The position numbers and the translations under genes are program-made. 64,000 bases of DNA from Bordetella parapertussis. Lineage in GTDB: Bacteria > Acidobacteriota > Terriglobia > Bryobacterales > Bryobacteraceae. The notes beneath the pieces are model-generated. The model had not been told where the DNA came from. It ran no database searches and worked only from the letters and a program-made list of their open reading frames with translations. The stretch covers positions 1 through 64,000 of the forward strand of contig CALQCC020000010.1 in assembly GCA_943328975.2 (NCBI GenBank), written 5' to 3'. Shown piece by piece: positions 1 to 64,000 of the stretch (position 1 is its first letter; each line of letters starts with the position of its first letter).

Positions 1-1
1 C

Positions 2-97
2 CGCAAGCTCGATGGTCATCGTGACCTCTGGGCCTTGGCCAATATCCTTGGCCGTTCGCCTGTTTCCAACGCCACTCCGCAACCCAAAGTGGCGTAA
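2..97 (+). CDS. 3' end of an unidentified gene (cut by window edge)
   Basis: An open frame enters from the left edge and encodes about 31 residues before TAA at 95-97. The readable part contains GHRDLWALANILG, which loosely resembles the C-terminal region of tyrosine recombinases, but the conserved catalytic Arg/His/Tyr context is not visible. An integrase tail would suit the accessory character of the next 1.8 kb, but this cannot be decided from 31 residues. Confidence 0.3.
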   Translation, partial: RKLDGHRDLWALANILGRSPVSNATPQPKVA

Positions 98-127
98 GAT
101 GAATCTGCCCGCCGTGTTGACCTTCAA

Positions 128-361
128 CTAAACGCGGGACACCATCCCGACCATCCCAATGGCCCATTTTGCTGTCGCGTCCGTGTAGCCTCCGCTTAGA
201 ATTACGAATAGACCCGCCCCAAGAGCAACAACAGAAACTAGGACTCTTGCTACAAAGTTCCAGCGTTCCTTGACGCTAAACTTCGACGAAGCCTGCCTAC
301 TGTTTTCGGCTCTCGATCCAGTCTTTGACGATTTCAATGCCTTCTCTGATGTGGGTCCCAA
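128..361 (-). CDS. Small predicted single-pass membrane protein
   Basis: This 77-residue reading frame has a polar Ser/Lys-rich N-terminus of about 33 residues followed by a hydrophobic stretch (VLVSVVALGAGLFVIL) that would form one membrane helix. It overlaps the 3' end of the upstream minus-strand gene by 65 bp in another frame, more than usual for coupled genes, so a downstream non-ATG start is possible. No family was recognised. The hydrophobic pattern is the only support that it is coding. Confidence 0.4.
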   Translation of the reverse strand: MGPTSEKALKSSKTGSRAENSRQASSKFSVKERWNFVARVLVSVVALGAGLFVILSGGYTDATAKWAIGMVGMVSRV

Positions 362-1238
362 AGATTGGAGATTCCTTATGCGGCGTGGTTTTGACGATCT
401 CGACAGGTTTGTGGCTCTCAGGTTCCGCAGCGCAAACCTGACTAGTGACGACGTCCTCCACGGGCTGCCATTCGCCTACAAATTCCCTCTCCATTTCGCG
501 CATCGAAGAGTTCAGCAGTTCCTGATCTTCTTCGTCCCAGACTTGTGGCGTGATATTCGGCTCAATTCCAGGACTGCGAAGATCCAACCCTTGTCGGGCA
601 AACCCATAGGCATTAACAGCGGCGCGGAGCCCATCTATGATCTCTGGGAGGACAGCCATCTGTACCGATTTATCAAACCGAATAGCAGCCAGAAGACAGT
701 CCAGATGAAACTGGGTCCACGTTGTATAAAAAATAAAGTTGGATGCGAACGCCTCATCAGTTGAACGTTTCTCTGCGGGGGAATCGCCAGCGACACTGAT
801 CTTTCCAATCAGTCGACTGGTCCTACGAAGAGTCCAAACTGTGAACATGGCCTGATCGCGGACTTGTTCCCCGAAACGAGTCAGTCCCTGCTCCCTAAAC
901 TCAGACTCCAACTCACAAAAAGACTCGTCCGACACACGTTCGACGACCTTCGGGGGCACGACTAAATGCACAAGAGAAGCTAGCGAAGTCACGCCTCTGG
1001 CGTAACCTCGGAAGACTTCCTGCCGAGTATTCACGAACTCCTCTTTGGTCTGCGCTCCGATGCAGCGAAGTAACATTTCGTCGAGTAGCGTAAAAATATC
1101 TTTCAACGCGCCTTCGACCGATGGCGCTAGTTCTCCCGCCCCGACTTTGCGTTTGGATGGAAACCCCACCAAGGCCAGCAGGCCATCTAATCCGACAGAT
1201 CCGACATTCTGCGGAGCTAATGAAAGAGCTTCATTCAT
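297..1238 (-). CDS. Hypothetical protein, 313 aa, predicted soluble
   Basis: A long open frame starting with MNEALSLAP. The product looks mainly alpha-helical and cytosolic: there is no signal peptide or membrane segment, and charged and hydrophobic residues alternate throughout. No catalytic motif or known domain was recognised. Base composition is more AT-rich than in the housekeeping genes to the right, and the gene lies between an ORF fragment and a gene-poor stretch, so it may belong to an acquired segment. A small membrane protein gene overlaps its 3' end, and the two could be one transcript. Confidence 0.65.
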   Translation of the reverse strand: MNEALSLAPQNVGSVGLDGLLALVGFPSKRKVGAGELAPSVEGALKDIFTLLDEMLLRCIGAQTKEEFVNTRQEVFRGYARGVTSLASLVHLVVPPKVVERVSDESFCELESEFREQGLTRFGEQVRDQAMFTVWTLRRTSRLIGKISVAGDSPAEKRSTDEAFASNFIFYTTWTQFHLDCLLAAIRFDKSVQMAVLPEIIDGLRAAVNAYGFARQGLDLRSPGIEPNITPQVWDEEDQELLNSSMREMEREFVGEWQPVEDVVTSQVCAAEPESHKPVEIVKTTPHKESPIFGTHIREGIEIVKDWIESRKQ

Positions 1239-1898
1239 AGTAGTTACGATCGCTCTATTTTAGAGAGACGCTTTGGTCTAGATATTGGTGTCAAGTATTC
1301 CACGTTGGACACACTCCCCGCAAGCGAAAGAATCGGCAACCTGCTCACTAAGCGTTAGCCCAATAAGCCATCTGCGCCTATCTACAGTTGCGCATATCGG
1401 AGAATTCGATGCTGACTTTAAATGTCTAATCATCTGAGCCACAAGGCCCGAAGTACGGTCATTGGAACGTGACTGGCGGTGAAGGAGCCGAACTCTAATG
1501 ATCGGCACACCTGGGACAGCGGGTCGACTCCGCCACCTTCCGTTCAAGTTTCAAAAACCAAACAAAAGACGCGCCGGAATCGTCGCTCATGTGGAAAGCA
1601 GTGCATTCTCTAGGAACAACGATATTGCTGTACTAAGACTAACTGAACTTGCCCTTGCTGTCAATAGTATAAGACGTTGAAAACATGGGTTTTATCCTGG
1701 ATTTCTGTGTAACGTGTTGCAGGCAAAGAGATTTCATGCTAGTATGCCAAGTCCTAAACCGACTCCTGGGGTAAGAGTAAAAGAGCCGAATCGAAGTGCT
1801 TCTCCGAATTGCTAGGGACGTTGAGAAAACCGAGCAAACAGTCACGAACCGGCCCTAGCCGCATTCATCGGCGGCCATTACTCTGTCATACTTGAATC
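1239..1898. other. Gene-poor, AT-richer stretch
   Basis: About 660 bp between the 313-residue hypothetical gene and prfB. Short frames exist on both strands (for example 1278-1547 minus and 1498-1680 plus) but have no recognisable domains, no convincing ribosome-binding sites and an unstructured, Arg/Ser-rich composition typical of chance translation. No tRNA, terminal repeat or direct repeat that would mark an element boundary was found. It may be decayed accessory DNA. Confidence 0.5.
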
Positions 1899-3036
1899 GT
1901 GACCCTCGACGAACTTCAGCGGGAATACGCGCCGCTCCGCCAGCAAGCTGACGCTGTGCGGAGCTATCTTTGACGCCCCCACCCGCAAAGCACAATTAGC
2001 CGCCACCGAAGACCAGATCAACGCGCCTGACTTCTGGAACAGTCCTGAAAAAAGCCAGAAGGTGATGCAGGACCGCAAGCGCCTGGAAGAACAGGTCGCG
2101 CAGGACGCGAAAATCTCCGCACAGGTCTCCGACCTCGATACGATGTTCGAACTTCTCAAGGAAGGCGAAAACGTCGAGCCCGACATTCTGCGCGACATGA
2201 AGACGCTCACCGCCGATCTCGGGAAGCTCGAGACCGCCATGTTGCTCTCCGGCGAGAACGATTCGGCCAGCGCGATCATCACCATTCATCCCGGAGCGGG
2301 TGGCACCGAAAGCCAGGATTGGGCGGAGATGCTGCTGCGCATGTATTACCGCTGGGCGGAACGCAACGGCATGCAGGTGGTGGAAACCGATCGGCTGGAA
2401 GGCGAAGGCGCGGGCATCAAATCCGCCACGTTCGAAATGAACGGACCCAACGCTTACGGTTTGCTGCAGAGCGAGGTCGGCGTGCATCGCTTGGTGCGCA
2501 TATCGCCCTTCGATTCCGCCGCGCGCCGCCACACGTCGTTTGCGTCGGTGTTCGTTTACCCGCAAATCGACGACGAAATTATCATCGACATCAAGACCGA
2601 AGACCTGCGTGTCGATACTTACCGAGCCTCGGGAGCCGGCGGCCAGCACGTCAACCGGACCGACTCCGCCGTTCGCATCACGCACTTGCCCACCAACATC
2701 GTGGTGCAGTGCCAGAACGAGCGCAGTCAACATAAGAACCGCGCCAGCGCGATGAAGCAGCTCCGCTCCAAGCTCTATGACCATGAGATGGCCAAGAAGA
2801 AGGCGGAGGAGCGCAAGCTCGAAGACACCAAGCTGGGCATCAACTTTGGCAGCCAGATTCGCAGTTACGTGCTCGCGCCGTATCGCATGGTGAAGGATCA
2901 TCGCACCAAGCTTTCCATTGGCGATGTGGACCGCGTGCTCGACGGCGACCTCGAAGAATTGATCCACGCCTTCCTCGTGTTCCGCAAGACCGGCAAGACC
3001 GCAGCCACTGGCGGTAAAGATGACATTGACGATTAG
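1899..3036 (+). CDS. prfB: Peptide chain release factor 2 (programmed +1 frameshift)
   Basis: RF2 recognises UGA and UAA stop codons and triggers peptide release. The gene is in two frames: a GTG start at 1899 encodes 24 residues ending in RSYL before an in-frame TGA at 1971-1973. Shifting one base forward after CTT (1968-1970) joins it to the main frame, giving about 378 residues (join 1899-1970, 1972-3036). The stop-codon tripeptide SPF is at residues 202-204 and the catalytic GGQ at 247-249, both as expected for RF2 rather than RF1. A TGA stop two codons before the GTG limits the start. The last 17 bp overlap the downstream Sua5 gene. Confidence 0.95.
1960..1974 (+). promoter_or_regulatory. 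RF2 autoregulatory +1 frameshift signal
   Basis: The sequence reads GGAG CTAT CTT TGA C. It has the three elements known from bacterial prfB: a Shine-Dalgarno-like GGAG, a short spacer, and the slippery CUU followed by UGA and C. When RF2 is scarce the ribosome pauses at UGA and slips +1, so RF2 controls its own synthesis. The arrangement closely matches the E. coli site. Confidence 0.93.
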
Positions 3037-3919
3037 TGAGGCCGCGGCGCGATTGCGCGCCGGTGAGGTTGTCGCATTTCCTACCGAAACCGTCTACGGG
3101 CTGGGCGCCAATGCCCTCGACGCCGCTGCCGTTCAACGAGTCTACGATCTAAAGCAGCGCCCTTCGACGAGCCCGCTCATCGTCCATGTCGACTCAATCG
3201 AAATGGCTCGGACGCTGGTGACCGAATGGTCTCCGCTCGCCGACGAACTTGCGCGGCGCTACTGGCCTGGACCGCTCACCCTGGTCCTGCCGAAGCAGCC
3301 GCAAATTCCCGACATCGTTACCGCGGGGCTCCAGACCGTGGGCATCCGCATTCCGGCGCATCCCATCGCGCTCGCGCTGATCAAGGAAGCTGGGATCCCC
3401 TTGGCGGCTCCTAGCGCGAACAAGTTCACCGGAATCTCGCCGACCACCGCAGAACACGTCAGGGAAGCTTTCGGTGACGCCGTCCCCGTGCTGGATGGTG
3501 GGCCGTGCGAGGTCGGCATCGAGTCCACGGTCGTTGCGGTCGAAGGATCGAAGCTCACTTTACTACGGCCTGGCATGATCAGTCTCGGTGATCTGGAACT
3601 GGCTACTGCTACTGACGAAGCGCACCCCGCCCCGGGCATGCACCATCGCCATTACAGCCCCCGCACGCCGCTGCTGCTGATTACCGATATCGCTCAACTC
3701 CCGGACGCGAACGGAGCCTACATCTGGCATACCCAATCCGCGTCAGCCGCCCGAGCGATTCACTTGCCTGCGGACCCTGCCCAGTACGCAGCTCAACTCT
3801 ACGCCGTCCTTCACCAACTCGACCACGAAGGCCTTCCCTGGATTGCCGTGGAGGCTGTGCCTGCGACGCCCGAATGGTCTGCCATCCGCGACCGTCTGCA
3901 GCGAGCCGCCACCAAATAA
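3020..3919 (+). CDS. tsaC: L-threonylcarbamoyladenylate synthase, Sua5 type
   Basis: Makes threonylcarbamoyl-AMP from threonine, bicarbonate and ATP for the t6A37 modification of ANN-decoding tRNAs. The N-terminal YrdC domain (about residues 5-195) shows the FPTETVYGLG and KQRP motifs, and SPTTAEHVREAFG follows. The linker HHRHYSPRTP and the remaining roughly 90 residues are the Sua5-specific C-terminal domain, so this is the long form (299 aa), not the short TsaC. The start overlaps the end of prfB by 17 bp, suggesting co-translation of two translation-fidelity genes. It converges with the TonB receptor gene. Confidence 0.92.
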   Translation: MTLTISEAAARLRAGEVVAFPTETVYGLGANALDAAAVQRVYDLKQRPSTSPLIVHVDSIEMARTLVTEWSPLADELARRYWPGPLTLVLPKQPQIPDIVTAGLQTVGIRIPAHPIALALIKEAGIPLAAPSANKFTGISPTTAEHVREAFGDAVPVLDGGPCEVGIESTVVAVEGSKLTLLRPGMISLGDLELATATDEAHPAPGMHHRHYSPRTPLLLITDIAQLPDANGAYIWHTQSASAARAIHLPADPAQYAAQLYAVLHQLDHEGLPWIAVEAVPATPEWSAIRDRLQRAATK

Positions 3920-3951
3920 AAACGGCGCCCACCCCGAAGGATGAGCGCCGT
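3912..3951 (-). terminator. Intrinsic terminator of the TonB receptor gene
   Basis: Read on the minus strand, 3951-3922 folds into a 13-bp stem (two G-U pairs) closed by a UUCG tetraloop, directly followed by TTTTATTT. This is a textbook Rho-independent terminator starting 20 bp after the receptor stop codon. On the plus strand the same stem exists but no T-run follows, so termination of the Sua5 transcript is less certain. Confidence 0.9.
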
Positions 3952-3971
3952 GGATTGTAGAGCAGCTTCGC

Positions 3972-6900
3972 TTAGAAGTAGAACTTCGCGGCGATCTGGA
4001 GAATGCGTTGGCTGTTCGCACGAATGTTGCTGAGCGAACCGAAGCCAAAACGGCCACCGGCGCCACCCTGCTGTGTCGGCAGGTTGACGATCTGGCCAGC
4101 CGCGTTGAACTGCGCCGCGGTGTTCAGAGTGCCCCACTGCGTGTGGTTAAACACGTTGTAGGCTTCCAGGCGCAACTGCAAATATGTCCGTTCGTTGAAG
4201 TTGATCTTCTTGAATACCGACATATCCCAAGTGTGAGTTCCGGGTCCGCGGATCTGATTGAAGCCGGAGTCGAAACCCTGGCTGCCCGGCAAGGCGGGAG
4301 CGAAGCACGACGTGTTGATGAATTTGTAGATCGACTTTTCATCGTGCGACAATTTCGGCGCACAAGTGAATTGCACGCGAGGAGCGACGTCTTCGCTACC
4401 CGTGATCTGGCGGTTCAGAGCCTGAGCACCGACGCCCGTGATGCTGTAGCTGATGTTGGTCGGGGAACCCGAGGTCATCGTGGTCAGACCGGAGTACTGC
4501 CAACCATCGAAGATGGTCTTTCCGACCTGGTTATCGATCATGTGCATACGGCGGCTGAGGCCCGGGAGGTCAACGATGTAGTTGAAGGTCAACACATGCG
4601 TACGATCCAGACTTAGATTGCCGTAGTTTGCGGCGCGGTTGTTGTTGATGTGACCACCGTCTACGCCCATGGCGTGAGACCACGTGTATGCTACGCCCAG
4701 GATAAAGCGCCCGGCGCGCTTGTTCAGGGCTGTCTGTAGCGCATTGTAGCTGGCCGAAGTGCCTGTGGTGTACTGCGTGCCACCGGTGTATCCGAGGTAG
4801 GGGCGATAGAAGTTGGAGGGCTTCGTCGTGCCGTTCGGAAGGAGGTTCTGCGCAAGCTGAGCGCTACCGAGAGCGACCAGGTTGAACGGCTCGGCCAAGG
4901 TGAGGTGGCGCGATTGAGAACCCACGTAGGAGACATCAAGCACGGTGTTGCCGGCCAACTGACGCTGCATCCCAAGGTTAAATTGGTACACCGTCGGTAC
5001 GTGTCCGTCGTCGGAGATGCGAGTCACCTGCAAGGGACGGTTCACCAGGTTCGTGCCCGTAATCGTGGACAGGTTGCCGTTCTGAATTTCCGGCGTGGTC
5101 AACGTCGGAGCATTCGTGACGAAGTTTGACGTGTAGCCCACGCTGAAGGTCGCGATGCGTTCATAGAACACGCCACCACCCATGCGGAGTACGGTCTTGC
5201 TATCAAGCTGGTATGCCAAGCCTAGGCGAGGTGACCAGTGGATGCCGCGGCTGTTGATCAGGCCACGCGGCGCGGTCTTGTTGGAGACAACCATGCCGTT
5301 GAAACGATCGCCGACGCCGGCAACCAGGGAGCCATCCGGGGCCAACTGAACGGCCTTCTTGGGGTCATAGGCTTCAAACGAGAAGTTCGCCATCTGGTCG
5401 CCCTTGTCGTGCAGAGGTTGGATGTAGGCCATACGCAAGCCGTAGTTCAGGGTCAGCTTACGGCTAACCTTCCAGCTATCCTGCGCATACCATTCCCATT
5501 GCGTGTACGGATATTCCGGCAGCAGCGAAGCGCTGGTCTGGGAGTAGGAACGGAAATTACCGAGCAGTGCGTTGGAGAAGGCCCAGTTCGTGTCACCCGG
5601 ATTGGCCGTATCACGGCTGAAGTCGATGTTGCTGTTCAGCGAGCGGAACGGATTTTCCGTCTTCACGGCGTATTCGTAGTACACACCGAACTTGAAGGTG
5701 TGATTGCCGGCCAGCTTGGTGACGCTGTCGGTGATGTTGTAGACCGGGTTCCGGTTCGCATAAGGCACGCCGGAGAAGTTGGTCATGCGGTTGTTGTTCG
5801 CGACGAAGTTGGATACGCCGCCGAAGGTGAAGTTCGGAATCAATCCGATCGGGTCGGAATTGGGGAACAACATCGGAATCGTGATGCCCGCGTTCTTGCG
5901 GTAGTACACGCTGTCCGCTGCCGGAGGATCGCCAGGGATGCCGTTTACCGAGTAGCCGAACTGGAAGTCGTTGATCAACGACGCGTTCGCGACGTACACC
6001 ACGTCACCCAACAATGACCAGCCGTAGGTGGGAGCGGTGAAACCTGTCAAACCTAGGTTGTTGCCTGTATCAGCGCGGCCGTAGGGACGAACCTGCGTGG
6101 ACTTGGAGTTCAGATGGCGACCATAGGCGCGCCACTTCGAGTTGATGTTAAGGTCAACGCGATAGACCTGATCGAAGGTCGGATCCGAGTTCGCTACAGC
6201 CGATTCGTAGTTGAAAGCCGGGTTGCCGGAGATGTTCGGAGTCGGCAACCAGTTCAGCGTCTGCGGCCCGTACTGATTGAACCGCGCGACCGGCACGATG
6301 TTGCCGGGGAACTGGGCGCCACCGTTGGCGGGATCCTTGATTACCTGCAAAACGCCCGCGCCGTCGCGAGAGTTTGAGAAGTTGCCGCCACGTTCGGCGG
6401 CGGTCGGCATCATCAGGCGAACGGGCGCGGCCGGAAGCTTCTGGCGGCCCCATTCTTGCGAGGCGAAAAAGAAGATCTTGTCTTTCCCGTTGACGATTTT
6501 CGGAACCGTGACCGGCCCACCGAAGGTCCAGCCCGTCTGCATAAAGCGGTAGATCGGACGCGTTTGGCCGTTTGAATTCGCGATGAAATTATTCGCGTTC
6601 ATGAACTCGCCGCGTTTGAACCACCAGCCGCTGCCATGGAATTGGTTCGTACCGCTCTTCGTGGCTACCTGAACTTGTGCGCCAGAGTTGCGGCCAAATT
6701 CGGCGGCTGCGCTATTCGTGGTGACCTTGAATTCCTGGATCGAGTCCAGGTTGAGGCGGTAGCCAAATCCAACCTGCGTGTTCACGCCGGTGTCGGTAAC
6801 GTTCTGGCCGTCGACGGTGAAGTTGTTCGCCGAGGTGCGCTGGCCGTTGAAGCTGCCACCTAGGCCGCCGTCCGGGATAGCTCCAGGAACCGTGCGTGTC

Positions 6901-7376
6901 AGGGTCGTATAGCTGCGGCCATTCACCGCGATGTCGACGATCTGACGGCCCGTGACGATGCCGGAGCGTTCCGCGGTGACTGTTTCGAGCGGCGTCACTG
7001 TTGCTTCAACAGTGATGGATTCGCCGGTTGTACCCACTTGCATTACGATCGCCGGCAAGCCGATACGGTCGTTCAAGTTCAGGACGATGTTCTCCTGGTT
7101 GTAAACCCGGAATCCCGGGGCTTCAATCGTTAATTTGTAACTCGCAGGATTGAGCGGCGTGATGACGAACGAGCCTTCATTGTTCGTCGTTACCACTCGC
7201 GTAGCCCCTGTCGCTTGATTGGTGAGCGTAACATTGGCATTTGGCATGACTGCGGTTGCCGGGTCGACCACCGTACCGCTGATGGATCCCGTGTTTTGTG
7301 CGTGAAGCGCTATCGAAGCGCAGAGGAACAACGCGGCGATGGTACTTAGGCGCGTTGCCCACAGATTTTTGAACAT
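3972..7376 (-). CDS. TonB-dependent receptor with N-terminal carboxypeptidase-regulatory domain (Oar-like)
   Basis: An outer-membrane receptor of 1134 residues. A signal peptide (about 1-26, ending ALHA) is followed by a beta-sandwich CarboxypepD_reg-like domain (SISGTVVDPATAVMPNANV, about 30-115), a plug domain (about 125-240) and a long beta-barrel ending in an aromatic residue (KFYF), the usual outer-membrane assembly signal. This architecture is greatly expanded in Acidobacteria and resembles Myxococcus Oar. The ligand is unknown; large polymers or peptides are typical guesses. A strong ribosome-binding site (AAAGGGG) lies just upstream of ATG. It is probably transcribed alone, ending at the 3912-3951 terminator. 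Confidence 0.93.
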   Translation of the reverse strand: MFKNLWATRLSTIAALFLCASIALHAQNTGSISGTVVDPATAVMPNANVTLTNQATGATRVVTTNNEGSFVITPLNPASYKLTIEAPGFRVYNQENIVLNLNDRIGLPAIVMQVGTTGESITVEATVTPLETVTAERSGIVTGRQIVDIAVNGRSYTTLTRTVPGAIPDGGLGGSFNGQRTSANNFTVDGQNVTDTGVNTQVGFGYRLNLDSIQEFKVTTNSAAAEFGRNSGAQVQVATKSGTNQFHGSGWWFKRGEFMNANNFIANSNGQTRPIYRFMQTGWTFGGPVTVPKIVNGKDKIFFFASQEWGRQKLPAAPVRLMMPTAAERGGNFSNSRDGAGVLQVIKDPANGGAQFPGNIVPVARFNQYGPQTLNWLPTPNISGNPAFNYESAVANSDPTFDQVYRVDLNINSKWRAYGRHLNSKSTQVRPYGRADTGNNLGLTGFTAPTYGWSLLGDVVYVANASLINDFQFGYSVNGIPGDPPAADSVYYRKNAGITIPMLFPNSDPIGLIPNFTFGGVSNFVANNNRMTNFSGVPYANRNPVYNITDSVTKLAGNHTFKFGVYYEYAVKTENPFRSLNSNIDFSRDTANPGDTNWAFSNALLGNFRSYSQTSASLLPEYPYTQWEWYAQDSWKVSRKLTLNYGLRMAYIQPLHDKGDQMANFSFEAYDPKKAVQLAPDGSLVAGVGDRFNGMVVSNKTAPRGLINSRGIHWSPRLGLAYQLDSKTVLRMGGGVFYERIATFSVGYTSNFVTNAPTLTTPEIQNGNLSTITGTNLVNRPLQVTRISDDGHVPTVYQFNLGMQRQLAGNTVLDVSYVGSQSRHLTLAEPFNLVALGSAQLAQNLLPNGTTKPSNFYRPYLGYTGGTQYTTGTSASYNALQTALNKRAGRFILGVAYTWSHAMGVDGGHINNNRAANYGNLSLDRTHVLTFNYIVDLPGLSRRMHMIDNQVGKTIFDGWQYSGLTTMTSGSPTNISYSITGVGAQALNRQITGSEDVAPRVQFTCAPKLSHDEKSIYKFINTSCFAPALPGSQGFDSGFNQIRGPGTHTWDMSVFKKINFNERTYLQLRLEAYNVFNHTQWGTLNTAAQFNAAGQIVNLPTQQGGAGGRFGFGSLSNIRANSQRILQIAAKFYF

Positions 7377-7493
7377 AGATTACCCCTTTAACCCCTAATT
7401 GAATCGCCGGATGGAATCTTGGCAGAAAGTCCGACGGATCTTCGTAAGTATATATCAAATCAATGACGAGGGGAAGGTTTGGCCCCATCCGTA

Positions 7494-8552
7494 CTATGCC
7501 GAATGGGCCACTGCTGCGGTGGGTCCGGTCTCGCTCTGGACTGGTTTGGGCGCGGCTTCTAACCCCAGCGCGAGCTTTTGCCGCAACGCGCTATCGATGC
7601 GCTGTGCGACGGCGGGATTCTCCTTCAGGAACGTTCGTGCGGTTTCGCGACCCTGGCCTAGGCGTTCGCCCGCGAAGGCGAACCAGGAACCCGATTTTTC
7701 CACGATCCCGTGCTCCACTCCCATGTCGATGAGGTCCCCCTCGCGCGAAATACCGTATCCATACAGAATGTCGACCTCGGCTTCCCGGAACGGTGCGGCG
7801 ACCTTGTTTTTCACGATCTTGACCTTGGTGCGGTTGCCGAATACAACGTCTCCGTCTTTGAGCGCAGTGGAACGGCGGACTTCGACGCGGACCGAGGAGT
7901 AGAACTTCAGCGCCCGACCGCCGGTGGTGGTTTCGGGGTTGCCGAAGACCACGCCGATCTTTTCGCGCACCTGGTTGATGAAAACCATGCAGGCGTTAGC
8001 CTTCGCCACGGCTCCGGTTAGCTTTCGCATGGCCTGGGACATCAGGCGCGCGTGCAGGCCCATGAAGCTATCGCCCATTTCGCCCTCGATTTCGGCTTTG
8101 GGGACCAGGGCGGCCACCGAATCGACCACAACGATATCGACAACGCCGGAAGCGATCAGCGCGCTGGTGATTTCCAGGGCCTGTTCGCCGTAGTCGGGCT
8201 GGGAGATGAGTAGGTTGTCGACATCGACGCCGAGCTTGCGGGCATAGCCGGGATCGAGCGCATGTTCGGCGTCGACGAACGCGGCGGCGCCACCGGCGGC
8301 TTGCGCCTCGGCGATGAGATGCAGGGCGAGCGTCGTCTTGCCCGACGACTCGGGTCCGAAGATCTCGATGACGCGTCCGCGTGGGAATCCGCCTACGCCC
8401 AGGGCGGTATCGATGGAAATCGATCCGCTGGAAATCGTGGTGACGGGTAGGGCATTGCGCGATCCCAGGCGCAGGACCGAGCCTTTCCCGAATTGCTTGT
8501 CTAGCTGCGTGAGCGTCTGGAGAATCTGGCGGCTTTTCTCGGCGGATTGCAT
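7494..8552 (-). CDS. recA: Recombinase RecA
   Basis: The ATP-dependent strand-exchange protein of homologous recombination and SOS induction. The 352-residue length is normal. Walker A GPESSGKT is at residues 66-73, followed by the DAEHALDP motif, the DSVAAL Walker B region and the [23 protein letters not shown]-binding loop. The C-terminus ([14 protein letters not shown]...) is Ala/Pro-rich and lacks the strongly acidic tail seen in E. coli RecA. No clear LexA-type operator was identified in the 190 bp upstream. The gene precedes the TonB receptor on the same strand by 117 bp, which carries the receptor's own ribosome-binding site. Confidence 0.97.
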
Positions 8553-8742
8553 GGGTGTGGGTTCCTCGTGAAAAGGGTGCGCCGGGTCCGGTGAAACTCT
8601 CAGGAGAACTTGCGCGCGGCTGGGCTAAGGTTGCGCGAAGTGCCGCAGCTGGGCCAGGGGCAGAGGGCTGCTAAGTTATTGTCCTGGAAAGGCGAGGCTT
8701 GGCAATTTAGTTGCTCGACGTCGGGCGAGTGGAGGCAATTTT

Positions 8743-8949
8743 ATGTTGATTCGTCATTTTATTCCGCTGGCCGTCGCGGTGATTGTGTTGCTTTGCGTGG
8801 GTGCGAACAAGGTGGGTGTTCCCGTCGCGCCGATCGCGGTGATCACCACCGTGGCATCGTTCCTACTGGCGTTGCAGTTGGAAGATCACAAGCTCGGCGA
8901 TTTCCTGGCGGAGTTGATCCAGGCGTTCAAATCCGAACACCACGCCTGA
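8743..8949 (+). CDS. Small two-helix membrane protein
   Basis: A 68-residue protein with two hydrophobic helices (about residues 6-22 and 27-45) and a short soluble tail ending in FKSEHHA. A GTGGAGG ribosome-binding site sits 8 nt before the ATG, which makes it a credible gene despite its size. It diverges from recA and converges on the lipoprotein gene, whose stop codon is 4 bp away. No family was recognised. Confidence 0.6.
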   Translation: MLIRHFIPLAVAVIVLLCVGANKVGVPVAPIAVITTVASFLLALQLEDHKLGDFLAELIQAFKSEHHA

Positions 8950-8953
8950 GGGG

Positions 8954-9427
8954 CTATTTTAGGACCGGCTTGATGTAGGACCAGTGGTCGTGCACGATCT
9001 TCCATTGGCCGTTGATCCGCGCGTAGATCTTGGTCGAATTCCAGGGTCGATCGGGCGGAACTTCGCCGTTGAAGGTGACGCCGTAGTTGAGCAAGTTGTA
9101 GCTCAACACCGCGACGTCACCGTGATGCTGGACGTTGAGGTTCAGCATCTCGTAGCGGTCCACTTTGATCTTGCCGATCAGCGGAGCGTAATACTTGCGC
9201 ATCGCTTCCAGGCCGTCGATGCGCTTGTCGGTGACGGGATCGAAATAGGTCACCTCCGGCGCATAGGTTTCGAGGTAGCCATTCGGGTCTCCATGCCCCC
9301 AGCGGTCCAGCGCGGCGCGTTCCATGGCGATGACGGTCTCCGGCTTGAAATCGTCAGCCGGAGTGCCACAGGAAACGCTGAGGCCACACGCTAAGAGCGA
9401 CGTTGCAAGCAGAATCGGGCTTCGCAT
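8954..9427 (-). CDS. Secreted lipoprotein with SnoaL/NTF2-like (DUF4440-type) domain
   Basis: The start was placed at ATG 9427 because it begins a clear lipoprotein signal: MRSPILLATSLLACGLSVSC, with the lipobox Cys at residue 20. An in-frame extension upstream has no signal features. The mature part has the cone-shaped NTF2/SnoaL fold pattern: DRWGHGDPNGYLETYAPEVTYFDP, then GLEAMRKYYAPLIGKI, and a C-terminal NGQWKIVHDHWSYIKP. Such proteins are often orphan enzymes or ligand-binding proteins; no substrate can be inferred. It probably lies in one transcript with the HEAT-like gene 10 bp upstream. Confidence 0.75.
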   Translation of the reverse strand: MRSPILLATSLLACGLSVSCGTPADDFKPETVIAMERAALDRWGHGDPNGYLETYAPEVTYFDPVTDKRIDGLEAMRKYYAPLIGKIKVDRYEMLNLNVQHHGDVAVLSYNLLNYGVTFNGEVPPDRPWNSTKIYARINGQWKIVHDHWSYIKPVLK

Positions 9428-9437
9428 TCGTTTGAGT

Positions 9438-10730
9438 CTACTCTTCCGAACGCCCGTCAGTTTTTGACCCCGGATCGACCAAGTCCCGGACATCGTCGTT
9501 GGCGTCCCAGGCGCATTCCTCGCGGAGGTGGTCGGGGAGGGCGTTGAGTTCGAGAAGGCGGCGGACTTCAAACTCACGGAGGAAAGAACAGGGGCCGCGT
9601 TCATAGAGCGTGAGGAGCATTGCGACTTCGCTTGAGGGTTCGGGATGCTTCTTCCAGAGCTTGCGGAGCGACGACTGAAAGCTGTGGAGGACTTCGACGT
9701 CGGTCTCAGTATTGAACCAATCGAGCGCTAACGCGTGATCACCCGGCTCGAAATTCCACTGCAACAAATCGATGGCTTCGTCCCGGTGAGGGGAGCCTGT
9801 CTCGATCAGGCGAAACGCAAGTTCTCGCACTGCGGGTAGGGATCGTTGTCCAAGCGCACGGAGGGCCGCGTACGCGATTCGACCATCGCCGCTTTCCGCC
9901 AACTTGAAGATTGGTGCCGCGTCTAACGGGAACGGACTGTTGCCGAAAATCTTCAGGTGGCCGATTTGTTCTTCTGGGTCGCTCGCAGCGAGCAGGCCAT
10001 GCGCGGCCTTTTCAAATTCCTCGTCGCTCGCACGTTCGGCCCATGTACCAAGGCGTATCCACCATCTCGGCATAGCGATCTTCGATTTCAGCTCTTCGTA
10101 GGTTTGGTTCGGGAATGCATCCCACTCTGCATCAGGCCATTTGTCTGGGGAGGCTTCGATAGCCTTGAAAAACGCGTTCACGCGCGGGTTCAGAATAGCC
10201 GTTGATCGTAGGGTGTCTAAGACGAGTTGCTCCCCGAGTTTGTCTTTGGCCGAAGATATGAGCCAACCGAGATCTACATCCGACCGTCCCTCGATCAAGA
10301 GTTCGCCAATTTTCTCGGCTGCGAAGAGCAAGCCTTTCATGCCGTCCATCGCGATAAAGCTGTTACCAATGCTCTCGCCGAAGCGAGGCCCGGGCTGGTA
10401 CGCATCGTACATCGCCTGCTTCGCACGGGCGTCGTCGGCGTCCACAAGGTTGCATGCAAGCCAGAAGCGCTGCACGGAATCCCAGTTTTCAAGATCAGCC
10501 GGGAGAGCCTTCAGGACTTCATTGAAATAGAATTCCCGATCAGGCAACTTGTCGATGACCTCGAACATGAAACCGGATCGTGTGCCCTCACAAGTCGGAT
10601 CAACCGCCCAACAGTGCAGGCAAGCGTCGAGGATTATGTCACGAAACTTGGAAACATCATGACTCCGCGCATACAACACCGCTCTTCCGTGCCCCACTTG
10701 CAAGGCATGGCGGAACTGCGCTTCGTCCAT
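9438..10730 (-). CDS. Hypothetical protein, 430 aa, probable HEAT/ARM-like helical repeats
   Basis: The start was set at ATG 10730 (MDEAQFRHALQ), 14 bp after the upstream stop. The longer open frame to 10994 runs over the neighbouring gene and has a low-complexity Arg-rich translation. The product is rich in paired amphipathic helices, for example DGRIAYAALRALGQRSLPAVRELAFRL and the following stretch, which suggests HEAT-like repeats in the C-terminal half. There is no signal peptide. Function is unknown; HEAT proteins usually act as scaffolds. Base composition is slightly more AT-rich than its neighbours. Confidence 0.7.
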   Translation of the reverse strand: MDEAQFRHALQVGHGRAVLYARSHDVSKFRDIILDACLHCWAVDPTCEGTRSGFMFEVIDKLPDREFYFNEVLKALPADLENWDSVQRFWLACNLVDADDARAKQAMYDAYQPGPRFGESIGNSFIAMDGMKGLLFAAEKIGELLIEGRSDVDLGWLISSAKDKLGEQLVLDTLRSTAILNPRVNAFFKAIEASPDKWPDAEWDAFPNQTYEELKSKIAMPRWWIRLGTWAERASDEEFEKAAHGLLAASDPEEQIGHLKIFGNSPFPLDAAPIFKLAESGDGRIAYAALRALGQRSLPAVRELAFRLIETGSPHRDEAIDLLQWNFEPGDHALALDWFNTETDVEVLHSFQSSLRKLWKKHPEPSSEVAMLLTLYERGPCSFLREFEVRRLLELNALPDHLREECAWDANDDVRDLVDPGSKTDGRSEE

Positions 10731-10744
10731 GTGTTCGAAGTGGC

Positions 10745-11491
10745 TCAGGCGTTCAGTTGTTCGGGGAACACGGCGTAACCCTTGGGTGGCGGGAACAGTT
10801 CTTCGATCAAGAGCAACCGCTTCCGCAGGTGACGGCTCGGCAACTGGCGTGGGCCGGTGTCGACGTCGATGTCGCAGCAGATGCCGTGCAAGTAGAGTGT
10901 CAGCGTATCGATAAAGCTCTGACGGGCGTACTTGGCAAAGTTGCGGTGCGCGATGGCGGATTTGCCGCGGCGCAGGGTTTGCTTGATGCGCCAACTGGCT
11001 TCGTCGACTTCACCGTGGACGTCGGCGGTGAGTTCTTCGCGCAGCAAGCGCAGGTAGCGGGCTTCCACGTCGGCGGACCACTGCTCGCCGATCACCGTGG
11101 CCAGCACTTGGTAAAAGCGGTAATGATACTCGGCCATCTCGCGATCTTTGAGCGCGAAGGCGAGCACTGTTTCCTTGTCCAGTACGAGTTGCGCGGAGGG
11201 CGAGGCTTGTCCGGCCGGCGGCTTCTCAGCGGAGACGTATTCGGGTGCCTCTTTTTTGGCCTTTTTCGCCAAGTAGGGTACCAGCAGGATGGAGAGCTTC
11301 GGCAGTGCGGCAGCGATCGTCGGCGGCAGTGCGGCTACTGGTTCCTTGATATATTCCTTCAAGTCCTCTTCCGGCATCGGGCCGGTGGAGCAGTAGTACG
11401 CCACGGACGGGTTGAGCGGGATCATCTCCCCGCGGAACTGTTCGGCGAACTGGCGGACACTAAGTTTTTTGGGATCGAGTTGCGCAGGCAT
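10745..11491 (-). CDS. Hypothetical protein, 248 aa
   Basis: Not recognised. The protein begins MPAQLDPKKLSVRQFAEQ, has a Lys/Ala-rich middle (AKKAKKEAPEYVSAEKPPAG, about residues 74-93) and an alpha-helical C-terminal half with SWRIKQTLRRGKSAIAHRNF. A possible Cys pair (GICCDID) is near the C-terminus. No signal peptide or membrane helix is visible. It lies 45 bp after the FHA-GAF-PP2C gene and 14 bp before the HEAT-like gene on the same strand, so it may be co-expressed with both. Confidence 0.7.
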   Translation of the reverse strand: MPAQLDPKKLSVRQFAEQFRGEMIPLNPSVAYYCSTGPMPEEDLKEYIKEPVAALPPTIAAALPKLSILLVPYLAKKAKKEAPEYVSAEKPPAGQASPSAQLVLDKETVLAFALKDREMAEYHYRFYQVLATVIGEQWSADVEARYLRLLREELTADVHGEVDEASWRIKQTLRRGKSAIAHRNFAKYARQSFIDTLTLYLHGICCDIDVDTGPRQLPSRHLRKRLLLIEELFPPPKGYAVFPEQLNA

Positions 11492-11536
11492 TGACAGAGC
11501 TATTCCTATTGTAGGGCTTTTGCCGGACGGATCAGA

Positions 11537-13210
11537 TTACAACCTGCGGGTAACCACAACGGTAATATCATCGGCGGGAGGGGCGCCTTCGGTGAATTCG
11601 GCGACGCTGGTGTGGATGGCACCGACGATTTCGGCTGCCGTTTTGCCCGAAAGTTCCGCCACCAAGTTGGCTAGGCGATCTTCGCCGTACTCTTCGTCAT
11701 TGGGATTGGGAGCTTCGGTGACGCCGTCGCTGAACATCACCAGGACGTCGCCTTTTTCGATGGTGACGCGGAACTCTTCGTACTTGGCCATCGGCAAAAT
11801 ACCGAGGATGAGTCCGCCACCCGGCAGCAGTTCGTAGCCGCCTTGCGCACGGACCAGCACCGGCGGATTATGTCCGGCGCTTACATAGACCAGTTCCCCC
11901 GTCAACGGATCGAGGATGCCGAAGAAAAAGGTGATGAAGCGGTTATCCGGGCAGTTGCCGCAGGTGGATTTGTTGAGGCGCTCAATTTTTGTCGCCAAAT
12001 TGTCCGACTCCTCGAACAACACGTGGACGCGGGCTTGCAGGCTGCTCATCAACAGCGCGGCGGGCATGCCTTTACCGGCCACGTCACCGACCATCAAGGC
12101 AATTTTTCCATCGGGGAAGCGGATAAAGTCGTAGTAGTCGCCACCGGCCAGCCGAGCAGGCACCGCGCGTGCTGCGATATCGAGGCCTTCGGTCTTGGGT
12201 GCTGCTTCCGGGAACAGGCGAGCCTGAATCTGCGCGGCCTGCTGCATCTCCTTCGCCATCGCGCGTTCGGCCTCTTCGATTTCGTTGAGGCGCGAATGTT
12301 CGATGCGGATGGCCGCGACGTTGGCCATCACCGTGAGCAGGTTCAGATCCTCGCGGGTAAACTCGCGGATGTGGTTTGGTGAATCGAGGTAAATGAGGCC
12401 GATGACGCGGTCGTTCGTCTGCAACGGAACGGCGAGCAGGCTACGGACCTTCTGCTCCACGATGCTCATGTGCTCTTTTAGATTCTGGTCGAGCTGAGCG
12501 TCACGGATCAGCAGCGAGTTCTTGTCTTTGAGCACGCGATCGCGAATCGTCTTGGAAATCTGGAAGCCCACGCCCCGTGCTGCGCGGACGCGCAGTTCGT
12601 CGCCTTCGAGCGTCATCAGCACGCCGCGGCCAGCCATGACGGCTTCCATCGAGAGGTCCATGATGACTTCGAACAATTCGTTTAGCGGACGATGCCCGGC
12701 CAATTCGCGACCGGCGCGAATCAGGGCCCAGGTCTGCGGATTGCCCGTCATAACCTGCGTACGGTTCATGTCTTCGGGGCCCGTGGTCTGCGTTCCCAAC
12801 ACACCGTCGAGGTTTGCGACGACGGTAGTGGACGTGCCGGTGGTGCCCTCGTCGCCCTCGACGAAGACGACCGTTCCTTGGGTGGGGGTTTGCTCCACGC
12901 CTGCGAATTCGATAGTGAGATGCCCCGCTGCGACGCGATCCCCGGGGTTGAACGGCATGAGGCCCTTGAGCAACTCACCGTTGAGCATGCTGCCGTTCTT
13001 GCTGTGTAGATCCTCGACCGTCCACTTGCCGTCGCTATAATTCAGCGCCAAGTGCTGGCGAGAGAGGCCAACGTCGTCCGGGTAAGAAAGCTGATTCTGA
13101 TTGGAGCGACCGAGCGTCACCCGGTCATCGGTCAGGACGACCGTGGAAGTCCGGCCTTCAAGATCGCGGAGGATAAACTCGCGGGTGGCGGCTGGCAGAC
13201 TGGGGTTCAC
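11537..13210 (-). CDS. FHA-GAF-SpoIIE (PP2C) serine/threonine phosphatase
   Basis: A 557-residue signalling protein with three domains. The FHA domain (about 10-105) has the phosphothreonine-binding residues R35, S50/R51, H53 and N72. A GAF sensor domain spans about 165-315. A SpoIIE/RsbU-type PP2C domain (about 340-557) has metal-binding motifs GGDYYDF, GDVAGKG and FSDGVTEAPN. It probably dephosphorylates an anti-sigma-factor antagonist or other Ser/Thr-phosphorylated target in response to a ligand and to a phosphoprotein partner. Start is GTG 13210 with AGGAGG just upstream. No anti-sigma partner gene is adjacent. Confidence 0.92.
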   Translation of the reverse strand: MNPSLPAATREFILRDLEGRTSTVVLTDDRVTLGRSNQNQLSYPDDVGLSRQHLALNYSDGKWTVEDLHSKNGSMLNGELLKGLMPFNPGDRVAAGHLTIEFAGVEQTPTQGTVVFVEGDEGTTGTSTTVVANLDGVLGTQTTGPEDMNRTQVMTGNPQTWALIRAGRELAGHRPLNELFEVIMDLSMEAVMAGRGVLMTLEGDELRVRAARGVGFQISKTIRDRVLKDKNSLLIRDAQLDQNLKEHMSIVEQKVRSLLAVPLQTNDRVIGLIYLDSPNHIREFTREDLNLLTVMANVAAIRIEHSRLNEIEEAERAMAKEMQQAAQIQARLFPEAAPKTEGLDIAARAVPARLAGGDYYDFIRFPDGKIALMVGDVAGKGMPAALLMSSLQARVHVLFEESDNLATKIERLNKSTCGNCPDNRFITFFFGILDPLTGELVYVSAGHNPPVLVRAQGGYELLPGGGLILGILPMAKYEEFRVTIEKGDVLVMFSDGVTEAPNPNDEEYGEDRLANLVAELSGKTAAEIVGAIHTSVAEFTEGAPPADDITVVVTRRL

Positions 13211-13312
13211 AGTCCTCCTAATCTAACATGCAGAGCGGAAAGGGCGCGACAAGGCATATGTTCGATCCGGGCGGCACCGTCGATAAGAAGCGTGAGCTTG
13301 GCCGTCCGGCTC

Positions 13313-13342
13313 TTGACCGATGGCGGTGGGATCGTGCAAAAT
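13313..13342 (+). promoter_or_regulatory. Probable sigma-70-type promoter for the transpeptidase gene
   Basis: TTGACC (13313-13318) and CAAAAT (13337-13342) are separated by 18 bp, about 40 bp before the ATG at 13382, which has its own GAGGAG ribosome-binding site. Confidence 0.5.
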
Positions 13343-13381
13343 GAGACGGTCACTTGGCGGCTGAGCCGTATCTTGAGGAGA

Positions 13382-14578
13382 ATGAATCTGTTGCGGAAGA
13401 AATTCTCGTTCGGACAACATCTATACCCACGCCTCGCGCTGGTTCTAGCGGGTCTGGCACTACTAGCGATTCCGTTTTTGGAATCGGCGGGCGCGGCGAC
13501 GGCCAAAAAATCGTCTTCCAAGAAGTCTACCTCCAAGAAGACTCCGGTTAAGAAGACTGCAACCAAGACAACCGCCAAGCGGCGCGTGGTGCGCAGCAGC
13601 CCCTGGAAAGTTCCCAACTATGCGGATTCCGATGCCGGGGATTTCATGGACGGCGACGATCCCATCGCGCGGCAGGCTGCGGCGGACGCCTTAGGCAAGC
13701 TCAATGGTTCGGTGGTGGTGATGGATGCGGACACTGGACGCGTGCTCACCATCGTTGGCCAGAAGACCGCATACACGCACGGATATCAGCCGTGCTCCAC
13801 CATCAAGGTTCCCGTTGCGCTAGCGGCATTGAGCGAATCGGTGGTGGACCGTTTGACGCAGATCCGAATCTACGGCAACACGAAAGTCGCCATGACGGAA
13901 GCGCTGGCGCGATCGAACAATCAGTATTTCGCGAGCTTGGGCGAGAAGCTCGGGTTTGAGCGCATGAGTTACTACGCTCGATTGTACGGGTTGGGCGAAA
14001 AGGCCAGCCTGAATATTGAAGAAGAACAGGCCGGCCTTCTGCCCGCCAAGACGCCCGCCAGCGGAATGGGAATGATGACCAGCTTCGGCGACGGCATCAC
14101 GCTCACGCCTTTGGAATACGCCGGTCTGATGGGCGCGGTGGCCAACGGCGGCACGCTCTACTACCTGCAATATCCGAAGAGCCAGGACGAGGCCGCGGGC
14201 CTTGTTCCGCAGGTCAAACGCCGTTTGGACATCGAGCACTTAATCGGCGACGTGAAGCCCGGCATGATGGGCGCAGTGGAGTACGGAACGGCGCGCCGCG
14301 TTGGCTTCAACTCGGAAGCTCCCGTGTACGGCAAGACCGGCACCTGCACCGATACACGCACGCCGACCCATCTGGGCTGGTTCGGATCGTTCACCGAGAT
14401 CGGCCATGAGCGCATCGTCGTCGTAGTGATGTTGACCGGCGGCAGCGCGGTGTCCGGTAGCTCGGCCTCGGGAGTGGGTGGACTGGTCTACCGAAATCTC
14501 ATCAACATGAACTACTACGCTCACCAGCGCGGCGGAGAACACGCCACAGCGTTCGCGGGTTCGGTGCCTGGGCAGTAG
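13382..14578 (+). CDS. Penicillin-binding transpeptidase-domain protein
   Basis: A single-domain serine acyl-enzyme of the penicillin-binding protein / class D beta-lactamase fold. The three signature motifs are all present: S139-T-I-K142, S178-N-N180 and K318-T-G-T321. An N-terminal membrane anchor (about residues 16-38) is followed by a Lys/Ser/Thr-rich stretch (41-68) that probably passes through the periplasm or binds the cell wall. It most likely cross-links peptidoglycan; a beta-lactamase role cannot be excluded because no glycosyltransferase or PBP-dimer domain is present. The start is ATG 13382, directly after GAGGAG; the longer upstream frame was rejected. Confidence 0.88.
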   Translation: MNLLRKKFSFGQHLYPRLALVLAGLALLAIPFLESAGAATAKKSSSKKSTSKKTPVKKTATKTTAKRRVVRSSPWKVPNYADSDAGDFMDGDDPIARQAAADALGKLNGSVVVMDADTGRVLTIVGQKTAYTHGYQPCSTIKVPVALAALSESVVDRLTQIRIYGNTKVAMTEALARSNNQYFASLGEKLGFERMSYYARLYGLGEKASLNIEEEQAGLLPAKTPASGMGMMTSFGDGITLTPLEYAGLMGAVANGGTLYYLQYPKSQDEAAGLVPQVKRRLDIEHLIGDVKPGMMGAVEYGTARRVGFNSEAPVYGKTGTCTDTRTPTHLGWFGSFTEIGHERIVVVVMLTGGSAVSGSSASGVGGLVYRNLINMNYYAHQRGGEHATAFAGSVPGQ

Positions 14579-14635
14579 ACCATTGAAGCCTCCTGTGCGC
14601 CGTATTGCATTGTAGGCGGTGGTCGATAGTTCAAC

Positions 14636-15115
14636 GTGAGGAAGATGCCTTCTAAGAACGCCGTCACCATCGATCAGCTCAATCTTGCGTGCCGTCACTA
14701 TGAAGAAATGATCTCCGCTGGCGTGACGGAGAATCTGGCGATCCGGACACTCGAATTATTTGCCGATGTCTACGCGAAACTGCGGGTTGTAGGCAAGGCG
14801 TCTCCCCATCATGTGAAGCATGTAGAGAAGTGGTCACGTAAGGCGATGGCGCTCAGGGATGCAAGACCCGATGCCAAACCAAAAGACTACTTTCGAGTTG
14901 AACATGGAACGCCACAGCGTGGGTTTGCGCGCATGGTTCTGGCTCTCCAGCGGCGAAATGAATTGACAGAAGATACGGCGACCGATCTGGTTAAGAAATT
15001 CTACAAGCTCGCTGTCATCACGTTGGAAGAAGATCAGCAGCTCAACAGGATCGCGCGGTCAAAGGTATTCGATACTCCCGATGCCCGATGGGCGGCAGCC
15101 GGGATTGAATTTTGA
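14636..15115 (+). CDS. Hypothetical protein, 159 aa, all-helical
   Basis: Not recognised. The sequence is almost entirely helix-forming (DQLNLACRHYEEMISAG, NLAIRTLELFADVYAKL, GFARMVLALQRRNEL), with no signal peptide. The start may be GTG 14636 or ATG 14645; neither has a well-spaced ribosome-binding site. Base composition is more AT-rich than in neighbours, it is flanked by unrelated genes, and it may be an acquired single-gene insertion. Confidence 0.65.
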   Translation: MRKMPSKNAVTIDQLNLACRHYEEMISAGVTENLAIRTLELFADVYAKLRVVGKASPHHVKHVEKWSRKAMALRDARPDAKPKDYFRVEHGTPQRGFARMVLALQRRNELTEDTATDLVKKFYKLAVITLEEDQQLNRIARSKVFDTPDARWAAAGIEF

Positions 15116-15145
15116 ATCGCTACGTCTTAAATTTGTAGACACCCG

Positions 15146-15934
15146 CTACTTCCCGACCATGTGATACACGTCTTCGTTGTTCTCCTGGCAGACGTACTCT
15201 GATAACTCGCCGCCGGGAACGAACGGGATCGTGAAGGCGTTCGACCACGTCTCGCTATAAGCGCCCGGGTCGTCGATGGTGAATTCGTAGCGCATCGTCA
15301 ACTCGTCCACGCGTGTGTAGCGTTCGATCACATGCAACTGGTCACTATGCGGCGAACCGTCCTGGTCCAGCCACGTGCGATCGTTGAAGGCGATGTTGTC
15401 CACCACCAAGGTGTCGCCATCCCAATGTCCGCGCGGCTCTCCCAAGTACGTCGGGAACGGGTCCTTGCTATGCGGCTTATCCATTGGGATGATGCGCCAC
15501 ATGTGAGCGCCGCCTTCCCACACCTGAATGATGCGGTCCGGGAGCTGGTAGATCTGGAACGGGAACGGCGTCGCTTGCATGCGCGGGATGCCCGGAGGCA
15601 AGCAGCGGGATTCGGGATCGTCCTTCGCCAGGTTCTCCTGCGCGACGTCATAGAAAGCCTTCGCCCACGGCAAGAACGGCAGCTCAAACCGCTTTTCTAC
15701 GGGCGAGCGCGCGGGGCCTTGGCGTCCCGTGCCGCTCATGTTCGCGATGGTGCGCGGATTCCATGCGCCCTTACCGTTGCCGAGGTCGGGTTTGCCGTCC
15801 GCCATGCGCGGAGTAGGTCCTGCTTTGGTCCCCTTAGCGACGTCGTTCATGCGTCCACCGACCACTTGTCCAAATACCAACGTCGCGAACGCACCGAAAA
15901 TCAACGCGCCCTGAATGACTGCACGAAATCGCAT
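15146..15934 (-). CDS. Secreted protein of unknown function, 262 aa
   Basis: A signal peptide (about 1-22, ending LVFG) is followed by a Trp/Pro-rich mature domain with RCLPPGIPRM, IYQLPDRIIQVWEGGAHMWR and GEPRGHWDGDTLVVDNIAFND. Proteins of this pattern are, as I recall, abundant in soil Acidobacteria and often next to quinoproteins, but I know no assigned function. It starts 9 bp after the PQQ dehydrogenase stop on the same strand, so the two are almost certainly co-transcribed and the product may be a periplasmic partner of that enzyme. Confidence 0.75.
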   Translation of the reverse strand: MRFRAVIQGALIFGAFATLVFGQVVGGRMNDVAKGTKAGPTPRMADGKPDLGNGKGAWNPRTIANMSGTGRQGPARSPVEKRFELPFLPWAKAFYDVAQENLAKDDPESRCLPPGIPRMQATPFPFQIYQLPDRIIQVWEGGAHMWRIIPMDKPHSKDPFPTYLGEPRGHWDGDTLVVDNIAFNDRTWLDQDGSPHSDQLHVIERYTRVDELTMRYEFTIDDPGAYSETWSNAFTIPFVPGGELSEYVCQENNEDVYHMVGK

Positions 15935-15943
15935 GTTGCTATC

Positions 15944-17707
15944 TTACTCCGGAACGGCGAATGACAAAATATTCTGCCCTGCTGCGATGGCCACGTATTG
16001 CTTGCCGTCGAACATGTAGGTCATCGGCGAGGCCTTCCAGACTTGATTCGTCTGAAACTCCCACAGCGATTTACCGGTAGCGGCGTCAGCGGCGATAAAG
16101 GCCCCGCTGTTGTCGGCGTAGAAGACAATGCCCGCCGCGGTCGAGATCACGCCGCCGGATGCTGTCAAATCGCGGCTGACTTGTGGGACCTCCCACTTCA
16201 CTTCGCCAGTCTGAATGTCGATGGCGCGCAGATATTTCTCGAACGTCTCACCCGGAACCGGACGTCCCGCGCCTCCCATGAAACTGCGGCCCGCTTGCCA
16301 GTCGCCCTTGGTGATCGAGAAGATATTGCAGCGTTCGAGCGCGTTGAAATAGTAGAGGCCGGTTGCCGGATTGTACGACGTAGAGAACCAGTTCGCGCCG
16401 CCTTGGAATCCTGGGCACACGTAGGTGTTGCCGTCGGCGGTCTTGGGCAGTTCCTTCAGGATGGGCCTTCCGTCCTTGCCGATGCCGTCGGCCCAATTGA
16501 GCTTCTTGAGAAACTGCTTGCCCAGCAGGAACTGACCATTGGTGCGGTCGAGTACGTAGAAGAAACCATTGCGATTCGCTTGGACCAGCAGCTTGCGAGG
16601 TTGCCCGCCCCAGTTCGCGTCGATCAACACTGGCGGTTCCTGCGCGTCCCAATCGTGAATGTCGTGCGGAGTGAACTGGTAGTACCACTTGAGCGCGCCG
16701 GTCTTTACGTCGAGCGCAATGATGCAGTCGGTGTAGAGATTGTCGCCGAGGCGGTCGGCCCCATCGTAGTCGGGGCCGGGGTTACCGACCGGCCAATAAA
16801 CAAGGCCGAGCGTTGCGTCGTAAGTACCCGTCATCCACGTCGCGCCCGAGCGGTGGTCTTTGTTCGCGCCCTGCCAGGTGTTCTCCACTTCCTGCGCGCC
16901 GGGTTGGCCGGGGCTGGGAACCGTCCACACCTTCCATACTTCTTTGCCCGTCACTTGATCGTAGGCCGCGACGAATCCGCGCACGCCTTCATCGCCGCCC
17001 GCGGTTCCGGAAATCACTAGTCCGTTTGCAGTCAGCGGAGCGGACGTTCCGTTGTAGTTCTGCTTGTAGTCCGCCATCGTGGTTTCCCACAGGAGTTCGC
17101 CATTGGCGCGGCTGAGTGCCAATAGGTGCGCGTTGTCGGTCAGCAGGAAAATGCGATCGCCTTCCCACGCCACGCCGCGATTGAAGCCGATGGCCGCGTT
17201 GCCCGCGATTCCCTGTGTGCGTGCGCGGCGATAGTGCCAAACCTGGCGGCCGCTTCCTGCATCTAGCGCCCACGCTTCGTTCGCGCTGGAAAGATACATC
17301 ACGCCTTCGACAACTAGAGGCGTCGTCTCCACCTGATTCACATTGCCGACGGGAAAGATCCACGCCGGTGCGAGCTTCGCCACATTGGTCTTGTTGATCT
17401 GCGTCAGCGTCGAATAGCGATTGCCGCCCGGCTGTCCGTTGTAGGTGGGCCAATCGGTCTGCGACGTCACCAAGCGATAACGTCCACCGTCCAATTTGCG
17501 CAGCAAGCGGATGCGTCCGCCCGCCTCGCGCATTTGCAGGTCGGTGGAGCCTTCATTCACCACCACGCCGCGAATCGTTTGGCCGTCGGTGGTGGTGATG
17601 GCGCGTTGGTCTTCAGCCTGCACCTGGTTACGAGCGAGGGCGTCTTGGCCCAAGAGGGCCGTGGCCGTGAGGAACGAAACAGACATCAAAACAAAGTGCG
17701 TTCGCAT
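15944..17707 (-). CDS. PQQ-dependent dehydrogenase, eight-bladed beta-propeller
   Basis: A periplasmic quinoprotein (587 aa) of the alcohol/aldehyde dehydrogenase superfamily, transferring electrons to cytochrome c. After the signal peptide (MRTHFVLMSVSFLTATALLG), residues 75-587 carry repeated propeller blades with Trp-docking motifs such as WALDAGSGRQVWHY and IALDVKTGALKWYY. The active-site loop reads HDIHDWDA, with the likely catalytic base D352 and a second Asp at 354, the position diagnostic of lanthanide enzymes. No fused cytochrome domain is present. Start was moved to ATG 17707, where the signal peptide begins 6 nt after a TATTAT box. The substrate is not predictable. Confidence 0.88.
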   Translation of the reverse strand: MRTHFVLMSVSFLTATALLGQDALARNQVQAEDQRAITTTDGQTIRGVVVNEGSTDLQMREAGGRIRLLRKLDGGRYRLVTSQTDWPTYNGQPGGNRYSTLTQINKTNVAKLAPAWIFPVGNVNQVETTPLVVEGVMYLSSANEAWALDAGSGRQVWHYRRARTQGIAGNAAIGFNRGVAWEGDRIFLLTDNAHLLALSRANGELLWETTMADYKQNYNGTSAPLTANGLVISGTAGGDEGVRGFVAAYDQVTGKEVWKVWTVPSPGQPGAQEVENTWQGANKDHRSGATWMTGTYDATLGLVYWPVGNPGPDYDGADRLGDNLYTDCIIALDVKTGALKWYYQFTPHDIHDWDAQEPPVLIDANWGGQPRKLLVQANRNGFFYVLDRTNGQFLLGKQFLKKLNWADGIGKDGRPILKELPKTADGNTYVCPGFQGGANWFSTSYNPATGLYYFNALERCNIFSITKGDWQAGRSFMGGAGRPVPGETFEKYLRAIDIQTGEVKWEVPQVSRDLTASGGVISTAAGIVFYADNSGAFIAADAATGKSLWEFQTNQVWKASPMTYMFDGKQYVAIAAGQNILSFAVPE

Positions 17708-17712
17708 TGCCT

Positions 17713-17719
17713 CATAATA
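17713..17719. promoter_or_regulatory. Overlapping divergent -10 boxes
   Basis: CATAAT (17713-17718, plus) and TATTAT (17719-17714, minus) share five base pairs. The plus box is 7 nt before the hydratase ATG and the minus box 6 nt before the quinoprotein ATG, so both transcripts would begin at or within a base of their start codon. The whole intergenic space is 18 bp. Confidence 0.5.
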
Positions 17720-17725
17720 TCGAAG

Positions 17726-18499
17726 ATGACTGCCGGAGATTTTCTCGCCGCCCGTTCGGGCCAACGTGCCATCGATACGCTCCCGTCCGCCAACGGTTTT
17801 GATCTGGACGCCGCCTATGCCATGGAGACGGAGATAGTGCGACTGCGCGAAGCCGCGGGCCAGTCTGCGGTGGGCCGCAAAGTGGGCTTCGCGAACAAAG
17901 CGCTATGGCGGATTCTGAAGCTGGATACCGTCGTGTGGGCGCACATGTTCCACGACACGGTGCATCACGCTGAGCAAGGCGTGGCGGAACTCGCCGTATC
18001 GCACCTGCGCGCGCCCAAGATCGAGCCAGAGATTGTGATGAAGCTCCGTAATCCGGAAACTGGCATTGGGCTAGAAGGAGTGGAGTGGATCGCACTGGGC
18101 TTTGAGATCGTGGACTGTCCGTATCCGGACTGGAAGTTTCAACCCGTCGATTTCGTAGCGGCGTGGGGATTACACGCGGCGTTGATTGTAGGCGCTCCGC
18201 AGGCTGTCACGCCTGCGTCGATCGAGACGCTGAGCCGGCAACTTGCAGACTTCAAGTTAGCCTTGTCGCGAAACAACGAAATGGTGGAAGAAGGTGCGGG
18301 CAAGAACTGTCTACGCAGCCCCGCGTTATGCCTTGAAGAGCTTGCCAAAGCGGCCACCGCGCGCGGCGACGCACTACAGCCCGGAGAAATCATCAGCACC
18401 GGATCGCTGACCAGCGCGCAGCCGATCGTGGCGGGCGAAGAGTGGCGCGCTGAGTTGAACGGCCTGCCGCTGGCGAGCCTGCGGGTTCACTTTACTTAA
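17726..18499 (+). CDS. 2-keto-4-pentenoate / 2-oxohepta-3-enedioate hydratase family (FAH superfamily)
   Basis: Hydrates 2-oxo-alkenoates produced by meta-cleavage of catechols. The 257-residue size matches MhpD/HpaH. Family features seen are VGRKVGFANKAL near residue 51, the metal-binding Glu pair in KIEPEIVMKL, and the GEIISTGSLT region near the C-terminus. The start is ATG 17726 (MTAGDFLAARSG); the 64-residue upstream extension lies over the signal peptide of the divergent quinoprotein and is not real. No ring-cleavage dioxygenase is present in this window. It converges with the Rieske beta gene, sharing TTAA as both stop codons. Confidence 0.82.
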   Translation: MTAGDFLAARSGQRAIDTLPSANGFDLDAAYAMETEIVRLREAAGQSAVGRKVGFANKALWRILKLDTVVWAHMFHDTVHHAEQGVAELAVSHLRAPKIEPEIVMKLRNPETGIGLEGVEWIALGFEIVDCPYPDWKFQPVDFVAAWGLHAALIVGAPQAVTPASIETLSRQLADFKLALSRNNEMVEEGAGKNCLRSPALCLEELAKAATARGDALQPGEIISTGSLTSAQPIVAGEEWRAELNGLPLASLRVHFT

Positions 18500-18972
18500 A
18501 GCGGAATCACCAACAAAGTATCGATGCGGCGCGAATCCGCCACCACGATGCGTTCCTCAAAGCGTGCGCCATCGGGATCCAGCGCGATCTTGTCCAGATA
18601 AACTCCGGCCGAAAAAATACTCATGTCGCCGTCCGCCATGGTGCGGATTACCAGGTAGTTCGAGCGGCACACTGCGGTTTCGCCGTCGAACGATTCAATC
18701 AACAGCCCGCTGATCTGATGCGAATAGCGGTGCGGCTCATACACGTTGATCTTGCGCAGTCCTGTGACGCGATCCGCTAGCATGCCTTGCCCCTGGCATT
18801 CCATCAACCCCAGTGCGAGTCCTTTGTCGAAGTTCTCCCGCGTGGTGATGCGATAGAGGCAATAGTCGGTAAACAGTTCCGGCCATTCCTCGATGCGATC
18901 GTCGTCGATCAAGCGAATATAGCGGGCTTGCAGGTCTTCAATCTGTCGGCGTTGCGATTCAGTCAAGTTCAT
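18496..18972 (-). CDS. Aromatic-ring-hydroxylating dioxygenase, beta subunit
   Basis: The small structural subunit (158 aa) of a Rieske oxygenase. It shows the cone-fold pattern of the Ring_hydroxyl_B family: DDDRIEEWPELFTDYCLYRITTRENF near the N-terminus and FEERIVVADSRRIDTLLVIPL at the end. The ATG directly follows the stop codon of the alpha-subunit gene (TAG-ATG), so translation is coupled and 1:1 stoichiometry is expected. It has no cofactor of its own. Sequence style is closest to salicylate-5-hydroxylase/anthranilate-dioxygenase small subunits, but the substrate is uncertain. Confidence 0.88.
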   Translation of the reverse strand: MNLTESQRRQIEDLQARYIRLIDDDRIEEWPELFTDYCLYRITTRENFDKGLALGLMECQGQGMLADRVTGLRKINVYEPHRYSHQISGLLIESFDGETAVCRSNYLVIRTMADGDMSIFSAGVYLDKIALDPDGARFEERIVVADSRRIDTLLVIPL

Positions 18973-20202
18973 CTATAACCCCATCAGCGCGCGATAGCCG
19001 GTCCAAAAGCCGCGCAGCGTTGCCTCAGTGGCGCGCGATCCTCGGCAGGATTCCACCGCGCTGCCACCCATCTCCATCACCGCGCTATCGTCCATACCCG
19101 TGCCGCCGATACCGCGCTGCACATATTCGCCGATTACGCCGTCATCAATCGAAACGTAGCCCGCAGGTCCAATTAAATTCGCCTGCGTGAGTCGCATCTG
19201 GCGCAGTTCCGGCGTATCGTCTTTGTACCCGAACACCGTCCAGTGCAGTTCGCAGCGCTTCGGTCCCTGCGGCGTCAGTTGCCGGATCGCCAGGGTGTTG
19301 TAGATTTGTTGGTTCACGCACGTCGGGAACATGGATTGAATCGCCACCGTGATTCCGTCTTCAAATTCCTGCGTGCGCTTGAGCAGTTCCGGTCCGGCGA
19401 GCCCTACATCCTCGACCACGTTACGCAGCCCAGCGCTATCGTATTCTCCGCCTTCTTTCAGCGTCGCACCCATGGAGAAATTCATGCTGTGCCAGCCGTC
19501 GTGTTCCAGCGTGATACCGCCATCCATCGTCAGGCGATTCAGCTTGAACGTAGCGTAGAAGGCGTGCAGAATCGTCGCGTGATACGGATCGCGCGAGTTT
19601 TCCATGTACAGCTTCCAATTGTTCTGCAGGGACTGATGATAGTACCCGAGCACTTCCACCGGCTTATGAAACACGCGCCGCAAATGTGCGGTCATCAGCG
19701 GGCCCAAGTACGGCTCCAGTGCCTCCACTTCTTTACTGAACGTCCCGAATACCAGCCCGCAATACGATTCGACGCGCAATCGCTCCAGCCCGTGGTCAGA
19801 GAACTTGAAGGTCTCCGGCATGCCGCCTTGTCCATTTACGCCGCGATGAAACGGTACGCCGCACAGGTTACCTTGCAGGTCGTAACTCCATGCGTGATAT
19901 AGACACGTAAGTTGGTTTGACTTGCCCGAGGATTCCACGCACACCAGCGCGCCTTTGTGCGAGCAGCGATTGACCAAGCCATGGATGCTGCCGTCTTTGT
20001 CGCGCGTGACGATCACCGGCGTCTCGCCGATGTGCGTGGTGCGAAACGTGCCGGGCTCAGGCAGTTCGGCGTCCAGACACAAGTAGTGCCACGTTGGTCC
20101 GCGAAAAATCTTTTGCTGCTCCTCGGCGTATATCTCCGGATCGGCCAACACGCGATACGGTGCACGCGTTACGCCTTCGCTTGGCCAAATAAGTGGTGTC
20201 AC
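18973..20202 (-). CDS. Aromatic-ring-hydroxylating oxygenase, alpha subunit (Rieske non-haem iron)
   Basis: The catalytic subunit (409 aa). The Rieske [2Fe-2S] ligands C80, H82, C100 and H103 and the mononuclear iron site (D205, H208, H213 in ENSRDPYHATILH) are all present. ENxxDPYHAxxLH is typical of the salicylate-5-hydroxylase/anthranilate-1,2-dioxygenase group. The GTG start overlaps the last base of the transporter stop (TAGTG), so three genes (MFS, alpha, beta) form a coupled operon. No ferredoxin or ferredoxin reductase gene is near, so electrons must come from elsewhere in the genome. Exact substrate is inference. Confidence 0.92.
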   Translation of the reverse strand: MTPLIWPSEGVTRAPYRVLADPEIYAEEQQKIFRGPTWHYLCLDAELPEPGTFRTTHIGETPVIVTRDKDGSIHGLVNRCSHKGALVCVESSGKSNQLTCLYHAWSYDLQGNLCGVPFHRGVNGQGGMPETFKFSDHGLERLRVESYCGLVFGTFSKEVEALEPYLGPLMTAHLRRVFHKPVEVLGYYHQSLQNNWKLYMENSRDPYHATILHAFYATFKLNRLTMDGGITLEHDGWHSMNFSMGATLKEGGEYDSAGLRNVVEDVGLAGPELLKRTQEFEDGITVAIQSMFPTCVNQQIYNTLAIRQLTPQGPKRCELHWTVFGYKDDTPELRQMRLTQANLIGPAGYVSIDDGVIGEYVQRGIGGTGMDDSAVMEMGGSAVESCRGSRATEATLRGFWTGYRALMGL

Positions 20203-21386
20203 TATCTCTCCCTAAAACGAATTCCCATCATAAACACAACGATGGCGGCGATCACCATCGGCACCGCAGCCAATTGAAAAATCTTCGGCGTGGGCCAGCC
20301 CAGCGCCAGCAACCAGCCTCCCGCCAGTGGTCCGAGAATGCCGCCCCCACGTCCGATTCCCAAAGCCCAGCCCACGCCGGTCGACCGGATACGCGGAGGA
20401 TAGAACAATACCGCGAGTGCGTTCACGCTCTTCTGCGCGCCACTGACGCAGAATCCCGCGGCGAAGGTCGCAACGGAAACCGCGGCCAGCGATGTGGGGA
20501 CCGAGCCCACCAGTGCTACGAATACCGCACCACCTGCGTACAGCGCCGCGAGTACGCGATACGGGCCCATTCGGTCCATCAGCGGTCCACTCAGGATTCC
20601 CGCGACGATCCCGCCCACCGAGATCAGCGTCGTCACCAGTATCGCCTGCGGTTGCGCCAAGCCGGATGACGTAAGCATCGTCGGCATCCAACTTTGCAGG
20701 AAGAAAAATTCGAACAGGTTCATGAAGAACACCACCCACAGCAGAGGCGTTCCTACGCGGTGTGGGCCGTCGAACAGTCGCGCAACGGGCACACGTTCGC
20801 GCGTGAGTAATTGCTCCGACTCCGGTAGCTTCCATGCCAGCAGCGGCAGTAACGCCAAAGGCACGATGCCGCCGATCAAGAAAATAAAACGCCAGCCGTG
20901 CTCCGCGATCAACGATGCGGCAAGTCCGCCGCCCAATACGGAGCCCAATGAAAAACCGCAAAACATAGCGACCGTAACCGTCGCGCGCCGATGTGGAGCC
21001 GAATATTCTCCGGTCAGCGCCAGCGCGTTCGGCATCGCTCCGCCGAGGCCGATACCCGCAGCGATGCGGTACAACATCAGATCTGTAACGCCCTTCGCTT
21101 GCGCGGTCAGCAGGGTGAACGCGCCAAAGAGCAGCACCGAAATCAAGATGGTCCGCTTGCGCCCCCACACATCGGCCAGTGGTCCGAGTGTCAGCAGCCC
21201 GCCCATCAATCCGAGCAGGCCAGCCGAGAATACCGGCCCCAACGTTGCTGCTGGGATCTTCCACTCCGCCGCCAATGCCGGACCCAGGTACCCGATCACT
21301 TGTGTGTCGAGTCCATCGAGCAGCACCACCAATCCGCACAACACCGCGACGCGCAGTTCAAGGGATTTGGCCATGGTTCGTCTCAT
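20202..21386 (-). CDS. MFS transporter, aromatic acid:H+ symporter family
   Basis: A 394-residue, 12-helix permease. The first helix carries LLDGLDTQVIGYLGP, matching the DGxD charge motif of PcaK/BenK-type aromatic-acid importers, and the loop after helix 2 has GPLADVWGRKRT, the MFS motif A. It starts the operon with the Rieske oxygenase subunits and is therefore likely to import that enzyme's substrate. The start is ATG 21386 or, equally possible, ATG 21374 (MAKSLELRV). It diverges from the second quinoprotein gene. Confidence 0.88.
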   Translation of the reverse strand: MRRTMAKSLELRVAVLCGLVVLLDGLDTQVIGYLGPALAAEWKIPAATLGPVFSAGLLGLMGGLLTLGPLADVWGRKRTILISVLLFGAFTLLTAQAKGVTDLMLYRIAAGIGLGGAMPNALALTGEYSAPHRRATVTVAMFCGFSLGSVLGGGLAASLIAEHGWRFIFLIGGIVPLALLPLLAWKLPESEQLLTRERVPVARLFDGPHRVGTPLLWVVFFMNLFEFFFLQSWMPTMLTSSGLAQPQAILVTTLISVGGIVAGILSGPLMDRMGPYRVLAALYAGGAVFVALVGSVPTSLAAVSVATFAAGFCVSGAQKSVNALAVLFYPPRIRSTGVGWALGIGRGGGILGPLAGGWLLALGWPTPKIFQLAAVPMVIAAIVVFMMGIRFRER

Positions 21387-21402
21387 GGATTATTGCATGC
21401 AT

Positions 21403-21408
21403 TATGAT
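21403..21408 (+). promoter_or_regulatory. TATGAT -10 box of the second quinoprotein gene
   Basis: TATGAT lies 7 nt before ATG 21416, the codon that begins the signal peptide. No ribosome-binding site is visible, so a leaderless transcript is suggested. The box overlaps the alternative upstream start codons at 21404 and 21407. Confidence 0.4.
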
Positions 21409-21415
21409 GGTCCCC

Positions 21416-23092
21416 ATGCGATACCTTGCCTTTCTGTTTTGTCTGGCTGCGGCGCACGCGCAAACCGGGGCGCCCACGCGCGCCGATTGGAGCAGCTACG
21501 GCGGCACGCAATATAGTTGGCGCTACAGCAGCCTGAATCAAGTGACGACGCAGAACGTGAAGCAACTCGCGCCCGCGTGGCTGTTCCAGACCGGAGACTA
21601 CTCTGAGAACCTGCACTCCACGCCTATCGTGGAAAACGGGGTCATGTACGTGATCACCGCTCGCCTGCAAGTGTTCGCATTGGACGCCACCAACGGCAAA
21701 GTGATCTGGCACTACCGCTACCCGACCCCGGTGGCCGGCCGACCGGGCACGCACTCCGACTTCATTCAGAATCGTGGTGTTGCCATCGGCGCTGGCAAGG
21801 TATTCTTCGGAACCAAAGATAACTTCATGGTCGCGCTGGATCAGCGAACGGGCAGGGAAGAGTGGAAGGTTGCGATGGATGATCCCAAGCAGTGTGGCTG
21901 CAATATCACGGGCGCGCCACTGGTGGTCAAAGACAAAGTCATCATCGGCGGCAACGGTGGCGATCAAGCGCATCGCGGCTACCTGACTGCGCTGTCCACG
22001 AAGACCGGCCGCCTAGCGTGGCGCTGGTACGTCGTACCTGCTCCGGGCGAAAAGGGAGTGGAGACATGGAAGGGTGATAGTTGGCGCTACGGTGGCGGAG
22101 CCCCTTGGCTCACGGGCTCCTACGATCCCGAACTGAACTTGCTGTACTGGGGGACGGGCAACGCTGCGGCCGATTTCTACGATGGAGACCGTGTCGCGAC
22201 GGGCACGAACAAAGGCGGCCCGGTGAATCTCTATACCGCCAGTGTAGTCGCGCTCGACGCCGACACGGGCACGCTTCGTTGGTATCACCAGGAGGTCCCC
22301 GATGACGTGTGGGATTTCGATGCCGCCTACGAAGTGCTGTTGATGGATCGCGAAGTGAAAGGCCAAATGCGCAAGATCCTGGTCCACATGAACAAGAGCG
22401 GATTGACCTCCGTGCTCGATCGTGTGACGGGCGAGTATCTCAGCGCCTTCATCGTGCCCGAGGTGTACAACTGGATCACGGGCGTCACGGAAGACGGCAA
22501 GCTGGTGGGACGCAACGAACCCGTGCTGGGGCAGAAGACCAACCTTTGTCCTTCAACGGCAGGCGCGAAAAGTTGGAACAGCATGGCGTATTCGCCGCGC
22601 ACCGGCTATATTTATACGCCGACGAACGAAACCTGCAACGACATCACATCCAACGCTACGCCCGCTCGCGAGGGGCAGTTCTATATGAATGGCGACTTCC
22701 CGATGACGTTGCCGCCGAATCGCACCACCTATAGTCACGTCGATGCGTGGGACCCGGTGACGGGCAAGCGCATGTGGTCCATGCCGTATCGCCTGATGCT
22801 GTTGTCCTCAATGCTCGCGACTGCGGGTGACTTGGTGTTCACCGGCGATCCCGAGGGCAACTTCTTCGCGCTGGATGCGCGATCGGGCGATAAATTGTGG
22901 AGCTTTCAAACGGGCGCGGGCCATCGCGGCGCTGCGATTTCGTATTCGGTGAACGGCAAGCAGTACATTGCGACAACCACCGGCTGGCATCAGACAGTCG
23001 TCGGTGGCGCTGTGGCGCGATTGTTCCCAGAAGAAGAGTTCCGGCTAGGGTCCACGTTGGTCGTCTTCGCATTGCCGGAGGGCACACGATGA
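21416..23092 (+). CDS. PQQ-dependent dehydrogenase (second copy, beta-propeller)
   Basis: A periplasmic quinoprotein of 558 residues with signal peptide MRYLAFLFCLAAAHAQ. Propeller repeats run through the protein (WALD/ALDATNGKVIWHY, ALDADTGTLRWYH, ALDARSGDKLWSF). The active-site loop DDVWDFDAAYE provides D300 and D302 (numbered from 21416), again with the extra Asp linked to lanthanide use. A CGC pair (QCGCNITGAPLV) stands where alcohol dehydrogenases of this family often have a vicinal disulfide. Starts at 21404 or 21407 would add up to four residues before the signal peptide. Its stop overlaps the cytochrome c gene (ATGA), so that is the likely electron acceptor. Confidence 0.9.
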   Translation: MRYLAFLFCLAAAHAQTGAPTRADWSSYGGTQYSWRYSSLNQVTTQNVKQLAPAWLFQTGDYSENLHSTPIVENGVMYVITARLQVFALDATNGKVIWHYRYPTPVAGRPGTHSDFIQNRGVAIGAGKVFFGTKDNFMVALDQRTGREEWKVAMDDPKQCGCNITGAPLVVKDKVIIGGNGGDQAHRGYLTALSTKTGRLAWRWYVVPAPGEKGVETWKGDSWRYGGGAPWLTGSYDPELNLLYWGTGNAAADFYDGDRVATGTNKGGPVNLYTASVVALDADTGTLRWYHQEVPDDVWDFDAAYEVLLMDREVKGQMRKILVHMNKSGLTSVLDRVTGEYLSAFIVPEVYNWITGVTEDGKLVGRNEPVLGQKTNLCPSTAGAKSWNSMAYSPRTGYIYTPTNETCNDITSNATPAREGQFYMNGDFPMTLPPNRTTYSHVDAWDPVTGKRMWSMPYRLMLLSSMLATAGDLVFTGDPEGNFFALDARSGDKLWSFQTGAGHRGAAISYSVNGKQYIATTTGWHQTVVGGAVARLFPEEEFRLGSTLVVFALPEGTR

Positions 23093-23826
23093 AAAACGTA
23101 CTGTTGCTCACTGTGCTGGCCTCGGCCCTCTCCTATGCGCAACCTACTCGCGGCGAAACCGTTTTCGTGCAGACGTGCGGTTCCGGCTACTGCCACGGGG
23201 TGCGCGGCACTGGGGCGGGAGCTCCCCGGTTAGCGGCCCGCGGGTTCGATCAGAATTTCATCCGCAATACGGTGAGCAACGGAATCGCCGGCACCAGCAT
23301 GCCGCCTTTCGCCCAGAGCCTCTCTCGTGCGGATCTAACTGCCGTCGTCGGCTACGTGGCTGGACTGAATGGCGTGACGATCCCCACGGGCAGCGCAACC
23401 GGACCTGCGCCTGCGGCCCCGAAACTGACGGCCCAGGCAGCGCGTGGACAAGCGCTCTTCATCGACGCCGTGAAAAGTTTTGGCCGCTGTTCCACTTGCC
23501 ATCAAGTGGGCGGCTTCGGTATCCCCGTGGCCGCGCCGATTCACGACGTGCCTCTGACAGTGGCTGCGCTGAAAGCACTCAAGACACCGAGGGTGGTCAC
23601 CGCAACGATCGGAACTGAATCAATGCCGGGGTTGGTTGTAGCGAAGAAGGCGACCGCCGTGACGTTCTACGACCTGACGATGCCCCCGCCGGTGTTGCGA
23701 ACGGTTGCTCCCGCGGAGTTCAATAGTCGCGAAGAGTCGGCGTGGCGTCATTCCACCGTGATGGGTGCTTACAGCGATGCGGATTTGACCGCAGTCCTCG
23801 CCTATCTCCGCGTTGCCGCGAAGTAG
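23089..23826 (+). CDS. Dihaem-type cytochrome c with an unusual CX4CH site
   Basis: A periplasmic cytochrome (245 aa) with signal peptide (1-17, ending SYA). The C-terminal domain has a standard haem site C134-S-T-C137-H138. The N-terminal domain reads C30-GSGY-C35-H36, a CX4CH spacing instead of CX2CH, followed by a plausible axial Met at 71 in SMPPF. It overlaps the quinoprotein stop by 4 bp and most likely accepts its electrons. Whether haem attaches at the first site depends on the host cytochrome-maturation system. Confidence 0.85.
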   Translation: MKNVLLLTVLASALSYAQPTRGETVFVQTCGSGYCHGVRGTGAGAPRLAARGFDQNFIRNTVSNGIAGTSMPPFAQSLSRADLTAVVGYVAGLNGVTIPTGSATGPAPAAPKLTAQAARGQALFIDAVKSFGRCSTCHQVGGFGIPVAAPIHDVPLTVAALKALKTPRVVTATIGTESMPGLVVAKKATAVTFYDLTMPPPVLRTVAPAEFNSREESAWRHSTVMGAYSDADLTAVLAYLRVAAK

Positions 23827-23829
23827 AGG

Positions 23830-24762
23830 CTACTTGATTGCGCCGGGAGCGTAGTAGCCCTGCCGCGCGCGCACGATCATGTCGCCCACTCGGATGACTT
23901 TGACGTCGATCGAGTGATACTTGCCGTCGCGGATCAAAGGCTCCGGCCGGTATAACACGTTGTACTGGTGCCGCAGTTCGTTCGTGATGTTCACGAACGA
24001 TTGTCCCAAGTCGGATTCCTTGAACGGAAAATAAGCCAGCCCGCCGGTCTGCTCCGCGACATACTTCAGTACTTTGTCGCCGTCGGTGGCGTTGTGCGTG
24101 ATGTTGGTGGAGATCGTGTAGATAACGACGTCGGCCTTTTGCGCCATTTCCAGCGCTTGCTCGCGGCTGAAATCGCTCAGCGTATCCTCGCCATCACTCA
24201 TGATGATGATCGCGCGGCGGTACTTGTCGTGCGGTTCATCCAGCGTTAGCTGCTGCGAAGCCCGATAGATCGCGTCATACAACGCCGTTCCTCCGCCGGG
24301 CAACATACGACGCACAGCCGAGGTCAGCACCGTTTTGTCGCCAGTCAGATCCACGGCCAGTTGGGCTGTCGTATCGAAGTGCATGATCAGACCTTTGTCC
24401 GTGCCTGTGCGCATGGCCGTGTTGATGAAATCGATGGCGGCGTCCTGCAGAAAGCGGAAGCGCGTGCGGATACTGTTGCTGGTATCCACCAAGATCGCCA
24501 AACGCAACGGCAGATCCGATTCAGCGGTGAACTCCAAAATTTTCTGCTTGCGCTTGTTCTCCGTAATCTCGAAGTCGTCCTTGCGCAGGTCCGTCATGAA
24601 ACGGCCCTTCTTGTCGGTCACCGTGAACAGGAGGTTGACGCGCGTTACCTCCAAGGTGAACGGCGTGTCGGAATCCTGCGGCTGCCCATCGATTGGGACG
24701 GGCGGCGTGGTTTGCGCGAACGTGACGGCGCAGAGAAGGAGAAGAAGCCCAGCTTGTTTCAT
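23830..24762 (-). CDS. Secreted VWFA-domain protein, acidobacterial type
   Basis: A 310-residue secreted protein with signal peptide (1-16). An N-terminal beta-sandwich (VTRVNLLFTVTDKKGRFMTDLRKDDFEITEN) precedes a von Willebrand A domain with the MIDAS metal site D93-T-S95-N-S97 and GGGTALYDAI. This two-part architecture corresponds to a family described as 'VWFA-related Acidobacterial domain'; its role is unknown, perhaps adhesion or protein assembly at the cell surface. It follows rluD with a 12-bp gap. A TATAAT (24779-24774), overlapping the rluD stop codon, could give it a private promoter. Confidence 0.9.
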   Translation of the reverse strand: MKQAGLLLLLCAVTFAQTTPPVPIDGQPQDSDTPFTLEVTRVNLLFTVTDKKGRFMTDLRKDDFEITENKRKQKILEFTAESDLPLRLAILVDTSNSIRTRFRFLQDAAIDFINTAMRTGTDKGLIMHFDTTAQLAVDLTGDKTVLTSAVRRMLPGGGTALYDAIYRASQQLTLDEPHDKYRRAIIIMSDGEDTLSDFSREQALEMAQKADVVIYTISTNITHNATDGDKVLKYVAEQTGGLAYFPFKESDLGQSFVNITNELRHQYNVLYRPEPLIRDGKYHSIDVKVIRVGDMIVRARQGYYAPGAIK

Positions 24763-24774
24763 GGCTACCTTGAA

Positions 24775-25680
24775 TTATAGTCCCGCCAGCCAACCTGAGA
24801 GCTCGGCCGGCAGCGGAGCCTCCACTTGTACGCGCTCTCCGGTCGACGGACTTTCGAACTCAATGCGTCCAGCGTGCAGGAACATGCGCGGGGCATCCGG
24901 CTGTTTCGCTGGACCGTACACCAAGTCCCCAGCAACCGAATGACCCAGACTCAGCAGGTGAACGCGGATCTGATGCGTGCGTCCCGTGCCGATGCGGACC
25001 TCCAGATAGGTGAACTTTTCAAAGCGCTGCAGCACGCGATAGTCGGTCAACGCCTCGCGGCCCGTACCCGTTCCCGCCGTCATGCGAGTTCGCCGCACAG
25101 GATCCCGCGCGATGGGCTTGGTGATGCGCCCCGTCTCATCGCGCACCTTCCCGCGCACCAACGCGAAATACGTCTTGTCCACCGTGCGCCCGGAAAACTG
25201 CGCTGCCAGCGATCTATGCGCTACGTCCGTGCGAGCCACCAATATGACGCCGCTGGTTTCTTTGTCCAAACGATGCACGATGCCCGGTCGCAGATCGCCG
25301 CCTACGTGCGAAAGGTCTTCCTGGAAGCGATGCACCAACCGGTTGACCAGCGTTCCATCGTGATGGCCCGCGCCCGCATGCACGATCATGCCCGCCGGCT
25401 TGTTGATCGCGAGCACGGAGTCATCTTCGTACAGGACCTCGACCGGCAAGTCTTCAGGCGTGGCCTTCAGCGGCGTAAGATTCGCCGGATGCACCTCAAC
25501 GTGCTCGCCTCCGTGCAGCAGCAGGGACACCTTCGCTGGAACCCCGTTCACGGCCACGTGCCCGTCTTTTACCCAGGATTGGAGCCTGCTCCGGCTGTAC
25601 TCCGGCAACTGCTCTTGCAGGAAATGGTCCAGGCGTTTGTTGGCGTCCCGCTCGCCCGCAATCAGCGAATGCGGCGTCAC
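24775..25680 (-). CDS. rluD: 23S rRNA pseudouridine synthase, RluD family
   Basis: Isomerises uridines in helix 69 of 23S rRNA. The N-terminal S4 RNA-binding domain (about 14-75: RLDHFLQEQLPEYSRSRLQSWVKDGHVAVNG) is followed by the catalytic domain with GIVHRLDKETSG; D139 is the catalytic aspartate. KTYFALVRG and GRTHQIRVH are also present. Length (301 aa) is normal for RluD. It overlaps metW by 4 bp and is part of the metX-metW-rluD run. RluC or RluA specificity cannot be excluded by sequence alone. Confidence 0.92.
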   Translation of the reverse strand: MTPHSLIAGERDANKRLDHFLQEQLPEYSRSRLQSWVKDGHVAVNGVPAKVSLLLHGGEHVEVHPANLTPLKATPEDLPVEVLYEDDSVLAINKPAGMIVHAGAGHHDGTLVNRLVHRFQEDLSHVGGDLRPGIVHRLDKETSGVILVARTDVAHRSLAAQFSGRTVDKTYFALVRGKVRDETGRITKPIARDPVRRTRMTAGTGTGREALTDYRVLQRFEKFTYLEVRIGTGRTHQIRVHLLSLGHSVAGDLVYGPAKQPDAPRMFLHAGRIEFESPSTGERVQVEAPLPAELSGWLAGL

Positions 25681-26273
25681 TTTGAGTTCGGTTGCGCCGA
25701 CACGAGGAACACCGCAACCTCCGCCATCAAATTCGGGAAGCTGGTAACTTGCTTCTGCTTGGACACAAACACCCGTTTCTCAATTCTCCAGCCCTGCCGA
25801 GCCGCCAACGATTCAAAATCCAACACGCTCAGAAAATGAATGTTCGGCGAATCGTACCACTCATGCGGAAACAGATCCGTCCGTGGCGCCTTGCCCGTCC
25901 ACATCGTCGCCCAGCGTACGGAATAGTGCCCAAAATTGGGAAACGTCACGATCGCGCGCTTGCCCACACGCAACATGCCCTTCAGTACTTTCAGAGGATC
26001 GCGTGTTTCCTGCAACGTCTGCGATAGGATCACGTAATCAAACACGTGGTCGGGATAGTCGGTGACTGCGGATTCGAGGTTGCCCTGATACACCGACACG
26101 CCGCGCGCGATCGCCTTTTGCACCTTTGGTCCGGATAGTTCGACACCGCGACCGTCCACGTGTTTTTGCTCTTTCAACCAGTCGAGTAGTTCGCCTTCGC
26201 CGCAGCCCAAGTCGAGCACGCGCGTTCCGGGGTCTACCAAGGAGCCGATAATTTCGAACAGAACGTTATCCAC
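25677..26273 (-). CDS. metW: Methionine biosynthesis protein MetW
   Basis: A SAM-dependent-methyltransferase-fold protein of 198 residues. Motif I RVLDLGCGEGELLDWL and the typical MetW sequences YVILSQTLQETRDPLKVL and GKRAIVTFPNFGHYSVR are clear. MetW is found beside metX in many bacteria and is reported to associate with or be needed for full homoserine acyltransferase activity. It overlaps metX by 8 bp and rluD by 4 bp, so it is translationally coupled to both. Confidence 0.95.
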   Translation of the reverse strand: MDNVLFEIIGSLVDPGTRVLDLGCGEGELLDWLKEQKHVDGRGVELSGPKVQKAIARGVSVYQGNLESAVTDYPDHVFDYVILSQTLQETRDPLKVLKGMLRVGKRAIVTFPNFGHYSVRWATMWTGKAPRTDLFPHEWYDSPNIHFLSVLDFESLAARQGWRIEKRVFVSKQKQVTSFPNLMAEVAVFLVSAQPNSK

Positions 26274-27372
26274 GCTGCAAGCCCGCCTTCTGCCGCGTTA
26301 CATCGCGGAACGTGCTGGCGAGGAAGCCCGCGACCACTTCCTTCTGCTTGTCCACTTCCACCAGGAATGCATCGTGCCCATAACGCGAATCGAGATTGCA
26401 ATAAGCGACATCGCAGTTGCGGCCGCGCAGAGCGCTCGCGATTTCGAGCGATTGGTAGCTGGGATACAGCCAGTCGGAGGTAAAGCTGATAACAAGGAAT
26501 CGCGCCTTCATGCCGTCAAACAGTACTCCGAGCGCGCCGCGCTGGGTCAGGTCGAACGTGTCCATAGCGCGCGTAATGTAGATATAGGAATTTGCGTCGA
26601 AGCGATCGACGAACTTGTAACCTTGGTACTGAAGGTAGCTTTCGACTTCGAACTGCTCACCGCCGGGGGAAGTTTCGTTGGCGCGCACACGCCGCCCGAA
26701 TTTTTCGCGCATGCTGTCATCACTCATGTAAGTGATGTGGCCCACCATGCGAGCCAGCTTCAGGCCCGTGCCCGGCAGCTTGCCGCCGTAATAGTTGCCG
26801 CCTGCCCAATCCGGATCGGCCATGATGGCTTGACGACCGACTTCGTTGAAGGCGATCTGTTGCGCGCTGTGCTGGGCGGTGGTTGCAATCGGAAGTGCCG
26901 CGGCGACGCTCTCCGGGTAGGTCACAGCCCACTCCAGTGCTTGCATCCCGCCCATCGACCCGCCCGCTACGGCGAGCAGGCGCTGAATGCCCAAACGGTC
27001 CACCAGTTTCTTCTGCAGGCGCACCATGTCGGCGATCGTCACCTGCGGGAAGGCCATCGCCCACGGTTTGCCCGTCGCAGGATTGATCGATCCCGGACCC
27101 GTAGTGCCGCGGCACCCGCCCAGGACGTTGGAACAAATCACGAAGTATTTGTTGGTATCGAACGCCAAGCCCGGCCCGATCATGCTGGACCACCAGCCGC
27201 CCTCGCCCGCCGCATGTGCGTCGCCGGAGAAAGCATGGGCAACCAGAATCGCATTGCTGTGATCCGCGTTCAGCGTGCCATAGGTTTCATAGGCCGCTTC
27301 CACCGGTGTCAGCGTGACGCCGCAATCCAGATCTAAGGAATCGAAGTGATGTATACCGCTCGCGGTGACCAT
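26266..27372 (-). CDS. metX: Homoserine O-acyltransferase MetX
   Basis: Activates homoserine for methionine synthesis. It is an alpha/beta hydrolase of 368 residues with nucleophile S139 in GGSMGGMQ, the oxyanion/entry motif CSNVLGGCRGTTGP, and the distal Asp (FTSDWLYP) and His (YGHDAFL). The family is usually acetyl-CoA-dependent, but some MetX proteins that pair with MetW use succinyl-CoA, so acyl donor choice is open. It has a possible operator 8 bp upstream. It lies in a minus-strand run from hpaB to the VWFA gene. Confidence 0.94.
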   Translation of the reverse strand: MVTASGIHHFDSLDLDCGVTLTPVEAAYETYGTLNADHSNAILVAHAFSGDAHAAGEGGWWSSMIGPGLAFDTNKYFVICSNVLGGCRGTTGPGSINPATGKPWAMAFPQVTIADMVRLQKKLVDRLGIQRLLAVAGGSMGGMQALEWAVTYPESVAAALPIATTAQHSAQQIAFNEVGRQAIMADPDWAGGNYYGGKLPGTGLKLARMVGHITYMSDDSMREKFGRRVRANETSPGGEQFEVESYLQYQGYKFVDRFDANSYIYITRAMDTFDLTQRGALGVLFDGMKARFLVISFTSDWLYPSYQSLEIASALRGRNCDVAYCNLDSRYGHDAFLVEVDKQKEVVAGFLASTFRDVTRQKAGLQRG

Positions 27373-27379
27373 TGAGACG

Positions 27380-27396
27380 TGTACCTTCAGTGTACA
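27380..27396. promoter_or_regulatory. Inverted repeat TGTAC-N7-GTACA before metX
   Basis: A perfect 5-bp inverted repeat begins 8 bp upstream of the metX start codon. Its position would let a bound repressor block transcription or initiation. No known methionine regulator motif (MetJ box or SAM riboswitch) was recognised, so the regulator is unknown. Confidence 0.3.
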
Positions 27397-27411
27397 AGCC
27401 CCGGGCTGCAG

Positions 27412-28239
27412 TTACGACAACTCGTCGTAACGTGACAGCGGACCGCCGCTCAGCACAGTTTTCCAATGCTCAAAGTATTTATTGGTTTTGCGGTAGCCGC
27501 TGTGGTCCGTCTGGACGCGCGCGGTGCAGTCGACCACGTAGACGTTCGGCGTCTTTGAAAGCGTCACCGGCTTGCTGCGCGGCCCTTTGCGGCCCAACGC
27601 GCCGTGAAACCCGTCCGTAAAATCCACCAGGGCGAAGGCGCTGCTCAAGACTGCATCCTTATCGGAGTGGTAAACCATGCAGCGATTGCAGCTATCCATA
27701 GCCGGGAAGAACGCCTCGGCCGGTTCCAGAATATGATTGTCCACCGCCGGCGCGCTCAGGATAAGGTTGTCGACAAATACTCTCTTCGGACTCTTCATCG
27801 CCATCAGCGCTACCCGGGCCCCCAGCGAATGCGTTTGCACGTCCACCGAATGGGCGACCCCACGCAAATGATTCACCAGGTCCAGCAGACGCGGGCCCGA
27901 CCGGTTGGCGTTGAGGACCGCGGGTGCGTACCCAGCCGGAGTCGAAAATCCAGGCCACAGAAACCCGATGACCAGGCCGTATCCCTGCGGCCCCACCACT
28001 CCGGTCTTGTTCATGCGGTCCACGATTTCCCAGTACGCCGACATGGCCTGTCCGATGCCCGTATTGAAGCCGTGCACCAAAATACACACGTGTTTGTTCG
28101 TGGCAACGCTCAGAATGTCGGTCAGGTTCAGTTCGTCGAAAACATCCGGATCCGCGGGATTCTTGTAGTTCCGGTAGCGATTCTCCGCCGCCAACAACTG
28201 CGGTGGCGTAAACCCTTTGCGACAGCTTACAACGTACAT
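27412..28239 (-). CDS. Alpha/beta hydrolase, DUF900-like
   Basis: A predicted cytosolic hydrolase of 275 residues. The oxyanion region is CILVHGFNTG and the nucleophile elbow is THSLGARVAL, a variant of GxSxG in which the first Gly is Thr. The late LDxxDxV-like acid and His are less clear (YHSDKDAVL and DHSGY). The start at ATG 28239 follows AAGGAG by 7 nt; the upstream extension is over the ankyrin gene. No substrate can be named. It sits between the ankyrin gene and metX on the same strand. Confidence 0.75.
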   Translation of the reverse strand: MYVVSCRKGFTPPQLLAAENRYRNYKNPADPDVFDELNLTDILSVATNKHVCILVHGFNTGIGQAMSAYWEIVDRMNKTGVVGPQGYGLVIGFLWPGFSTPAGYAPAVLNANRSGPRLLDLVNHLRGVAHSVDVQTHSLGARVALMAMKSPKRVFVDNLILSAPAVDNHILEPAEAFFPAMDSCNRCMVYHSDKDAVLSSAFALVDFTDGFHGALGRKGPRSKPVTLSKTPNVYVVDCTARVQTDHSGYRKTNKYFEHWKTVLSGGPLSRYDELS

Positions 28240-28261
28240 GCGTTTCTCCTTAAACTGAGCA

Positions 28262-28993
28262 TCAAGTCGCCAAATACTTGTTCGGAACGTTGCGAACCGG
28301 CGCTCCCGCACTATATCGTTTCCGATACAGGAACGCCAGGTTGCTATAGATATCTTCTTCGCGGCGGTGAAACTGCCGATACAGCCCGCACTGCGCGTAC
28401 GAAAAAAGCGTGACATCGAAGAGGACCGTTTCCCATTCCAAGCCCTTGCCCCAGACCAACCCCTTCAGTCGCACGTCTAGCTCCGCGCCCGCGTCGGCGA
28501 GAAGTTCCATCACCAGGCGGCAATGGTTGTGGTTGCTATTGACGGCGTGGAACAGAGGAGTCTGCCCGCCCAAGCCGTCCGCATCGAAGTCCGCGCGAGC
28601 GTTGACGTCCGCTCCGGCCTCGATCAGGAAACGCGCGCAGCGTACGGAGTTGAACTCGGCACAAAGATGCAGCGCTGACACCCCGTCGCAGCAGGTATAC
28701 GCGCATACGGGCCGCAGCTTGCGCGTCAATGCGTCGGGGGATGCTGCGACAATCCCGCGCAACGCGGCATCGTCGTCCAGCAATACCGCTTCCAGCAATG
28801 GGTCGTCGATCGTGGCGCCTGCGTTCAGCAACACTCGGAGGCACGCGGCGAACTGCGGCGACCGCGTGTACATCTCGATCAAGATGTCGACCGGTCGCTT
28901 CCCGTCGATGAGCGCCACCGGACTCGTCCCCGAAGCGAGGCACTTCCGAATCCCCTCGGGCGAGTGCAACTCGAACGCTTCTACCAGGTCCAT
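28262..28993 (-). CDS. Ankyrin-repeat protein
   Basis: A 243-residue protein without signal peptide. At least three ankyrin repeats are visible: PQFAACLRVLLNAGATIDD (about 46-64), GVSALHLCAEFNSVRCARFLIEAGADVNA and GGQTPLFHAVNSNHNHCRLVMELLADAGAELDV. Ankyrin repeats mediate protein-protein contact; no partner is evident. It begins 10 bp after the hpaB-like gene and is probably co-transcribed with it and the DUF900-like hydrolase. Confidence 0.85.
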   Translation of the reverse strand: MDLVEAFELHSPEGIRKCLASGTSPVALIDGKRPVDILIEMYTRSPQFAACLRVLLNAGATIDDPLLEAVLLDDDAALRGIVAASPDALTRKLRPVCAYTCCDGVSALHLCAEFNSVRCARFLIEAGADVNARADFDADGLGGQTPLFHAVNSNHNHCRLVMELLADAGAELDVRLKGLVWGKGLEWETVLFDVTLFSYAQCGLYRQFHRREEDIYSNLAFLYRKRYSAGAPVRNVPNKYLAT

Positions 28994-29003
28994 AGCGGCT
29001 GGA

Positions 29004-30548
29004 CTATTTCTTGCCCATCACGATGCTCACATCGTCTGGGTTAATCAGATCCGGCACCGTCCACCCATCCAGGTTGTACTCCGACATGCACTGTTCCGCG
29101 AAGCCCTTGTATTTTGCGCTCTGCCCCGTCAGGTCCGACACCATCAGCGTCTCGAAGCGGATGCTCTCGTGGTTGCCGAAGTAGTTGCGCTCATACAACT
29201 CATGCCGACCGCCGAACTCGGTGCCCATCGCGTCCCACATCAGCTTCATCACCTTGACGCGATCCTCAGCCGAGTATCCGTTCGACCCGCGCACATACTG
29301 GTCCAGATACTTGCGGATCTCCGGATTCTTGAAGTCCATTGCATGCGACGGCAAATAAATCAGCGCGCTGGCGAGAACGTTCTCGACGATCTCCTTCAAC
29401 TTCGGATAGATCGTGCTCGCCGCCACGCGATAGGCCAGTCCATATTCGAGGTTCGGCAGCACATACCCCGGCGTCCATTCCTTGGTCGTCCGAGCCATCG
29501 CGTCCGTCAATCCCCAGAACAAATTGCGCCACGCGAGCACCTCGCCCACCTGCGCTTGCACGCCGCGGAAATCTTTCGAACCCGTAGCATCCACGGCCTT
29601 CAGCAACACGCCCGCGATGAAATCGAGCTTCACCGACAACCGCACGCAGCCATGGAACATGAACCGCGGCAAGAATCCGGAGCGCGGGAAGAAGTTATTC
29701 GCTTTGTCGATGTCTCCGTAGGCGAAGACGTTCTCATACGGAATAAACACCTTGTCGAACACGATGATCGAATCGTTCTCGTCCAGCCGGCTCGACAACG
29801 GATAATCGAACGGGCTCCCGGTAGCCGCCGCCTGCAATTCATACGACGGACGGCAGATCAGCTTCACGCCAGGCGAATCTGTCGGCACGATCGCCACGAA
29901 CGCGAAATCCTTGGTCTTGATCGGCAGCGCCCCATTGTTCGCGATGAAGTTGTAATGCGTCAGCGCCGACGTGGTCGCGACCACCTTCGCCCCGCTCACG
30001 ATCAGCCCCGCGTCGGTCTCCTTCTCGACATGCATGTACACGTCGCGGACCTCTTCCAGTTGCTTGTTGCGATCCACCGGCGGATTCACGATCGCGTGAT
30101 TCACGAACGTGCACTCCTCCTGCGTCTTCTTGTACCAGCGCTTCGCGTTCTCGTGATACGGATGATAGAAGTCCGAGTTGGCCCCCAGCGTTGCTAGGAA
30201 CGCGGCCTTGTAGTCAGGACTGCGGCCCATCCAGCCATACGTTACCCGAGCCCACTCGGCAATCGCATCCCGCGACCCGACCATTTCCTCCGCGCTCTTC
30301 GGTGCCTGGAAAAACCGTTGGGTGTAGCCGCCGCTTCCCGTATCCGTCGGCGTGCAGAGAATGTCTTTCTTCTCCCCATGCAGCGCGTCATACAAGCGCG
30401 CGATCATGCGGACCGTGTTGCGAAACGCCGGATGCGTGGTGACGTCTTTCACTCGTTCGCCATAGATCCAAATCTCGCGCCCATCGCGCAAGCTCTCGAT
30501 GTATTCCTGTCCGGTAAACGGACGCGTCCGCTGGGTTTCGCTTGACAT
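29004..30548 (-). CDS. hpaB: 4-hydroxyphenylacetate 3-hydroxylase family, oxygenase component
   Basis: A 514-residue FADH2-dependent monooxygenase of the HpaB/PvcC family, which ortho-hydroxylates phenols. Typical features are the N-terminal [22 protein letters not shown], the flavin-site region [17 protein letters not shown] and the conserved [20 protein letters not shown]. The start is ATG 30548, 9 nt after a TATTAT box. No HpaC flavin reductase is adjacent, so reduced FAD must come from elsewhere. Other phenols (chlorophenol, tyrosine-derived) are possible substrates, so the symbol marks family rather than confirmed function. Confidence 0.87.
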
Positions 30549-30556
30549 ATGGATGC

Positions 30557-30563
30557 GATAATA
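30557..30563. promoter_or_regulatory. Shared divergent -10 boxes between hpaB and rhodanese genes
   Basis: GATAAT (30557-30562, plus) and TATTAT (30563-30558, minus) overlap by five base pairs. The minus box lies 9 nt before the hpaB start. The plus box lies 18 nt before the rhodanese ATG, which has a GGAGG ribosome-binding site. Confidence 0.45.
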
Positions 30564-30580
30564 TCACGGAGGACCATCCC

Positions 30581-31426
30581 ATGACCCCAAAACTGCTCGC
30601 ATCGCTGTTGGCGCTTCCGCTCTTGGCCCAAGCCGCCGTCAAGACCGACATGCTGGTCTCCGGCGCCTGGCTCGCCGACCACTTAAAAGACGCGAACCTA
30701 GTCATCCTCCACGTCGCCCCCGCGCGCACCGGCTACGACGCGAATCACATTCCCGGAGCGCGGTACGTCCCCTTCGGCGAACTTGCCATCACCAAGGACG
30801 GCATCTCCAACGAACTCCCGCCGGTGGCCGACCTCAAGGCCGTCTTCGAACGAGCCGGCGTAAACGATAATTCGCGCGTCATCCTCGTCACCGAAGGCAG
30901 CATCCTCTCCGCCACGCGAACCTACTTCACGCTCGACTACTTGGGTCACGATCAAACCGCGCTGCTCGACGGCAGTATGGAGCAGTGGATCAAAGAAAAC
31001 CGCCCCGTGACCAAGGAAGCCCCCGCCGTAGCCGCGGGCAAGTTTACCCCGAAGCCGCGCCCGGAGTTGCTTGTCAGCACCCCCGACGTCCAGAAACAGA
31101 CGACCGCGCCGTCCGTCAAAGTGAGCCTACTAGACGTCCGCAGCGCTAACGAGTACGCAGACCGTGGCCACATCCCCACGTCGCTTAACGCCAACTGGAC
31201 CGATTCGCAACAAACCGGCGGCTCGGCGCTGAAGTCCGAAGCAGATCTCCGCAAGATCTACGAAGCCGCTGGCCTCACCCCGGCTAAGACCGTTGTGACT
31301 TACTGCAATTCCGGCATGCAAGCGAGCCAGTCGTATTTCACTCTGAAGTATCTCGGCTACGATGTGAAGCTCTACGACGGCAGTTTGGCTGAGTGGAACA
31401 AGGTGGGCGGAACGATTCAGAAGTAG
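30581..31426 (+). CDS. Secreted tandem-rhodanese sulfurtransferase
   Basis: A 281-residue exported protein: signal peptide (1-19), an N-terminal rhodanese domain (about 22-140) and a C-terminal one (about 165-281). The active-site Cys is C242 in YCNSGMQAS; the equivalent loop in the first domain reads VTEGSILS with no Cys and is structural only. This is the pattern of thiosulfate/3-mercaptopyruvate sulfurtransferases. The ATG at 30581 follows GGAGG by 7 nt. It may handle periplasmic sulfur oxidation or detoxification; substrate is unknown. Confidence 0.9.
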   Translation: MTPKLLASLLALPLLAQAAVKTDMLVSGAWLADHLKDANLVILHVAPARTGYDANHIPGARYVPFGELAITKDGISNELPPVADLKAVFERAGVNDNSRVILVTEGSILSATRTYFTLDYLGHDQTALLDGSMEQWIKENRPVTKEAPAVAAGKFTPKPRPELLVSTPDVQKQTTAPSVKVSLLDVRSANEYADRGHIPTSLNANWTDSQQTGGSALKSEADLRKIYEAAGLTPAKTVVTYCNSGMQASQSYFTLKYLGYDVKLYDGSLAEWNKVGGTIQK

Positions 31427-31634
31427 GTTCTGTCCCCACAAACGAGAGTGCCCCCGCGTAGAATCTCGAGTTGGGGGCCGAGTAGTTCTGCGCGGAGGCG
31501 TGCTGCGGTTGTGAGAGTCTGACGCACCAGCCGCCCAGTTTCTTCCCGCTATTTTCAAGAATGTTTACGGTCCACCCTTGGTATTATGTTAGTTACCTCA
31601 AAATCGCAGTAGGCCCGCGTTTCCCCAATATTCC

Positions 31635-34600
31635 ATGCCTCAAAGCTCTCATCCACTCAACCTTGCCTTCGGGTTCTCCTTCGAGGACCTCTACACGCGC
31701 GAAGGAATCGTCAAGCTCGACGCCGTGTTCCTCCATCAGCTTCAGGACAGTGACGCCGGACTGCGCGCGCGATTAGGCGAAGCGCGGGCGAACGCGTCTG
31801 CGCTCGAGCGCAAAGCCGCATCGGAGCTCATCATCCAACTCGCGCCGCACGTCGAGGACTTCATCGGCGAACTCTTCGACATCGACACCGAGCTCACCGC
31901 GCTGCAGACCCGCCACCACGCGCTCGCGCCGCTCAACGCGCTGAAGCGCAAGTTCGTCCAGAAAAAGGCGATCAGCGGCGTCAAGGAAGAGCAAGCCAAC
32001 GCCATCAACGGCCTGGCCCTGGCCGCTGAGCTTGAATCGCTCTTCGGCGAACCGCTCACCGAATCCAGTTACACCGAACACGTCACCCGCTGGCTCGAAA
32101 ACGAAGACGAACACAAAACCCAGCTCGACATCGCGGCCAAGTACGGAGCATGGGCCGCGCTTTCTGAAGCTGGTCGCGAACGTTACGGCCATCACAGCGT
32201 TCTGTTTCGCGTCCCGCAGAAGTTAGTGATGGAACGTCTGGTCCCCGTGGAAGTGCTGACCACCCCCAACGGCGTCCACAACCAAATCCTGGGCGAGCAC
32301 CACCTGCGCCATCGCGAAGGTTTCAAACTCACCGATCCCGGCATGGGGCTCGCCGGCGCGCTCGACCAAGCCAACTACTGCATTAAGTGCCACAACCAGG
32401 GCAAGGACAGCTGCTCCACCGGCCTCAAGGAAAAGGACGGAGCATTCAAGGCCAGCGCCTTCTCAGTCCCCCTCGCCGGTTGCCCTCTGGACGAAAAGAT
32501 CTCCGAGATGAACCTGGTCAAGCAGAATGGCAACCCCATCGGAGCCTTGGCCATCGTCACCGTCGATAATCCCATGGCTGCGGGAACCGGCCATCGTATC
32601 TGCAATGACTGCATGAAGTCCTGCATCTTCCAAAAGCAGGACCCGGTCGATATCCCGCAAGTCGAAACGCGTTCGCTGAAAGATGTTCTCGATCTGCCGT
32701 GGGGCTTCGAAATCTACAGCTTGCTCACGCGCTGGAACCCGCTCAATTTCACGCGCCCCGTGCCGCGCGCTGAATCTGGTTACAAAGTCCTTGTGGTCGG
32801 CCTCGGCCCCGCAGGCTTCACGCTCTCTCACCACCTTATGAACGACGGCCACACGGTCGCCGCCGTCGACGGCTTGAAGATCGAGCCGCTGGAGCCCAAT
32901 GTTTCCGGAGTCACCCCTCTGGGCGAACGCGTGGCCTTCCGTCCCATCCACGATGTAACCGAGCTGTACGAATCGCTCGATGACCGCGTCATGGCCGGCT
33001 TCGGCGGTGTCGCCGAATACGGCATAACGGTCCGCTGGAACAAGAACTATCTCAAGATCATTCGCCTGCTGCTTGAGCGCCGTCGCGAGTTCGCGATGTT
33101 CGGCGGCGTCCGCTTCGGTGGAACGCTCACCGTCGATAGCACTTTCGCGATGGGCTTCGATCACATCGCGCTGTGCGCCGGTGCGGGCCGCCCCACTGTC
33201 ATCCCGATGAAGAACGGTCTGGCCCGCGGTGTCCGCCAAGCGTCCGACTTCTTGATGGCCCTCCAACTTACCGGAGCCGCCAAAGCCAACTCCGTCGCCA
33301 ACCTGCAATTGCGCATGCCTGTCGTCGTAATCGGCGGCGGCTTGACGGCGATCGACACTGCCACCGAATCGATGGCTTACTACGTCGTGCAAGTGGAGAA
33401 GTTCCTTGAGCGTTACGAAACCCTCGTCAAAGAGAAGAGCGAAAAGGAAGTCCGCGCCAGTTGGAACGCTGAAGAAGTGGAAGGCGCAGCCGAGTTCATC
33501 GAACACGGCAAGGCCATCCGAGCCGAACGCGCGGCCGCCGCGCACGAGGGCCGCACTCCCAACTTCGTCCCACTGATCAATAGCTGGGGCGGGGTCACGC
33601 TGGCCTATCGCCGCCGCTTGATCGACGCGCCTAGCTACACTCTGAATCACGAAGAAGTGAACCTCGCCTTGCAAGAAGGCATCCGCTTCGCCGAGAGCCT
33701 CACGCCCAAGGAAGTCGAACTCGATTCCTACGGCCACGCCGCTGCCCTGCTCGTGACCAACGCCGCAGGCGAAAAGCAACGCCTGCCCGCGCGCTCCATC
33801 CTGGTGGCCGCCGGAACGCAGCCCAACACCGTTCTTGGTCGCGAAGACACCACCAATGTGTTCCTCGATGGCAAGTGGTTCCAGGCCGTCAACGAAGAAG
33901 GCCAACCTGTGAAGCCCGAGAAGGTCGCGAAGCCGACCGAAGCCTCCGTGCTCATGTCCGTGCGCAAGGATGGCCGCTCCATCAGCTTCTTCGGCGACCT
34001 GCATCCTTCTTTCGCCGGCAACGTCGTGAAAGCGATGGCCAGCGCGAAGCAGGGTTATCCCGTCGTCTCCCGGTCACTCGCCCGCCGAGCCGCTTCCGCT
34101 CCCGCGCCCGCAAAACTCATCACGCAACTCAACGACGAACTCCGCGCGACGGTGAAGGAAGTTGTCCGCCTTACGCACAACATCGTGGAAGTCATCGTCC
34201 GAGCCCCGCTCGCCGCACGAGCGTTCCTGCCCGGCCAGTTCTATCGCCTGCAGAACTTCGAAACGCTAGCCCCGCGCGCCGACGGCACAGTGCTCGGCAT
34301 GGAAGGCCTCGCGCTCACCGGAGCCTCGGTCGACCGTAAGCACGGCCTGCTCTCCACCATCGTGCTCGAAATGGGCGGGTCCTCTGACCTCTGCGCCATC
34401 CTCAAACCCGGCGAGCCAGTCATCTTGATGGGCCCCACTGGTACGCCCACGGAAACGCCCGCCAATGAGACCGCGCTGTTAGTCGGCGGCGGCTTAGGCA
34501 ACGCGGTGCTGTTCAGCATCGGGCAGGAATTGCGCGCCGCTGGTTCGAAGACCATCTACTTCGCCGGCTATAAAAAGATCGTCGACCGCTATAAAGTCGA

Positions 34601-35126
34601 TGAGATTGAAAAGGCCGCGGATGTTGTTGTGTGGTGCTGCGATGAAGCCCCCGGCTTCACTCCCAGCCGACCGCAGGATCGTTCGTTCGTAGGCAACATC
34701 GTCGACGCCATCGTTGCCTACGGCAGTGGCAACCTGGGCGAGACCGTACACTCTCTGCACTCGACCGACCGCATCATCGCGATCGGCTCCGACGGCATGA
34801 TGGCCGCGGTCGCTCGTGCGCGCCACACCACGCTGGCCCCGTACCTCAAGCCCGACCATCACGCCATCGGCAGCATCAACTCGCCGATGCAATGCATGAT
34901 GAAAGAGATCTGCGCGCAGTGCTTGCAGCAACACAAGGATCCGAAGACCGGCGAAGAAACTGTTGTCTTCTCGTGCTTCAATCAGGATCAATCGCTGGAT
35001 AAGGTGGATTGGGCCAACCTCCGCACACGTCTGCAACAGAATGGCGTGCAAGAGAAGCTCACCAAGCAGTGGATCGACCGCTGCCTACACCAGATCGGCG
35101 TGCGCGGCGACGCCGTGACGCAGTAA
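31635..35126 (+). CDS. Giant fused Nfn/GltD-PyrK-like iron-sulfur flavoprotein
   Basis: A 1163-residue, apparently cytosolic protein that combines two flavoprotein types. Residues 1-245 are a unique helical region. Residues 246-335 hold seven cysteines (249, 252, 260, 283, 323, 326, 330) as in the Fe-S part of GltD/NfnB. Two dinucleotide folds follow, VVGLGPAGF at 387-395 and VIGGGLTAID at 565-574. From about 830 a ferredoxin-reductase/PyrK-NfnA-like module (PGQFYRLQNFE, LLVGGGLGNAVLF) ends with C1087, C1093, C1096 and C1114, matching a [2Fe-2S] site. NfnAB normally are two subunits bifurcating electrons between NADH, NADPH and ferredoxin. A related fused protein seems to occur elsewhere; true function is unknown. 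Confidence 0.82.
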   Translation: MPQSSHPLNLAFGFSFEDLYTREGIVKLDAVFLHQLQDSDAGLRARLGEARANASALERKAASELIIQLAPHVEDFIGELFDIDTELTALQTRHHALAPLNALKRKFVQKKAISGVKEEQANAINGLALAAELESLFGEPLTESSYTEHVTRWLENEDEHKTQLDIAAKYGAWAALSEAGRERYGHHSVLFRVPQKLVMERLVPVEVLTTPNGVHNQILGEHHLRHREGFKLTDPGMGLAGALDQANYCIKCHNQGKDSCSTGLKEKDGAFKASAFSVPLAGCPLDEKISEMNLVKQNGNPIGALAIVTVDNPMAAGTGHRICNDCMKSCIFQKQDPVDIPQVETRSLKDVLDLPWGFEIYSLLTRWNPLNFTRPVPRAESGYKVLVVGLGPAGFTLSHHLMNDGHTVAAVDGLKIEPLEPNVSGVTPLGERVAFRPIHDVTELYESLDDRVMAGFGGVAEYGITVRWNKNYLKIIRLLLERRREFAMFGGVRFGGTLTVDSTFAMGFDHIALCAGAGRPTVIPMKNGLARGVRQASDFLMALQLTGAAKANSVANLQLRMPVVVIGGGLTAIDTATESMAYYVVQVEKFLERYETLVKEKSEKEVRASWNAEEVEGAAEFIEHGKAIRAERAAAAHEGRTPNFVPLINSWGGVTLAYRRRLIDAPSYTLNHEEVNLALQEGIRFAESLTPKEVELDSYGHAAALLVTNAAGEKQRLPARSILVAAGTQPNTVLGREDTTNVFLDGKWFQAVNEEGQPVKPEKVAKPTEASVLMSVRKDGRSISFFGDLHPSFAGNVVKAMASAKQGYPVVSRSLARRAASAPAPAKLITQLNDELRATVKEVVRLTHNIVEVIVRAPLAARAFLPGQFYRLQNFETLAPRADGTVLGMEGLALTGASVDRKHGLLSTIVLEMGGSSDLCAILKPGEPVILMGPTGTPTETPANETALLVGGGLGNAVLFSIGQELRAAGSKTIYFAGYKKIVDRYKVDEIEKAADVVVWCCDEAPGFTPSRPQDRSFVGNIVDAIVAYGSGNLGETVHSLHSTDRIIAIGSDGMMAAVARARHTTLAPYLKPDHHAIGSINSPMQCMMKEICAQCLQQHKDPKTGEETVVFSCFNQDQSLDKVDWANLRTRLQQNGVQEKLTKQWIDRCLHQIGVRGDAVTQ

Positions 35127-35129
35127 CGT

Positions 35130-35552
35130 CTAGCGAGCCGGCGGCAGAGGAATAAACATCACGTGCCACTCACCCTCCTTGGTGACGTGCGCCCGATGCC
35201 CCTTGCCCGTGGTGTCCTCGATCAACAGGATGCTGCCTTCGTTGGCATGCACGATCTTGCCGCCGCCGATTTCGATTTCAACGTGGCCCTTCAGCGTAAT
35301 CAAATACTGACGCCCGGGTGCGGTGTGCCAGTCGTCCCATGTATCCGGGCCGCGCGTAGCGAAACGGACGCTGGTGGGTCGCAGTAGATCCGGCTGTGCT
35401 GCACCCATCTGGCTGAGGTTGATCTCCTCCGCGTGGGTCTCGCCGTCGGTGCCGGAATAGATGCGGGTTGCGGTGACTCCCTTGGGAGCCTGCGCCTCGA
35501 CGACGTTCACCAGGAGCGCTGCAAAAACGACAAGTCTAAAATGACGGAGCAT
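35130..35552 (-). CDS. Secreted cupin-domain protein
   Basis: A 140-residue protein with signal peptide (1-20, ending VVEA) and one small beta-barrel cupin domain (WDDWHTAPGRQYLITLKGHVEIEIG...GSILLIEDTTGKGHRAHV). H104-type metal ligands are suggested by the histidines in WHT and GKGHRAH. Secreted single-domain cupins are often of unknown activity. The gene converges with the giant flavoprotein (3 bp gap) and its start lies 7 nt after a TAAACT box shared in mirror image with the next gene. Confidence 0.82.
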   Translation of the reverse strand: MLRHFRLVVFAALLVNVVEAQAPKGVTATRIYSGTDGETHAEEINLSQMGAAQPDLLRPTSVRFATRGPDTWDDWHTAPGRQYLITLKGHVEIEIGGGKIVHANEGSILLIEDTTGKGHRAHVTKEGEWHVMFIPLPPAR

Positions 35553-35559
35553 GTGAACG

Positions 35560-35585
35560 AGTTTACTGCGTTCGTGCCGTAAACT
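35560..35585. promoter_or_regulatory. Mirror-image -10 boxes, AGTTTAC-N12-GTAAACT
   Basis: A perfect 7-bp inverted repeat with 12 bp between arms. Each arm contains TAAACT pointing outward: on the minus strand 7 nt before the cupin ATG, on the plus strand 6 nt before the ATG of the membrane protein. Both genes lack a ribosome-binding site. It could be two leaderless -10 elements, a single operator, or both. Confidence 0.4.
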
Positions 35586-35591
35586 GAAAGT

Positions 35592-36074
35592 ATGTCCAAG
35601 CCTCGCTCACCGAACATGTGGGGCCTTGTTGCGCTCACGTATGGTCTTGTTATCGGGACCACGTTGCTCGCTGTGGCGTCGTACTACTATTTCCGTTCGG
35701 AAGTCCGCCCCGGAGATTCCGCTGATGCAAATCCTATGCGCCGTTTGCTGGTGGGCTCCGTGTGGGTTCCTGTTTATGAGGGCGCTACTTTTGTTGAGCC
35801 ACTTACGACAAAAGAGAATGCCGTCACCACGGGTTCGATCAAATTCCACACCAAAGACCCGGCAGGGACCGTGCTGGCCTTCTACAAGGATTCGTTGAAA
35901 GAGGGCGGCTTCGTAACGATGACGACGGGCAATGCGGGCGGTACGGTGCAGGCTGTGCGGCGGGCAGGCAAGACGAACGTGACGGTGTCTGTTACTTCCT
36001 CGTCTGAAAACACAACGGGCGAGATCCGTACATTGAACCACGAAGAGCCCAAGCAGACCTCGCCCGTTCAGTAG
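35592..36074 (+). CDS. Membrane-anchored protein of unknown function
   Basis: A 160-residue protein with one transmembrane helix near the N-terminus (about 10-34, GLVALTYGLVIGTTLLAVASYYYF) and a soluble C-terminal domain: VPVYEGATFVEPLT, FHTKDPAGTVLAFYKDSLKEGGF. The latter resembles small extracytoplasmic domains seen in several secreted proteins, though I do not assign a family. It ends 4 bp before the stop of the opposite peroxiredoxin gene. The ATG is leaderless-like. Confidence 0.65.
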   Translation: MSKPRSPNMWGLVALTYGLVIGTTLLAVASYYYFRSEVRPGDSADANPMRRLLVGSVWVPVYEGATFVEPLTTKENAVTTGSIKFHTKDPAGTVLAFYKDSLKEGGFVTMTTGNAGGTVQAVRRAGKTNVTVSVTSSSENTTGEIRTLNHEEPKQTSPVQ

Positions 36075-36078
36075 CTGC

Positions 36079-36738
36079 TTAGTTCGGTTGTTTTACCAGG
36101 CGGAGGTACGGCTTCACCGTCTTCCAACCTTCCGGATACTTCTCTTTCGCCATGTCATCGGTCACCGCGGGCACGATGATAACGTCGTTGCCCGGCTTCC
36201 AATTTACCGGCGTTGCCACCTGATGCTTCGCGGTCAGCTGCATCGAATCCAGCACGCGCAAGACTTCATCGAAGTTGCGGCCGGTGGTCATCGGATAGAT
36301 TAGCATCAGCTTGATCTTCTTGTCCGGACCCACCACAAACACAGTTCGGACCGTCGCGTTGTTTGCCGCGGTGCGGCCTTCGGAAGTCTCGCCGGAGTCG
36401 GCCGGCAGCATGTCATAAAGCTTCGCGACCTTCAATTCGGGGTCGCCGATCATCGGGAAGTTGACCTTGTGGCCTTGCGTCTCTTCGATGTCCGCAGCCC
36501 ACTTGCCGTGGTTCGTCACCGGATCCACGCTGAGTCCGATGATCTTGCAGCTGCGCTTCTTGAATTCCGGTTCCAGGCCCGCCATGTAGCCCAGTTCGGT
36601 GGTGCAGACCGGCGTGAAATCCTTCGGGTGAGAGAAAAGGATGGCCCAGCCATCGCCGATCCATTCGTGGAAATCGATCGTTCCCTGCGTCGTCTCGGCC
36701 GTGAAATTCGGGGCCGTATCGTTAATGCGTAGTGACAT
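36079..36738 (-). CDS. 1-Cys peroxiredoxin (Prx6 type)
   Basis: Reduces hydrogen peroxide and organic or lipid hydroperoxides. The 219-residue length and the motif FTPVCTTELG with the single peroxidatic Cys (C45) match the Prx6/AhpC-related 1-Cys subgroup; no resolving Cys is present in the expected position. The C-terminal part has the GNDVIIVPAVTDDMAKEKYPEGWK region typical of that subgroup. The start was placed at ATG 36738 after AAGGAG; the long upstream frame lies over the nitroreductase gene. It diverges from that gene. Confidence 0.93.
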   Translation of the reverse strand: MSLRINDTAPNFTAETTQGTIDFHEWIGDGWAILFSHPKDFTPVCTTELGYMAGLEPEFKKRSCKIIGLSVDPVTNHGKWAADIEETQGHKVNFPMIGDPELKVAKLYDMLPADSGETSEGRTAANNATVRTVFVVGPDKKIKLMLIYPMTTGRNFDEVLRVLDSMQLTAKHQVATPVNWKPGNDVIIVPAVTDDMAKEKYPEGWKTVKPYLRLVKQPN

Positions 36739-36781
36739 CTTTGCTCCTTGTTGCCCATTATGCCACGTGCCGTAGAACCCG

Positions 36782-36787
36782 TATAAT
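36782..36787 (+). promoter_or_regulatory. TATAAT -10 box of the nitroreductase gene
   Basis: A consensus TATAAT ends 6 nt before the GTG start codon at 36794, so the usual start point of transcription would be the G of GTG. No -35 match is evident at 16-18 bp spacing. There is no ribosome-binding site, so a leaderless mRNA is likely. Confidence 0.55.
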
Positions 36788-36793
36788 GAGACG

Positions 36794-37390
36794 GTGTTTG
36801 AACGCCCCGCACCTACCGACCACGAAATTCTAGAGTTGCTTGCTCGCCGCTGGAGCACCCGAGCCTTCACCGGCCAATCCATCGAGCCGGAGACGTTGCG
36901 ATGCCTGTTCGAAGCCGCGCGCTGGGCGCCTTCGAGCGGCAACGGCCAACCATGGAGCTTTCTCGTCGCTCGCAAGGAAGACTCTATCGAGTTTGAAAGA
37001 CTCGCGAGCGTTCTGAGTCCTGGTAACGCCTGGGCTAAAGAGGCGGCCGTGCTGGCGATCTCTATGGCTTCGCTCGATCGCGCTCCCGGGAAACCCAATG
37101 GACATGCCTGGCACGACGTCGGCCTCGCGTGCGAAAATCTGGCGTTGCAGGGAACCGCACTCGGGTTATCGGTCCACATGATGGGCGGGTTCAGTGCAGA
37201 GAAAGCCCGTGAAGTTTTCGAGATTCCAGAGCGTTGGGCCCCCGTTGCCGCCATCGCCATCGGTTATCCGGCGGACCCCAACACCCTATCCGAAGAGCTG
37301 CGTGCGAAAGATCTGACCCCGCGCCAACGCAAGCCCATTCGTGAGTTTGTATTCGCCGGCAAATGGGGACAACCAGGAGGATTGGACTAA
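36794..37390 (+). CDS. Nitroreductase-family FMN enzyme
   Basis: A 198-residue homodimeric FMN oxidoreductase of the NfsB/FRase-like family. The FMN-binding N-terminal motif LLARRWSTRAFTGQ and the APSSGNGQPWSF loop are typical, as is GLACENLALQGTALGLSVHMMGG. Native substrates are usually unknown; nitroaromatics, quinones or dehydration of small metabolites are possible. The start is GTG 36794. It overlaps the aldo/keto reductase gene in TAATG, so the two are co-expressed. Confidence 0.9.
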   Translation: MFERPAPTDHEILELLARRWSTRAFTGQSIEPETLRCLFEAARWAPSSGNGQPWSFLVARKEDSIEFERLASVLSPGNAWAKEAAVLAISMASLDRAPGKPNGHAWHDVGLACENLALQGTALGLSVHMMGGFSAEKAREVFEIPERWAPVAAIAIGYPADPNTLSEELRAKDLTPRQRKPIREFVFAGKWGQPGGLD

Positions 37391-38292
37391 TGGAACACCG
37401 CAAGATTGGATCGCTCAGCGTTTCTCTCGTTGGTATTGGATGTAACAACTTCGGTTGGCGGATAGACGCCGCAGCGACGCAATCCGTCGTGGACGCCGCA
37501 CTCGACGCGGGCATCAATTTCTTCGACACCGCGGATATGTATGGGACCGGCCAGAGTGAGGAGTTCCTCGGTAAGGCTCTCAAGGGCCGTCGCGACAAAG
37601 CCATCATCGCCACCAAGTTCGGCTTAAAGATGGGTGATGGCATGGAGGGCGCGCGCCCTGCCTACATTCGTCAAGCTCTCGATGCGAGCCTGCTCCGTTT
37701 GGGCGTGGATGTCATCGACCTCTATCAAATCCATCGCCCTGACGACAAAACTCCCATTGCCGATACTATGGAAGCGCTGAACGATGCGGTAAAGGCAGGG
37801 AAAGTCCGCGAAATCGGTTGCTCCAATTTCACAGCCGAACAAATGCGCGCCGCCCACACGACGCATGGACCCAAGTATTTCGCCAGCGTTCAGAACGAAT
37901 ACAGCATCATCAATCGCGAACCGGAAGTCGAAGTCCTGCCCGAATGCGCCCGCACCGGCGTCGGATTCCTGCCCTACTTCCCGCTCGCCAACGGCTTGCT
38001 CACAGGCAAGTATCGCAAGGGCGCCCCGCTACCCGAAGGCAGCCGAGCAAAAGATGGCTTCGGCCCCAAAGTCTTCACCGAAGTAAACCTGGCCCGAGTC
38101 GAAGCCCTAGCCGTGTTCGCCGAATTGCAGGGCCACACGTTGCTGGAACTTGCCTTCTCCTGGCTTGCTGCTCACACGGAAGTGTCCAGCGTCATCGCCG
38201 GAGCTAAGACCCCTGAGCAAGTCCGCGCCAACGCGACCGCAGCCTCGTGGAAACTTACCGAAGCCGATCAGGCTTTCGTGCGCGCGATATAA
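37390..38292 (+). CDS. Aldo/keto reductase
   Basis: A 300-residue NADPH-dependent oxidoreductase of the (beta/alpha)8 barrel AKR superfamily. Catalytic residues seen are D46, Y51 (DMYGTGQSE) and K76 (ATKFG), plus the His in LYQIHRPDD. EIGCSNFTAEQM is the conserved GxSN strand. The start is ATG 37390, shared with the nitroreductase stop codon and preceded by GGAGG. Substrate is unknown. The last 25 bp overlap the convergent DUF885 gene. Confidence 0.92.
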   Translation: MEHRKIGSLSVSLVGIGCNNFGWRIDAAATQSVVDAALDAGINFFDTADMYGTGQSEEFLGKALKGRRDKAIIATKFGLKMGDGMEGARPAYIRQALDASLLRLGVDVIDLYQIHRPDDKTPIADTMEALNDAVKAGKVREIGCSNFTAEQMRAAHTTHGPKYFASVQNEYSIINREPEVEVLPECARTGVGFLPYFPLANGLLTGKYRKGAPLPEGSRAKDGFGPKVFTEVNLARVEALAVFAELQGHTLLELAFSWLAAHTEVSSVIAGAKTPEQVRANATAASWKLTEADQAFVRAI

Positions 38293-40031
38293 GCGTCCAC
38301 CTGACGCTCCAGAATATTGAGCGGCACGGAGCCTGTCTTCAGCACCACGTTGTGATACTCGCGCAACGAAAACTTCGGGCCCAGAGCCTTTTGCGCTTTG
38401 TCCCGAAGTTCCAGGATCTTCAGCTCGCCGATCATGTAGGAACAGGCTTGGCCCGGATACACGACGTAGCGCTCGACTTCGCTCGCCTCGATCCCGTAGT
38501 CGATCCCCTGCTGTCGTGTCCAGCGCTTTGCGTGCAGTCCGGTATCCACTACCAACCGTCGTGCGCGCCACAGTTCATATTCCAACTGTCCGAGTTGGCC
38601 CTCAATATCGCCTTCGTACCAGCCCGATTCCGCTGCCAGTCGTTCTGCGTACAGTGCCCAGCCTTCGGTGATCGCCGACAATCCGCCGAACGCCCGCAGT
38701 TGCATGAAGCGCGGCAGCTCCTTGTTTTCGATCTGGAGCGCCAGGTGGAAGTGATGTCCCGGTACGGCCTCGTGATATACCACGCTGCGCACGCCGAATT
38801 TCGTCATCCACTCAATGCGTCTGGGAAACTGAAACACCCCTGGCCGCGATCCGTCGGGAGCCGGAGTGTTGTAGTTTGCCGCCGCATTCGCTTCGCGAAA
38901 CGTCGGGAAGGGCCGAGCTTCAATAGGGGCCTTCGGTCGCAGGTCAAACAGCAGTGCCGACCGTCGCTCCGCATCGCGAAGGATGCCTTCGATATCGCGC
39001 ATGACCTGCTCGCGACTGGCCTCGGAGGTCGGATTCGGATACTGCATGTCGAGCTTCAACTTCGCGATGCGTTCTTTGACCGATCCTTCATTGCGTCCCA
39101 GGCGCTTTAGGAGTGCGTCCATTTGCGCTTCAATCTCGCCGACGCGCTTGAGCCCGATTTCGTGAATTTGTTCCGCGGTCAGATCGGTTGTCGTGAAGCG
39201 CTTCAGAAAATACGTGTATGCCGCAGGGCCGCCTTTTAGCCGCCACAGTCCCGCATCGTCGGTGGAGCGCGGTAGTTGCGTTTCCAGCGTCGCAATGGCT
39301 TTCTTCCACGCGGGATAGATCTGCGTGGCGACGATCCGTTCCGCCTCTGCCTGCAGTTGTTCGCGTTTGGGCGCCGGAATCTCCGCGATCCCCGTCATCT
39401 TTTCCACCAAGGTTGTTACGAACGGGTTCCGCGCGGGAGTGCCATCGACGAAGCCCTGCATCTGCCTCAAGGTTGCCTGCAGAATGAAGCGCGGAGGGAT
39501 CGTGCCTTTCGCCGCCAGCCTGCGCGATTCTGCAATCGCCTCTTCCGTGCGCGCGCCTACTTGTCCCAGTGCCGCCACGTAGTTTTCGGCGTCGCGTAGT
39601 TTCGTCAGCGAACGCCCAACCGTGAAGTGCTCCAATATGCCGACGTTCCAGCCGTTCATTTGCTCGAACGGGAACCAATAGTCGAGATACGGCTCTTCCG
39701 CCGCCGCGATGTCGAGCTGCCAGTCCATCACGTCCGCGGACAACGCCTGTGTCGGCGTCATCGCGGTGCGATCGAAGGCGCGTAGTTGCTTGAGTCCCTT
39801 GCGGGCCAGCGCAACTCGCTTGCGAGCTTCCGCTGCCGTCGGCGGAGCTAAGCGGCGCTCCAGCTTATCTTGCCCCTCGCCGGCAAAATAGTGGTTCTCG
39901 GTCGCGGACGCGGGATCGTTGTGCATCCATTCGTCCGTGAATTCCTGGAAGAATTCTTCAATGCCGCGCGGCTTAGTCTGCCCGAGCGCAATTCCTGCTC
40001 CCGCCACAAGGCAGAACGTTCTCCGCTGCAT
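38268..40031 (-). CDS. DUF885-family protein, probable metal-dependent peptidase
   Basis: A 587-residue protein with an export signal (MQRRTFCLVAGAGIALGQ, including RR). DUF885 proteins resemble zinc peptidases: the motif H420-E421-AVPGHHFHLALQ carries an HExxxH-type site, and TEGWALYAERLAAE follows as expected for the third ligand. ATG 40031 follows AGGAGG. It is the last gene of a run behind the CoA-transferase subunits. Catalytic activity of the family is poorly documented, so the peptidase role is inference. Confidence 0.85.
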   Translation of the reverse strand: MQRRTFCLVAGAGIALGQTKPRGIEEFFQEFTDEWMHNDPASATENHYFAGEGQDKLERRLAPPTAAEARKRVALARKGLKQLRAFDRTAMTPTQALSADVMDWQLDIAAAEEPYLDYWFPFEQMNGWNVGILEHFTVGRSLTKLRDAENYVAALGQVGARTEEAIAESRRLAAKGTIPPRFILQATLRQMQGFVDGTPARNPFVTTLVEKMTGIAEIPAPKREQLQAEAERIVATQIYPAWKKAIATLETQLPRSTDDAGLWRLKGGPAAYTYFLKRFTTTDLTAEQIHEIGLKRVGEIEAQMDALLKRLGRNEGSVKERIAKLKLDMQYPNPTSEASREQVMRDIEGILRDAERRSALLFDLRPKAPIEARPFPTFREANAAANYNTPAPDGSRPGVFQFPRRIEWMTKFGVRSVVYHEAVPGHHFHLALQIENKELPRFMQLRAFGGLSAITEGWALYAERLAAESGWYEGDIEGQLGQLEYELWRARRLVVDTGLHAKRWTRQQGIDYGIEASEVERYVVYPGQACSYMIGELKILELRDKAQKALGPKFSLREYHNVVLKTGSVPLNILERQVDAYIARTKA

Positions 40032-40039
40032 AAAGCCTC

Positions 40040-40819
40040 CTATTGTTGTCCTGCGTGTGCCTTCGCCGTGCGTTCGTTCAAATCGCGCAATACGTGCAAC
40101 TCGCGTTCGGTAGGCTCCGGCGTCGTATCTACCGTTGAGGCGACCTTCAGAGGCCAACCCGTTTCAGCCACCACTTGCTCAACTGTAATGCCCGCATGCA
40201 CGCTTGTGAGCGTCAACTCTTTGGTGACTGGATCCGGCGTCAAGATCCCGAGATCCGTGATCACCGCAGTCGGTCCTCTGCCCGGCAGGTTCAACTTCGC
40301 GCGGCTATCGCCACCTTCGAAGTGGCCTCCCGACGTCATGAAATCGAGCTTCTCTACGAACGCGCGCTTGTTGTGCCGCAGGGTGATCAAGACTTCGCCG
40401 CAATTTCCCGCGATTTCCTGCGCGCCACCGGAACCAGGCAGACGAACCTTCGGACGCTTGTACGTCCCGCCAATCACGGTGCTGTTGATGTTCGCGTACT
40501 TGTCGATCTGCGCCGCGCCCAGGAAGCCGAGCGCAATCCGCCCGCCCTGCAACCAATAGGCAAACATTTCCGGGATCGAAACTACCGCGTCCGCTGTCTC
40601 CGACAACTCGCCGTCGCCAATCGAAAGCGGCAACACCGTCGGCTTCGCGCCAATCGTGCCGGACTCGTAAATCAAAATCGTATCGGGTGCGTGCGTCTGC
40701 TTTGCCAGATTTGCCGCCGCGCTGGGCAGCCCGATTCCTACGAACAGCGGCGCTCCGTTGCGAATCTTGCGCGCCGCGGCGATGGTCATCATTTCGTCCG
40801 AGGTGTATTGGAGTTCCAT
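40040..40819 (-). CDS. CoA-transferase, subunit B
   Basis: The beta subunit (259 aa) of a family I heteromeric CoA-transferase. The sequence IYESGTIGAKP contains the glutamate (ESG) expected to form the acyl-glutamyl intermediate, and LGAAQIDKYANINST and GSGGAQEIA are family signatures. The start, ATG 40819, lies immediately after the subunit A stop (1-bp gap). Likely substrates are 3-oxoacids from aromatic or fatty acid catabolism (3-oxoadipate- or glutaconate-like), but the exact acid is unknown. Confidence 0.88.
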   Translation of the reverse strand: MELQYTSDEMMTIAAARKIRNGAPLFVGIGLPSAAANLAKQTHAPDTILIYESGTIGAKPTVLPLSIGDGELSETADAVVSIPEMFAYWLQGGRIALGFLGAAQIDKYANINSTVIGGTYKRPKVRLPGSGGAQEIAGNCGEVLITLRHNKRAFVEKLDFMTSGGHFEGGDSRAKLNLPGRGPTAVITDLGILTPDPVTKELTLTSVHAGITVEQVVAETGWPLKVASTVDTTPEPTERELHVLRDLNERTAKAHAGQQ

Positions 40820-40820
40820 G

Positions 40821-41750
40821 CTACTTGGCCTCCTGGGTTTGGCCAAGGACGGATTTGCCAGAAAGGCTAAGTTTGAACTCGGCGAAGTCTTTCGTGCCCC
40901 GGATATGTTTGTCCATCCACGCAAGGAAGGTCTCGCGATCCTTGGAAATGTCATCCCACTTCTTGTAGAACGCGTTGTTGCGGGGATAGTAGCCCTGCGC
41001 GTAGGACGGGAACGCGCCGCCCTTCACTTCGCAGACCGACCCTACCACCCAATACGGCAGCACCACTGAATTCGGCGGTGCCTGCAGGTCGTCTACAATT
41101 TCTTCCACCGTCACGATGCTGCGCTTGGCGGCTAGCACCGCTTCCTTCTGCACGCCGACCACGCCCCACATCAAGACGTTCCCCTTGCGATCGGCCTTCT
41201 GCGCGTGGATGACTGTGACATCGGGCCGATGCGCGGGAACTGCGGCCAGTTTCTCGCCGGTGAACGGGCAGTCGATGAACTTGATGCGGTCGTTGTACTT
41301 CGTCAGGTCCGTGCCGATGTAGCCGCGCAACAACCCAAACGGAAGATTTGAAGCCCCGGCTGCGTACATCGCTGCCATACCGGCGTGGGCGTGCTCCTCG
41401 ACTTCGATGGGCAGCGGCCAGTCTTTCTCCACTGCGTCGCGCAAACGATGCAACGATCCGACTCCCGGATTGCCGCCCCACGAGAAGATGATCTTCTTCA
41501 CACACCCCGCGCCGATCAACATGTCGTAGATAACGTCGGGTGTCATGCGGATGACGGTCAGGTCGCGTTTGGCCTGCCGCACAATTTCGTGTCCCGCAGC
41601 GTAGGGGATCAAGTGCGTGAATCCTTCGAGCGCCACGACGTCGCCGTCATGGATCGTGTCCCGGATTGCATCGGAGAGGGAAGTTATGAGTGCCAAGAAA
41701 CTATTTTGCCACGGACGCACTCCAAGTTCCTGCCCTGTCACCATCGCCAC
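40821..41750 (-). CDS. CoA-transferase, subunit A
   Basis: The alpha subunit (up to 309 aa) pairing with the following gene. It has the glycine-rich CoA-binding part GDVVALEGFTHLIPYAAGHEIVRQ, the HAGMAAMYAAGASNLPFG loop and HAQKADRKGNVLMWG, typical of the glutaconate/3-oxoadipate CoA-transferase superfamily. The first about 20 residues do not look conserved, and no good ribosome-binding site precedes ATG 41750, so the real start may be a little downstream. It diverges from a TPR-protein gene. Exact substrate unknown. Confidence 0.85.
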   Translation of the reverse strand: MAMVTGQELGVRPWQNSFLALITSLSDAIRDTIHDGDVVALEGFTHLIPYAAGHEIVRQAKRDLTVIRMTPDVIYDMLIGAGCVKKIIFSWGGNPGVGSLHRLRDAVEKDWPLPIEVEEHAHAGMAAMYAAGASNLPFGLLRGYIGTDLTKYNDRIKFIDCPFTGEKLAAVPAHRPDVTVIHAQKADRKGNVLMWGVVGVQKEAVLAAKRSIVTVEEIVDDLQAPPNSVVLPYWVVGSVCEVKGGAFPSYAQGYYPRNNAFYKKWDDISKDRETFLAWMDKHIRGTKDFAEFKLSLSGKSVLGQTQEAK

Positions 41751-41778
41751 GTCGGTAAGTAGGCGCGGTTCTCGTTGG

Positions 41779-41784
41779 TATAAT
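41779..41784 (+). promoter_or_regulatory. TATAAT -10 box of TPR gene 1
   Basis: Consensus TATAAT ends 9 nt before ATG 41794, leaving a predicted 5' leader of about 3 nt. No -35 match or ribosome-binding site is seen. Confidence 0.5.
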
Positions 41785-41793
41785 CTCCGTTAC

Positions 41794-42597
41794 ATGGGCA
41801 GCGACTCCATCATCGGCAGATTGCGCAAGATCTTAGAGAAGCCACCGGTCCCGTCCCATATGCAACAACCGGGCTACAGTGTGGAAGTTCCGTGGCACAC
41901 GCGTTTGTGGAACTCGCTCCGACCGCCCTCGGCCGTGCCTACCGAAGGCGCGCCGATGAACGCCTCTCAGCGGCGCATGTTGAAGATCACGGCGGCCATC
42001 GTGCTTCCCTTGCTGGTGATCGGATGGACGATTGACTATGTCTCCAAAGCTCCCCAGCGCGCTCAGACAGCCTTTGAAGACGGCATGCGGCTGCTGGGCC
42101 CCGGCAATTTTGCGGGTGCTGTTGAGAAATTCACTGCATCGATTGCTGCTTCCGAGACTGCGGCCGCGCACCTGGAACGGGGCAATGCTTACCAGGAACT
42201 TGGGAAAGCGGAGCTAGCCCTCGCAGACTGGAGCCGCGCCATCGAACTCGACTCCGGCTTGGCGGAGGCATTCACGGCTCGTGCCACCCACTATCGCGTT
42301 AAAGGCGACGCAGCGAAGGCACTGCCAGACTTGAACCAGTCGATCCAGTTAGATCCTACGGTAGACGGTTATTTTCAGCGCGGCCAAGTCTACGCAGCCC
42401 TGGGCCAATGGAGCAAAGCCATTGAGGATTACGACCGCGCAATCCTGGAACGGCGGGAAGCGCCGTACGTCTACCTGGCGCGTTCCATTGCCCGGCGCTC
42501 TTTGGGAGACGAGGAAGGCTACCGTGAAGATCAGAAAACCGCGGCGGACCTGCAGCCCACCGGCCCACCTAAAGTGCAATTGAAAATGACCGAATAG
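41794..42597 (+). CDS. Membrane-anchored TPR protein 1
   Basis: A 267-residue protein. A cytosolic N-terminus of about 65 residues precedes one membrane helix (ITAAIVLPLLVIGWTIDYVS, about 66-85), followed by at least four tetratricopeptide repeats such as AAHLERGNAYQELGKAELAL and AYAALGQWSKAIEDYDRAI. The TPR part should be periplasmic. TPR domains usually assemble protein complexes; the partner is unknown. The ATG at 41794 was chosen because it lies just after the TATAAT box. Confidence 0.85.
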   Translation: MGSDSIIGRLRKILEKPPVPSHMQQPGYSVEVPWHTRLWNSLRPPSAVPTEGAPMNASQRRMLKITAAIVLPLLVIGWTIDYVSKAPQRAQTAFEDGMRLLGPGNFAGAVEKFTASIAASETAAAHLERGNAYQELGKAELALADWSRAIELDSGLAEAFTARATHYRVKGDAAKALPDLNQSIQLDPTVDGYFQRGQVYAALGQWSKAIEDYDRAILERREAPYVYLARSIARRSLGDEEGYREDQKTAADLQPTGPPKVQLKMTE

Positions 42598-42613
42598 GAT
42601 TCGGAGCGCTTGT

Positions 42614-42619
42614 TATAAT
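42614..42619 (+). promoter_or_regulatory. TATAAT -10 box of TPR gene 2
   Basis: Consensus TATAAT ends 7 nt before ATG 42627, so transcription would start at or one base before the start codon. The gap to the upstream gene is only 29 bp; read-through is also possible. Confidence 0.5.
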
Positions 42620-42626
42620 TTTAGAA

Positions 42627-43301
42627 ATGGCTGAACCGCTGAGTAAGGCTCCGCCTCCTCCTCTCACTGCAGAAATGCGCGCCCAGCGCGGCAAGCAAAC
42701 GCGCTTGGTCGGCGGAACGGTGAGTGTGCTTCTGATTGCGTTGGTCGTGTGGCAGGGCTACGAATATAGGGCTTCCGCTCCTGAGCGCGCGGAAGCCCGG
42801 GTTCAGGCTGGGATCAAATTGATGAGTCCAGGCCACTACGAGGAAGCCGCCGTGCAGTTTAGCGAAGCCCTCGAAACGGATCCCAATTCATGGAATGGCT
42901 ACTTGCAGCGGGGCCTTGCCAGGCAAAATATGAGTCGCCCGGATGATGCCATAGCGGATCTTCAGGCTGCCCTGCGGTTCAAGCCGGATCTGCAAGAAGC
43001 GAGAGCTGCGCTCGGGGGTATTTATGGTGACAAAGGGGATGTTCCCAGGGAAATCGAGGAGCTCACGAAGGCAATTGCACTGAAGCCGACGGTGGATGCG
43101 TATTCCCGCCGTGCCCTCGCCTATGCGGAACTTGGCCAGCACGAAGCAGCGATTGCGGACTTTACCTGGGTGATCGACACCCTCCGCGATGTGCCCTTGT
43201 TGTATTTTGGGCGCGCAAAATCCAAACGGGCGTTGGGAGATCTAGAGGGCGCGATCTCCGATGAAAAGATGGCCAAATCATTCGGCATTGGGATCAAATA
43301 A
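42627..43301 (+). CDS. Membrane-anchored TPR protein 2
   Basis: A paralogue of the preceding gene (224 aa) with the same design: a short Pro-rich cytosolic start, one membrane helix (LVGGTVSVLLIALVVWQGYEY, about 31-51) and TPR repeats (EEAAVQFSEALETDPNSWNGY, DDAIADLQAALRFKPDLQEAR, AYAELGQHEAAIADFTWVI). The duplication suggests the pair acts together, perhaps as subunits of one complex. It leads into the acyl-CoA ligase gene 18 bp downstream. Confidence 0.85.
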   Translation: MAEPLSKAPPPPLTAEMRAQRGKQTRLVGGTVSVLLIALVVWQGYEYRASAPERAEARVQAGIKLMSPGHYEEAAVQFSEALETDPNSWNGYLQRGLARQNMSRPDDAIADLQAALRFKPDLQEARAALGGIYGDKGDVPREIEELTKAIALKPTVDAYSRRALAYAELGQHEAAIADFTWVIDTLRDVPLLYFGRAKSKRALGDLEGAISDEKMAKSFGIGIK

Positions 43302-43319
43302 GATCCCGTTGGGCAAAAT

Positions 43320-44888
43320 ATGTTTGTCCCTTTGACGCCACTTCGCTGCCTGCATCGGGCGGCGGCCCTGTTTGGCGCTCGTGTGGGCGTGGTGTGCGGC
43401 GAAAGAGCCTTCACGTACTCCGAACTCAAGCGCCGGGCGGAACGCTTAGCCACAGGGCTTCTCAAGCTGGGCATTGCGGCGGGAGACCGCGTCGGTTACC
43501 TGAGCTTCAACAACCACCAACTCTTTGAAGGTTATTTCGGAGTGCCACAAGCGCGCGCGATTCTGATGCCGCTCAATGTGCGTCTGACCGAGCCGGAGCT
43601 GGCGACCATTCTGCTGCATTCCGGGGCGAAGGCGCTTATCTACGAAGAGGAATTTGTGCCCCTGGTGGAACGGCTGCGCGTGGCGTGTCCTGCGGTGGAG
43701 CATTGGGTGAGTATCGAAAATGACTACGAACGCTTGTTGGAGCAGGGCCACGAAGAGCACGCCGATATCACTACCTACGACGAACATGCCATCGCGGAGT
43801 TATTCTACACCAGTGGCTCCACCGGCGCGCCCAAGGGTGTGATGTTGTCGCATCGGACGCTGTATCTGCATGCGCTCGACTACGCGTTGCAGTACCGGCA
43901 GGCAGCCACCATGGTCGACCTGCATACGATCCCGCTCTATCATGCCAATGGCTGGGGCCGACCGCAGGCATCGACGATGCTGGGGACCAAGCAGATCATG
44001 GTGCGGCGTTTTGAACCGGAACATGTCTTTGCGTTGGTGGAGCGTCATCGCGCGACCGACATGTGCCTGGTCCCGACGATGGCAAACGCTCTGGTAAATT
44101 CTCCCGCGCGGGAGCGGTTTGATCTATCGAGCATGCGGCATATCAATATGGGCGGCGCGGCCAATTCGCCGGAGTTGGTCCAACGAGTGGAGCAGGCGTT
44201 TCCGGGCTGCGAATGCTCCAGCGGCTACGGACTCACGGAGACATCGCCTGTGATCACGCACACTGAGCAGAAGATCGCGCTGCAATTGCCGGACGAGCAA
44301 CGTTATCTACGTCAGTCCAAGACTGGATGGCCGTTACCGGGTGTCACGTTGCGCGTGGTGGATGGAGAGATGCAAGACGTGCCCCAAGACGGCACAGCGG
44401 TTGGCGAAATTATAGCGATGGGGGACCACGTCATGGACGGCTATTATGCCGATCCCGAAGCAACCCAGGCTGCGTTTTCGGGTCCGTGGCTGCACACCGG
44501 TGACATGGCGGTGTGGGAGCCCGACAACTATATCAACATCGTGGATCGTAAGAAGCAAATCATCATCTCAGGGGGCGAGAATATTTCGTCTATTGAGGTA
44601 GAGAACGCCATTGCGGCGCATCCGGCGGTGCTCGAATGTGCGGTTGTATCCGCACCCGATGAACGCTGGGGCGAAGTGGTCGCGGCGATCATCGTGAAGC
44701 GGCCGGGTGCGGAATTGACGCCGGAGGAGCTGCTCGGGTTTCTGCGGGAACGCTTGGCGAAGTTCAAGCTTCCCCGTATCATTGAGTTCTCTGCTGAGCC
44801 GTTGCCGAAAACCGGTACGGGCAAGATACGTAAGCTCGATTTGCGCGAACGATTTTGGGCGGGGGAGAATTCAAGGGTGAACGGTTGA
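43320..44888 (+). CDS. AMP-dependent acyl-CoA synthetase (fatty or aromatic acid ligase)
   Basis: Activates a carboxylic acid as acyl-AMP and then acyl-CoA. It has 522 residues with the P-loop YTSGSTGAPKGVM, the A5-type motif SSGYGLTETSPV, YxDPEAT, LHTGDMAVW and the C-terminal lysine motif PKTGTGKIRK. Length and motifs suit medium/long-chain fatty or phenylalkanoic acid ligases. The exact acid is unknown, but with the nearby CoA-transferase an aromatic/fatty acid degradation role is plausible. Its stop overlaps prmA (TGATG). Confidence 0.92.
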   Translation: MFVPLTPLRCLHRAAALFGARVGVVCGERAFTYSELKRRAERLATGLLKLGIAAGDRVGYLSFNNHQLFEGYFGVPQARAILMPLNVRLTEPELATILLHSGAKALIYEEEFVPLVERLRVACPAVEHWVSIENDYERLLEQGHEEHADITTYDEHAIAELFYTSGSTGAPKGVMLSHRTLYLHALDYALQYRQAATMVDLHTIPLYHANGWGRPQASTMLGTKQIMVRRFEPEHVFALVERHRATDMCLVPTMANALVNSPARERFDLSSMRHINMGGAANSPELVQRVEQAFPGCECSSGYGLTETSPVITHTEQKIALQLPDEQRYLRQSKTGWPLPGVTLRVVDGEMQDVPQDGTAVGEIIAMGDHVMDGYYADPEATQAAFSGPWLHTGDMAVWEPDNYINIVDRKKQIIISGGENISSIEVENAIAAHPAVLECAVVSAPDERWGEVVAAIIVKRPGAELTPEELLGFLRERLAKFKLPRIIEFSAEPLPKTGTGKIRKLDLRERFWAGENSRVNG

Positions 44889-45550
44889 TGTTTACGGTGC
44901 GTATTTCGGTGGAGCCTGCGGATCAAGACGTCTTGATCGCGGAGTTGTGGGAAGCTGGCACGCTTGGAGTGACGGAGGAGGACGGCTCGGTCGAGGCGTG
45001 GTTTGAAACCGCTGAGCTTGCATCGCGATTCGGAACCGCCCAGCCCGCGCCGGAGCGCGATTGGGTCGCGGAGATGAAAGCTTCGTGGCCTGCCCTGTTG
45101 GTCGGCGAGAAGTTTTTCGTTGTCCCGCCATGGTGTGAAGACCCGACGCCTGAGGGACGCTTTCGGTTGGAGATCAATCCTGGGCAGCAGTGCGGCACGG
45201 GGCAGCATCCGTGTACGCAGAAGTGTCTGGTGCAAATGGAGCGGTTGATCCGTCCTGGCGACTCAGTGCTCGATGTCGGTAGCGGTTCGGGAATTCTGTC
45301 GATCGCCGCGAAGTTATTGGGTGCGGGGCGAGTGGTCGCCTGCGATATCGATTTGGAGACGGCTCGGCCGGTGCCGTTCTTTCAGGGCAGTGTGGATGCA
45401 GTGCGGTCGAATTCGTTCGACGTTGTGGTGGCGAACATCAGCGAAGACGTAATCGGTGACTGGCTTCCGGATTTTGAGCGCGTGGCGCCGGTGCGGATCT
45501 TGTCGGGCTTTCAGGATGATGCGGGCGAGTGGACCTGCGTGGTGCGCTGA
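44888..45550 (+). CDS. prmA: Ribosomal protein L11 methyltransferase-like (PrmA), short form
   Basis: A SAM-dependent methyltransferase of 220 residues. GTGQHPCT (matching GTGxHxTT) and the Rossmann motif DVGSGSGILSIAA are the PrmA signature, and FDVVVANI is the catalytic-region strand. It is clearly shorter than typical PrmA (about 290): the segment after DIDLETA lacks the usual helix with NAxxN. It could be a divergent PrmA or another protein methyltransferase. The ATG overlaps the ligase stop, and the stop lies 1 bp from the convergent hrpB stop. Confidence 0.7.
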   Translation: MFTVRISVEPADQDVLIAELWEAGTLGVTEEDGSVEAWFETAELASRFGTAQPAPERDWVAEMKASWPALLVGEKFFVVPPWCEDPTPEGRFRLEINPGQQCGTGQHPCTQKCLVQMERLIRPGDSVLDVGSGSGILSIAAKLLGAGRVVACDIDLETARPVPFFQGSVDAVRSNSFDVVVANISEDVIGDWLPDFERVAPVRILSGFQDDAGEWTCVVR

Positions 45551-45551
45551 G

Positions 45552-47777
45552 TCACTCCGGTTTTTCAGGCCACTTGTGGCGTGGATAACGGCGCATCAAT
45601 TCCTTGCGCACCTGCGGATAGAGGCGCTCCCAGAAGCCTGCAAGGTCGCTGGTCACTTGCACAGGGCGCTGATTCGGCGCGAGCAAGTGCACTACGACGG
45701 GCGCGCCGTTGATCTTTGGAGTTTCCTTCATGCCGAAGAAGTCTTGCAGGCGCGATTCGATCCAGGGTGGTTTGCCGGGTTCGTAGTGTACTTTTACTTG
45801 GCGTCCGCCGGGTAGTTTGATCTGCGCGGGCGCGGCGTGATCTAAGCGCGCGGGACGCAGCATTTCTAGCAGGTTGGCGGACTCCAATTCCCTGAAGCTG
45901 GTTGCGGTTGCGCACAACTGACGAAGCGCGGCCTCCGCATCGATGGTGATTCCTGCGAGTGCGGCTCGCGATGTAAGTTGGGCGAGTGCGTCGGGATCGA
46001 TGAAGCGTCCGATGCCGGTGTCCAGAGCCTTCTGCGCGAGTAGCAGGCCTGCTTCTTCGCACGCTGCTGCCGGTGCGCGCGTTTCTTCGATGACAAGTTG
46101 GTCGTAGACCAGCGCGGAGACTTGCTCCACGCGTTCGGCGGAACGGTTCCACTCGAAGCGTACGCGTTCGGTGGTGCGGTCGAGCAGCCACTCGGGCTCA
46201 ATGGGGGCTGCTAGCCGGACTAACGGGACTCCATGTTCCCGGCGTTCTTCGATATCGACGGCGACCAAAAACTCCCAGCGGGAGTTCGGGAACTTGGCGG
46301 AGCCACCACCGGAGAGCAGCAACTCGCCGTCGCGGCGATGGCGTGCAACGCGGTCGGGAAAAGCGGAAAGAATGCTCTCCAATAGGGCCGGGTCACCACC
46401 GCGATCGCGTCCGCCGACTTGGCGTTTCAGCTGGTCGTAGACGCGCTGTGTTTGGGGTTGCCAGTTGGCCTCGATCAACGCAAGCAGGTCGGAGGAGCCG
46501 CGTTCGCCCGCGCTTAATACAGCCGCGACGGCGCAGCCCTTCTCGGGTACTCCGCGCTTCTTCGCTTCGATGACTAACTTGGCGAGGCGCGGTGGCAACG
46601 GCAGGTCTGCCATCTCCGTGGTGACCGCGAGTTTGTCGAGTAAGGTGCTCGCAGCATCCCAAGCGGCTGGCGGAGGTGCGTCCAGCCAGTCGAGATTGTG
46701 TGCGTTCATGGCGCGCAGTTGCAGGACCATCTGTGACAATTCACGTCGCAGGATTTCGGGGATGTCGGCAGTGGGGCGATGATGGAACTCTTGTTCCGTG
46801 TACAAGCGAATCGCGCGACCGGGTCCGAGGCGGCCCGCGCGGCCCGCGCGCTGCTTTGCGGAGGCTTGGCTGATGCGCTTGAGTTCGACCGACGGTAAGC
46901 CGGTCCACGGAGAATCGGCGGCGACGCGGGCGAGGCCGGAATCAACTACGGCGCGCACGCCTTCGATGGTGACGGAGCTTTCGGCGACGTTGGTCGAGAG
47001 GATCACTTTGGGGCGGTCTGCGGGTGAGACGGCTCGGTCTTGTTCAGCGGGAGACAGGTCGCCGTGCAAGGGGACCACAAGAAGGTTCGCGCGCCTGGCG
47101 ATGGGTTCGAGAGCTCGCGACGCTCGGCGGATTTCGGCGGCCCCGGGGAGGAAGACGAGGATGTCGCCTGATCCTAGGAGCTTCTCGACAGCGGCCGCGA
47201 CCTGTTCTTCGAGCGGGGACGGGGAGTGCGGCGTGTATTCGATGTCGAGGCGATGGGCCCGGACTTCTTGCGTGAACACAGGGCAGTTATCGAGATACCG
47301 AGCGATAGGCGCGGCGTCGAGTGTGGCGGACATGACTACGATTCGCAGGTCGGGACGTGTGGTCTTCTGCAAGCGGCGCAACAGGGCGAGAGCGAGATCA
47401 CTGTCCAGGTGGCGTTCGTGAAACTCGTCGAGGATGACAGTGGAGACGCCTTTGAGTTGCGGATCGGAGATTAGGCGGCGCGTGAGGACTCCTTCAGTGA
47501 GGAACTTCAAGCGCGTGCGAGAGCTGCTGACGTCCTCAAAGCGGACTTGATAGCCGACGGTTTCGCCGGGCTTCTCGCCCATCTCTTGCGCGACGCGTTT
47601 GGCGGCCATGCGAGCTGCGAGGCGGCGCGGTTCCAACACTAGAACGTCGCCGCGGTTCATCAGTGCGGGCGGGACGCGCGTGGTCTTACCCGCGCCGGGG
47701 GCAGCTTCGATGACGATGTTGGGAGACTGCTCGGCCACGATTTGCGGGAGCAGGTCGTCGATGGGGAGCTTGATCAA
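45552..47777 (-). CDS. hrpB: ATP-dependent RNA helicase HrpB
   Basis: A DEAH/DExH helicase of 741 residues. Walker A is AAPGAGKTT (near residue 30), the box II is DEFH, and MSATLDAAPIARYL (motif III), STNVAESSVTIEGV and QRAGRAGRLGPG (motif VI) are all present. HrpB-type proteins usually exceed 800 residues, so a C-terminal segment is shorter here. The function is poorly known (RNA processing suspected). It overlaps the DUF72 gene by 4 bp (ATGA). Confidence 0.93.
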   Translation of the reverse strand: MIKLPIDDLLPQIVAEQSPNIVIEAAPGAGKTTRVPPALMNRGDVLVLEPRRLAARMAAKRVAQEMGEKPGETVGYQVRFEDVSSSRTRLKFLTEGVLTRRLISDPQLKGVSTVILDEFHERHLDSDLALALLRRLQKTTRPDLRIVVMSATLDAAPIARYLDNCPVFTQEVRAHRLDIEYTPHSPSPLEEQVAAAVEKLLGSGDILVFLPGAAEIRRASRALEPIARRANLLVVPLHGDLSPAEQDRAVSPADRPKVILSTNVAESSVTIEGVRAVVDSGLARVAADSPWTGLPSVELKRISQASAKQRAGRAGRLGPGRAIRLYTEQEFHHRPTADIPEILRRELSQMVLQLRAMNAHNLDWLDAPPPAAWDAASTLLDKLAVTTEMADLPLPPRLAKLVIEAKKRGVPEKGCAVAAVLSAGERGSSDLLALIEANWQPQTQRVYDQLKRQVGGRDRGGDPALLESILSAFPDRVARHRRDGELLLSGGGSAKFPNSRWEFLVAVDIEERREHGVPLVRLAAPIEPEWLLDRTTERVRFEWNRSAERVEQVSALVYDQLVIEETRAPAAACEEAGLLLAQKALDTGIGRFIDPDALAQLTSRAALAGITIDAEAALRQLCATATSFRELESANLLEMLRPARLDHAAPAQIKLPGGRQVKVHYEPGKPPWIESRLQDFFGMKETPKINGAPVVVHLLAPNQRPVQVTSDLAGFWERLYPQVRKELMRRYPRHKWPEKPE

Positions 47778-48712
47778 GCTACGACGGCCTCAATGGTCGC
47801 GGGCGCGTTGCCTTCCAGGCGATTGTTCACAAAGATGTAGGCGGCCTTGCGCTCCTCTTTCATGCGGCGGAGCAGGTCGCGCAGTGCTTTCCGCGCCTCG
47901 GGGTTCTCATCTTGCGTCTTGTCGTAGGGAGCGAATTGCTTCACGGCTTCTTCATAGGGGCGGCCTTGGCGGAGCAGCGCTCGGGCGACGACGAAGTCGG
48001 TGGTGAACGCGCCTTCGAGGTTCATCTGGTCTTGGATTTGCGGCATGCGGCTCCAAGCGTTGAAGACGTGGGCGACTTGGTGGGTTCGCAGGGTGTCGAA
48101 GTAGTGCGGCTGCAGGTAGCCAGGATTGCGGACTTCGACGGCATAGCGGAACGTGCCTGGCAACTGTTTCAGAAAACCGTCGAGGGACGCGATAAAGTCG
48201 CGGGGAGGCGTGGAGCGTGCTCCGAATTCCAGGATCAGTGGGCCTATGCGGTTACGGTAGGGCTCTAACGGTTCGAGGAAGAGCGCTTTCAGTGCGTCCG
48301 CATTTAGGAACGACGGATTCTCCTGTCCCGCGCGCGCACCATAGCGGGCGTGGCGCGGGAAGATTTCCACGGTGACTTCTTCGGGGACCTTGAGGCCAAA
48401 CTTCAGGCTCGGTGGAGCGCCAGTGAATAGCTTCTGCCAGAAGTTGGGGGAAGGGAATTGATAGAACGAGAAGTCTCCGCATACGGCGGGGAAGACTTCG
48501 GCGAACTCGGCTAGGCACTCGGCTTCAAAGCGGGCCTTGGAGAATTTGCCGCGCGTGATGTAGCGTTCACGAGTGTAGATTTGGTCGAGCCAGCCTTCGT
48601 ATTTCCAGGAACTGGTGCCGATCCAAATATTTTGATCCGCGAGGGCGCGCAGGCGCTGGGCTAAACCTGCGCGGTCAAAGCGGGTAGGTTCTTCGAAAAG
48701 AGAAAGGTTCAC
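47774..48712 (-). CDS. DUF72-family protein
   Basis: A 312-residue TIM-barrel-like protein. The family-defining opening is IWIGTSSWKYEGW (near residue 30), followed by FPAVCGDFSFYQFPS, LKFGLKVPEEVTVE and FRYAVEVRNPGYL. Function is unknown. Placed between ggt and hrpB with 4-bp overlaps on both sides, so all three minus-strand genes form an operon. Confidence 0.88.
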   Translation of the reverse strand: MNLSLFEEPTRFDRAGLAQRLRALADQNIWIGTSSWKYEGWLDQIYTRERYITRGKFSKARFEAECLAEFAEVFPAVCGDFSFYQFPSPNFWQKLFTGAPPSLKFGLKVPEEVTVEIFPRHARYGARAGQENPSFLNADALKALFLEPLEPYRNRIGPLILEFGARSTPPRDFIASLDGFLKQLPGTFRYAVEVRNPGYLQPHYFDTLRTHQVAHVFNAWSRMPQIQDQMNLEGAFTTDFVVARALLRQGRPYEEAVKQFAPYDKTQDENPEARKALRDLLRRMKEERKAAYIFVNNRLEGNAPATIEAVVA

Positions 48713-50562
48713 CGGGCGCGCGCGGAACGGTTGTAGAAAGGATCGGCGCCAGCTTCGAGTACGCCGTTCGCCAGAACGCGCACCATCACGGGAGCGGAGC
48801 CGCTGTTGTACTTCGACATCTGCGCGGCCTGGTGGCCCATGCGCACAAGCTCCTGACCCACTTCGAGCGGGATGCGTTCATCGAGCCACAGGCTGTTGAT
48901 GTTCCAAGCGTGGTTGTCCATGCTCGAAACCATGTGCCGAGTTTGATAACGAGGGGCTTCGACGGCTTGTTGCGCGTCCATGCCGAATTCGGTGGAATTG
49001 AACAGGACCTGCATCAAGGCTTGGTCTTGGACGTCCGCACCAGGAGTGGAGAGCGCGAATGCGGGCGCTCCGGCGGTGGTGGTGACCAGCGTCGGAGACA
49101 GCGTGACGCGCGGTCGTTTGCCGCCTTCGAGTTCGTTTGGGTGGCCTTCGAGCAGCACGAAACTCTGCGCGCGCTGCGTGAGCGGGATACCGGTATCGCC
49201 CGCGATCACGCTGGGCATCCAGGCTCCCGAAGGAGTGGCGGAGAACATCGATCCGTCTTTATCGATGACGTTGACGCAGGTGGTGTCATGCGACATCAGC
49301 GCGTCGTCGATGCGATAGGACGCGAGGTTCGCGCTAGTCGGGTGGGGCAGCGTTTTGCCGTTGATGGAGCCCTGGCGGAACGTGGCGGATGCTTTGTCCG
49401 TGATCAGCTTCGCGCGTTCGGCGGCGTATTCCTTGGTCAATAGTGCTTTGTAGTCGAGCTTGCTGAACTTGGGATCGGCGTAGTAAGTGTCGCGATCCGC
49501 ATAGGCCAGCTTCAGAGCTTCAACCGAACGGTGGATGTAAGCCGCCGAGTTGTAGGCGGGCTTGTCTTTGAAAGTGTCGAGGATGTTCAGGGCTTCGATC
49601 AAGTCGGGACCCTGGCTCCAGAAGCCGGGCTTGTAGACCGTGTAGCCATGGTAGTTGGTGGAGACGGGTTCTTCCACGTCGGCGTGGAACGCGGCCATGT
49701 CTTCATAGCGGAGCAGGCCACCATTCGCCTTGCTGAAGGCGTCGATCTTGCGGGCGATGGGGCCGCGATAGAAGTAGTCGCGAACGGCGTCGATGGCTCC
49801 CTTGCGATCCTTGCCGGAGGAGATGGCTTTCTTCTCGGCGGCGACCATTTCTCGGAGCGTGGCGGCGAGGTCGGGTTGGTGGAACACTTCGCCGATGCGC
49901 GGCGTGTGGCCGTTGGGCATGAAGTGGGCCTTCGAAGTGGGCCACAGCTCAAAGAAGTCGACGCCGGAGGCATAGGCTCGGGCGCGCATTTCGTCGACGA
50001 CATAACCGTCGGCGTGTTCGATGGCGGGGGCGATGATGTCGGAGAAGGACTTGGTTCCGAATTCTTTCAAGGCGACAAGACCCGCGTCGACCATGCCGGG
50101 GACCAGTGCGGGCATCAGACCGGCGTTGGGCATCACGCCCTTGAGGCCCTTGCCGTCATTATCGAACGTGGTCTCGCCGATCTTGAGCGGGCGCTTGCGG
50201 TAGAAATCCGCGGTGGCGAGCTTCGGCATTGTGCCGACGCCGGCGATCGAGTAGACCTTGCCTTCCTTGGTGCGGACCAGAATGGGGGCCTCGCCGCCCA
50301 TGCCGAAGTGGGAGAGCTCTGTTACCGAGGCCGCGAAGAGCGTGGCGACGCCGACGTCCACTGCGTTGCCACCGGTGGTCATGAGCTTCATGCCGGCATC
50401 GGTGGCGTAATCGCTCCCAGCGGCGACGGCGGAATTGGCTCCGCGAACAGGCTGGCGGATGGACGGCTCCCCGTTACGGCGCGTCTGGGCAAGGGAAAAA
50501 GAGGCGACAGCGATGAGGGCGGCGGCTACGGCGGAACCGATGAGAAGCTTTTTTCGCGACAT
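48709..50562 (-). CDS. ggt: Gamma-glutamyltranspeptidase
   Basis: Cleaves gamma-glutamyl bonds (glutathione and similar) in the periplasm. Pro-enzyme of 617 residues, normally autocleaved before a Thr. The sequence SHDTTCVNVIDKDGSMFSATPS contains the nucleophile region (T427), with Cys where His is more usual. Other Ggt features: the N-terminal GSDYATDAGMKLMTTGGNAVDVGVA, FGMGGEAPILVRT and the Gly-rich GDTGIPLTQRAQSF loop. Signal peptide is in MSRKKLLIGSAVAAALIAVASFS. ATG 50562 is preceded by GGGAG; an upstream ATG at 50580 is possible. Confidence 0.92.
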   Translation of the reverse strand: MSRKKLLIGSAVAAALIAVASFSLAQTRRNGEPSIRQPVRGANSAVAAGSDYATDAGMKLMTTGGNAVDVGVATLFAASVTELSHFGMGGEAPILVRTKEGKVYSIAGVGTMPKLATADFYRKRPLKIGETTFDNDGKGLKGVMPNAGLMPALVPGMVDAGLVALKEFGTKSFSDIIAPAIEHADGYVVDEMRARAYASGVDFFELWPTSKAHFMPNGHTPRIGEVFHQPDLAATLREMVAAEKKAISSGKDRKGAIDAVRDYFYRGPIARKIDAFSKANGGLLRYEDMAAFHADVEEPVSTNYHGYTVYKPGFWSQGPDLIEALNILDTFKDKPAYNSAAYIHRSVEALKLAYADRDTYYADPKFSKLDYKALLTKEYAAERAKLITDKASATFRQGSINGKTLPHPTSANLASYRIDDALMSHDTTCVNVIDKDGSMFSATPSGAWMPSVIAGDTGIPLTQRAQSFVLLEGHPNELEGGKRPRVTLSPTLVTTTAGAPAFALSTPGADVQDQALMQVLFNSTEFGMDAQQAVEAPRYQTRHMVSSMDNHAWNINSLWLDERIPLEVGQELVRMGHQAAQMSKYNSGSAPVMVRVLANGVLEAGADPFYNRSARAR

Positions 50563-50578
50563 GAGAACTCCCGGCCTC

Positions 50579-50586
50579 ATTATAAT
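50579..50586. promoter_or_regulatory. Palindromic ATTATAAT, -10 box in both directions
   Basis: ATTATAAT is its own reverse complement, so TATAAT reads outward on both strands (50581-50586 plus; 50584-50579 minus). It serves the zinc-ribbon gene 10 nt downstream and the ggt gene, whose ATG and GGGAG lie 16 bp away. Confidence 0.5.
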
Positions 50587-50596
50587 GGTTCTTCCA

Positions 50597-50761
50597 ATGG
50601 ACGTGGATCGGCAAAACACGGCGGCGGAGACTCGGCAGGAGATTGCCGAGCGCGAACCGATGTTGTTTTGTCCCGTATGCAGTTTGCGGCTGAGCGAGCG
50701 CAAGTGTAAGTTGTTCTGCGAACGCTGCGGGTATTTCATGTCCTGCGCGGATTACTACTAA
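50597..50761 (+). CDS. Small zinc-ribbon protein
   Basis: A 54-residue protein containing five cysteines in CPVCSLRLSERKCKLFCERCGYFMSC, consistent with one zinc ribbon (CPVC and CERC). It starts 10 nt after the palindromic TATAAT, without a ribosome-binding site. Its stop overlaps the ATG of the DinB gene (TAATG), so the two are coupled. Role unknown; nucleic-acid or protein binding is typical. Confidence 0.65.
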   Translation: MDVDRQNTAAETRQEIAEREPMLFCPVCSLRLSERKCKLFCERCGYFMSCADYY

Positions 50762-51264
50762 TGAGCGAACTCTCTGACCTACTAGAACGATACCGCCGCG
50801 GCGCGGAACTGCTGGCGATGGCGACGACGGGCGGGGCCGGTGCTGTGCTCGACTTCAAGCCCGAGGGGCATCCGTGGAGCATGCGGCAACTGGTGTGCCA
50901 CCTTGCGGACGCGGAGGCGGTGGCGGTGATGCGGTTCCGGCAGATGCTGGCCGAGGAGAATCCGACGCTGCAGCAGTTCGATGACGCGTTGTGGATGGAG
51001 AAGCTCGACTACGCCAAGCGCAAGGTTTCGGTGGCGCTGGAAACGTTCCGCCGGCTGCGTGCCGACAACTACGACTTATTGAAGGATCTGCCGGAATCCG
51101 AGTTTGCGCGCGTAGGCACCCATACGAAAGACGGCGCGACGACACTACGGGTGTCGGTGGAGTGGTTCGCGGAGCACTTGGAAGAGCATGTCCGCGAGAT
51201 TCAAGCGGTTCGCGCGGTGTACAAAGAGTTCCGCGCGAAAGAGCTTGCCGCTCAAGGGTCTTAG
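50761..51264 (+). CDS. DinB-family protein (DinB_2)
   Basis: A four-helix-bundle protein (167 aa). The three His ligands for a metal can be placed in MRQLVCHLADAEAV, THTKDG and WFAEHLEEHVREI. Members include thiol transferases and many proteins of unknown function; no assignment can be made. The ATG overlaps the zinc-ribbon stop. Downstream lie 257 bp without a gene, including a perfect 12-bp palindrome TAGAGGCCTCTA at 51272-51283. Confidence 0.82.
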   Translation: MSELSDLLERYRRGAELLAMATTGGAGAVLDFKPEGHPWSMRQLVCHLADAEAVAVMRFRQMLAEENPTLQQFDDALWMEKLDYAKRKVSVALETFRRLRADNYDLLKDLPESEFARVGTHTKDGATTLRVSVEWFAEHLEEHVREIQAVRAVYKEFRAKELAAQGS

Positions 51265-51521
51265 TTCGTTCTAGAGGCCTCTATAGCTCGGTGTTTACTT
51301 TCCCGGCGAAAGTCCAGTCACGTACTGAAACCGTCCATCACGTTTATTCCCTTGCTGCGGAGCCATGGATGCAGTGCGGGCGGCCAACCTCTCCGATGGA
51401 AGAGCGGTGCGGCTTCTTGGTCATAGCGTAGGGGAGTCCCCGCACGATCCCATCGGACGGAACCGCTATGTGGTGAAGACTAAGGAGAATTCAGCTCGCG
51501 ATTTTGTGGCAATATGAAGCC

Positions 51522-52319
51522 GTGATCTCCAAACTCTGGCTTCTGCTGCAACTTACGGGGCTGCTTGTGGCACAGCCGGGCCAGTTTCCTGCCGTCAAAG
51601 ATTGGGCGACCCTCCGGATCACGTTATCGCGTAGCGGTTGTTTCGGTTCTTGTCCAGAGTACGAAGTAGAAATTCACGGCGACGGGCAAGTGCGATACAA
51701 CGGGATGGCCTTCGTGTCGGTTCGCGGGGTGCACGATTCGACGGTCACGCGGCAGGATCTGGAGCTTTTGATCGAGGGCTTCCGCAATGCTGACTTTTTC
51801 GCATTGAATTCGGAATACCGCATTAATCTATCCGATGGGTCTACGTACAAGACCTCGTTGTCTATAGACGGTCAGACGAAATCCGTACTCGACTATGGTG
51901 GACGGGCCGTCGGAATGCCTTCGGTGGTGACAGAAGTTGAGCAGGCCGTGGACCGTATTGCGAACACTGGCATGTGGGTTCGGGGCGATGAGAAAACCGT
52001 TGAGGCATTGCGGCGCGAAGGTTTCGACTTCAAAACTCAAGAAGGTGGTAGGATTCTCGCCTGGGCGTCGGGCGCTGGAGATCGCAAAGTTGTACGCGAC
52101 TTGATCGATGCAGGTGTACCTCTCGATATTCCAACAGCACTGTTTATACTGCAAGCGCCGTCCTTGGTGCATGCGATTTCAAACAACGATCCTGAGGTCT
52201 TGAGGATGTTAGTCGAGGCTGGCGCTTCGAAGACCGATTCAGCTGCGAAGCAACAGGCCCTGGAAGCGGCGCGCAGAAAAGGAGATCGACAACTGGTCGC
52301 CTTACTGGAGACCTACTAA
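51522..52319 (+). CDS. Secreted DUF6438-like protein with ankyrin-type C-terminus
   Basis: A 265-residue protein. GTG 51522 begins a signal peptide (MISKLWLLLQLTGLLVAQ), so it was preferred to TTG 51504. Residues about 20-120 contain SGCFGSCPEYEVEIHGDGQVRYNG, the pattern of DUF6438 with two cysteines. The C-terminal part (VVRDLIDAGVPLDI, EVLRMLVEAGASKTD) looks like ankyrin repeats. Function unknown. It precedes the decayed toxin-antitoxin pair. Confidence 0.72.
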   Translation: MISKLWLLLQLTGLLVAQPGQFPAVKDWATLRITLSRSGCFGSCPEYEVEIHGDGQVRYNGMAFVSVRGVHDSTVTRQDLELLIEGFRNADFFALNSEYRINLSDGSTYKTSLSIDGQTKSVLDYGGRAVGMPSVVTEVEQAVDRIANTGMWVRGDEKTVEALRREGFDFKTQEGGRILAWASGAGDRKVVRDLIDAGVPLDIPTALFILQAPSLVHAISNNDPEVLRMLVEAGASKTDSAAKQQALEAARRKGDRQLVALLETY

Positions 52320-52330
52320 GGGCGAGCACG

Positions 52331-52486
52331 GTGCGGCGGGTGCTGGAGATTCTGGCGACGTATCCTGATCGCGCAGAACTCTTCGCCGACTACCCCGATT
52401 TGGAAGAAGCTGATTTGCAGCAGGCGCTCGCCTATGCGGCTGCGAACCTGGATGAACGGGTCGAGATTCTTGATTACGCGTCGTAA
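52331..52486 (+). pseudogene. Remnant DUF433 antitoxin-like gene
   Basis: A reading frame from a GTG at 52331 to TAA 52484-52486 encodes VRRVLEILATYPDRAELFADYPDLEEADLQQALAYAAANL... That is the C-terminal part of a DUF433 protein, the usual antitoxin paired with DUF5615 toxins. The N-terminal segment with the conserved Gly-Lys-Pro loop (GGKPVIRGTR) is missing. The coding frame follows the DUF6438 stop by 11 bp. The loss of the N-terminal half makes it non-functional or strongly altered. Confidence 0.55.
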
Positions 52487-52488
52487 GT

Positions 52489-52617
52489 ATGGCGCGCTTT
52501 CTGTTGGATGAAGGTCTGCCTTTGCGCTCGGCGGCGTTACTGAGGGCGAGAGGCATCGACGCGGTCCATGCTCGCGAGGTTGGTCTGGCTCCTGCTGCGT
52601 GGAGTTCGGTTGCGTAA
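52489..52617 (+). pseudogene. Truncated DUF5615 (PIN-like) toxin gene
   Basis: ATG 52489, 2 bp after the antitoxin remnant, opens a 42-codon frame MARFLLDEGLPLRSAALLRARGIDAV... ending in TAA at 52615-52617. The MxRFLLDExL opening is the N-terminus of DUF5615 nuclease-like toxins (typically over 100 residues). Here it stops after about 40, so the active site is absent. Together with the preceding remnant it is a decayed toxin-antitoxin locus. Confidence 0.55.
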
Positions 52618-52636
52618 CCTTCCTCTGAAGTAAGCT

Positions 52637-53275
52637 CTACTGCTTAAGGTCGACCACTTGCGCGCCTGCGGGCGGGGTGAATTTGAAGAGCGTATCGGCT
52701 AGCTTCAGGTTGCGCTGCTCGGCGTCTAGTAGGTACTCCATCACCGATGTCCCAGGTTGATCGGTAACGGTCACGCGGCGGATGGCGAAGTCGGGCGCGA
52801 CCAACAATGCGATTTCCTTGAACAGGAGTTTCTTGTTGCGCGGGGTCAGGGTGATCACGGCGTTGGCTCCATCGGGGCTGGAGCGGTAGGTGTCGAAGTC
52901 CTTCTGGAAATCCAGTTTGCCCAACAAGAATGACAGCGGGATGCGCATGTCCTCGGTTTCCTTGAAGGGCGAACGGTCGACCGCGTTTTTCAGTTTGTCG
53001 TAATCGTAGGTGAACTTGCCGTCGGAGAGGAACAGGTTGCCGGCGGGGCTGTTGTATTCCCAGCGGGTGCGACTGGGCTTGCTGAGGTAGAGGGTGCCTC
53101 GCTCGGGCGTGCGGGTGCGGCCGCGGTCCTTGAAGGTGACGGTGAAGGCGGCCTGCAGCGTGGTGGTGGAGTTGTAGCGCTTTTCGACGCCTTGGAGGAT
53201 GGCTGTGGTGTTCGGCGGGGCGGTTTGGGCCCAGAGGGTGAGCGAAACAATGGCGAAAAGGGCTAGGCGGCGCAT
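52637..53275 (-). CDS. lolA: LolA-like outer-membrane lipoprotein carrier
   Basis: A periplasmic chaperone moving lipoproteins to the outer membrane. The 212-residue protein has a signal peptide (1-16, LTLWAQ) and the LolA pattern: GVEKRYNSTTTLQAAFTVTFKDRG, GTLYLSKPSRTRWEYNSPAGNLFLSDGKFTYDYD and the C-terminal YLLDAEQRNLKLADTLFKFTPPAG. Its start lies 8 nt after TACACT (-10-like) on the minus strand. LolB or LolCDE are not in the window. Confidence 0.85.
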   Translation of the reverse strand: MRRLALFAIVSLTLWAQTAPPNTTAILQGVEKRYNSTTTLQAAFTVTFKDRGRTRTPERGTLYLSKPSRTRWEYNSPAGNLFLSDGKFTYDYDKLKNAVDRSPFKETEDMRIPLSFLLGKLDFQKDFDTYRSSPDGANAVITLTPRNKKLLFKEIALLVAPDFAIRRVTVTDQPGTSVMEYLLDAEQRNLKLADTLFKFTPPAGAQVVDLKQ

Positions 53276-53303
53276 CCATCTTCAGTGTAAAGGGTTCGGC
53301 GTC

Positions 53304-53330
53304 CGGTAAAGTTTTTTCTTGCGTTTACCG
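53304..53330. repeat. Inverted repeat CGGTAAA-N13-TTTACCG
   Basis: A perfect 7-bp inverted repeat in the 66-bp space between the divergent lolA and small membrane protein genes, with a T-rich loop. It may be a regulator-binding site; no known motif was recognised. Confidence 0.35.
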
Positions 53331-53341
53331 ATGACAGCGGT

Positions 53342-53659
53342 ATGGAATATCTTGCGGCCGGTATAAGCAGTTTGGTGAGTGTGTTTGTGTTGGCGGTGTT
53401 CGTGGCCGGGGTGATGAAGCTATTCCAGATTCATACTGTGCTGACGGAGATCAAGGAAGGTCTGCGGACTTCGCCTGGGGCGGGTCGGGCCGCTGCACCG
53501 TTCGCGGCGTCGACGTTTGCTGCGCCTAGCGCGGTGTCGACAAGTGCTCCGGTGACGCCTACGGCGCTGCACGCGATGGGGTCGGGCGATGAAATGCTGC
53601 GGGCATTGGACGCGCAGATCCAGTGGGATGAGAGCGCGAGCCGCTCGGAAACGCGGTAG
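53342..53659 (+). CDS. Small single-pass membrane protein
   Basis: A 105-residue protein. Residues 5-27 form one membrane helix (AAGISSLVSVFVLAVFVAGVM) followed by a short coil and an Ala/Thr/Pro/Ser-rich disordered tail (50-75). Function unknown. It diverges from lolA and ends 4 bp before the stop of the beta-propeller gene. Confidence 0.6.
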   Translation: MEYLAAGISSLVSVFVLAVFVAGVMKLFQIHTVLTEIKEGLRTSPGAGRAAAPFAASTFAAPSAVSTSAPVTPTALHAMGSGDEMLRALDAQIQWDESASRSETR

Positions 53660-53663
53660 GGCC

Positions 53664-54761
53664 CTAGACCGAGTGCATCGCGGCACTTACCGGGCGAGAG
53701 CCTACGGGGATGACCGTCACCAGGGCTGCGGACTTGTTGCGATTCGGTTGGATGGCGTCGATGTTCAACACCGACACATTGCCGGATTCGCGATTCAACA
53801 CTAGCGCAAACTGATCGTCCGGGGTGATGAGCACCTGGCCGGGATCGGTTCCTACGGGCAGCACTGCAATCACTTTGTGCGAGCCGATGTTCAACACGCT
53901 GACGTCGCCGGAGGCGGGGTTGGTGATGAACAGCAGGGCATTCGACGCCGTCATCATGGCGGGCGCGTGACCCACCAGAATCGTTTCGGCAACTTCGGGG
54001 ATGTTGTAGGGATACACGATGACCACTGAATCTCCGCCGGGTCCGGTAACGAAGAGTTGCCCGCCGTCGCGGTTAAACGCGAGATTTTCGGGACGTACGG
54101 CGATGGGTAGGTGTGCCACTAAGCGCGGGTTGTTCACGCGATAGACCGAGATCTGGTTTTGGTCGAGGTCGGCTGCGAGCAAGCGCTCATCGTTACCCAG
54201 AAACTTCAACTGGCCGTAATTCGCGCGACCGAGCGGTTCACCCGCGCTGCGTTCAATCAGACTCAGAAGGCGCAGGGTCGTAGGCGAACTGACGGCGGCG
54301 GTCTTGCCATCGGAGGTGATCGCGAGATCGACCGGTTCTTCCGGCAGTTGCATCTTCCAGGCCAGGCTCAGGTCGTCCAGCTTGATGGCTGTGAGCGTGC
54401 GCGATTCACGGGTCAGGGTATAGATCGTTTTCTCATCCGGTGAGAGGTGCATGCTATCGGCGTGGGTCGCGACGGTCAGTTTGCGAACCAGCTTCAAGGT
54501 GTCGGTACGGATTTCGTGGACGGTGCCGGTGTCGGGCGTCAGCGCGTAGACGGCCGGGCGGGATGCTGCGGCGAGGACTTGCGACGGCGCTCCCTCAATG
54601 GCGATGTGTTTGGCAACGGCCATGACGCCCAAGTCGACTGCGGCAATGGCTCCTCCGTCTTGGTTCGCGACGAAGGCGTAGCCGTTGAATGCCGGCTCCG
54701 AGCGGCTGCAGGCAGTGACGGCGATGGCGGGGAGGGTCAGGAAGGCCCTGCGGGAGATCAC
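53664..54761 (-). CDS. YncE-like beta-propeller lipoprotein
   Basis: A 365-residue exported protein. The N-terminus MISRRAFLTLPAIAVTAC has a twin-Arg-like start and lipobox (ITVTAC-type), so it is probably Tat-exported and lipid-anchored. The rest consists of repeated blades resembling YVTN/YncE propellers (SRPAVYALTPDTGTVHEI, SPDEKTIYTLTRESRTLTAIKL, TSDGKTAAV). Binding or enzymatic activity is unknown. It diverges from hemH, 22 bp away. Confidence 0.82.
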   Translation of the reverse strand: MISRRAFLTLPAIAVTACSRSEPAFNGYAFVANQDGGAIAAVDLGVMAVAKHIAIEGAPSQVLAAASRPAVYALTPDTGTVHEIRTDTLKLVRKLTVATHADSMHLSPDEKTIYTLTRESRTLTAIKLDDLSLAWKMQLPEEPVDLAITSDGKTAAVSSPTTLRLLSLIERSAGEPLGRANYGQLKFLGNDERLLAADLDQNQISVYRVNNPRLVAHLPIAVRPENLAFNRDGGQLFVTGPGGDSVVIVYPYNIPEVAETILVGHAPAMMTASNALLFITNPASGDVSVLNIGSHKVIAVLPVGTDPGQVLITPDDQFALVLNRESGNVSVLNIDAIQPNRNKSAALVTVIPVGSRPVSAAMHSV

Positions 54762-54783
54762 TCTTTCATCATAGTCTGTAAGA

Positions 54784-55725
54784 GTGGCTAGTTACGATGC
54801 GTTGTTAGTGGTGTCCTTCGGTGGACCAGAGAAGCGCGAGGATGTGATCCCTTTCCTCGAGAACGTGTTGCGGGGGCGGAATGTGCCGCGCGAGCGGATG
54901 CTGGAAGTGGCAGAGCACTACTACCACTTTGATGGGCGCAGTCCGATCAACGACCAAAACCGCGCGCTGATCGAGGCGCTGCGGGCGGTGGTGAAGGTTC
55001 CTGTCTATTGGGGCAATCGCAACTGGCATCCGATGCTGGCCGACACGCTGCGGCAGATGCAGGCCGATGGAGTGAAGCGGGCGGTGGCGTTTGCGACGTC
55101 GGCATTCGGATCGTATTCTGGATGTCGACAGTACATCGAAGATATTACTCGTGCGCGTGCGGCGGTCGGCGAAGGGGCCCCGGAGATCGTCAAGATTCGT
55201 CCGTTTTCCGCGCACCCGAAGTTCATTGAGGCGATGACAGATCGGGTGCGAACGGCATTGAAGGAGTTGCCGGACGGGAGATTGGTCTTCACCGCGCACA
55301 GTGTTCCCATGTCGATGGCTGCTAGTGGACCCTACGTACGGGAACTGGAAGCCGCCTGCGCGAAGGTTGCAACGAACGTGGGCAAGCCGGAATGGAAGCT
55401 GGTTTATCAGAGCCGCAGTGGCCCGCCGACGCAGCCGTGGCTAGAGCCTGACGTGTGCGACTACTTGCGCGAGATCCGGACGGATGCAGTGATCGTGCCG
55501 ATCGGGTTTCTGTCCGATCACATGGAAGTGCTCTACGACTTGGATACTGAGGCTCGTGCGGTCAGCGAAGAGCTTGGGATCAAGATGGTGCGCGCCGGGA
55601 CGGCTGGCACGCATCCCGCGATGATCGAAATGATCGCGGAGTTGATGACGCAGGATCACGCGCCATGCGCCGAGGGATGTTGTCCGGCTCCTGTTCGGCC
55701 GACCGGACCTCCACCTAGCCGTTGA
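54784..55725 (+). CDS. hemH: Ferrochelatase, actinobacterial-like (coproporphyrin or protoporphyrin)
   Basis: Inserts Fe2+ into a porphyrin in haem synthesis. The 313-residue protein has catalytic H172 in FTAHSVPMS and E248 in GFLSDHMEVLYDLD. The segment EHYYHFDGRSPIN and NRNWHP follow the pattern of coproporphyrin-type ferrochelatases of Actinobacteria. A C-terminal CAEGCC resembles the cluster-binding Cys motif of those enzymes, so a [2Fe-2S] centre is possible. The start is GTG 54784, 6 nt after a weak TAGTCT box. It converges with rsmI by 11 bp. Confidence 0.92.
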   Translation: MASYDALLVVSFGGPEKREDVIPFLENVLRGRNVPRERMLEVAEHYYHFDGRSPINDQNRALIEALRAVVKVPVYWGNRNWHPMLADTLRQMQADGVKRAVAFATSAFGSYSGCRQYIEDITRARAAVGEGAPEIVKIRPFSAHPKFIEAMTDRVRTALKELPDGRLVFTAHSVPMSMAASGPYVRELEAACAKVATNVGKPEWKLVYQSRSGPPTQPWLEPDVCDYLREIRTDAVIVPIGFLSDHMEVLYDLDTEARAVSEELGIKMVRAGTAGTHPAMIEMIAELMTQDHAPCAEGCCPAPVRPTGPPPSR

Positions 55726-56533
55726 TTTCTTTGTAGACGTCGCGCTTTGACAGGCCGCGTTCGCGCGCGACTTGTTTGATGGCGTCCATGCGAGGAATGC
55801 CTTGGGCCTCCAAGGCGGCAACGGCTTCGGGGATGGGCGTATCGTCCACGATGGGCGCGCCCTTGCCGATCAAGAGAGTGATCTCCCCTTTGACCGAGGG
55901 GCGCTCGGCTAACCTGGTGCGGACTTCGGCGGCGGTGCCGCGCAGGAACTCTTCGTGGAGCTTCGTCAATTCGCGCGCGACGACAACGGGGCGCGCGCCG
56001 TACACTGCCTCGATATCTTCCAACGTGTCCAGAATGCGATGCGGAGCTTCGTAGAAGACCAGCGTGCAGCTTTCCTCTTGCAGTTCCTCAAGTGCCTTGC
56101 GGCGTTGGCCGGACTTGGGGGGAAGGAAGCCGCAGAAGCGGAACTCGTCGGTGGCGAGGCCTGCGGCGGCGAGCGCTCCGAGGGCGGCGGAGGCTCCAGG
56201 GATGGGGACCACTGTGAGTCCAGCGGCGATGGCGGCGTTGACCAAACGATAGCCGGGGTCGGACACCAGCGGCGTGCCGGCATCCGTGATGAGCGCGACG
56301 CTGGCACCGGCTTCCATGCGGGCGACAAGGTCGGCTCCGCGTGCTGCCTCGTTGTGTTCGTGGTAGCTGATGGTGCCCGTGGTGATGCCGAAGTGACTGA
56401 GCAGTTTGCCGGACTGACGCGTGTCTTCGCAGGCGATCAAGTCTACTTCCTTCAATACACGCAGGGCCCGCAAAGTGATGTCTTCCAGGTTGCCGATGGG
56501 CGTCGCGACGATAAACAGTGTTCCAGTTGGCAT
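55715..56533 (-). CDS. rsmI: 16S rRNA 2'-O-ribose C1402 methyltransferase RsmI
   Basis: A 272-residue tetrapyrrole-methylase-fold enzyme. The opening GTLFIVATPIGNLEDITLRAL, CEDTRQSGKLLSHFGI, and SLITDAGTPLVSDPGYRLV-type motif are diagnostic of RsmI, as are GFLPPKSGQRR and FYEAPHRILDTL. It methylates the ribose of C1402 in 16S rRNA. The 11-bp overlap with hemH is in opposite orientation; it diverges from the JAB-like gene. Confidence 0.95.
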   Translation of the reverse strand: MPTGTLFIVATPIGNLEDITLRALRVLKEVDLIACEDTRQSGKLLSHFGITTGTISYHEHNEAARGADLVARMEAGASVALITDAGTPLVSDPGYRLVNAAIAAGLTVVPIPGASAALGALAAAGLATDEFRFCGFLPPKSGQRRKALEELQEESCTLVFYEAPHRILDTLEDIEAVYGARPVVVARELTKLHEEFLRGTAAEVRTRLAERPSVKGEITLLIGKGAPIVDDTPIPEAVAALEAQGIPRMDAIKQVARERGLSKRDVYKEING

Positions 56534-56562
56534 GAATCGGGGTACGATGAAACGTTACCTGA

Positions 56563-57720
56563 ATGCAGCCAAATACACAAGAAGTTCCCGGATATTTTGT
56601 GTGGCAGGCGCCGGGCAAGCCGCTGGTGGTGCACCTGAAGTTAGACGTGGTGGAGCGGATGGGCGTCGATATCCAGCGCGGATTTGGGGCTGTTCCGAAG
56701 CGCGGTGCCGAAGTGGGCGGCGTTCTGTTTGGGAGTATCGAGACCGGCGAGAATACGATTGTCCGTATCGATGACTTTGAGGCAGTGGCGTGTGCGTACC
56801 GCCGCGGTCCATCGTATTACTTGTCTGAATCCGAGCAAGACACGTTGGGGAGCATAGCCGCTAGCCAGCGTCCCGGCCCCGATGGTTTGTTGAATGCCGT
56901 GGGCTACTATCGCAGTCACACCCGTGATGGTGCAATGTCGCTGGGCACGGAAGATCTGGAATTGATCGGGCGGTATTTCCCGCAAGTGGAAGACGTGGTC
57001 CTGCTGGTGAAGCCTTTCGCCACCAAGGTTAGTTTGGCTGGTTTCCTGGTCCGCGAGAACGGTTCATTCCCTGCCGAGACGCTGCTGGAATTTCCGTTCC
57101 GGCGGCGCGAAATGTTAGGCGAAGAAGCGCCGGCGCGCCGGTCGATGTATGAGCGCAAGCCGCGCGCGCGGGAGCGTCGCGATGAGCAGAGTCATGAGCC
57201 GCAGGGCAGTCAGTTGCAGGCTCCGGAGTATGGGGCGTCTGATTATGCGCCGGAGTACGCACCCACGTATCAACCTTCGTATGCAGCGGAGCCACCCATC
57301 TACTTGGACGAGTTTGCCGAGCCGCCTCCAAAATCGCGCGGGGCGTGGGCGTGGTTCCCGCTCGCATTTATCTTCTTAGCGTTGGGCGCGGCATTGGGGT
57401 ATCAGATTGCATTGAATTATTCTCCGCGACTGCACGCAGGCGACGGAGCAGCGGCCTTTGCGCTGGACTTGTCCGCGGGGCGCAGCGGTGAGAGTCTGAC
57501 TGTTCGCTGGAACCGCGATTCCCCGGCGGTGCGGGCGGCGGCGCGCGGCGTATTGGAAATTGAAGACGGCGAGTTCTCAAAGCCTCTGCAACTCGATGCG
57601 GCGCATTTGAAAGAGGGCACCGTAATCTATCAGAACTCGTCGCCGATGGTGCGCTTCCGGCTGGTCATCTTTGTCGGATCCAAAGCCAACGTGAGTGAGA
57701 CCGTGGAGTGGACACAGTAG
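56563..57720 (+). CDS. Membrane-anchored JAB/MPN-like protein with altered JAMM motif
   Basis: A 385-residue protein. Residues about 20-165 look like a JAB/MPN fold: E50 in AEVGGVLFG, then GYYRSHTRDGAMSLGTED, with H119, S126 and D131 near the JAMM positions but Arg (R117) where the first metal-binding His should be. A low-complexity Glu/Tyr/Pro linker (185-255) leads to one membrane helix (about 262-284) and a C-terminal domain of about 95 residues. This may have lost isopeptidase activity and serve as a scaffold. Start ATG 56563; its stop touches that of lpxD (57720/57721). Confidence 0.7.
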   Translation: MQPNTQEVPGYFVWQAPGKPLVVHLKLDVVERMGVDIQRGFGAVPKRGAEVGGVLFGSIETGENTIVRIDDFEAVACAYRRGPSYYLSESEQDTLGSIAASQRPGPDGLLNAVGYYRSHTRDGAMSLGTEDLELIGRYFPQVEDVVLLVKPFATKVSLAGFLVRENGSFPAETLLEFPFRRREMLGEEAPARRSMYERKPRARERRDEQSHEPQGSQLQAPEYGASDYAPEYAPTYQPSYAAEPPIYLDEFAEPPPKSRGAWAWFPLAFIFLALGAALGYQIALNYSPRLHAGDGAAAFALDLSAGRSGESLTVRWNRDSPAVRAAARGVLEIEDGEFSKPLQLDAAHLKEGTVIYQNSSPMVRFRLVIFVGSKANVSETVEWTQ

Positions 57721-58707
57721 CTACTTGCTGCGTCGCTTTTTCGCCAGCTGCGACAGTACCGCAAGTTGCTCCAGGTGTTCCTTCAACGGACGTGCGGGTG
57801 TGCCCCACATCACTTGGCCTCCGCGTACGATCTTCGAGGTGAGAACGCCGGAGCCTGATCCAAGCACGGCTCGGGATTGGATCACGGCTTTGTCGCCGAT
57901 CCCAACTTGTCCGCCGATGACTGCGTAATCTTCGACGATCACTCCACCGGAAAGTCCGGTTTGTGCGGCGATGACGACGTTCCGGCCAATGCGGCAGTTG
58001 TGCGCGATGTGGACCATGTTATCGAGCTTGGTGCCGTCGCCGATCAAGGTCACACCGAGCGCGGCACGATCGATGGTGCAGTTGGCTCCGATCTCGACGT
58101 TGTTGCCGATCTCGACGCGACCCACCTGCGGAAACTTTTCGTACACGCCGTTGGTGAAGACGAAGCCGAAGCCGTCGGCTCCGATGACGCAGCCGGAGTG
58201 GATGATCACGTTTTCGCCTAGCGTAACTTCCGAGTAGAGCGTGACGCGCGGGTGGATCACCGAACCCGCGCCGATGCGGACGTAGTCGCCGATGACCGAG
58301 CCTGCTCCGATTGATACATGGTCGGCCAAGTGGACGCCTGCGCCCACGGAGACGAGGGGTCCGATGTGGACGCCTTTGCCGGTGACAACGCCGGGTCCTA
58401 AGACAGCGGTCGGGTGAATGCCGGAGGGTGGTTCCGGCTGTGGGTGCAGCTTGCGGATAACGCGCGCTGCCGCAGCTCGCGGATCCCGAGTGCGGATGAT
58501 GGTGCGAGCGGCCGTGTTGTCGTAATCGACGTGGACTAGCAGGCATCCCGCGGCAGAGTCGCCTGCGTTTTTCGCGGCGCGGCCCTTGCCGACAAACGAG
58601 ACGTCGGTTGCCGTGGCATCTTCCAGTGAGGCGACCCGGCGCAGGTCCAGATCAGGGTCGCCTTCAAACGGGGCATCGAGAAAGACCGCTAGTTCCTTGA
58701 CAAGCAT
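57721..58707 (-). CDS. lpxD: UDP-3-O-acylglucosamine N-acyltransferase LpxD
   Basis: Adds the second acyl chain in lipid A synthesis. The 328-residue protein has an N-terminal uridine-binding domain (1-95) and a left-handed beta-helix made of hexapeptide repeats ([16 protein letters not shown] and following), with the catalytic His in [12 protein letters not shown]. This identifies an LPS-bearing cell. Its upstream region contains a strong hairpin after the DUF4340 operon. No lpxA, lpxB or fabZ is adjacent. Confidence 0.94.
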
Positions 58708-58748
58708 GATTCTTACTCAAGGTACGGCATTTGGGATACAGAAAGAAA

Positions 58749-58808
58749 TAGGCGTTTCCTCGCTTGCCGCTCGTGCCACGGAGGCAGGTGAAGCGATGGA
58801 AACGCCTA
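58749..58808 (-). terminator. Branched hairpin terminator after the Gld/DUF4340 operon
   Basis: Read on the minus strand, TAGGCGTTTCC pairs perfectly with GGAAACGCCTA (58808-58798 and 58759-58749), then one bulge and a 6-bp extension TCGCTT/AAGCGA, with an apical TGCC-GGCA hairpin. TTTCTTTC follows. It lies after the DUF4340 stop and 42 bp before the lpxD start. It may terminate the operon; the size is larger than an ordinary terminator and could also be a structured leader of lpxD. Confidence 0.6.
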
Positions 58809-58883
58809 CTCACGGTTCGGAGGATATCCGGAATTACCAACTAGTGGTGCTAGCAGCGAGTTTCTCTCGTTAAGTTTTATCGG

Positions 58884-60209
58884 CTACTTCTTCTTTGCGG
58901 GTGCAGCCGCCGGCGCCACTTGTTGGATGTCCGTAACCGCTTGCCGCAGGCTGGCCACCGCGCTGCCTTCGATACGGTAGAGGCCGGCCTCGTTGCCGCG
59001 GCGGGCCAGGTACTCCATGCCGGAGGGGTTCAGATTGATCGTCTCCGTGCGCTTGCCTTCTTTCGAGACCACCGTGATCTCGATTTCGGACGTCGTCATG
59101 CTGCCGTCGTCCATGCGGGTGGCCGCCAAGTCGCGAAGTTTGTCGATCAGGCTCTGCACGGCGACCGAATCCATGATGCGACCGTTCAACAACCAATCGG
59201 ATCCCATCTTCTCGAATGTCTTGTCGTCATCCTTCGACTTGAACTGCACCTTGCTGGGATCGTCGAAGGCGAAGTCAAAGAGTTTCCTGTTCTGGAAATC
59301 GTCGAGCGATTTATTAACGCCGGTACCCAGCGCTGGGGTGACTCTGAAGGCTCCTGCAACGACGCTGGAGCGGGCGTAGTAGTCGTCGCCGGACTTGCGG
59401 ACGTCCAGGGTCTGCACTCCGGTGGGCGTCGTTACTTTCGCGGTGGCATGTGGTTTGCCGGATGCGAAAGCGGCTGCGGCTTGTTTGTCGTCGGCCGAGA
59501 CATCCATCTCGGCGTCTTTCAACTGGCGCACCAATTCGTCCACTTGCAGACCGTCGGCGCGCATCGGGCGAGGCTTCAGGATCTGCCACGTTTCGCCGGA
59601 GCGGCTGAACTCCAGCGGCGGCTTGCCCGAGACGTTCAGTTCCACGCGCGAAAGCTGACCGCCGTCGAAAGACAGCAGATGTTTCTCACGCAGGTCGCGA
59701 GCGCTCTTATCGAACGTCGCCTTGTTGGCAGACGCCATCGCGAAGAGGCGCTTGTCGCCATCGACAAACGCGTAGATGGAGGACTTATCGGGCGTCTCGC
59801 CACCGATGCGCAGGCGGTTCACTTTGCCGTCCTTCATCGTCAGCTTGACGGAGATGACCGGCGGCTCCAGTCCGTAGGAGGCCAGGTCGGTGGCGTTCTC
59901 GTCGATGACGTGATCCGACGTGAGATTCGACGCTTCACCCGACAACGCACCGATAGCCACTACATCCGCTATCAGGCCGGCAGGAGCCGTGATGGTCCAC
60001 TTGCCGGAATCATCCTTCACCAGGACGGTAGGCGGCTCGCCTGCGCGTTCCAGTTCGATTTGCTTCACGTCCTCCTCTTTCAATGCGAGGATTTTGGGCG
60101 GAGCTTTCGCGTCGGGCTGCTCTTTCTTGGCAGCTTCCTGCTTTTCGGACCACCAGATGGCTCCGCCGAGTCCGGCGAGAACCAGAGTCGCGATGAGTAG
60201 ACGTTTCAT
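58884..60209 (-). CDS. DUF4340 domain-containing protein
   Basis: A 441-residue protein with an N-terminal membrane anchor (about 5-22, LIATLVLAGLGGAIWW) and a large extracytoplasmic domain containing repeated beta-rich DUF4340 units (SVKLTMKDGKVNRLRIGGETPDKSSIYAFVDGDKRLFAM). It follows the GldG-like gene by 7 bp and is very probably an accessory subunit of the same export system. The start was set at ATG 60209 (MKRLLIATL) to match the anchor. Exact function unknown. Confidence 0.85.
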   Translation of the reverse strand: MKRLLIATLVLAGLGGAIWWSEKQEAAKKEQPDAKAPPKILALKEEDVKQIELERAGEPPTVLVKDDSGKWTITAPAGLIADVVAIGALSGEASNLTSDHVIDENATDLASYGLEPPVISVKLTMKDGKVNRLRIGGETPDKSSIYAFVDGDKRLFAMASANKATFDKSARDLREKHLLSFDGGQLSRVELNVSGKPPLEFSRSGETWQILKPRPMRADGLQVDELVRQLKDAEMDVSADDKQAAAAFASGKPHATAKVTTPTGVQTLDVRKSGDDYYARSSVVAGAFRVTPALGTGVNKSLDDFQNRKLFDFAFDDPSKVQFKSKDDDKTFEKMGSDWLLNGRIMDSVAVQSLIDKLRDLAATRMDDGSMTTSEIEITVVSKEGKRTETINLNPSGMEYLARRGNEAGLYRIEGSAVASLRQAVTDIQQVAPAAAPAKKK

Positions 60210-60216
60210 GGTTGAC

Positions 60217-61593
60217 CTACCTGCGGCGCCACCACACACTGATGCCTGCGAAGAGCATCAGCACGGGGATTCCGATTACGCTGGTCCAGAACATCAGAGC
60301 CACTTGGCTCGCGTTCATATTCAGACGGCGGTCTTCCGGATCTTTGGGGCGAATGGCGATCAAGTCTTCATCCGAGCTCAGCCAGTTGACCATGTTCATG
60401 AACAGGTCACGGTTGCCGTTGAAGCTGAGGAAGCCGTTGGCGATCCAACGCGAGGTTCCGACTACGACGAAGCGGCCCTTGGGAGCCGCCTCCGCACCCG
60501 GCTGGGCCGGAGGCGTGTTCATTTCACCGGCGACTGCCAGTGTGCGTGCAGCCTTGGTCGACTGATCCACCTTCACCTCGGGCGACTTCATGTCCGTGGT
60601 GGCCACTGCGTCGCGAGATGTATTGAGCAGCGCTTTCACCGTGGCGCGATCCGACGGCGTGGTGCTCAACGAGCGGGTCAAGGGGAAGGCAGTGGCCATG
60701 CTTTTCATGCCGCGCACGATGGCGTGGTCTTCATAGTCTGTGACGACGGGCAGTTCCGGACCCATGCCGAACACTTGGCCTACGCCGCTGAGGTCCAGCA
60801 CCAGGTCTTGGTTGGTCTTGACGCCCCAGCTTGCGAGCAGTGCATCCAAAGCAGCGTTGTCGTCCACCGACTGGCCGAACTTCAAGGGCGGGTTCAGCAG
60901 GATGATGGCGTGACCGCCGCCTTCGACGTAGCTCTTGAGTGCGTCTACAGCGGGCTGGAGGTAATCACGCTTGGGGCCGCCGACCACTAGGACAGTGCAT
61001 TCCTTGGGAATTGTAGGCACGGGGATCAGCGCGACGTTCTGTGTCTTGTAGTTATTCTTCTCGCTGAGTTCTTTGACCGCGGCGAAACCGTCGGGTTGCG
61101 TGTCGGCAGTGTCACCGTCGCCGTAGCCGGTGGTGAAGCAAACCACGCGGTCGCCGCCTTTCAGCGCGCGGACCATGGCTCCGGTGATTTCTTCTTCCGT
61201 GAGGCTCTTGGCTTGTTCGGTCTTGTTGCCCACCTGCACGGTGATGGCTCCGCGAGCTGCAATGTTGGCCGCGATAGCCGCAGTGCGGTTCTTGTCGACG
61301 TCCTGGTAGACGACCTTCACGTGTGACGAGAGGCCGGCGTAGCGGTCCAACAGGTCTTTCGCGCCGACGAATGCATCGGGGCGATCCCAGAAGGAGATCG
61401 TGATGTCTTGCGTGAGCCCCTTGGCGATGTTCGCGGTCTGGTCGGAAAGCGTGTAGCGCTTGTTGGCGGTGGTATCGAACGACTTGTTGTAGCGATTCGC
61501 CAGGAAATTCACGGCGCCTAGAATCGCGATGAAGATGACTGTGTACAACGCCGCTTGGGCGAAGGTCGTGATGCGTTTTGGATTGTTCGCCAT
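60217..61593 (-). CDS. GldG-like auxiliary subunit of an ABC exporter
   Basis: A 458-residue membrane protein. An N-terminal helix (about 10-30) and a C-terminal helix (near the end, LMFWTSVIGIPVLMLFAGI) flank a long soluble domain of the ABC_transp_aux family (TYGDGDTADTQPDGFAAV, AVDALKSYVEGGGHAIILLNPPLK). GldG works with GldA and GldF, known for gliding motility in Bacteroidetes, but homologues are widespread and not always linked to gliding. The ATG overlaps the permease stop (TAATG), so MANNP was chosen over MESIM. Confidence 0.88.
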   Translation of the reverse strand: MANNPKRITTFAQAALYTVIFIAILGAVNFLANRYNKSFDTTANKRYTLSDQTANIAKGLTQDITISFWDRPDAFVGAKDLLDRYAGLSSHVKVVYQDVDKNRTAAIAANIAARGAITVQVGNKTEQAKSLTEEEITGAMVRALKGGDRVVCFTTGYGDGDTADTQPDGFAAVKELSEKNNYKTQNVALIPVPTIPKECTVLVVGGPKRDYLQPAVDALKSYVEGGGHAIILLNPPLKFGQSVDDNAALDALLASWGVKTNQDLVLDLSGVGQVFGMGPELPVVTDYEDHAIVRGMKSMATAFPLTRSLSTTPSDRATVKALLNTSRDAVATTDMKSPEVKVDQSTKAARTLAVAGEMNTPPAQPGAEAAPKGRFVVVGTSRWIANGFLSFNGNRDLFMNMVNWLSSDEDLIAIRPKDPEDRRLNMNASQVALMFWTSVIGIPVLMLFAGISVWWRRR

Positions 61594-62360
61594 TATGCTC
61601 TCCACCGCATGGAATCCAACGAGCGGGCCGTCAGGAAGAGGCCCAGCGCGATCATGGATACGTAGTAGACGACGTCTTTCAGGTCGATCACGCCTTTGGC
61701 GAAGGACTCAAAGTGCGAAACGACGCTGATGTAACTAATAACTTGGTTCATCGTGGATGCCTCGAAGGAGGTGACCCAATCGAGGACCCACAGCAGCAGG
61801 CAGACGCAGAATCCTGCGACGCCCGCTACGATTTGGTTCTTAGTCGTGCTGGAAATAAAAGTTCCGATGGCCAAGAGGCATCCGCCTTGCAGCAAGAGGC
61901 CGAGGTAGCCCACCGCCAGCGGTCGCCAATCGGGCGTGCCGTAGGCGTAAAGCGAAATCATGTTGACCGCGGATAAGAGCAACAGCGTGGCGTAGAGCGT
62001 GACGGCTCCCAGCCACTTGCCGATAATAATTTCGCTGTCGCGCAGCGGAGAGGTGACCAGCAGCTCAATGGTGCCGCTGCGTTTCTCTTCCGCGAAGATG
62101 CGCATGGTCATCATCGGGATCAGGAACAGGCAGACGACGCTGATGTTCGACAGTACGTTGCGAACTACCCATTCGTCGACGTTCATTGGCTGGGATTGAC
62201 CCATTTGGGCGGCTTGCATCGCGCGGTTGATGAAGAAGATCACGGCGGCGTAAAAAAAGTAGCCGGTGATCAGCGCGAACATGCCCATGATGACGTAGGC
62301 GACCGGGGAGCGGAAGTAGGTATTAACTTCTTTTTTACAGATGGTGAGGATGTTACCCAT
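61593..62360 (-). CDS. ABC-2 type permease (GldF-like)
   Basis: A 255-residue integral membrane protein with about six helices. The N-terminal ICKKEVNTYFRSPVAYVIMG and FAEEKRSGTIELLVTSPLRDSEIIIGKWLG motifs are typical of ABC-2 permeases. It starts one base after the ATPase stop and couples to GldG. Together the three genes form a complete transporter whose substrate is unknown. Confidence 0.9.
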   Translation of the reverse strand: MGNILTICKKEVNTYFRSPVAYVIMGMFALITGYFFYAAVIFFINRAMQAAQMGQSQPMNVDEWVVRNVLSNISVVCLFLIPMMTMRIFAEEKRSGTIELLVTSPLRDSEIIIGKWLGAVTLYATLLLLSAVNMISLYAYGTPDWRPLAVGYLGLLLQGGCLLAIGTFISSTTKNQIVAGVAGFCVCLLLWVLDWVTSFEASTMNQVISYISVVSHFESFAKGVIDLKDVVYYVSMIALGLFLTARSLDSMRWRA

Positions 62361-62361
62361 G

Positions 62362-63321
62362 TTATGCGGCCTCCGTCTTGGCGGCTTCTGCGCCCGGATC
62401 TTTACCGGACGTGAGTTCGAGGAAAATGTCTTCGAGGCTCATGCTGACGCCGTGGAGTTCGTTGAGTTCCCAGCCGGAAGCGATGATGGCCCGTGCGATT
62501 TCCGGACGCACGCGCTTCTCTTTTTCCGCCTCGATGGTGAAGCGGCCGTTTTCCGCTGTCGTCACTTTGCTGATCCCGACGATGCGGTCGAGGCGTTCGC
62601 GAATGCTGCTTTCGTCGCCACCGGCCACTTCGATCTGAATCGTTTCGGCACCGCGCAAGTTGGTGGTCAGATTGGCCACGGTGTCGGTCGCTACCAGCTT
62701 GCCCTTGGCGATGATGACGACGCGTTCGCAGATCTGCTCCACTTCGGGCAGGATGTGCGTGGAAAGAATAATGGTGTGGTCCCCGGCGAGCTCCTTGATG
62801 AGGGCTCGGGTTTCCATGATCTGCTGCGGATCGAGGCCGGAGGTCGGCTCGTCGAGGATCAAAACGTCGGGGTTGTGAATGATCGCCTGGGCGAGGCCGA
62901 CGCGCTGTTTGTAGCCCTTGGAAAGTTTGCCCGTTTCCCGGTTCCGAACGTCGGCCACGGCGCAGCGTTCCATAACTTCGTTGATGCGTGCCTGGCGGCC
63001 GGTCGAGGGGATGCCCTTGATGCGAGCGACGAAATCGAGGTACTCGCCCACTTCCATTTCCGGGTACAGGGGTGGGGTTTCCGGCAGGTAGCCGATGCGG
63101 CGCTTGACCTCCATCGGGTTCTGCTGGACGTCGAACCCGGCCACTTCCGCCGAGCCCTCGGTGGGCGGCAGGAAGCAGGTCAACATGCGCATGGTGGTGG
63201 TTTTCCCGGCTCCGTTGGGGCCCAGGAAACCGACGATCTGGCCTTTGGTGACTTCGAATGAAATGTGGTCGACCGCGACGTGGCGGGCGTAGCGCTTGGT
63301 AAGCCCTTCAACTTTGATCAT
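62362..63321 (-). CDS. ABC transporter ATP-binding protein (GldA-like)
   Basis: A 319-residue ATPase. Walker A GPNGAGKTT, the ABC signature LSKGYKQRVGLAQ and Walker B DVLILDEPTSGLDP are complete. A C-terminal extension of about 90 residues (from GGDESSIRERLDRIV) is typical of the ATPases paired with ABC-2 permeases. First gene of the operon, transcribed from the promoter at 63376-63405. Start is ATG 63321. Confidence 0.93.
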   Translation of the reverse strand: MIKVEGLTKRYARHVAVDHISFEVTKGQIVGFLGPNGAGKTTTMRMLTCFLPPTEGSAEVAGFDVQQNPMEVKRRIGYLPETPPLYPEMEVGEYLDFVARIKGIPSTGRQARINEVMERCAVADVRNRETGKLSKGYKQRVGLAQAIIHNPDVLILDEPTSGLDPQQIMETRALIKELAGDHTIILSTHILPEVEQICERVVIIAKGKLVATDTVANLTTNLRGAETIQIEVAGGDESSIRERLDRIVGISKVTTAENGRFTIEAEKEKRVRPEIARAIIASGWELNELHGVSMSLEDIFLELTSGKDPGAEAAKTEAA

Positions 63322-63375
63322 AGTGACTCTACTCAGGACGAGCGAAGATGGGTTTCGTACCGCTAAACCTTACAC

Positions 63376-63405
63376 ATGATAGAGGGCGGGGGCGGGGGGT
63401 GTCAA
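63376..63405 (-). promoter_or_regulatory. Sigma-70-type promoter of the Gld/DUF4340 operon
   Basis: On the minus strand TTGACA (63405-63400) and TATCAT (63381-63376) are separated by 18 bp of G/C-rich spacer. Transcription would begin near 63369, leaving a leader of about 48 nt before ATG 63321. Confidence 0.7.
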
Positions 63406-63484
63406 TGCGATGGTCGGGGCGGGGGTGCCGTCGATGGTGGTGAGATTTCCCGAGAATAACCGGGTGTTCCCGGAACTCACTGAC

Positions 63485-64000
63485 ATGGCCAAACCATCAA
63501 CCAAGCGCGTTCCGGTTCCGCTCCAACTTGTCGAACGCCGCATTCACTCCGTCCGTGAGCATCAGGTGATGCTCGATACTGACTTAGCCGACCTCTATCA
63601 GGTCCCCACCAAGGCTTTCAAGCAGGCCGTGCGGCGCAATATCGCCCGGTTCCCCCAGGACTTTATGATCCAACTCACGCTGGCAGAGGCCGCCGCGCTG
63701 AAGTCCCAGATCGAGGCCGCCGATGGCGATTCTTTAAGGTCACAAAGTGTGACCTTAAAGCGGGGACACCACGCGAAGTACCGTCCCTATGCGTTCACCG
63801 AGCAGGGCGTGGCGATGTTGTCCTCTGTCTTGAAAAGCCCGCGAGCGGTTCGGGTGAACATCGCCATCATGCGAGCCTTCGTGCAGTTGCGCCAGCTTGC
63901 GACTACGCACAAGGATCTGCTGCTGAAGGTGAACGACATGGAGGCGAAATACGACGGCCAGTTCCGCGACGTGTTCTCCGCTATCCGAAGGTTGATGGAG
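63485..64000 (+). CDS. ORF6N-domain protein (5' part, cut by window edge)
   Basis: 172 codons are visible with no stop. The N-terminal ORF6N domain begins LVERRIHSVREHQVMLDTDLADLYQV and continues with VKQAVRRNIARFPQDFMIQLT and YRPYAFTEQGVAMLSSVL. ORF6N (a KilA-N relative) proteins are common in prophages and are thought to bind DNA; bacterial copies also occur outside phages. A perfect inverted repeat lies inside the gene (63732-63760). The region 5' has GTTCC-C-GGAAC and CCGGG-TGTT-CCCGG palindromes (63460-63476), possibly operator sites. Confidence 0.88.
   Translation, partial: MAKPSTKRVPVPLQLVERRIHSVREHQVMLDTDLADLYQVPTKAFKQAVRRNIARFPQDFMIQLTLAEAAALKSQIEAADGDSLRSQSVTLKRGHHAKYRPYAFTEQGVAMLSSVLKSPRAVRVNIAIMRAFVQLRQLATTHKDLLLKVNDMEAKYDGQFRDVFSAIRRLME
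63732..63760. repeat. Perfect 13-bp inverted repeat inside the ORF6N gene
   Basis: CTTTAAGGTCACA and TGTGACCTTAAAG flank the three bases AAG. It lies in the part of the ORF6N gene encoding SLRSQSVTLKR, between the N-terminal half of the domain and the YRPYAFTEQG motif. As DNA it could be a dimeric protein site; as RNA it would form a strong hairpin in the coding sequence. Confidence 0.75.

Follow-up and report, generated by a model that had tools for sequence, protein, structure and literature searches.

The question raised by this locus is whether the Asp-X-Asp (D-x-D) motif in the active-site loops of two PQQ dehydrogenase-type proteins, here termed P1 and P2, means that they depend on rare earths. 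Their genes lie in a 64,000-nucleotide window, the whole stretch of DNA that was analyzed, of a Bryobacteraceae-related genome, and a sequence-only reading had taken the second Asp of each loop as the accepted marker of a lanthanide-dependent enzyme. The motif is indeed present in both, and both proteins are of the eight-bladed PQQ-dehydrogenase type.

The two proteins and the cytochrome c of P2

The features concerned are the following, in window coordinates:

15944-17764, minus strand: open frame of P1, 606 residues from a TTG
15944-17707, minus strand: P1, predicted periplasmic PQQ-dehydrogenase-type protein (Pfam profile PF01011, E 1.8e-89)
16646-16654, minus strand: P1 loop D371-W-D373, catalytic Asp and the equivalent of XoxF D301 (alignments)
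21179-23092, plus strand: open frame of P2, 637 residues from a GTG
21404-23092, plus strand: P2, predicted periplasmic PQQ-dehydrogenase-type protein (Pfam profile PF01011, E 1.4e-81)
22313-22321, plus strand: P2 loop D379-F-D381, catalytic Asp and the equivalent of XoxF D301 (alignments)
23089-23826, plus strand: probable diheme cytochrome c (PF13442, E 5.6e-17; heme motifs CX4CH and CXXCH)

The likely start of P1 is Met20 of the open frame, at 17707, which is followed by a signal-peptide-like stretch, and the layout is that of a signal peptide, a small beta domain at the N-terminus (spanning roughly residues 50-100 of the open frame), and an eight-bladed propeller. The AlphaFold2 model of P1 (pLDDT 86.4) matches MDH-fold chains at Z 41-48, and its closest solved match is PedH (6zcw, Z 47.8, about 35% identity). 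The top NCBIfam model for P1 is TIGR04528, at 502.9 bits against a curated cut-off of 650, and on the methanol/ethanol family TIGR03075 it scores 460.5 bits, under the cut-off of 480.05. P2 is over the latter cut-off (484.8 bits) and under that of TIGR04528 (385.8 bits). It should be noted that NCBI names TIGR04528, the family next to P1, "acido-empty-quinoprotein", that is, its curators doubt that PQQ is bound; a literature search on TIGR04528 found nothing.

The true start of P2 is probably the ATG at 21404, 21407 or 21416, since the alignments with its homologues begin only at about residue 69-84 of the open frame. The start of the cytochrome c gene overlaps the P2 stop (ATGA), and a cytochrome c gene adjoins the P2 homologue in 19 of the 24 homologous loci; this diheme cytochrome c is probably the electron acceptor of P2.

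The metal loop and the active site

The loop residues of P1 (...FTPHDIHDWDAQE) and P2 (...EVPDDVWDFDAAY) had been given as D352/D354 and D300/D302, numbers that count from Met20 and Met80, respectively; in the open frames they are D371/D373 and D379/D381. When both proteins were aligned with XoxF, PedH, and MxaF, the check that the earlier reading had asked for, the second Asp of each fell at the D301 position of the solved XoxF structures (6dam, 4mae) and matched the corresponding Asp of PedH (6zcw). This position is occupied by Thr in the quinohemoprotein alcohol dehydrogenases (qhADHs) and by Ala in MxaF. Equivalents of D299 (the catalytic Asp), W238 (the stacking Trp), and N256 (the metal-ligand Asn) are likewise found in both (XoxF numbering), Thr154 and Arg110 are kept, and position 326 is Arg in P1, as in XoxF and PedH, and Lys in P2, as in Gcd and the qhADHs. 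The alignments thus support, for P1 and P2 alike, a complete set of predicted metal and PQQ site residues (Asn256, Asp299, the stacking Trp, and Arg/Lys326).

These residues are strongly conserved. A D301-type Asp is present in 80/80 homologues of P1, a set retrieved with the loop itself among the query patterns, and the 23 of them that do not have the exact string PHDIHDWD all still have this Asp (23/23); D371, W372, and D373 of P1 are invariant in 34 homologues. The D301-type Asp also occurs in 24/24 homologues of P2, as do W238, N256, and D299, with D172 in 23 of the 24.

The likeness to the known lanthanide enzymes has limits. XoxF (6dam, 4mae, 6oc5; 32-37% identity) shares with P1 and P2 the fold, Asp299/Asp301, and Asn256, but its vicinal Cys-Cys, its Glu172, and its DYDG(I/V)N loop are absent from both, and no xoxJ-like neighbor was recognized. 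PedH/ExaF (6zcw, 6zcv) shares the fold, the D-x-D loop, Asn256, and the Trp, with Arg326 shared by P1 only; in contrast, P1 and P2 have no Cys-Cys, have Asp at position 172 where the solved lanthanide enzymes have Glu, and belong to separate clades, and the PedH loop reads Trp-Asp-Phe-Asp where that of P1 reads His-Asp-Trp-Asp.

Phylogeny and paralogues

In our tree, P1 and P2 fall in two separate, mainly acidobacterial clades outside XoxF/MxaF and PedH/qhADH, and both lie closer to the alcohol dehydrogenases as a group than they do to Gcd. PedH clusters with the qhADHs (SH-aLRT 87). XoxF identity of P1 and P2 is rejected on the tree, the missing Cys-Cys, and the Asp in place of Glu172, and in this quick tree neither protein branches with PedH. 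Judged by sequence, the two are further members of an already known superfamily, from clades distinct from both XoxF and ExaF/PedH. The D-x-D marker was established inside the XoxF/ExaF-PedH group (for the essential Asp see Good et al., 2020, as described in PMC11996626). Of the earlier proposal, the residue and its position hold, but its validity as a marker does not carry over to P1 and P2, as both lie outside that group and the motif occurs in Gcd as well.

A census of the genome gave about 36 paralogues with the PQQ-dehydrogenase fold, of which 31/36 have the D301-type Asp, while the catalytic Asp (D299) and the stacking Trp (W238) are each present in 36/36. One paralogue, L019, is over the TIGR04528 cut-off and has the same HDxHDWDA loop. 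Because 31 of the 36 have the Asp, two genes out of two would be expected to carry it 74% of the time, and the argument that two such genes within 7.5 kb suggest rare-earth-dependent oxidation loses its force; for the same reason, the Asp does not show that P1 and P2 need rare earths. An Asp301-type residue is the usual, and probably the ancestral, state of the superfamily; we infer the ancestral part, since the tree comes from a quick search with SH-aLRT support only and a midpoint root.

The suggested search for lanmodulin, made with the one EF-hand model EF-hand_7 (PF13499), gave no match in this genome, with the control matched in two genomes. The paralogue census and the tree revealed no XoxF in it, and no lanthanide or uptake gene was recognized near P1 and P2 in Pfam and NCBIfam searches of the neighborhood. 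A true XoxF (PHDAWDYDGINE, with Cys-Cys and SGGEYGVRG) is found in the congener G281. P1 and P2 may still use a lanthanide.

PQQ supply

The supply of the cofactor is a more telling context than the metal motif, and the absence of PqqB, PqqC, PqqE, and a close PqqU is the odder fact about this genome, a draft assembly of 69 contigs that is 99.7% complete. PqqC is absent from it and from all 22 congeners sampled, with positives within the phylum in 2/41 relatives and 15/297 phylum genomes. PqqB and PqqE are absent from this genome and from G281; four positive controls exceeded the cut-off. The top match to PqqU in this genome reaches 29.6 bits, compared with 212-311 bits in 9/247 phylum genomes. 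Since none of the tested synthesis genes is in the genome, PQQ would have to come from outside the cell. The number of PQQ dehydrogenases shows no sign of following the presence of PqqC among the genomes compared, which were not randomly chosen (0-7 strong TIGR03075 matches with PqqC, 0-27 without). Despite the absence of PqqB/C/E and a close PqqU, none of the 36 paralogues has lost the catalytic Asp or the stacking Trp.

A hypothetical mechanism and its alternatives

We propose, with moderate confidence in the explanation as a whole, that P1 and P2 are active periplasmic dehydrogenases that operate on scavenged PQQ and have a lanthanide-compatible metal site. Specifically, they would be secreted, active members of the PQQ-dependent eight-bladed propeller superfamily, neither XoxF nor ExaF/PedH, in which PQQ sits above a single metal ion whose ligands are Asp172, Asn256, Asp299, and Asp301 (XoxF numbering), with Asp299 as the catalytic base. 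The substrate would be some alcohol or aldehyde and need not be methanol, and the electrons from P2 would pass to the translationally coupled diheme cytochrome c. The Asp301-type residue would let the site take a lanthanide without showing a need for one, and PQQ would be imported by a route other than a recognizable PqqU. Counting against this explanation are the disulfide ring of the Cys-Cys pair, which is missing in P1 and P2, the doubt about PQQ binding expressed in the NCBI name of the family next to P1, and the 69-contig state of the assembly.

A stricter interpretation, that P1 and P2 are lanthanide-dependent alcohol dehydrogenases like XoxF/ExaF in which Asp301 completes the Ln3+ site, is one that we take seriously but do not favor. 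The same motif serves as a direct predictor in PMC11996626, where acidobacterial genomes are among those with up to 70 D-x-D genes, the Asp is invariant in the homologues, and the lanthanide-dependent PedH is closest to P1 in structure and sequence, although tied with the Thr-type qhADHs. However, this interpretation has to accommodate two proteins outside the validated clades, with Asp for Glu172 and no Cys-Cys, in a genome with no EF-hand_7 match, no XoxF, and no lanthanide gene recognized nearby, as well as the D-x-D motif of Escherichia coli Gcd. The loop of the latter is DLWDMD, and Ca, Mg, Zn or Sr are each reported to support the enzyme, m-GDH (PMC11996626); it also has Lys at 326, as does P2, and obtains imported PQQ via PqqU, but it differs in having a membrane domain, a sugar substrate, and a place in another clade. 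That P1 and P2 are metal-promiscuous or Ca/Mg enzymes like Gcd, with Ca2+ or Mg2+ as the physiological metal, would fit this loop, the Lys326 of P2 that Gcd shares with the qhADHs, and the acidic Glu that Ca-type sorbose dehydrogenases (PMC11996626 lists 4CVB as a Ca enzyme) have at the D301 position. We consider it rather unlikely, given that the tree places both proteins nearer to the alcohol dehydrogenases than to Gcd and that P1 has the Arg326 of XoxF and PedH.

The top NCBIfam model of P1, although below its cut-off, is an "acido-empty-quinoprotein group A" whose acidobacterial hosts, as here, do not synthesize PQQ, and L019 exceeds that cut-off. P1 and P2 might accordingly be "empty" quinoproteins that keep the fold without PQQ as cofactor and either serve in binding or assembly or work with a different quinone, which would fit the loss of PqqB, PqqC, and PqqE. 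The retention of Asn256, Thr154, and Arg110 in both proteins, and of the catalytic Asp and stacking Trp in 36/36 paralogues and nearly all homologues, makes a cofactor-losing protein unlikely, and P2 keeps its cytochrome c partner; we regard this option as very improbable. A bolder reading, which we think unlikely, is that a lineage of Acidobacteria runs an enlarged set of quinoprotein dehydrogenases in the periplasm, about 36 in number and 31 of them with a lanthanide-type site, whose cofactor is neither made by the known PQQ pathway nor imported by a recognizable PqqU, implying a novel uptake route or a different quinone, and that P1 and P2 represent two non-XoxF classes of lanthanide enzyme.

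Marine genomes with D-x-D expansions, including those of Acidobacteria (PMC11996626), resemble this genome in having many D-x-D paralogues each, but here the genome is Bryobacteraceae-related and has neither PqqB/C/E nor a close PqqU, and P1 and P2 belong to clades with no known metal. Surveys now count D-x-D PQQ dehydrogenases as lanthanide-dependent; here the motif is what clades without a measured metal carry by default, so such counts rest on extrapolation. The genome also combines numerous quinoproteins whose sites are intact with the lack of any known source of their cofactor, which makes PQQ sharing among environmental bacteria a direct question.

Neighboring genes

Two further features flank or separate the genes for P1 and P2:

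15146-15934, minus strand: secreted protein of 262 residues, 9 bases downstream of P1
18496-21386, minus strand: Rieske ring-hydroxylating dioxygenase and MFS transporter genes, between P1 and P2 (Pfam/NCBIfam)

The 262-residue protein has no Pfam or NCBIfam match, and its place next to P1 is conserved in both of the closest relatives (L051 and L052). The Rieske dioxygenase comprises small and large subunits that are AndAd/AndAc-like, and the MFS transporter is of the aromatic-acid type. The gene order P1-Rieske-MFS is also found in L052.

Two PQQ dehydrogenases with a conserved Asp-x-Asp loop

The window encodes two complete PQQ-dehydrogenase family proteins, P1 and P2. The best named relatives come from Bryobacterales MAGs (86 and 83% identity).

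15944-17764, minus strand: P1, PF01011, E 1.8e-89
17465-17617, minus strand: small beta domain N-terminal to the P1 propeller, ITTTDGQTIRGVVVNEGSTDLQMREAGGRIRLLRK, pLDDT about 90
21179-23092, plus strand: P2, PF01011, E 1.4e-81

The loops HDIHDWDA (P1) and DDVWDFDA (P2) are both present as the sequence-only reading had described them, and its residue numbering matches starts at Met20 of P1 (17707) and Met80 of P2 (21416). The longer P2 frame, which opens at an upstream GTG, is on sequence grounds an artefact, because the homologue alignment begins only at residue 69-84. Alignments to the best solved relatives leave out most of the small beta domain of P1 (open-frame residues about 50-100).

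That reading took the D-x-D loops to indicate rare-earth-dependent alcohol oxidation, and its placement of the second Asp is borne out: this residue occupies the XoxF D301 position in both proteins when they are aligned by phmmer with PedH (6zcw), XoxF (6dam) and the quinohaemoprotein alcohol dehydrogenases (qhADHs; 1kb0, 1kv9), and also in a joint alignment with XoxF SolV (4mae), whose D299, D301, E172, N256 and R326 land on the expected numbers. The joint alignment has Ala here in MxaF and Thr in the qhADHs. The second Asp is kept in all 24 P2 homologues and in 80/80 P1 homologues, a set partly retrieved by the loop itself, and the 23 P1 homologues that lack the exact PHDIHDWD string all still carry it. 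Judged from these alignments, it is a conserved site rather than a chance match. Position 172 (XoxF numbering) is Asp, not Glu, in P1 and P2, the Cys-Cys pair is missing from both, and position 326 is Arg in P1 versus Lys in P2.

How informative the second Asp is

The own genome holds 36 alignable paralogues of the PQQ-dehydrogenase fold. All keep the catalytic Asp and stacking Trp; at position 301, 31 have Asp, three have Thr and two have Asn, giving a probability of 0.74 that two random paralogues both have Asp. The lanthanide interpretation is supported in part: the site is probably lanthanide-compatible, but with 31 of 36 paralogues carrying the Asp, its presence says nothing specific about P1 and P2. 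The motif DLWDMD is present in E. coli Gcd, for which PMC11996626 gives Ca, Mg, Zn or Sr as working metals; that paper predicts lanthanide use to be facultative only. Glu occupies the 301 position in sorbose-type dehydrogenases, one of which, 4CVB, is calcium-dependent (PMC11996626).

In a quick maximum-likelihood tree (SH-aLRT support, midpoint root), XoxF and MxaF form a single clade (support 100) and PedH joins the qhADHs (87). P1 and P2, each with its own homologues, form two separate clades (100 each), that of P1 adjoining paralogues L007, L009, L011 and L019. As the non-Asp loops sit in nested groups in this midpoint-rooted tree, those of paralogues L001, L002, L004 and L006 near the qhADHs and that of MxaF inside XoxF, Asp at 301 is probably ancestral. 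The AlphaFold2 model of P1 (pLDDT 86.4) has PedH as its top structural match (Z 47.8, rmsd 2.3, 502 aligned), tied with the qhADHs 1kv9 and 1yiq, and thus does not separate a lanthanide type from a Thr type. The top NCBIfam model for P1 is TIGR04528, "acido-empty-quinoprotein group A" (502.9, under the cut-off of 650). Paralogue L019 exceeds this cut-off; the "empty" name fits it poorly, as its catalytic Asp, Trp, Asn and second Asp are all kept.

Lanthanide context and PQQ supply

Neither XoxF nor an EF-hand_7 protein was found in the own genome (4.34 Mb, 99.66% complete), and no lanthanide gene was recognised around P1 and P2. Congener G281, which is without PqqB, PqqC and PqqE, has a true XoxF.

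L162, 4911-7130: true XoxF of G281, with PHDAWDYDGINE, Cys-Cys and SGGEYGVRG

XoxF3 has been reported in Solibacteres and other Acidobacteria (PMC10875860), and three acidobacterial genomes and a Pseudomonadales group are described as having exceptional numbers of D-x-D enzymes, as many as 70 in a single genome (PMC11996626). From these reports, lanthanide use in the lineage is plausible, and it has already been proposed in print; we infer that P1 and P2 could share it.

PqqC was found in neither the own genome nor 22 sampled congeners, and occurs in 2/41 relatives and 15/297 phylum genomes. PqqE and PqqB are missing from the own genome and G281, with four positive-control genomes over the cut-off, and the top own-genome match to E. 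coli PqqU reached just 29.6 bits, versus 212-311 bits in 9/247 phylum genomes. The genome has about 36 full-length PQQ-dehydrogenase-fold loci (including L001-L020 and L029-L044), yet is without PqqB, PqqC, PqqE and a close PqqU. Within Acidobacteria, PqqU has been found only in Vicinamibacteria, and other members may make PQQ or gain it by diffusion (PMC12124388); for the own genome synthesis looks excluded, because PqqE and PqqB are absent. The site residues are retained in P1, P2 and their homologues, an argument for the use of scavenged PQQ or of a related quinone and against "empty" proteins. Most likely, P1 and P2 belong to a large expansion of quinoproteins in Acidobacteria, are ordinary within it, and combine a lanthanide-compatible site with externally fed PQQ.

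Gene neighbourhood

15146-15934, minus strand: 262-aa secreted protein of unknown family, 9 bases downstream of P1
23089-23826, plus strand: probable dihaem cytochrome c with CX4CH and CXXCH motifs, overlapping P2 by four bases
29004-30548, minus strand: HpaB-type 4-hydroxyphenylacetate 3-monooxygenase homologue (TIGR02310, 726.6 bits, under the cut-off of 885)

The interval between P1 and P2 holds an AndAc/AndAd-like Rieske dioxygenase and an MFS transporter of the aromatic-acid type, and the HpaB-type homologue lies about 6 kb past P2. Together these genes may mark an aromatic breakdown region. The P1-Rieske-MFS order is retained in the homologous locus L052 and absent around P1 homologues elsewhere, so that for a role of P1 in aromatic breakdown it is only a hint.

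The 262-aa protein matched nothing in Pfam or NCBIfam; many loci in Acidobacteria (L064, L095, L097, L103 and others) encode distant relatives close to dehydrogenases of the P1 family. The cytochrome c neighbour of P2 is retained in 19/24 homologous loci, and one of its haem motifs is an atypical CX4CH (CGSGYCH), the other being CXXCH (CSTCH).
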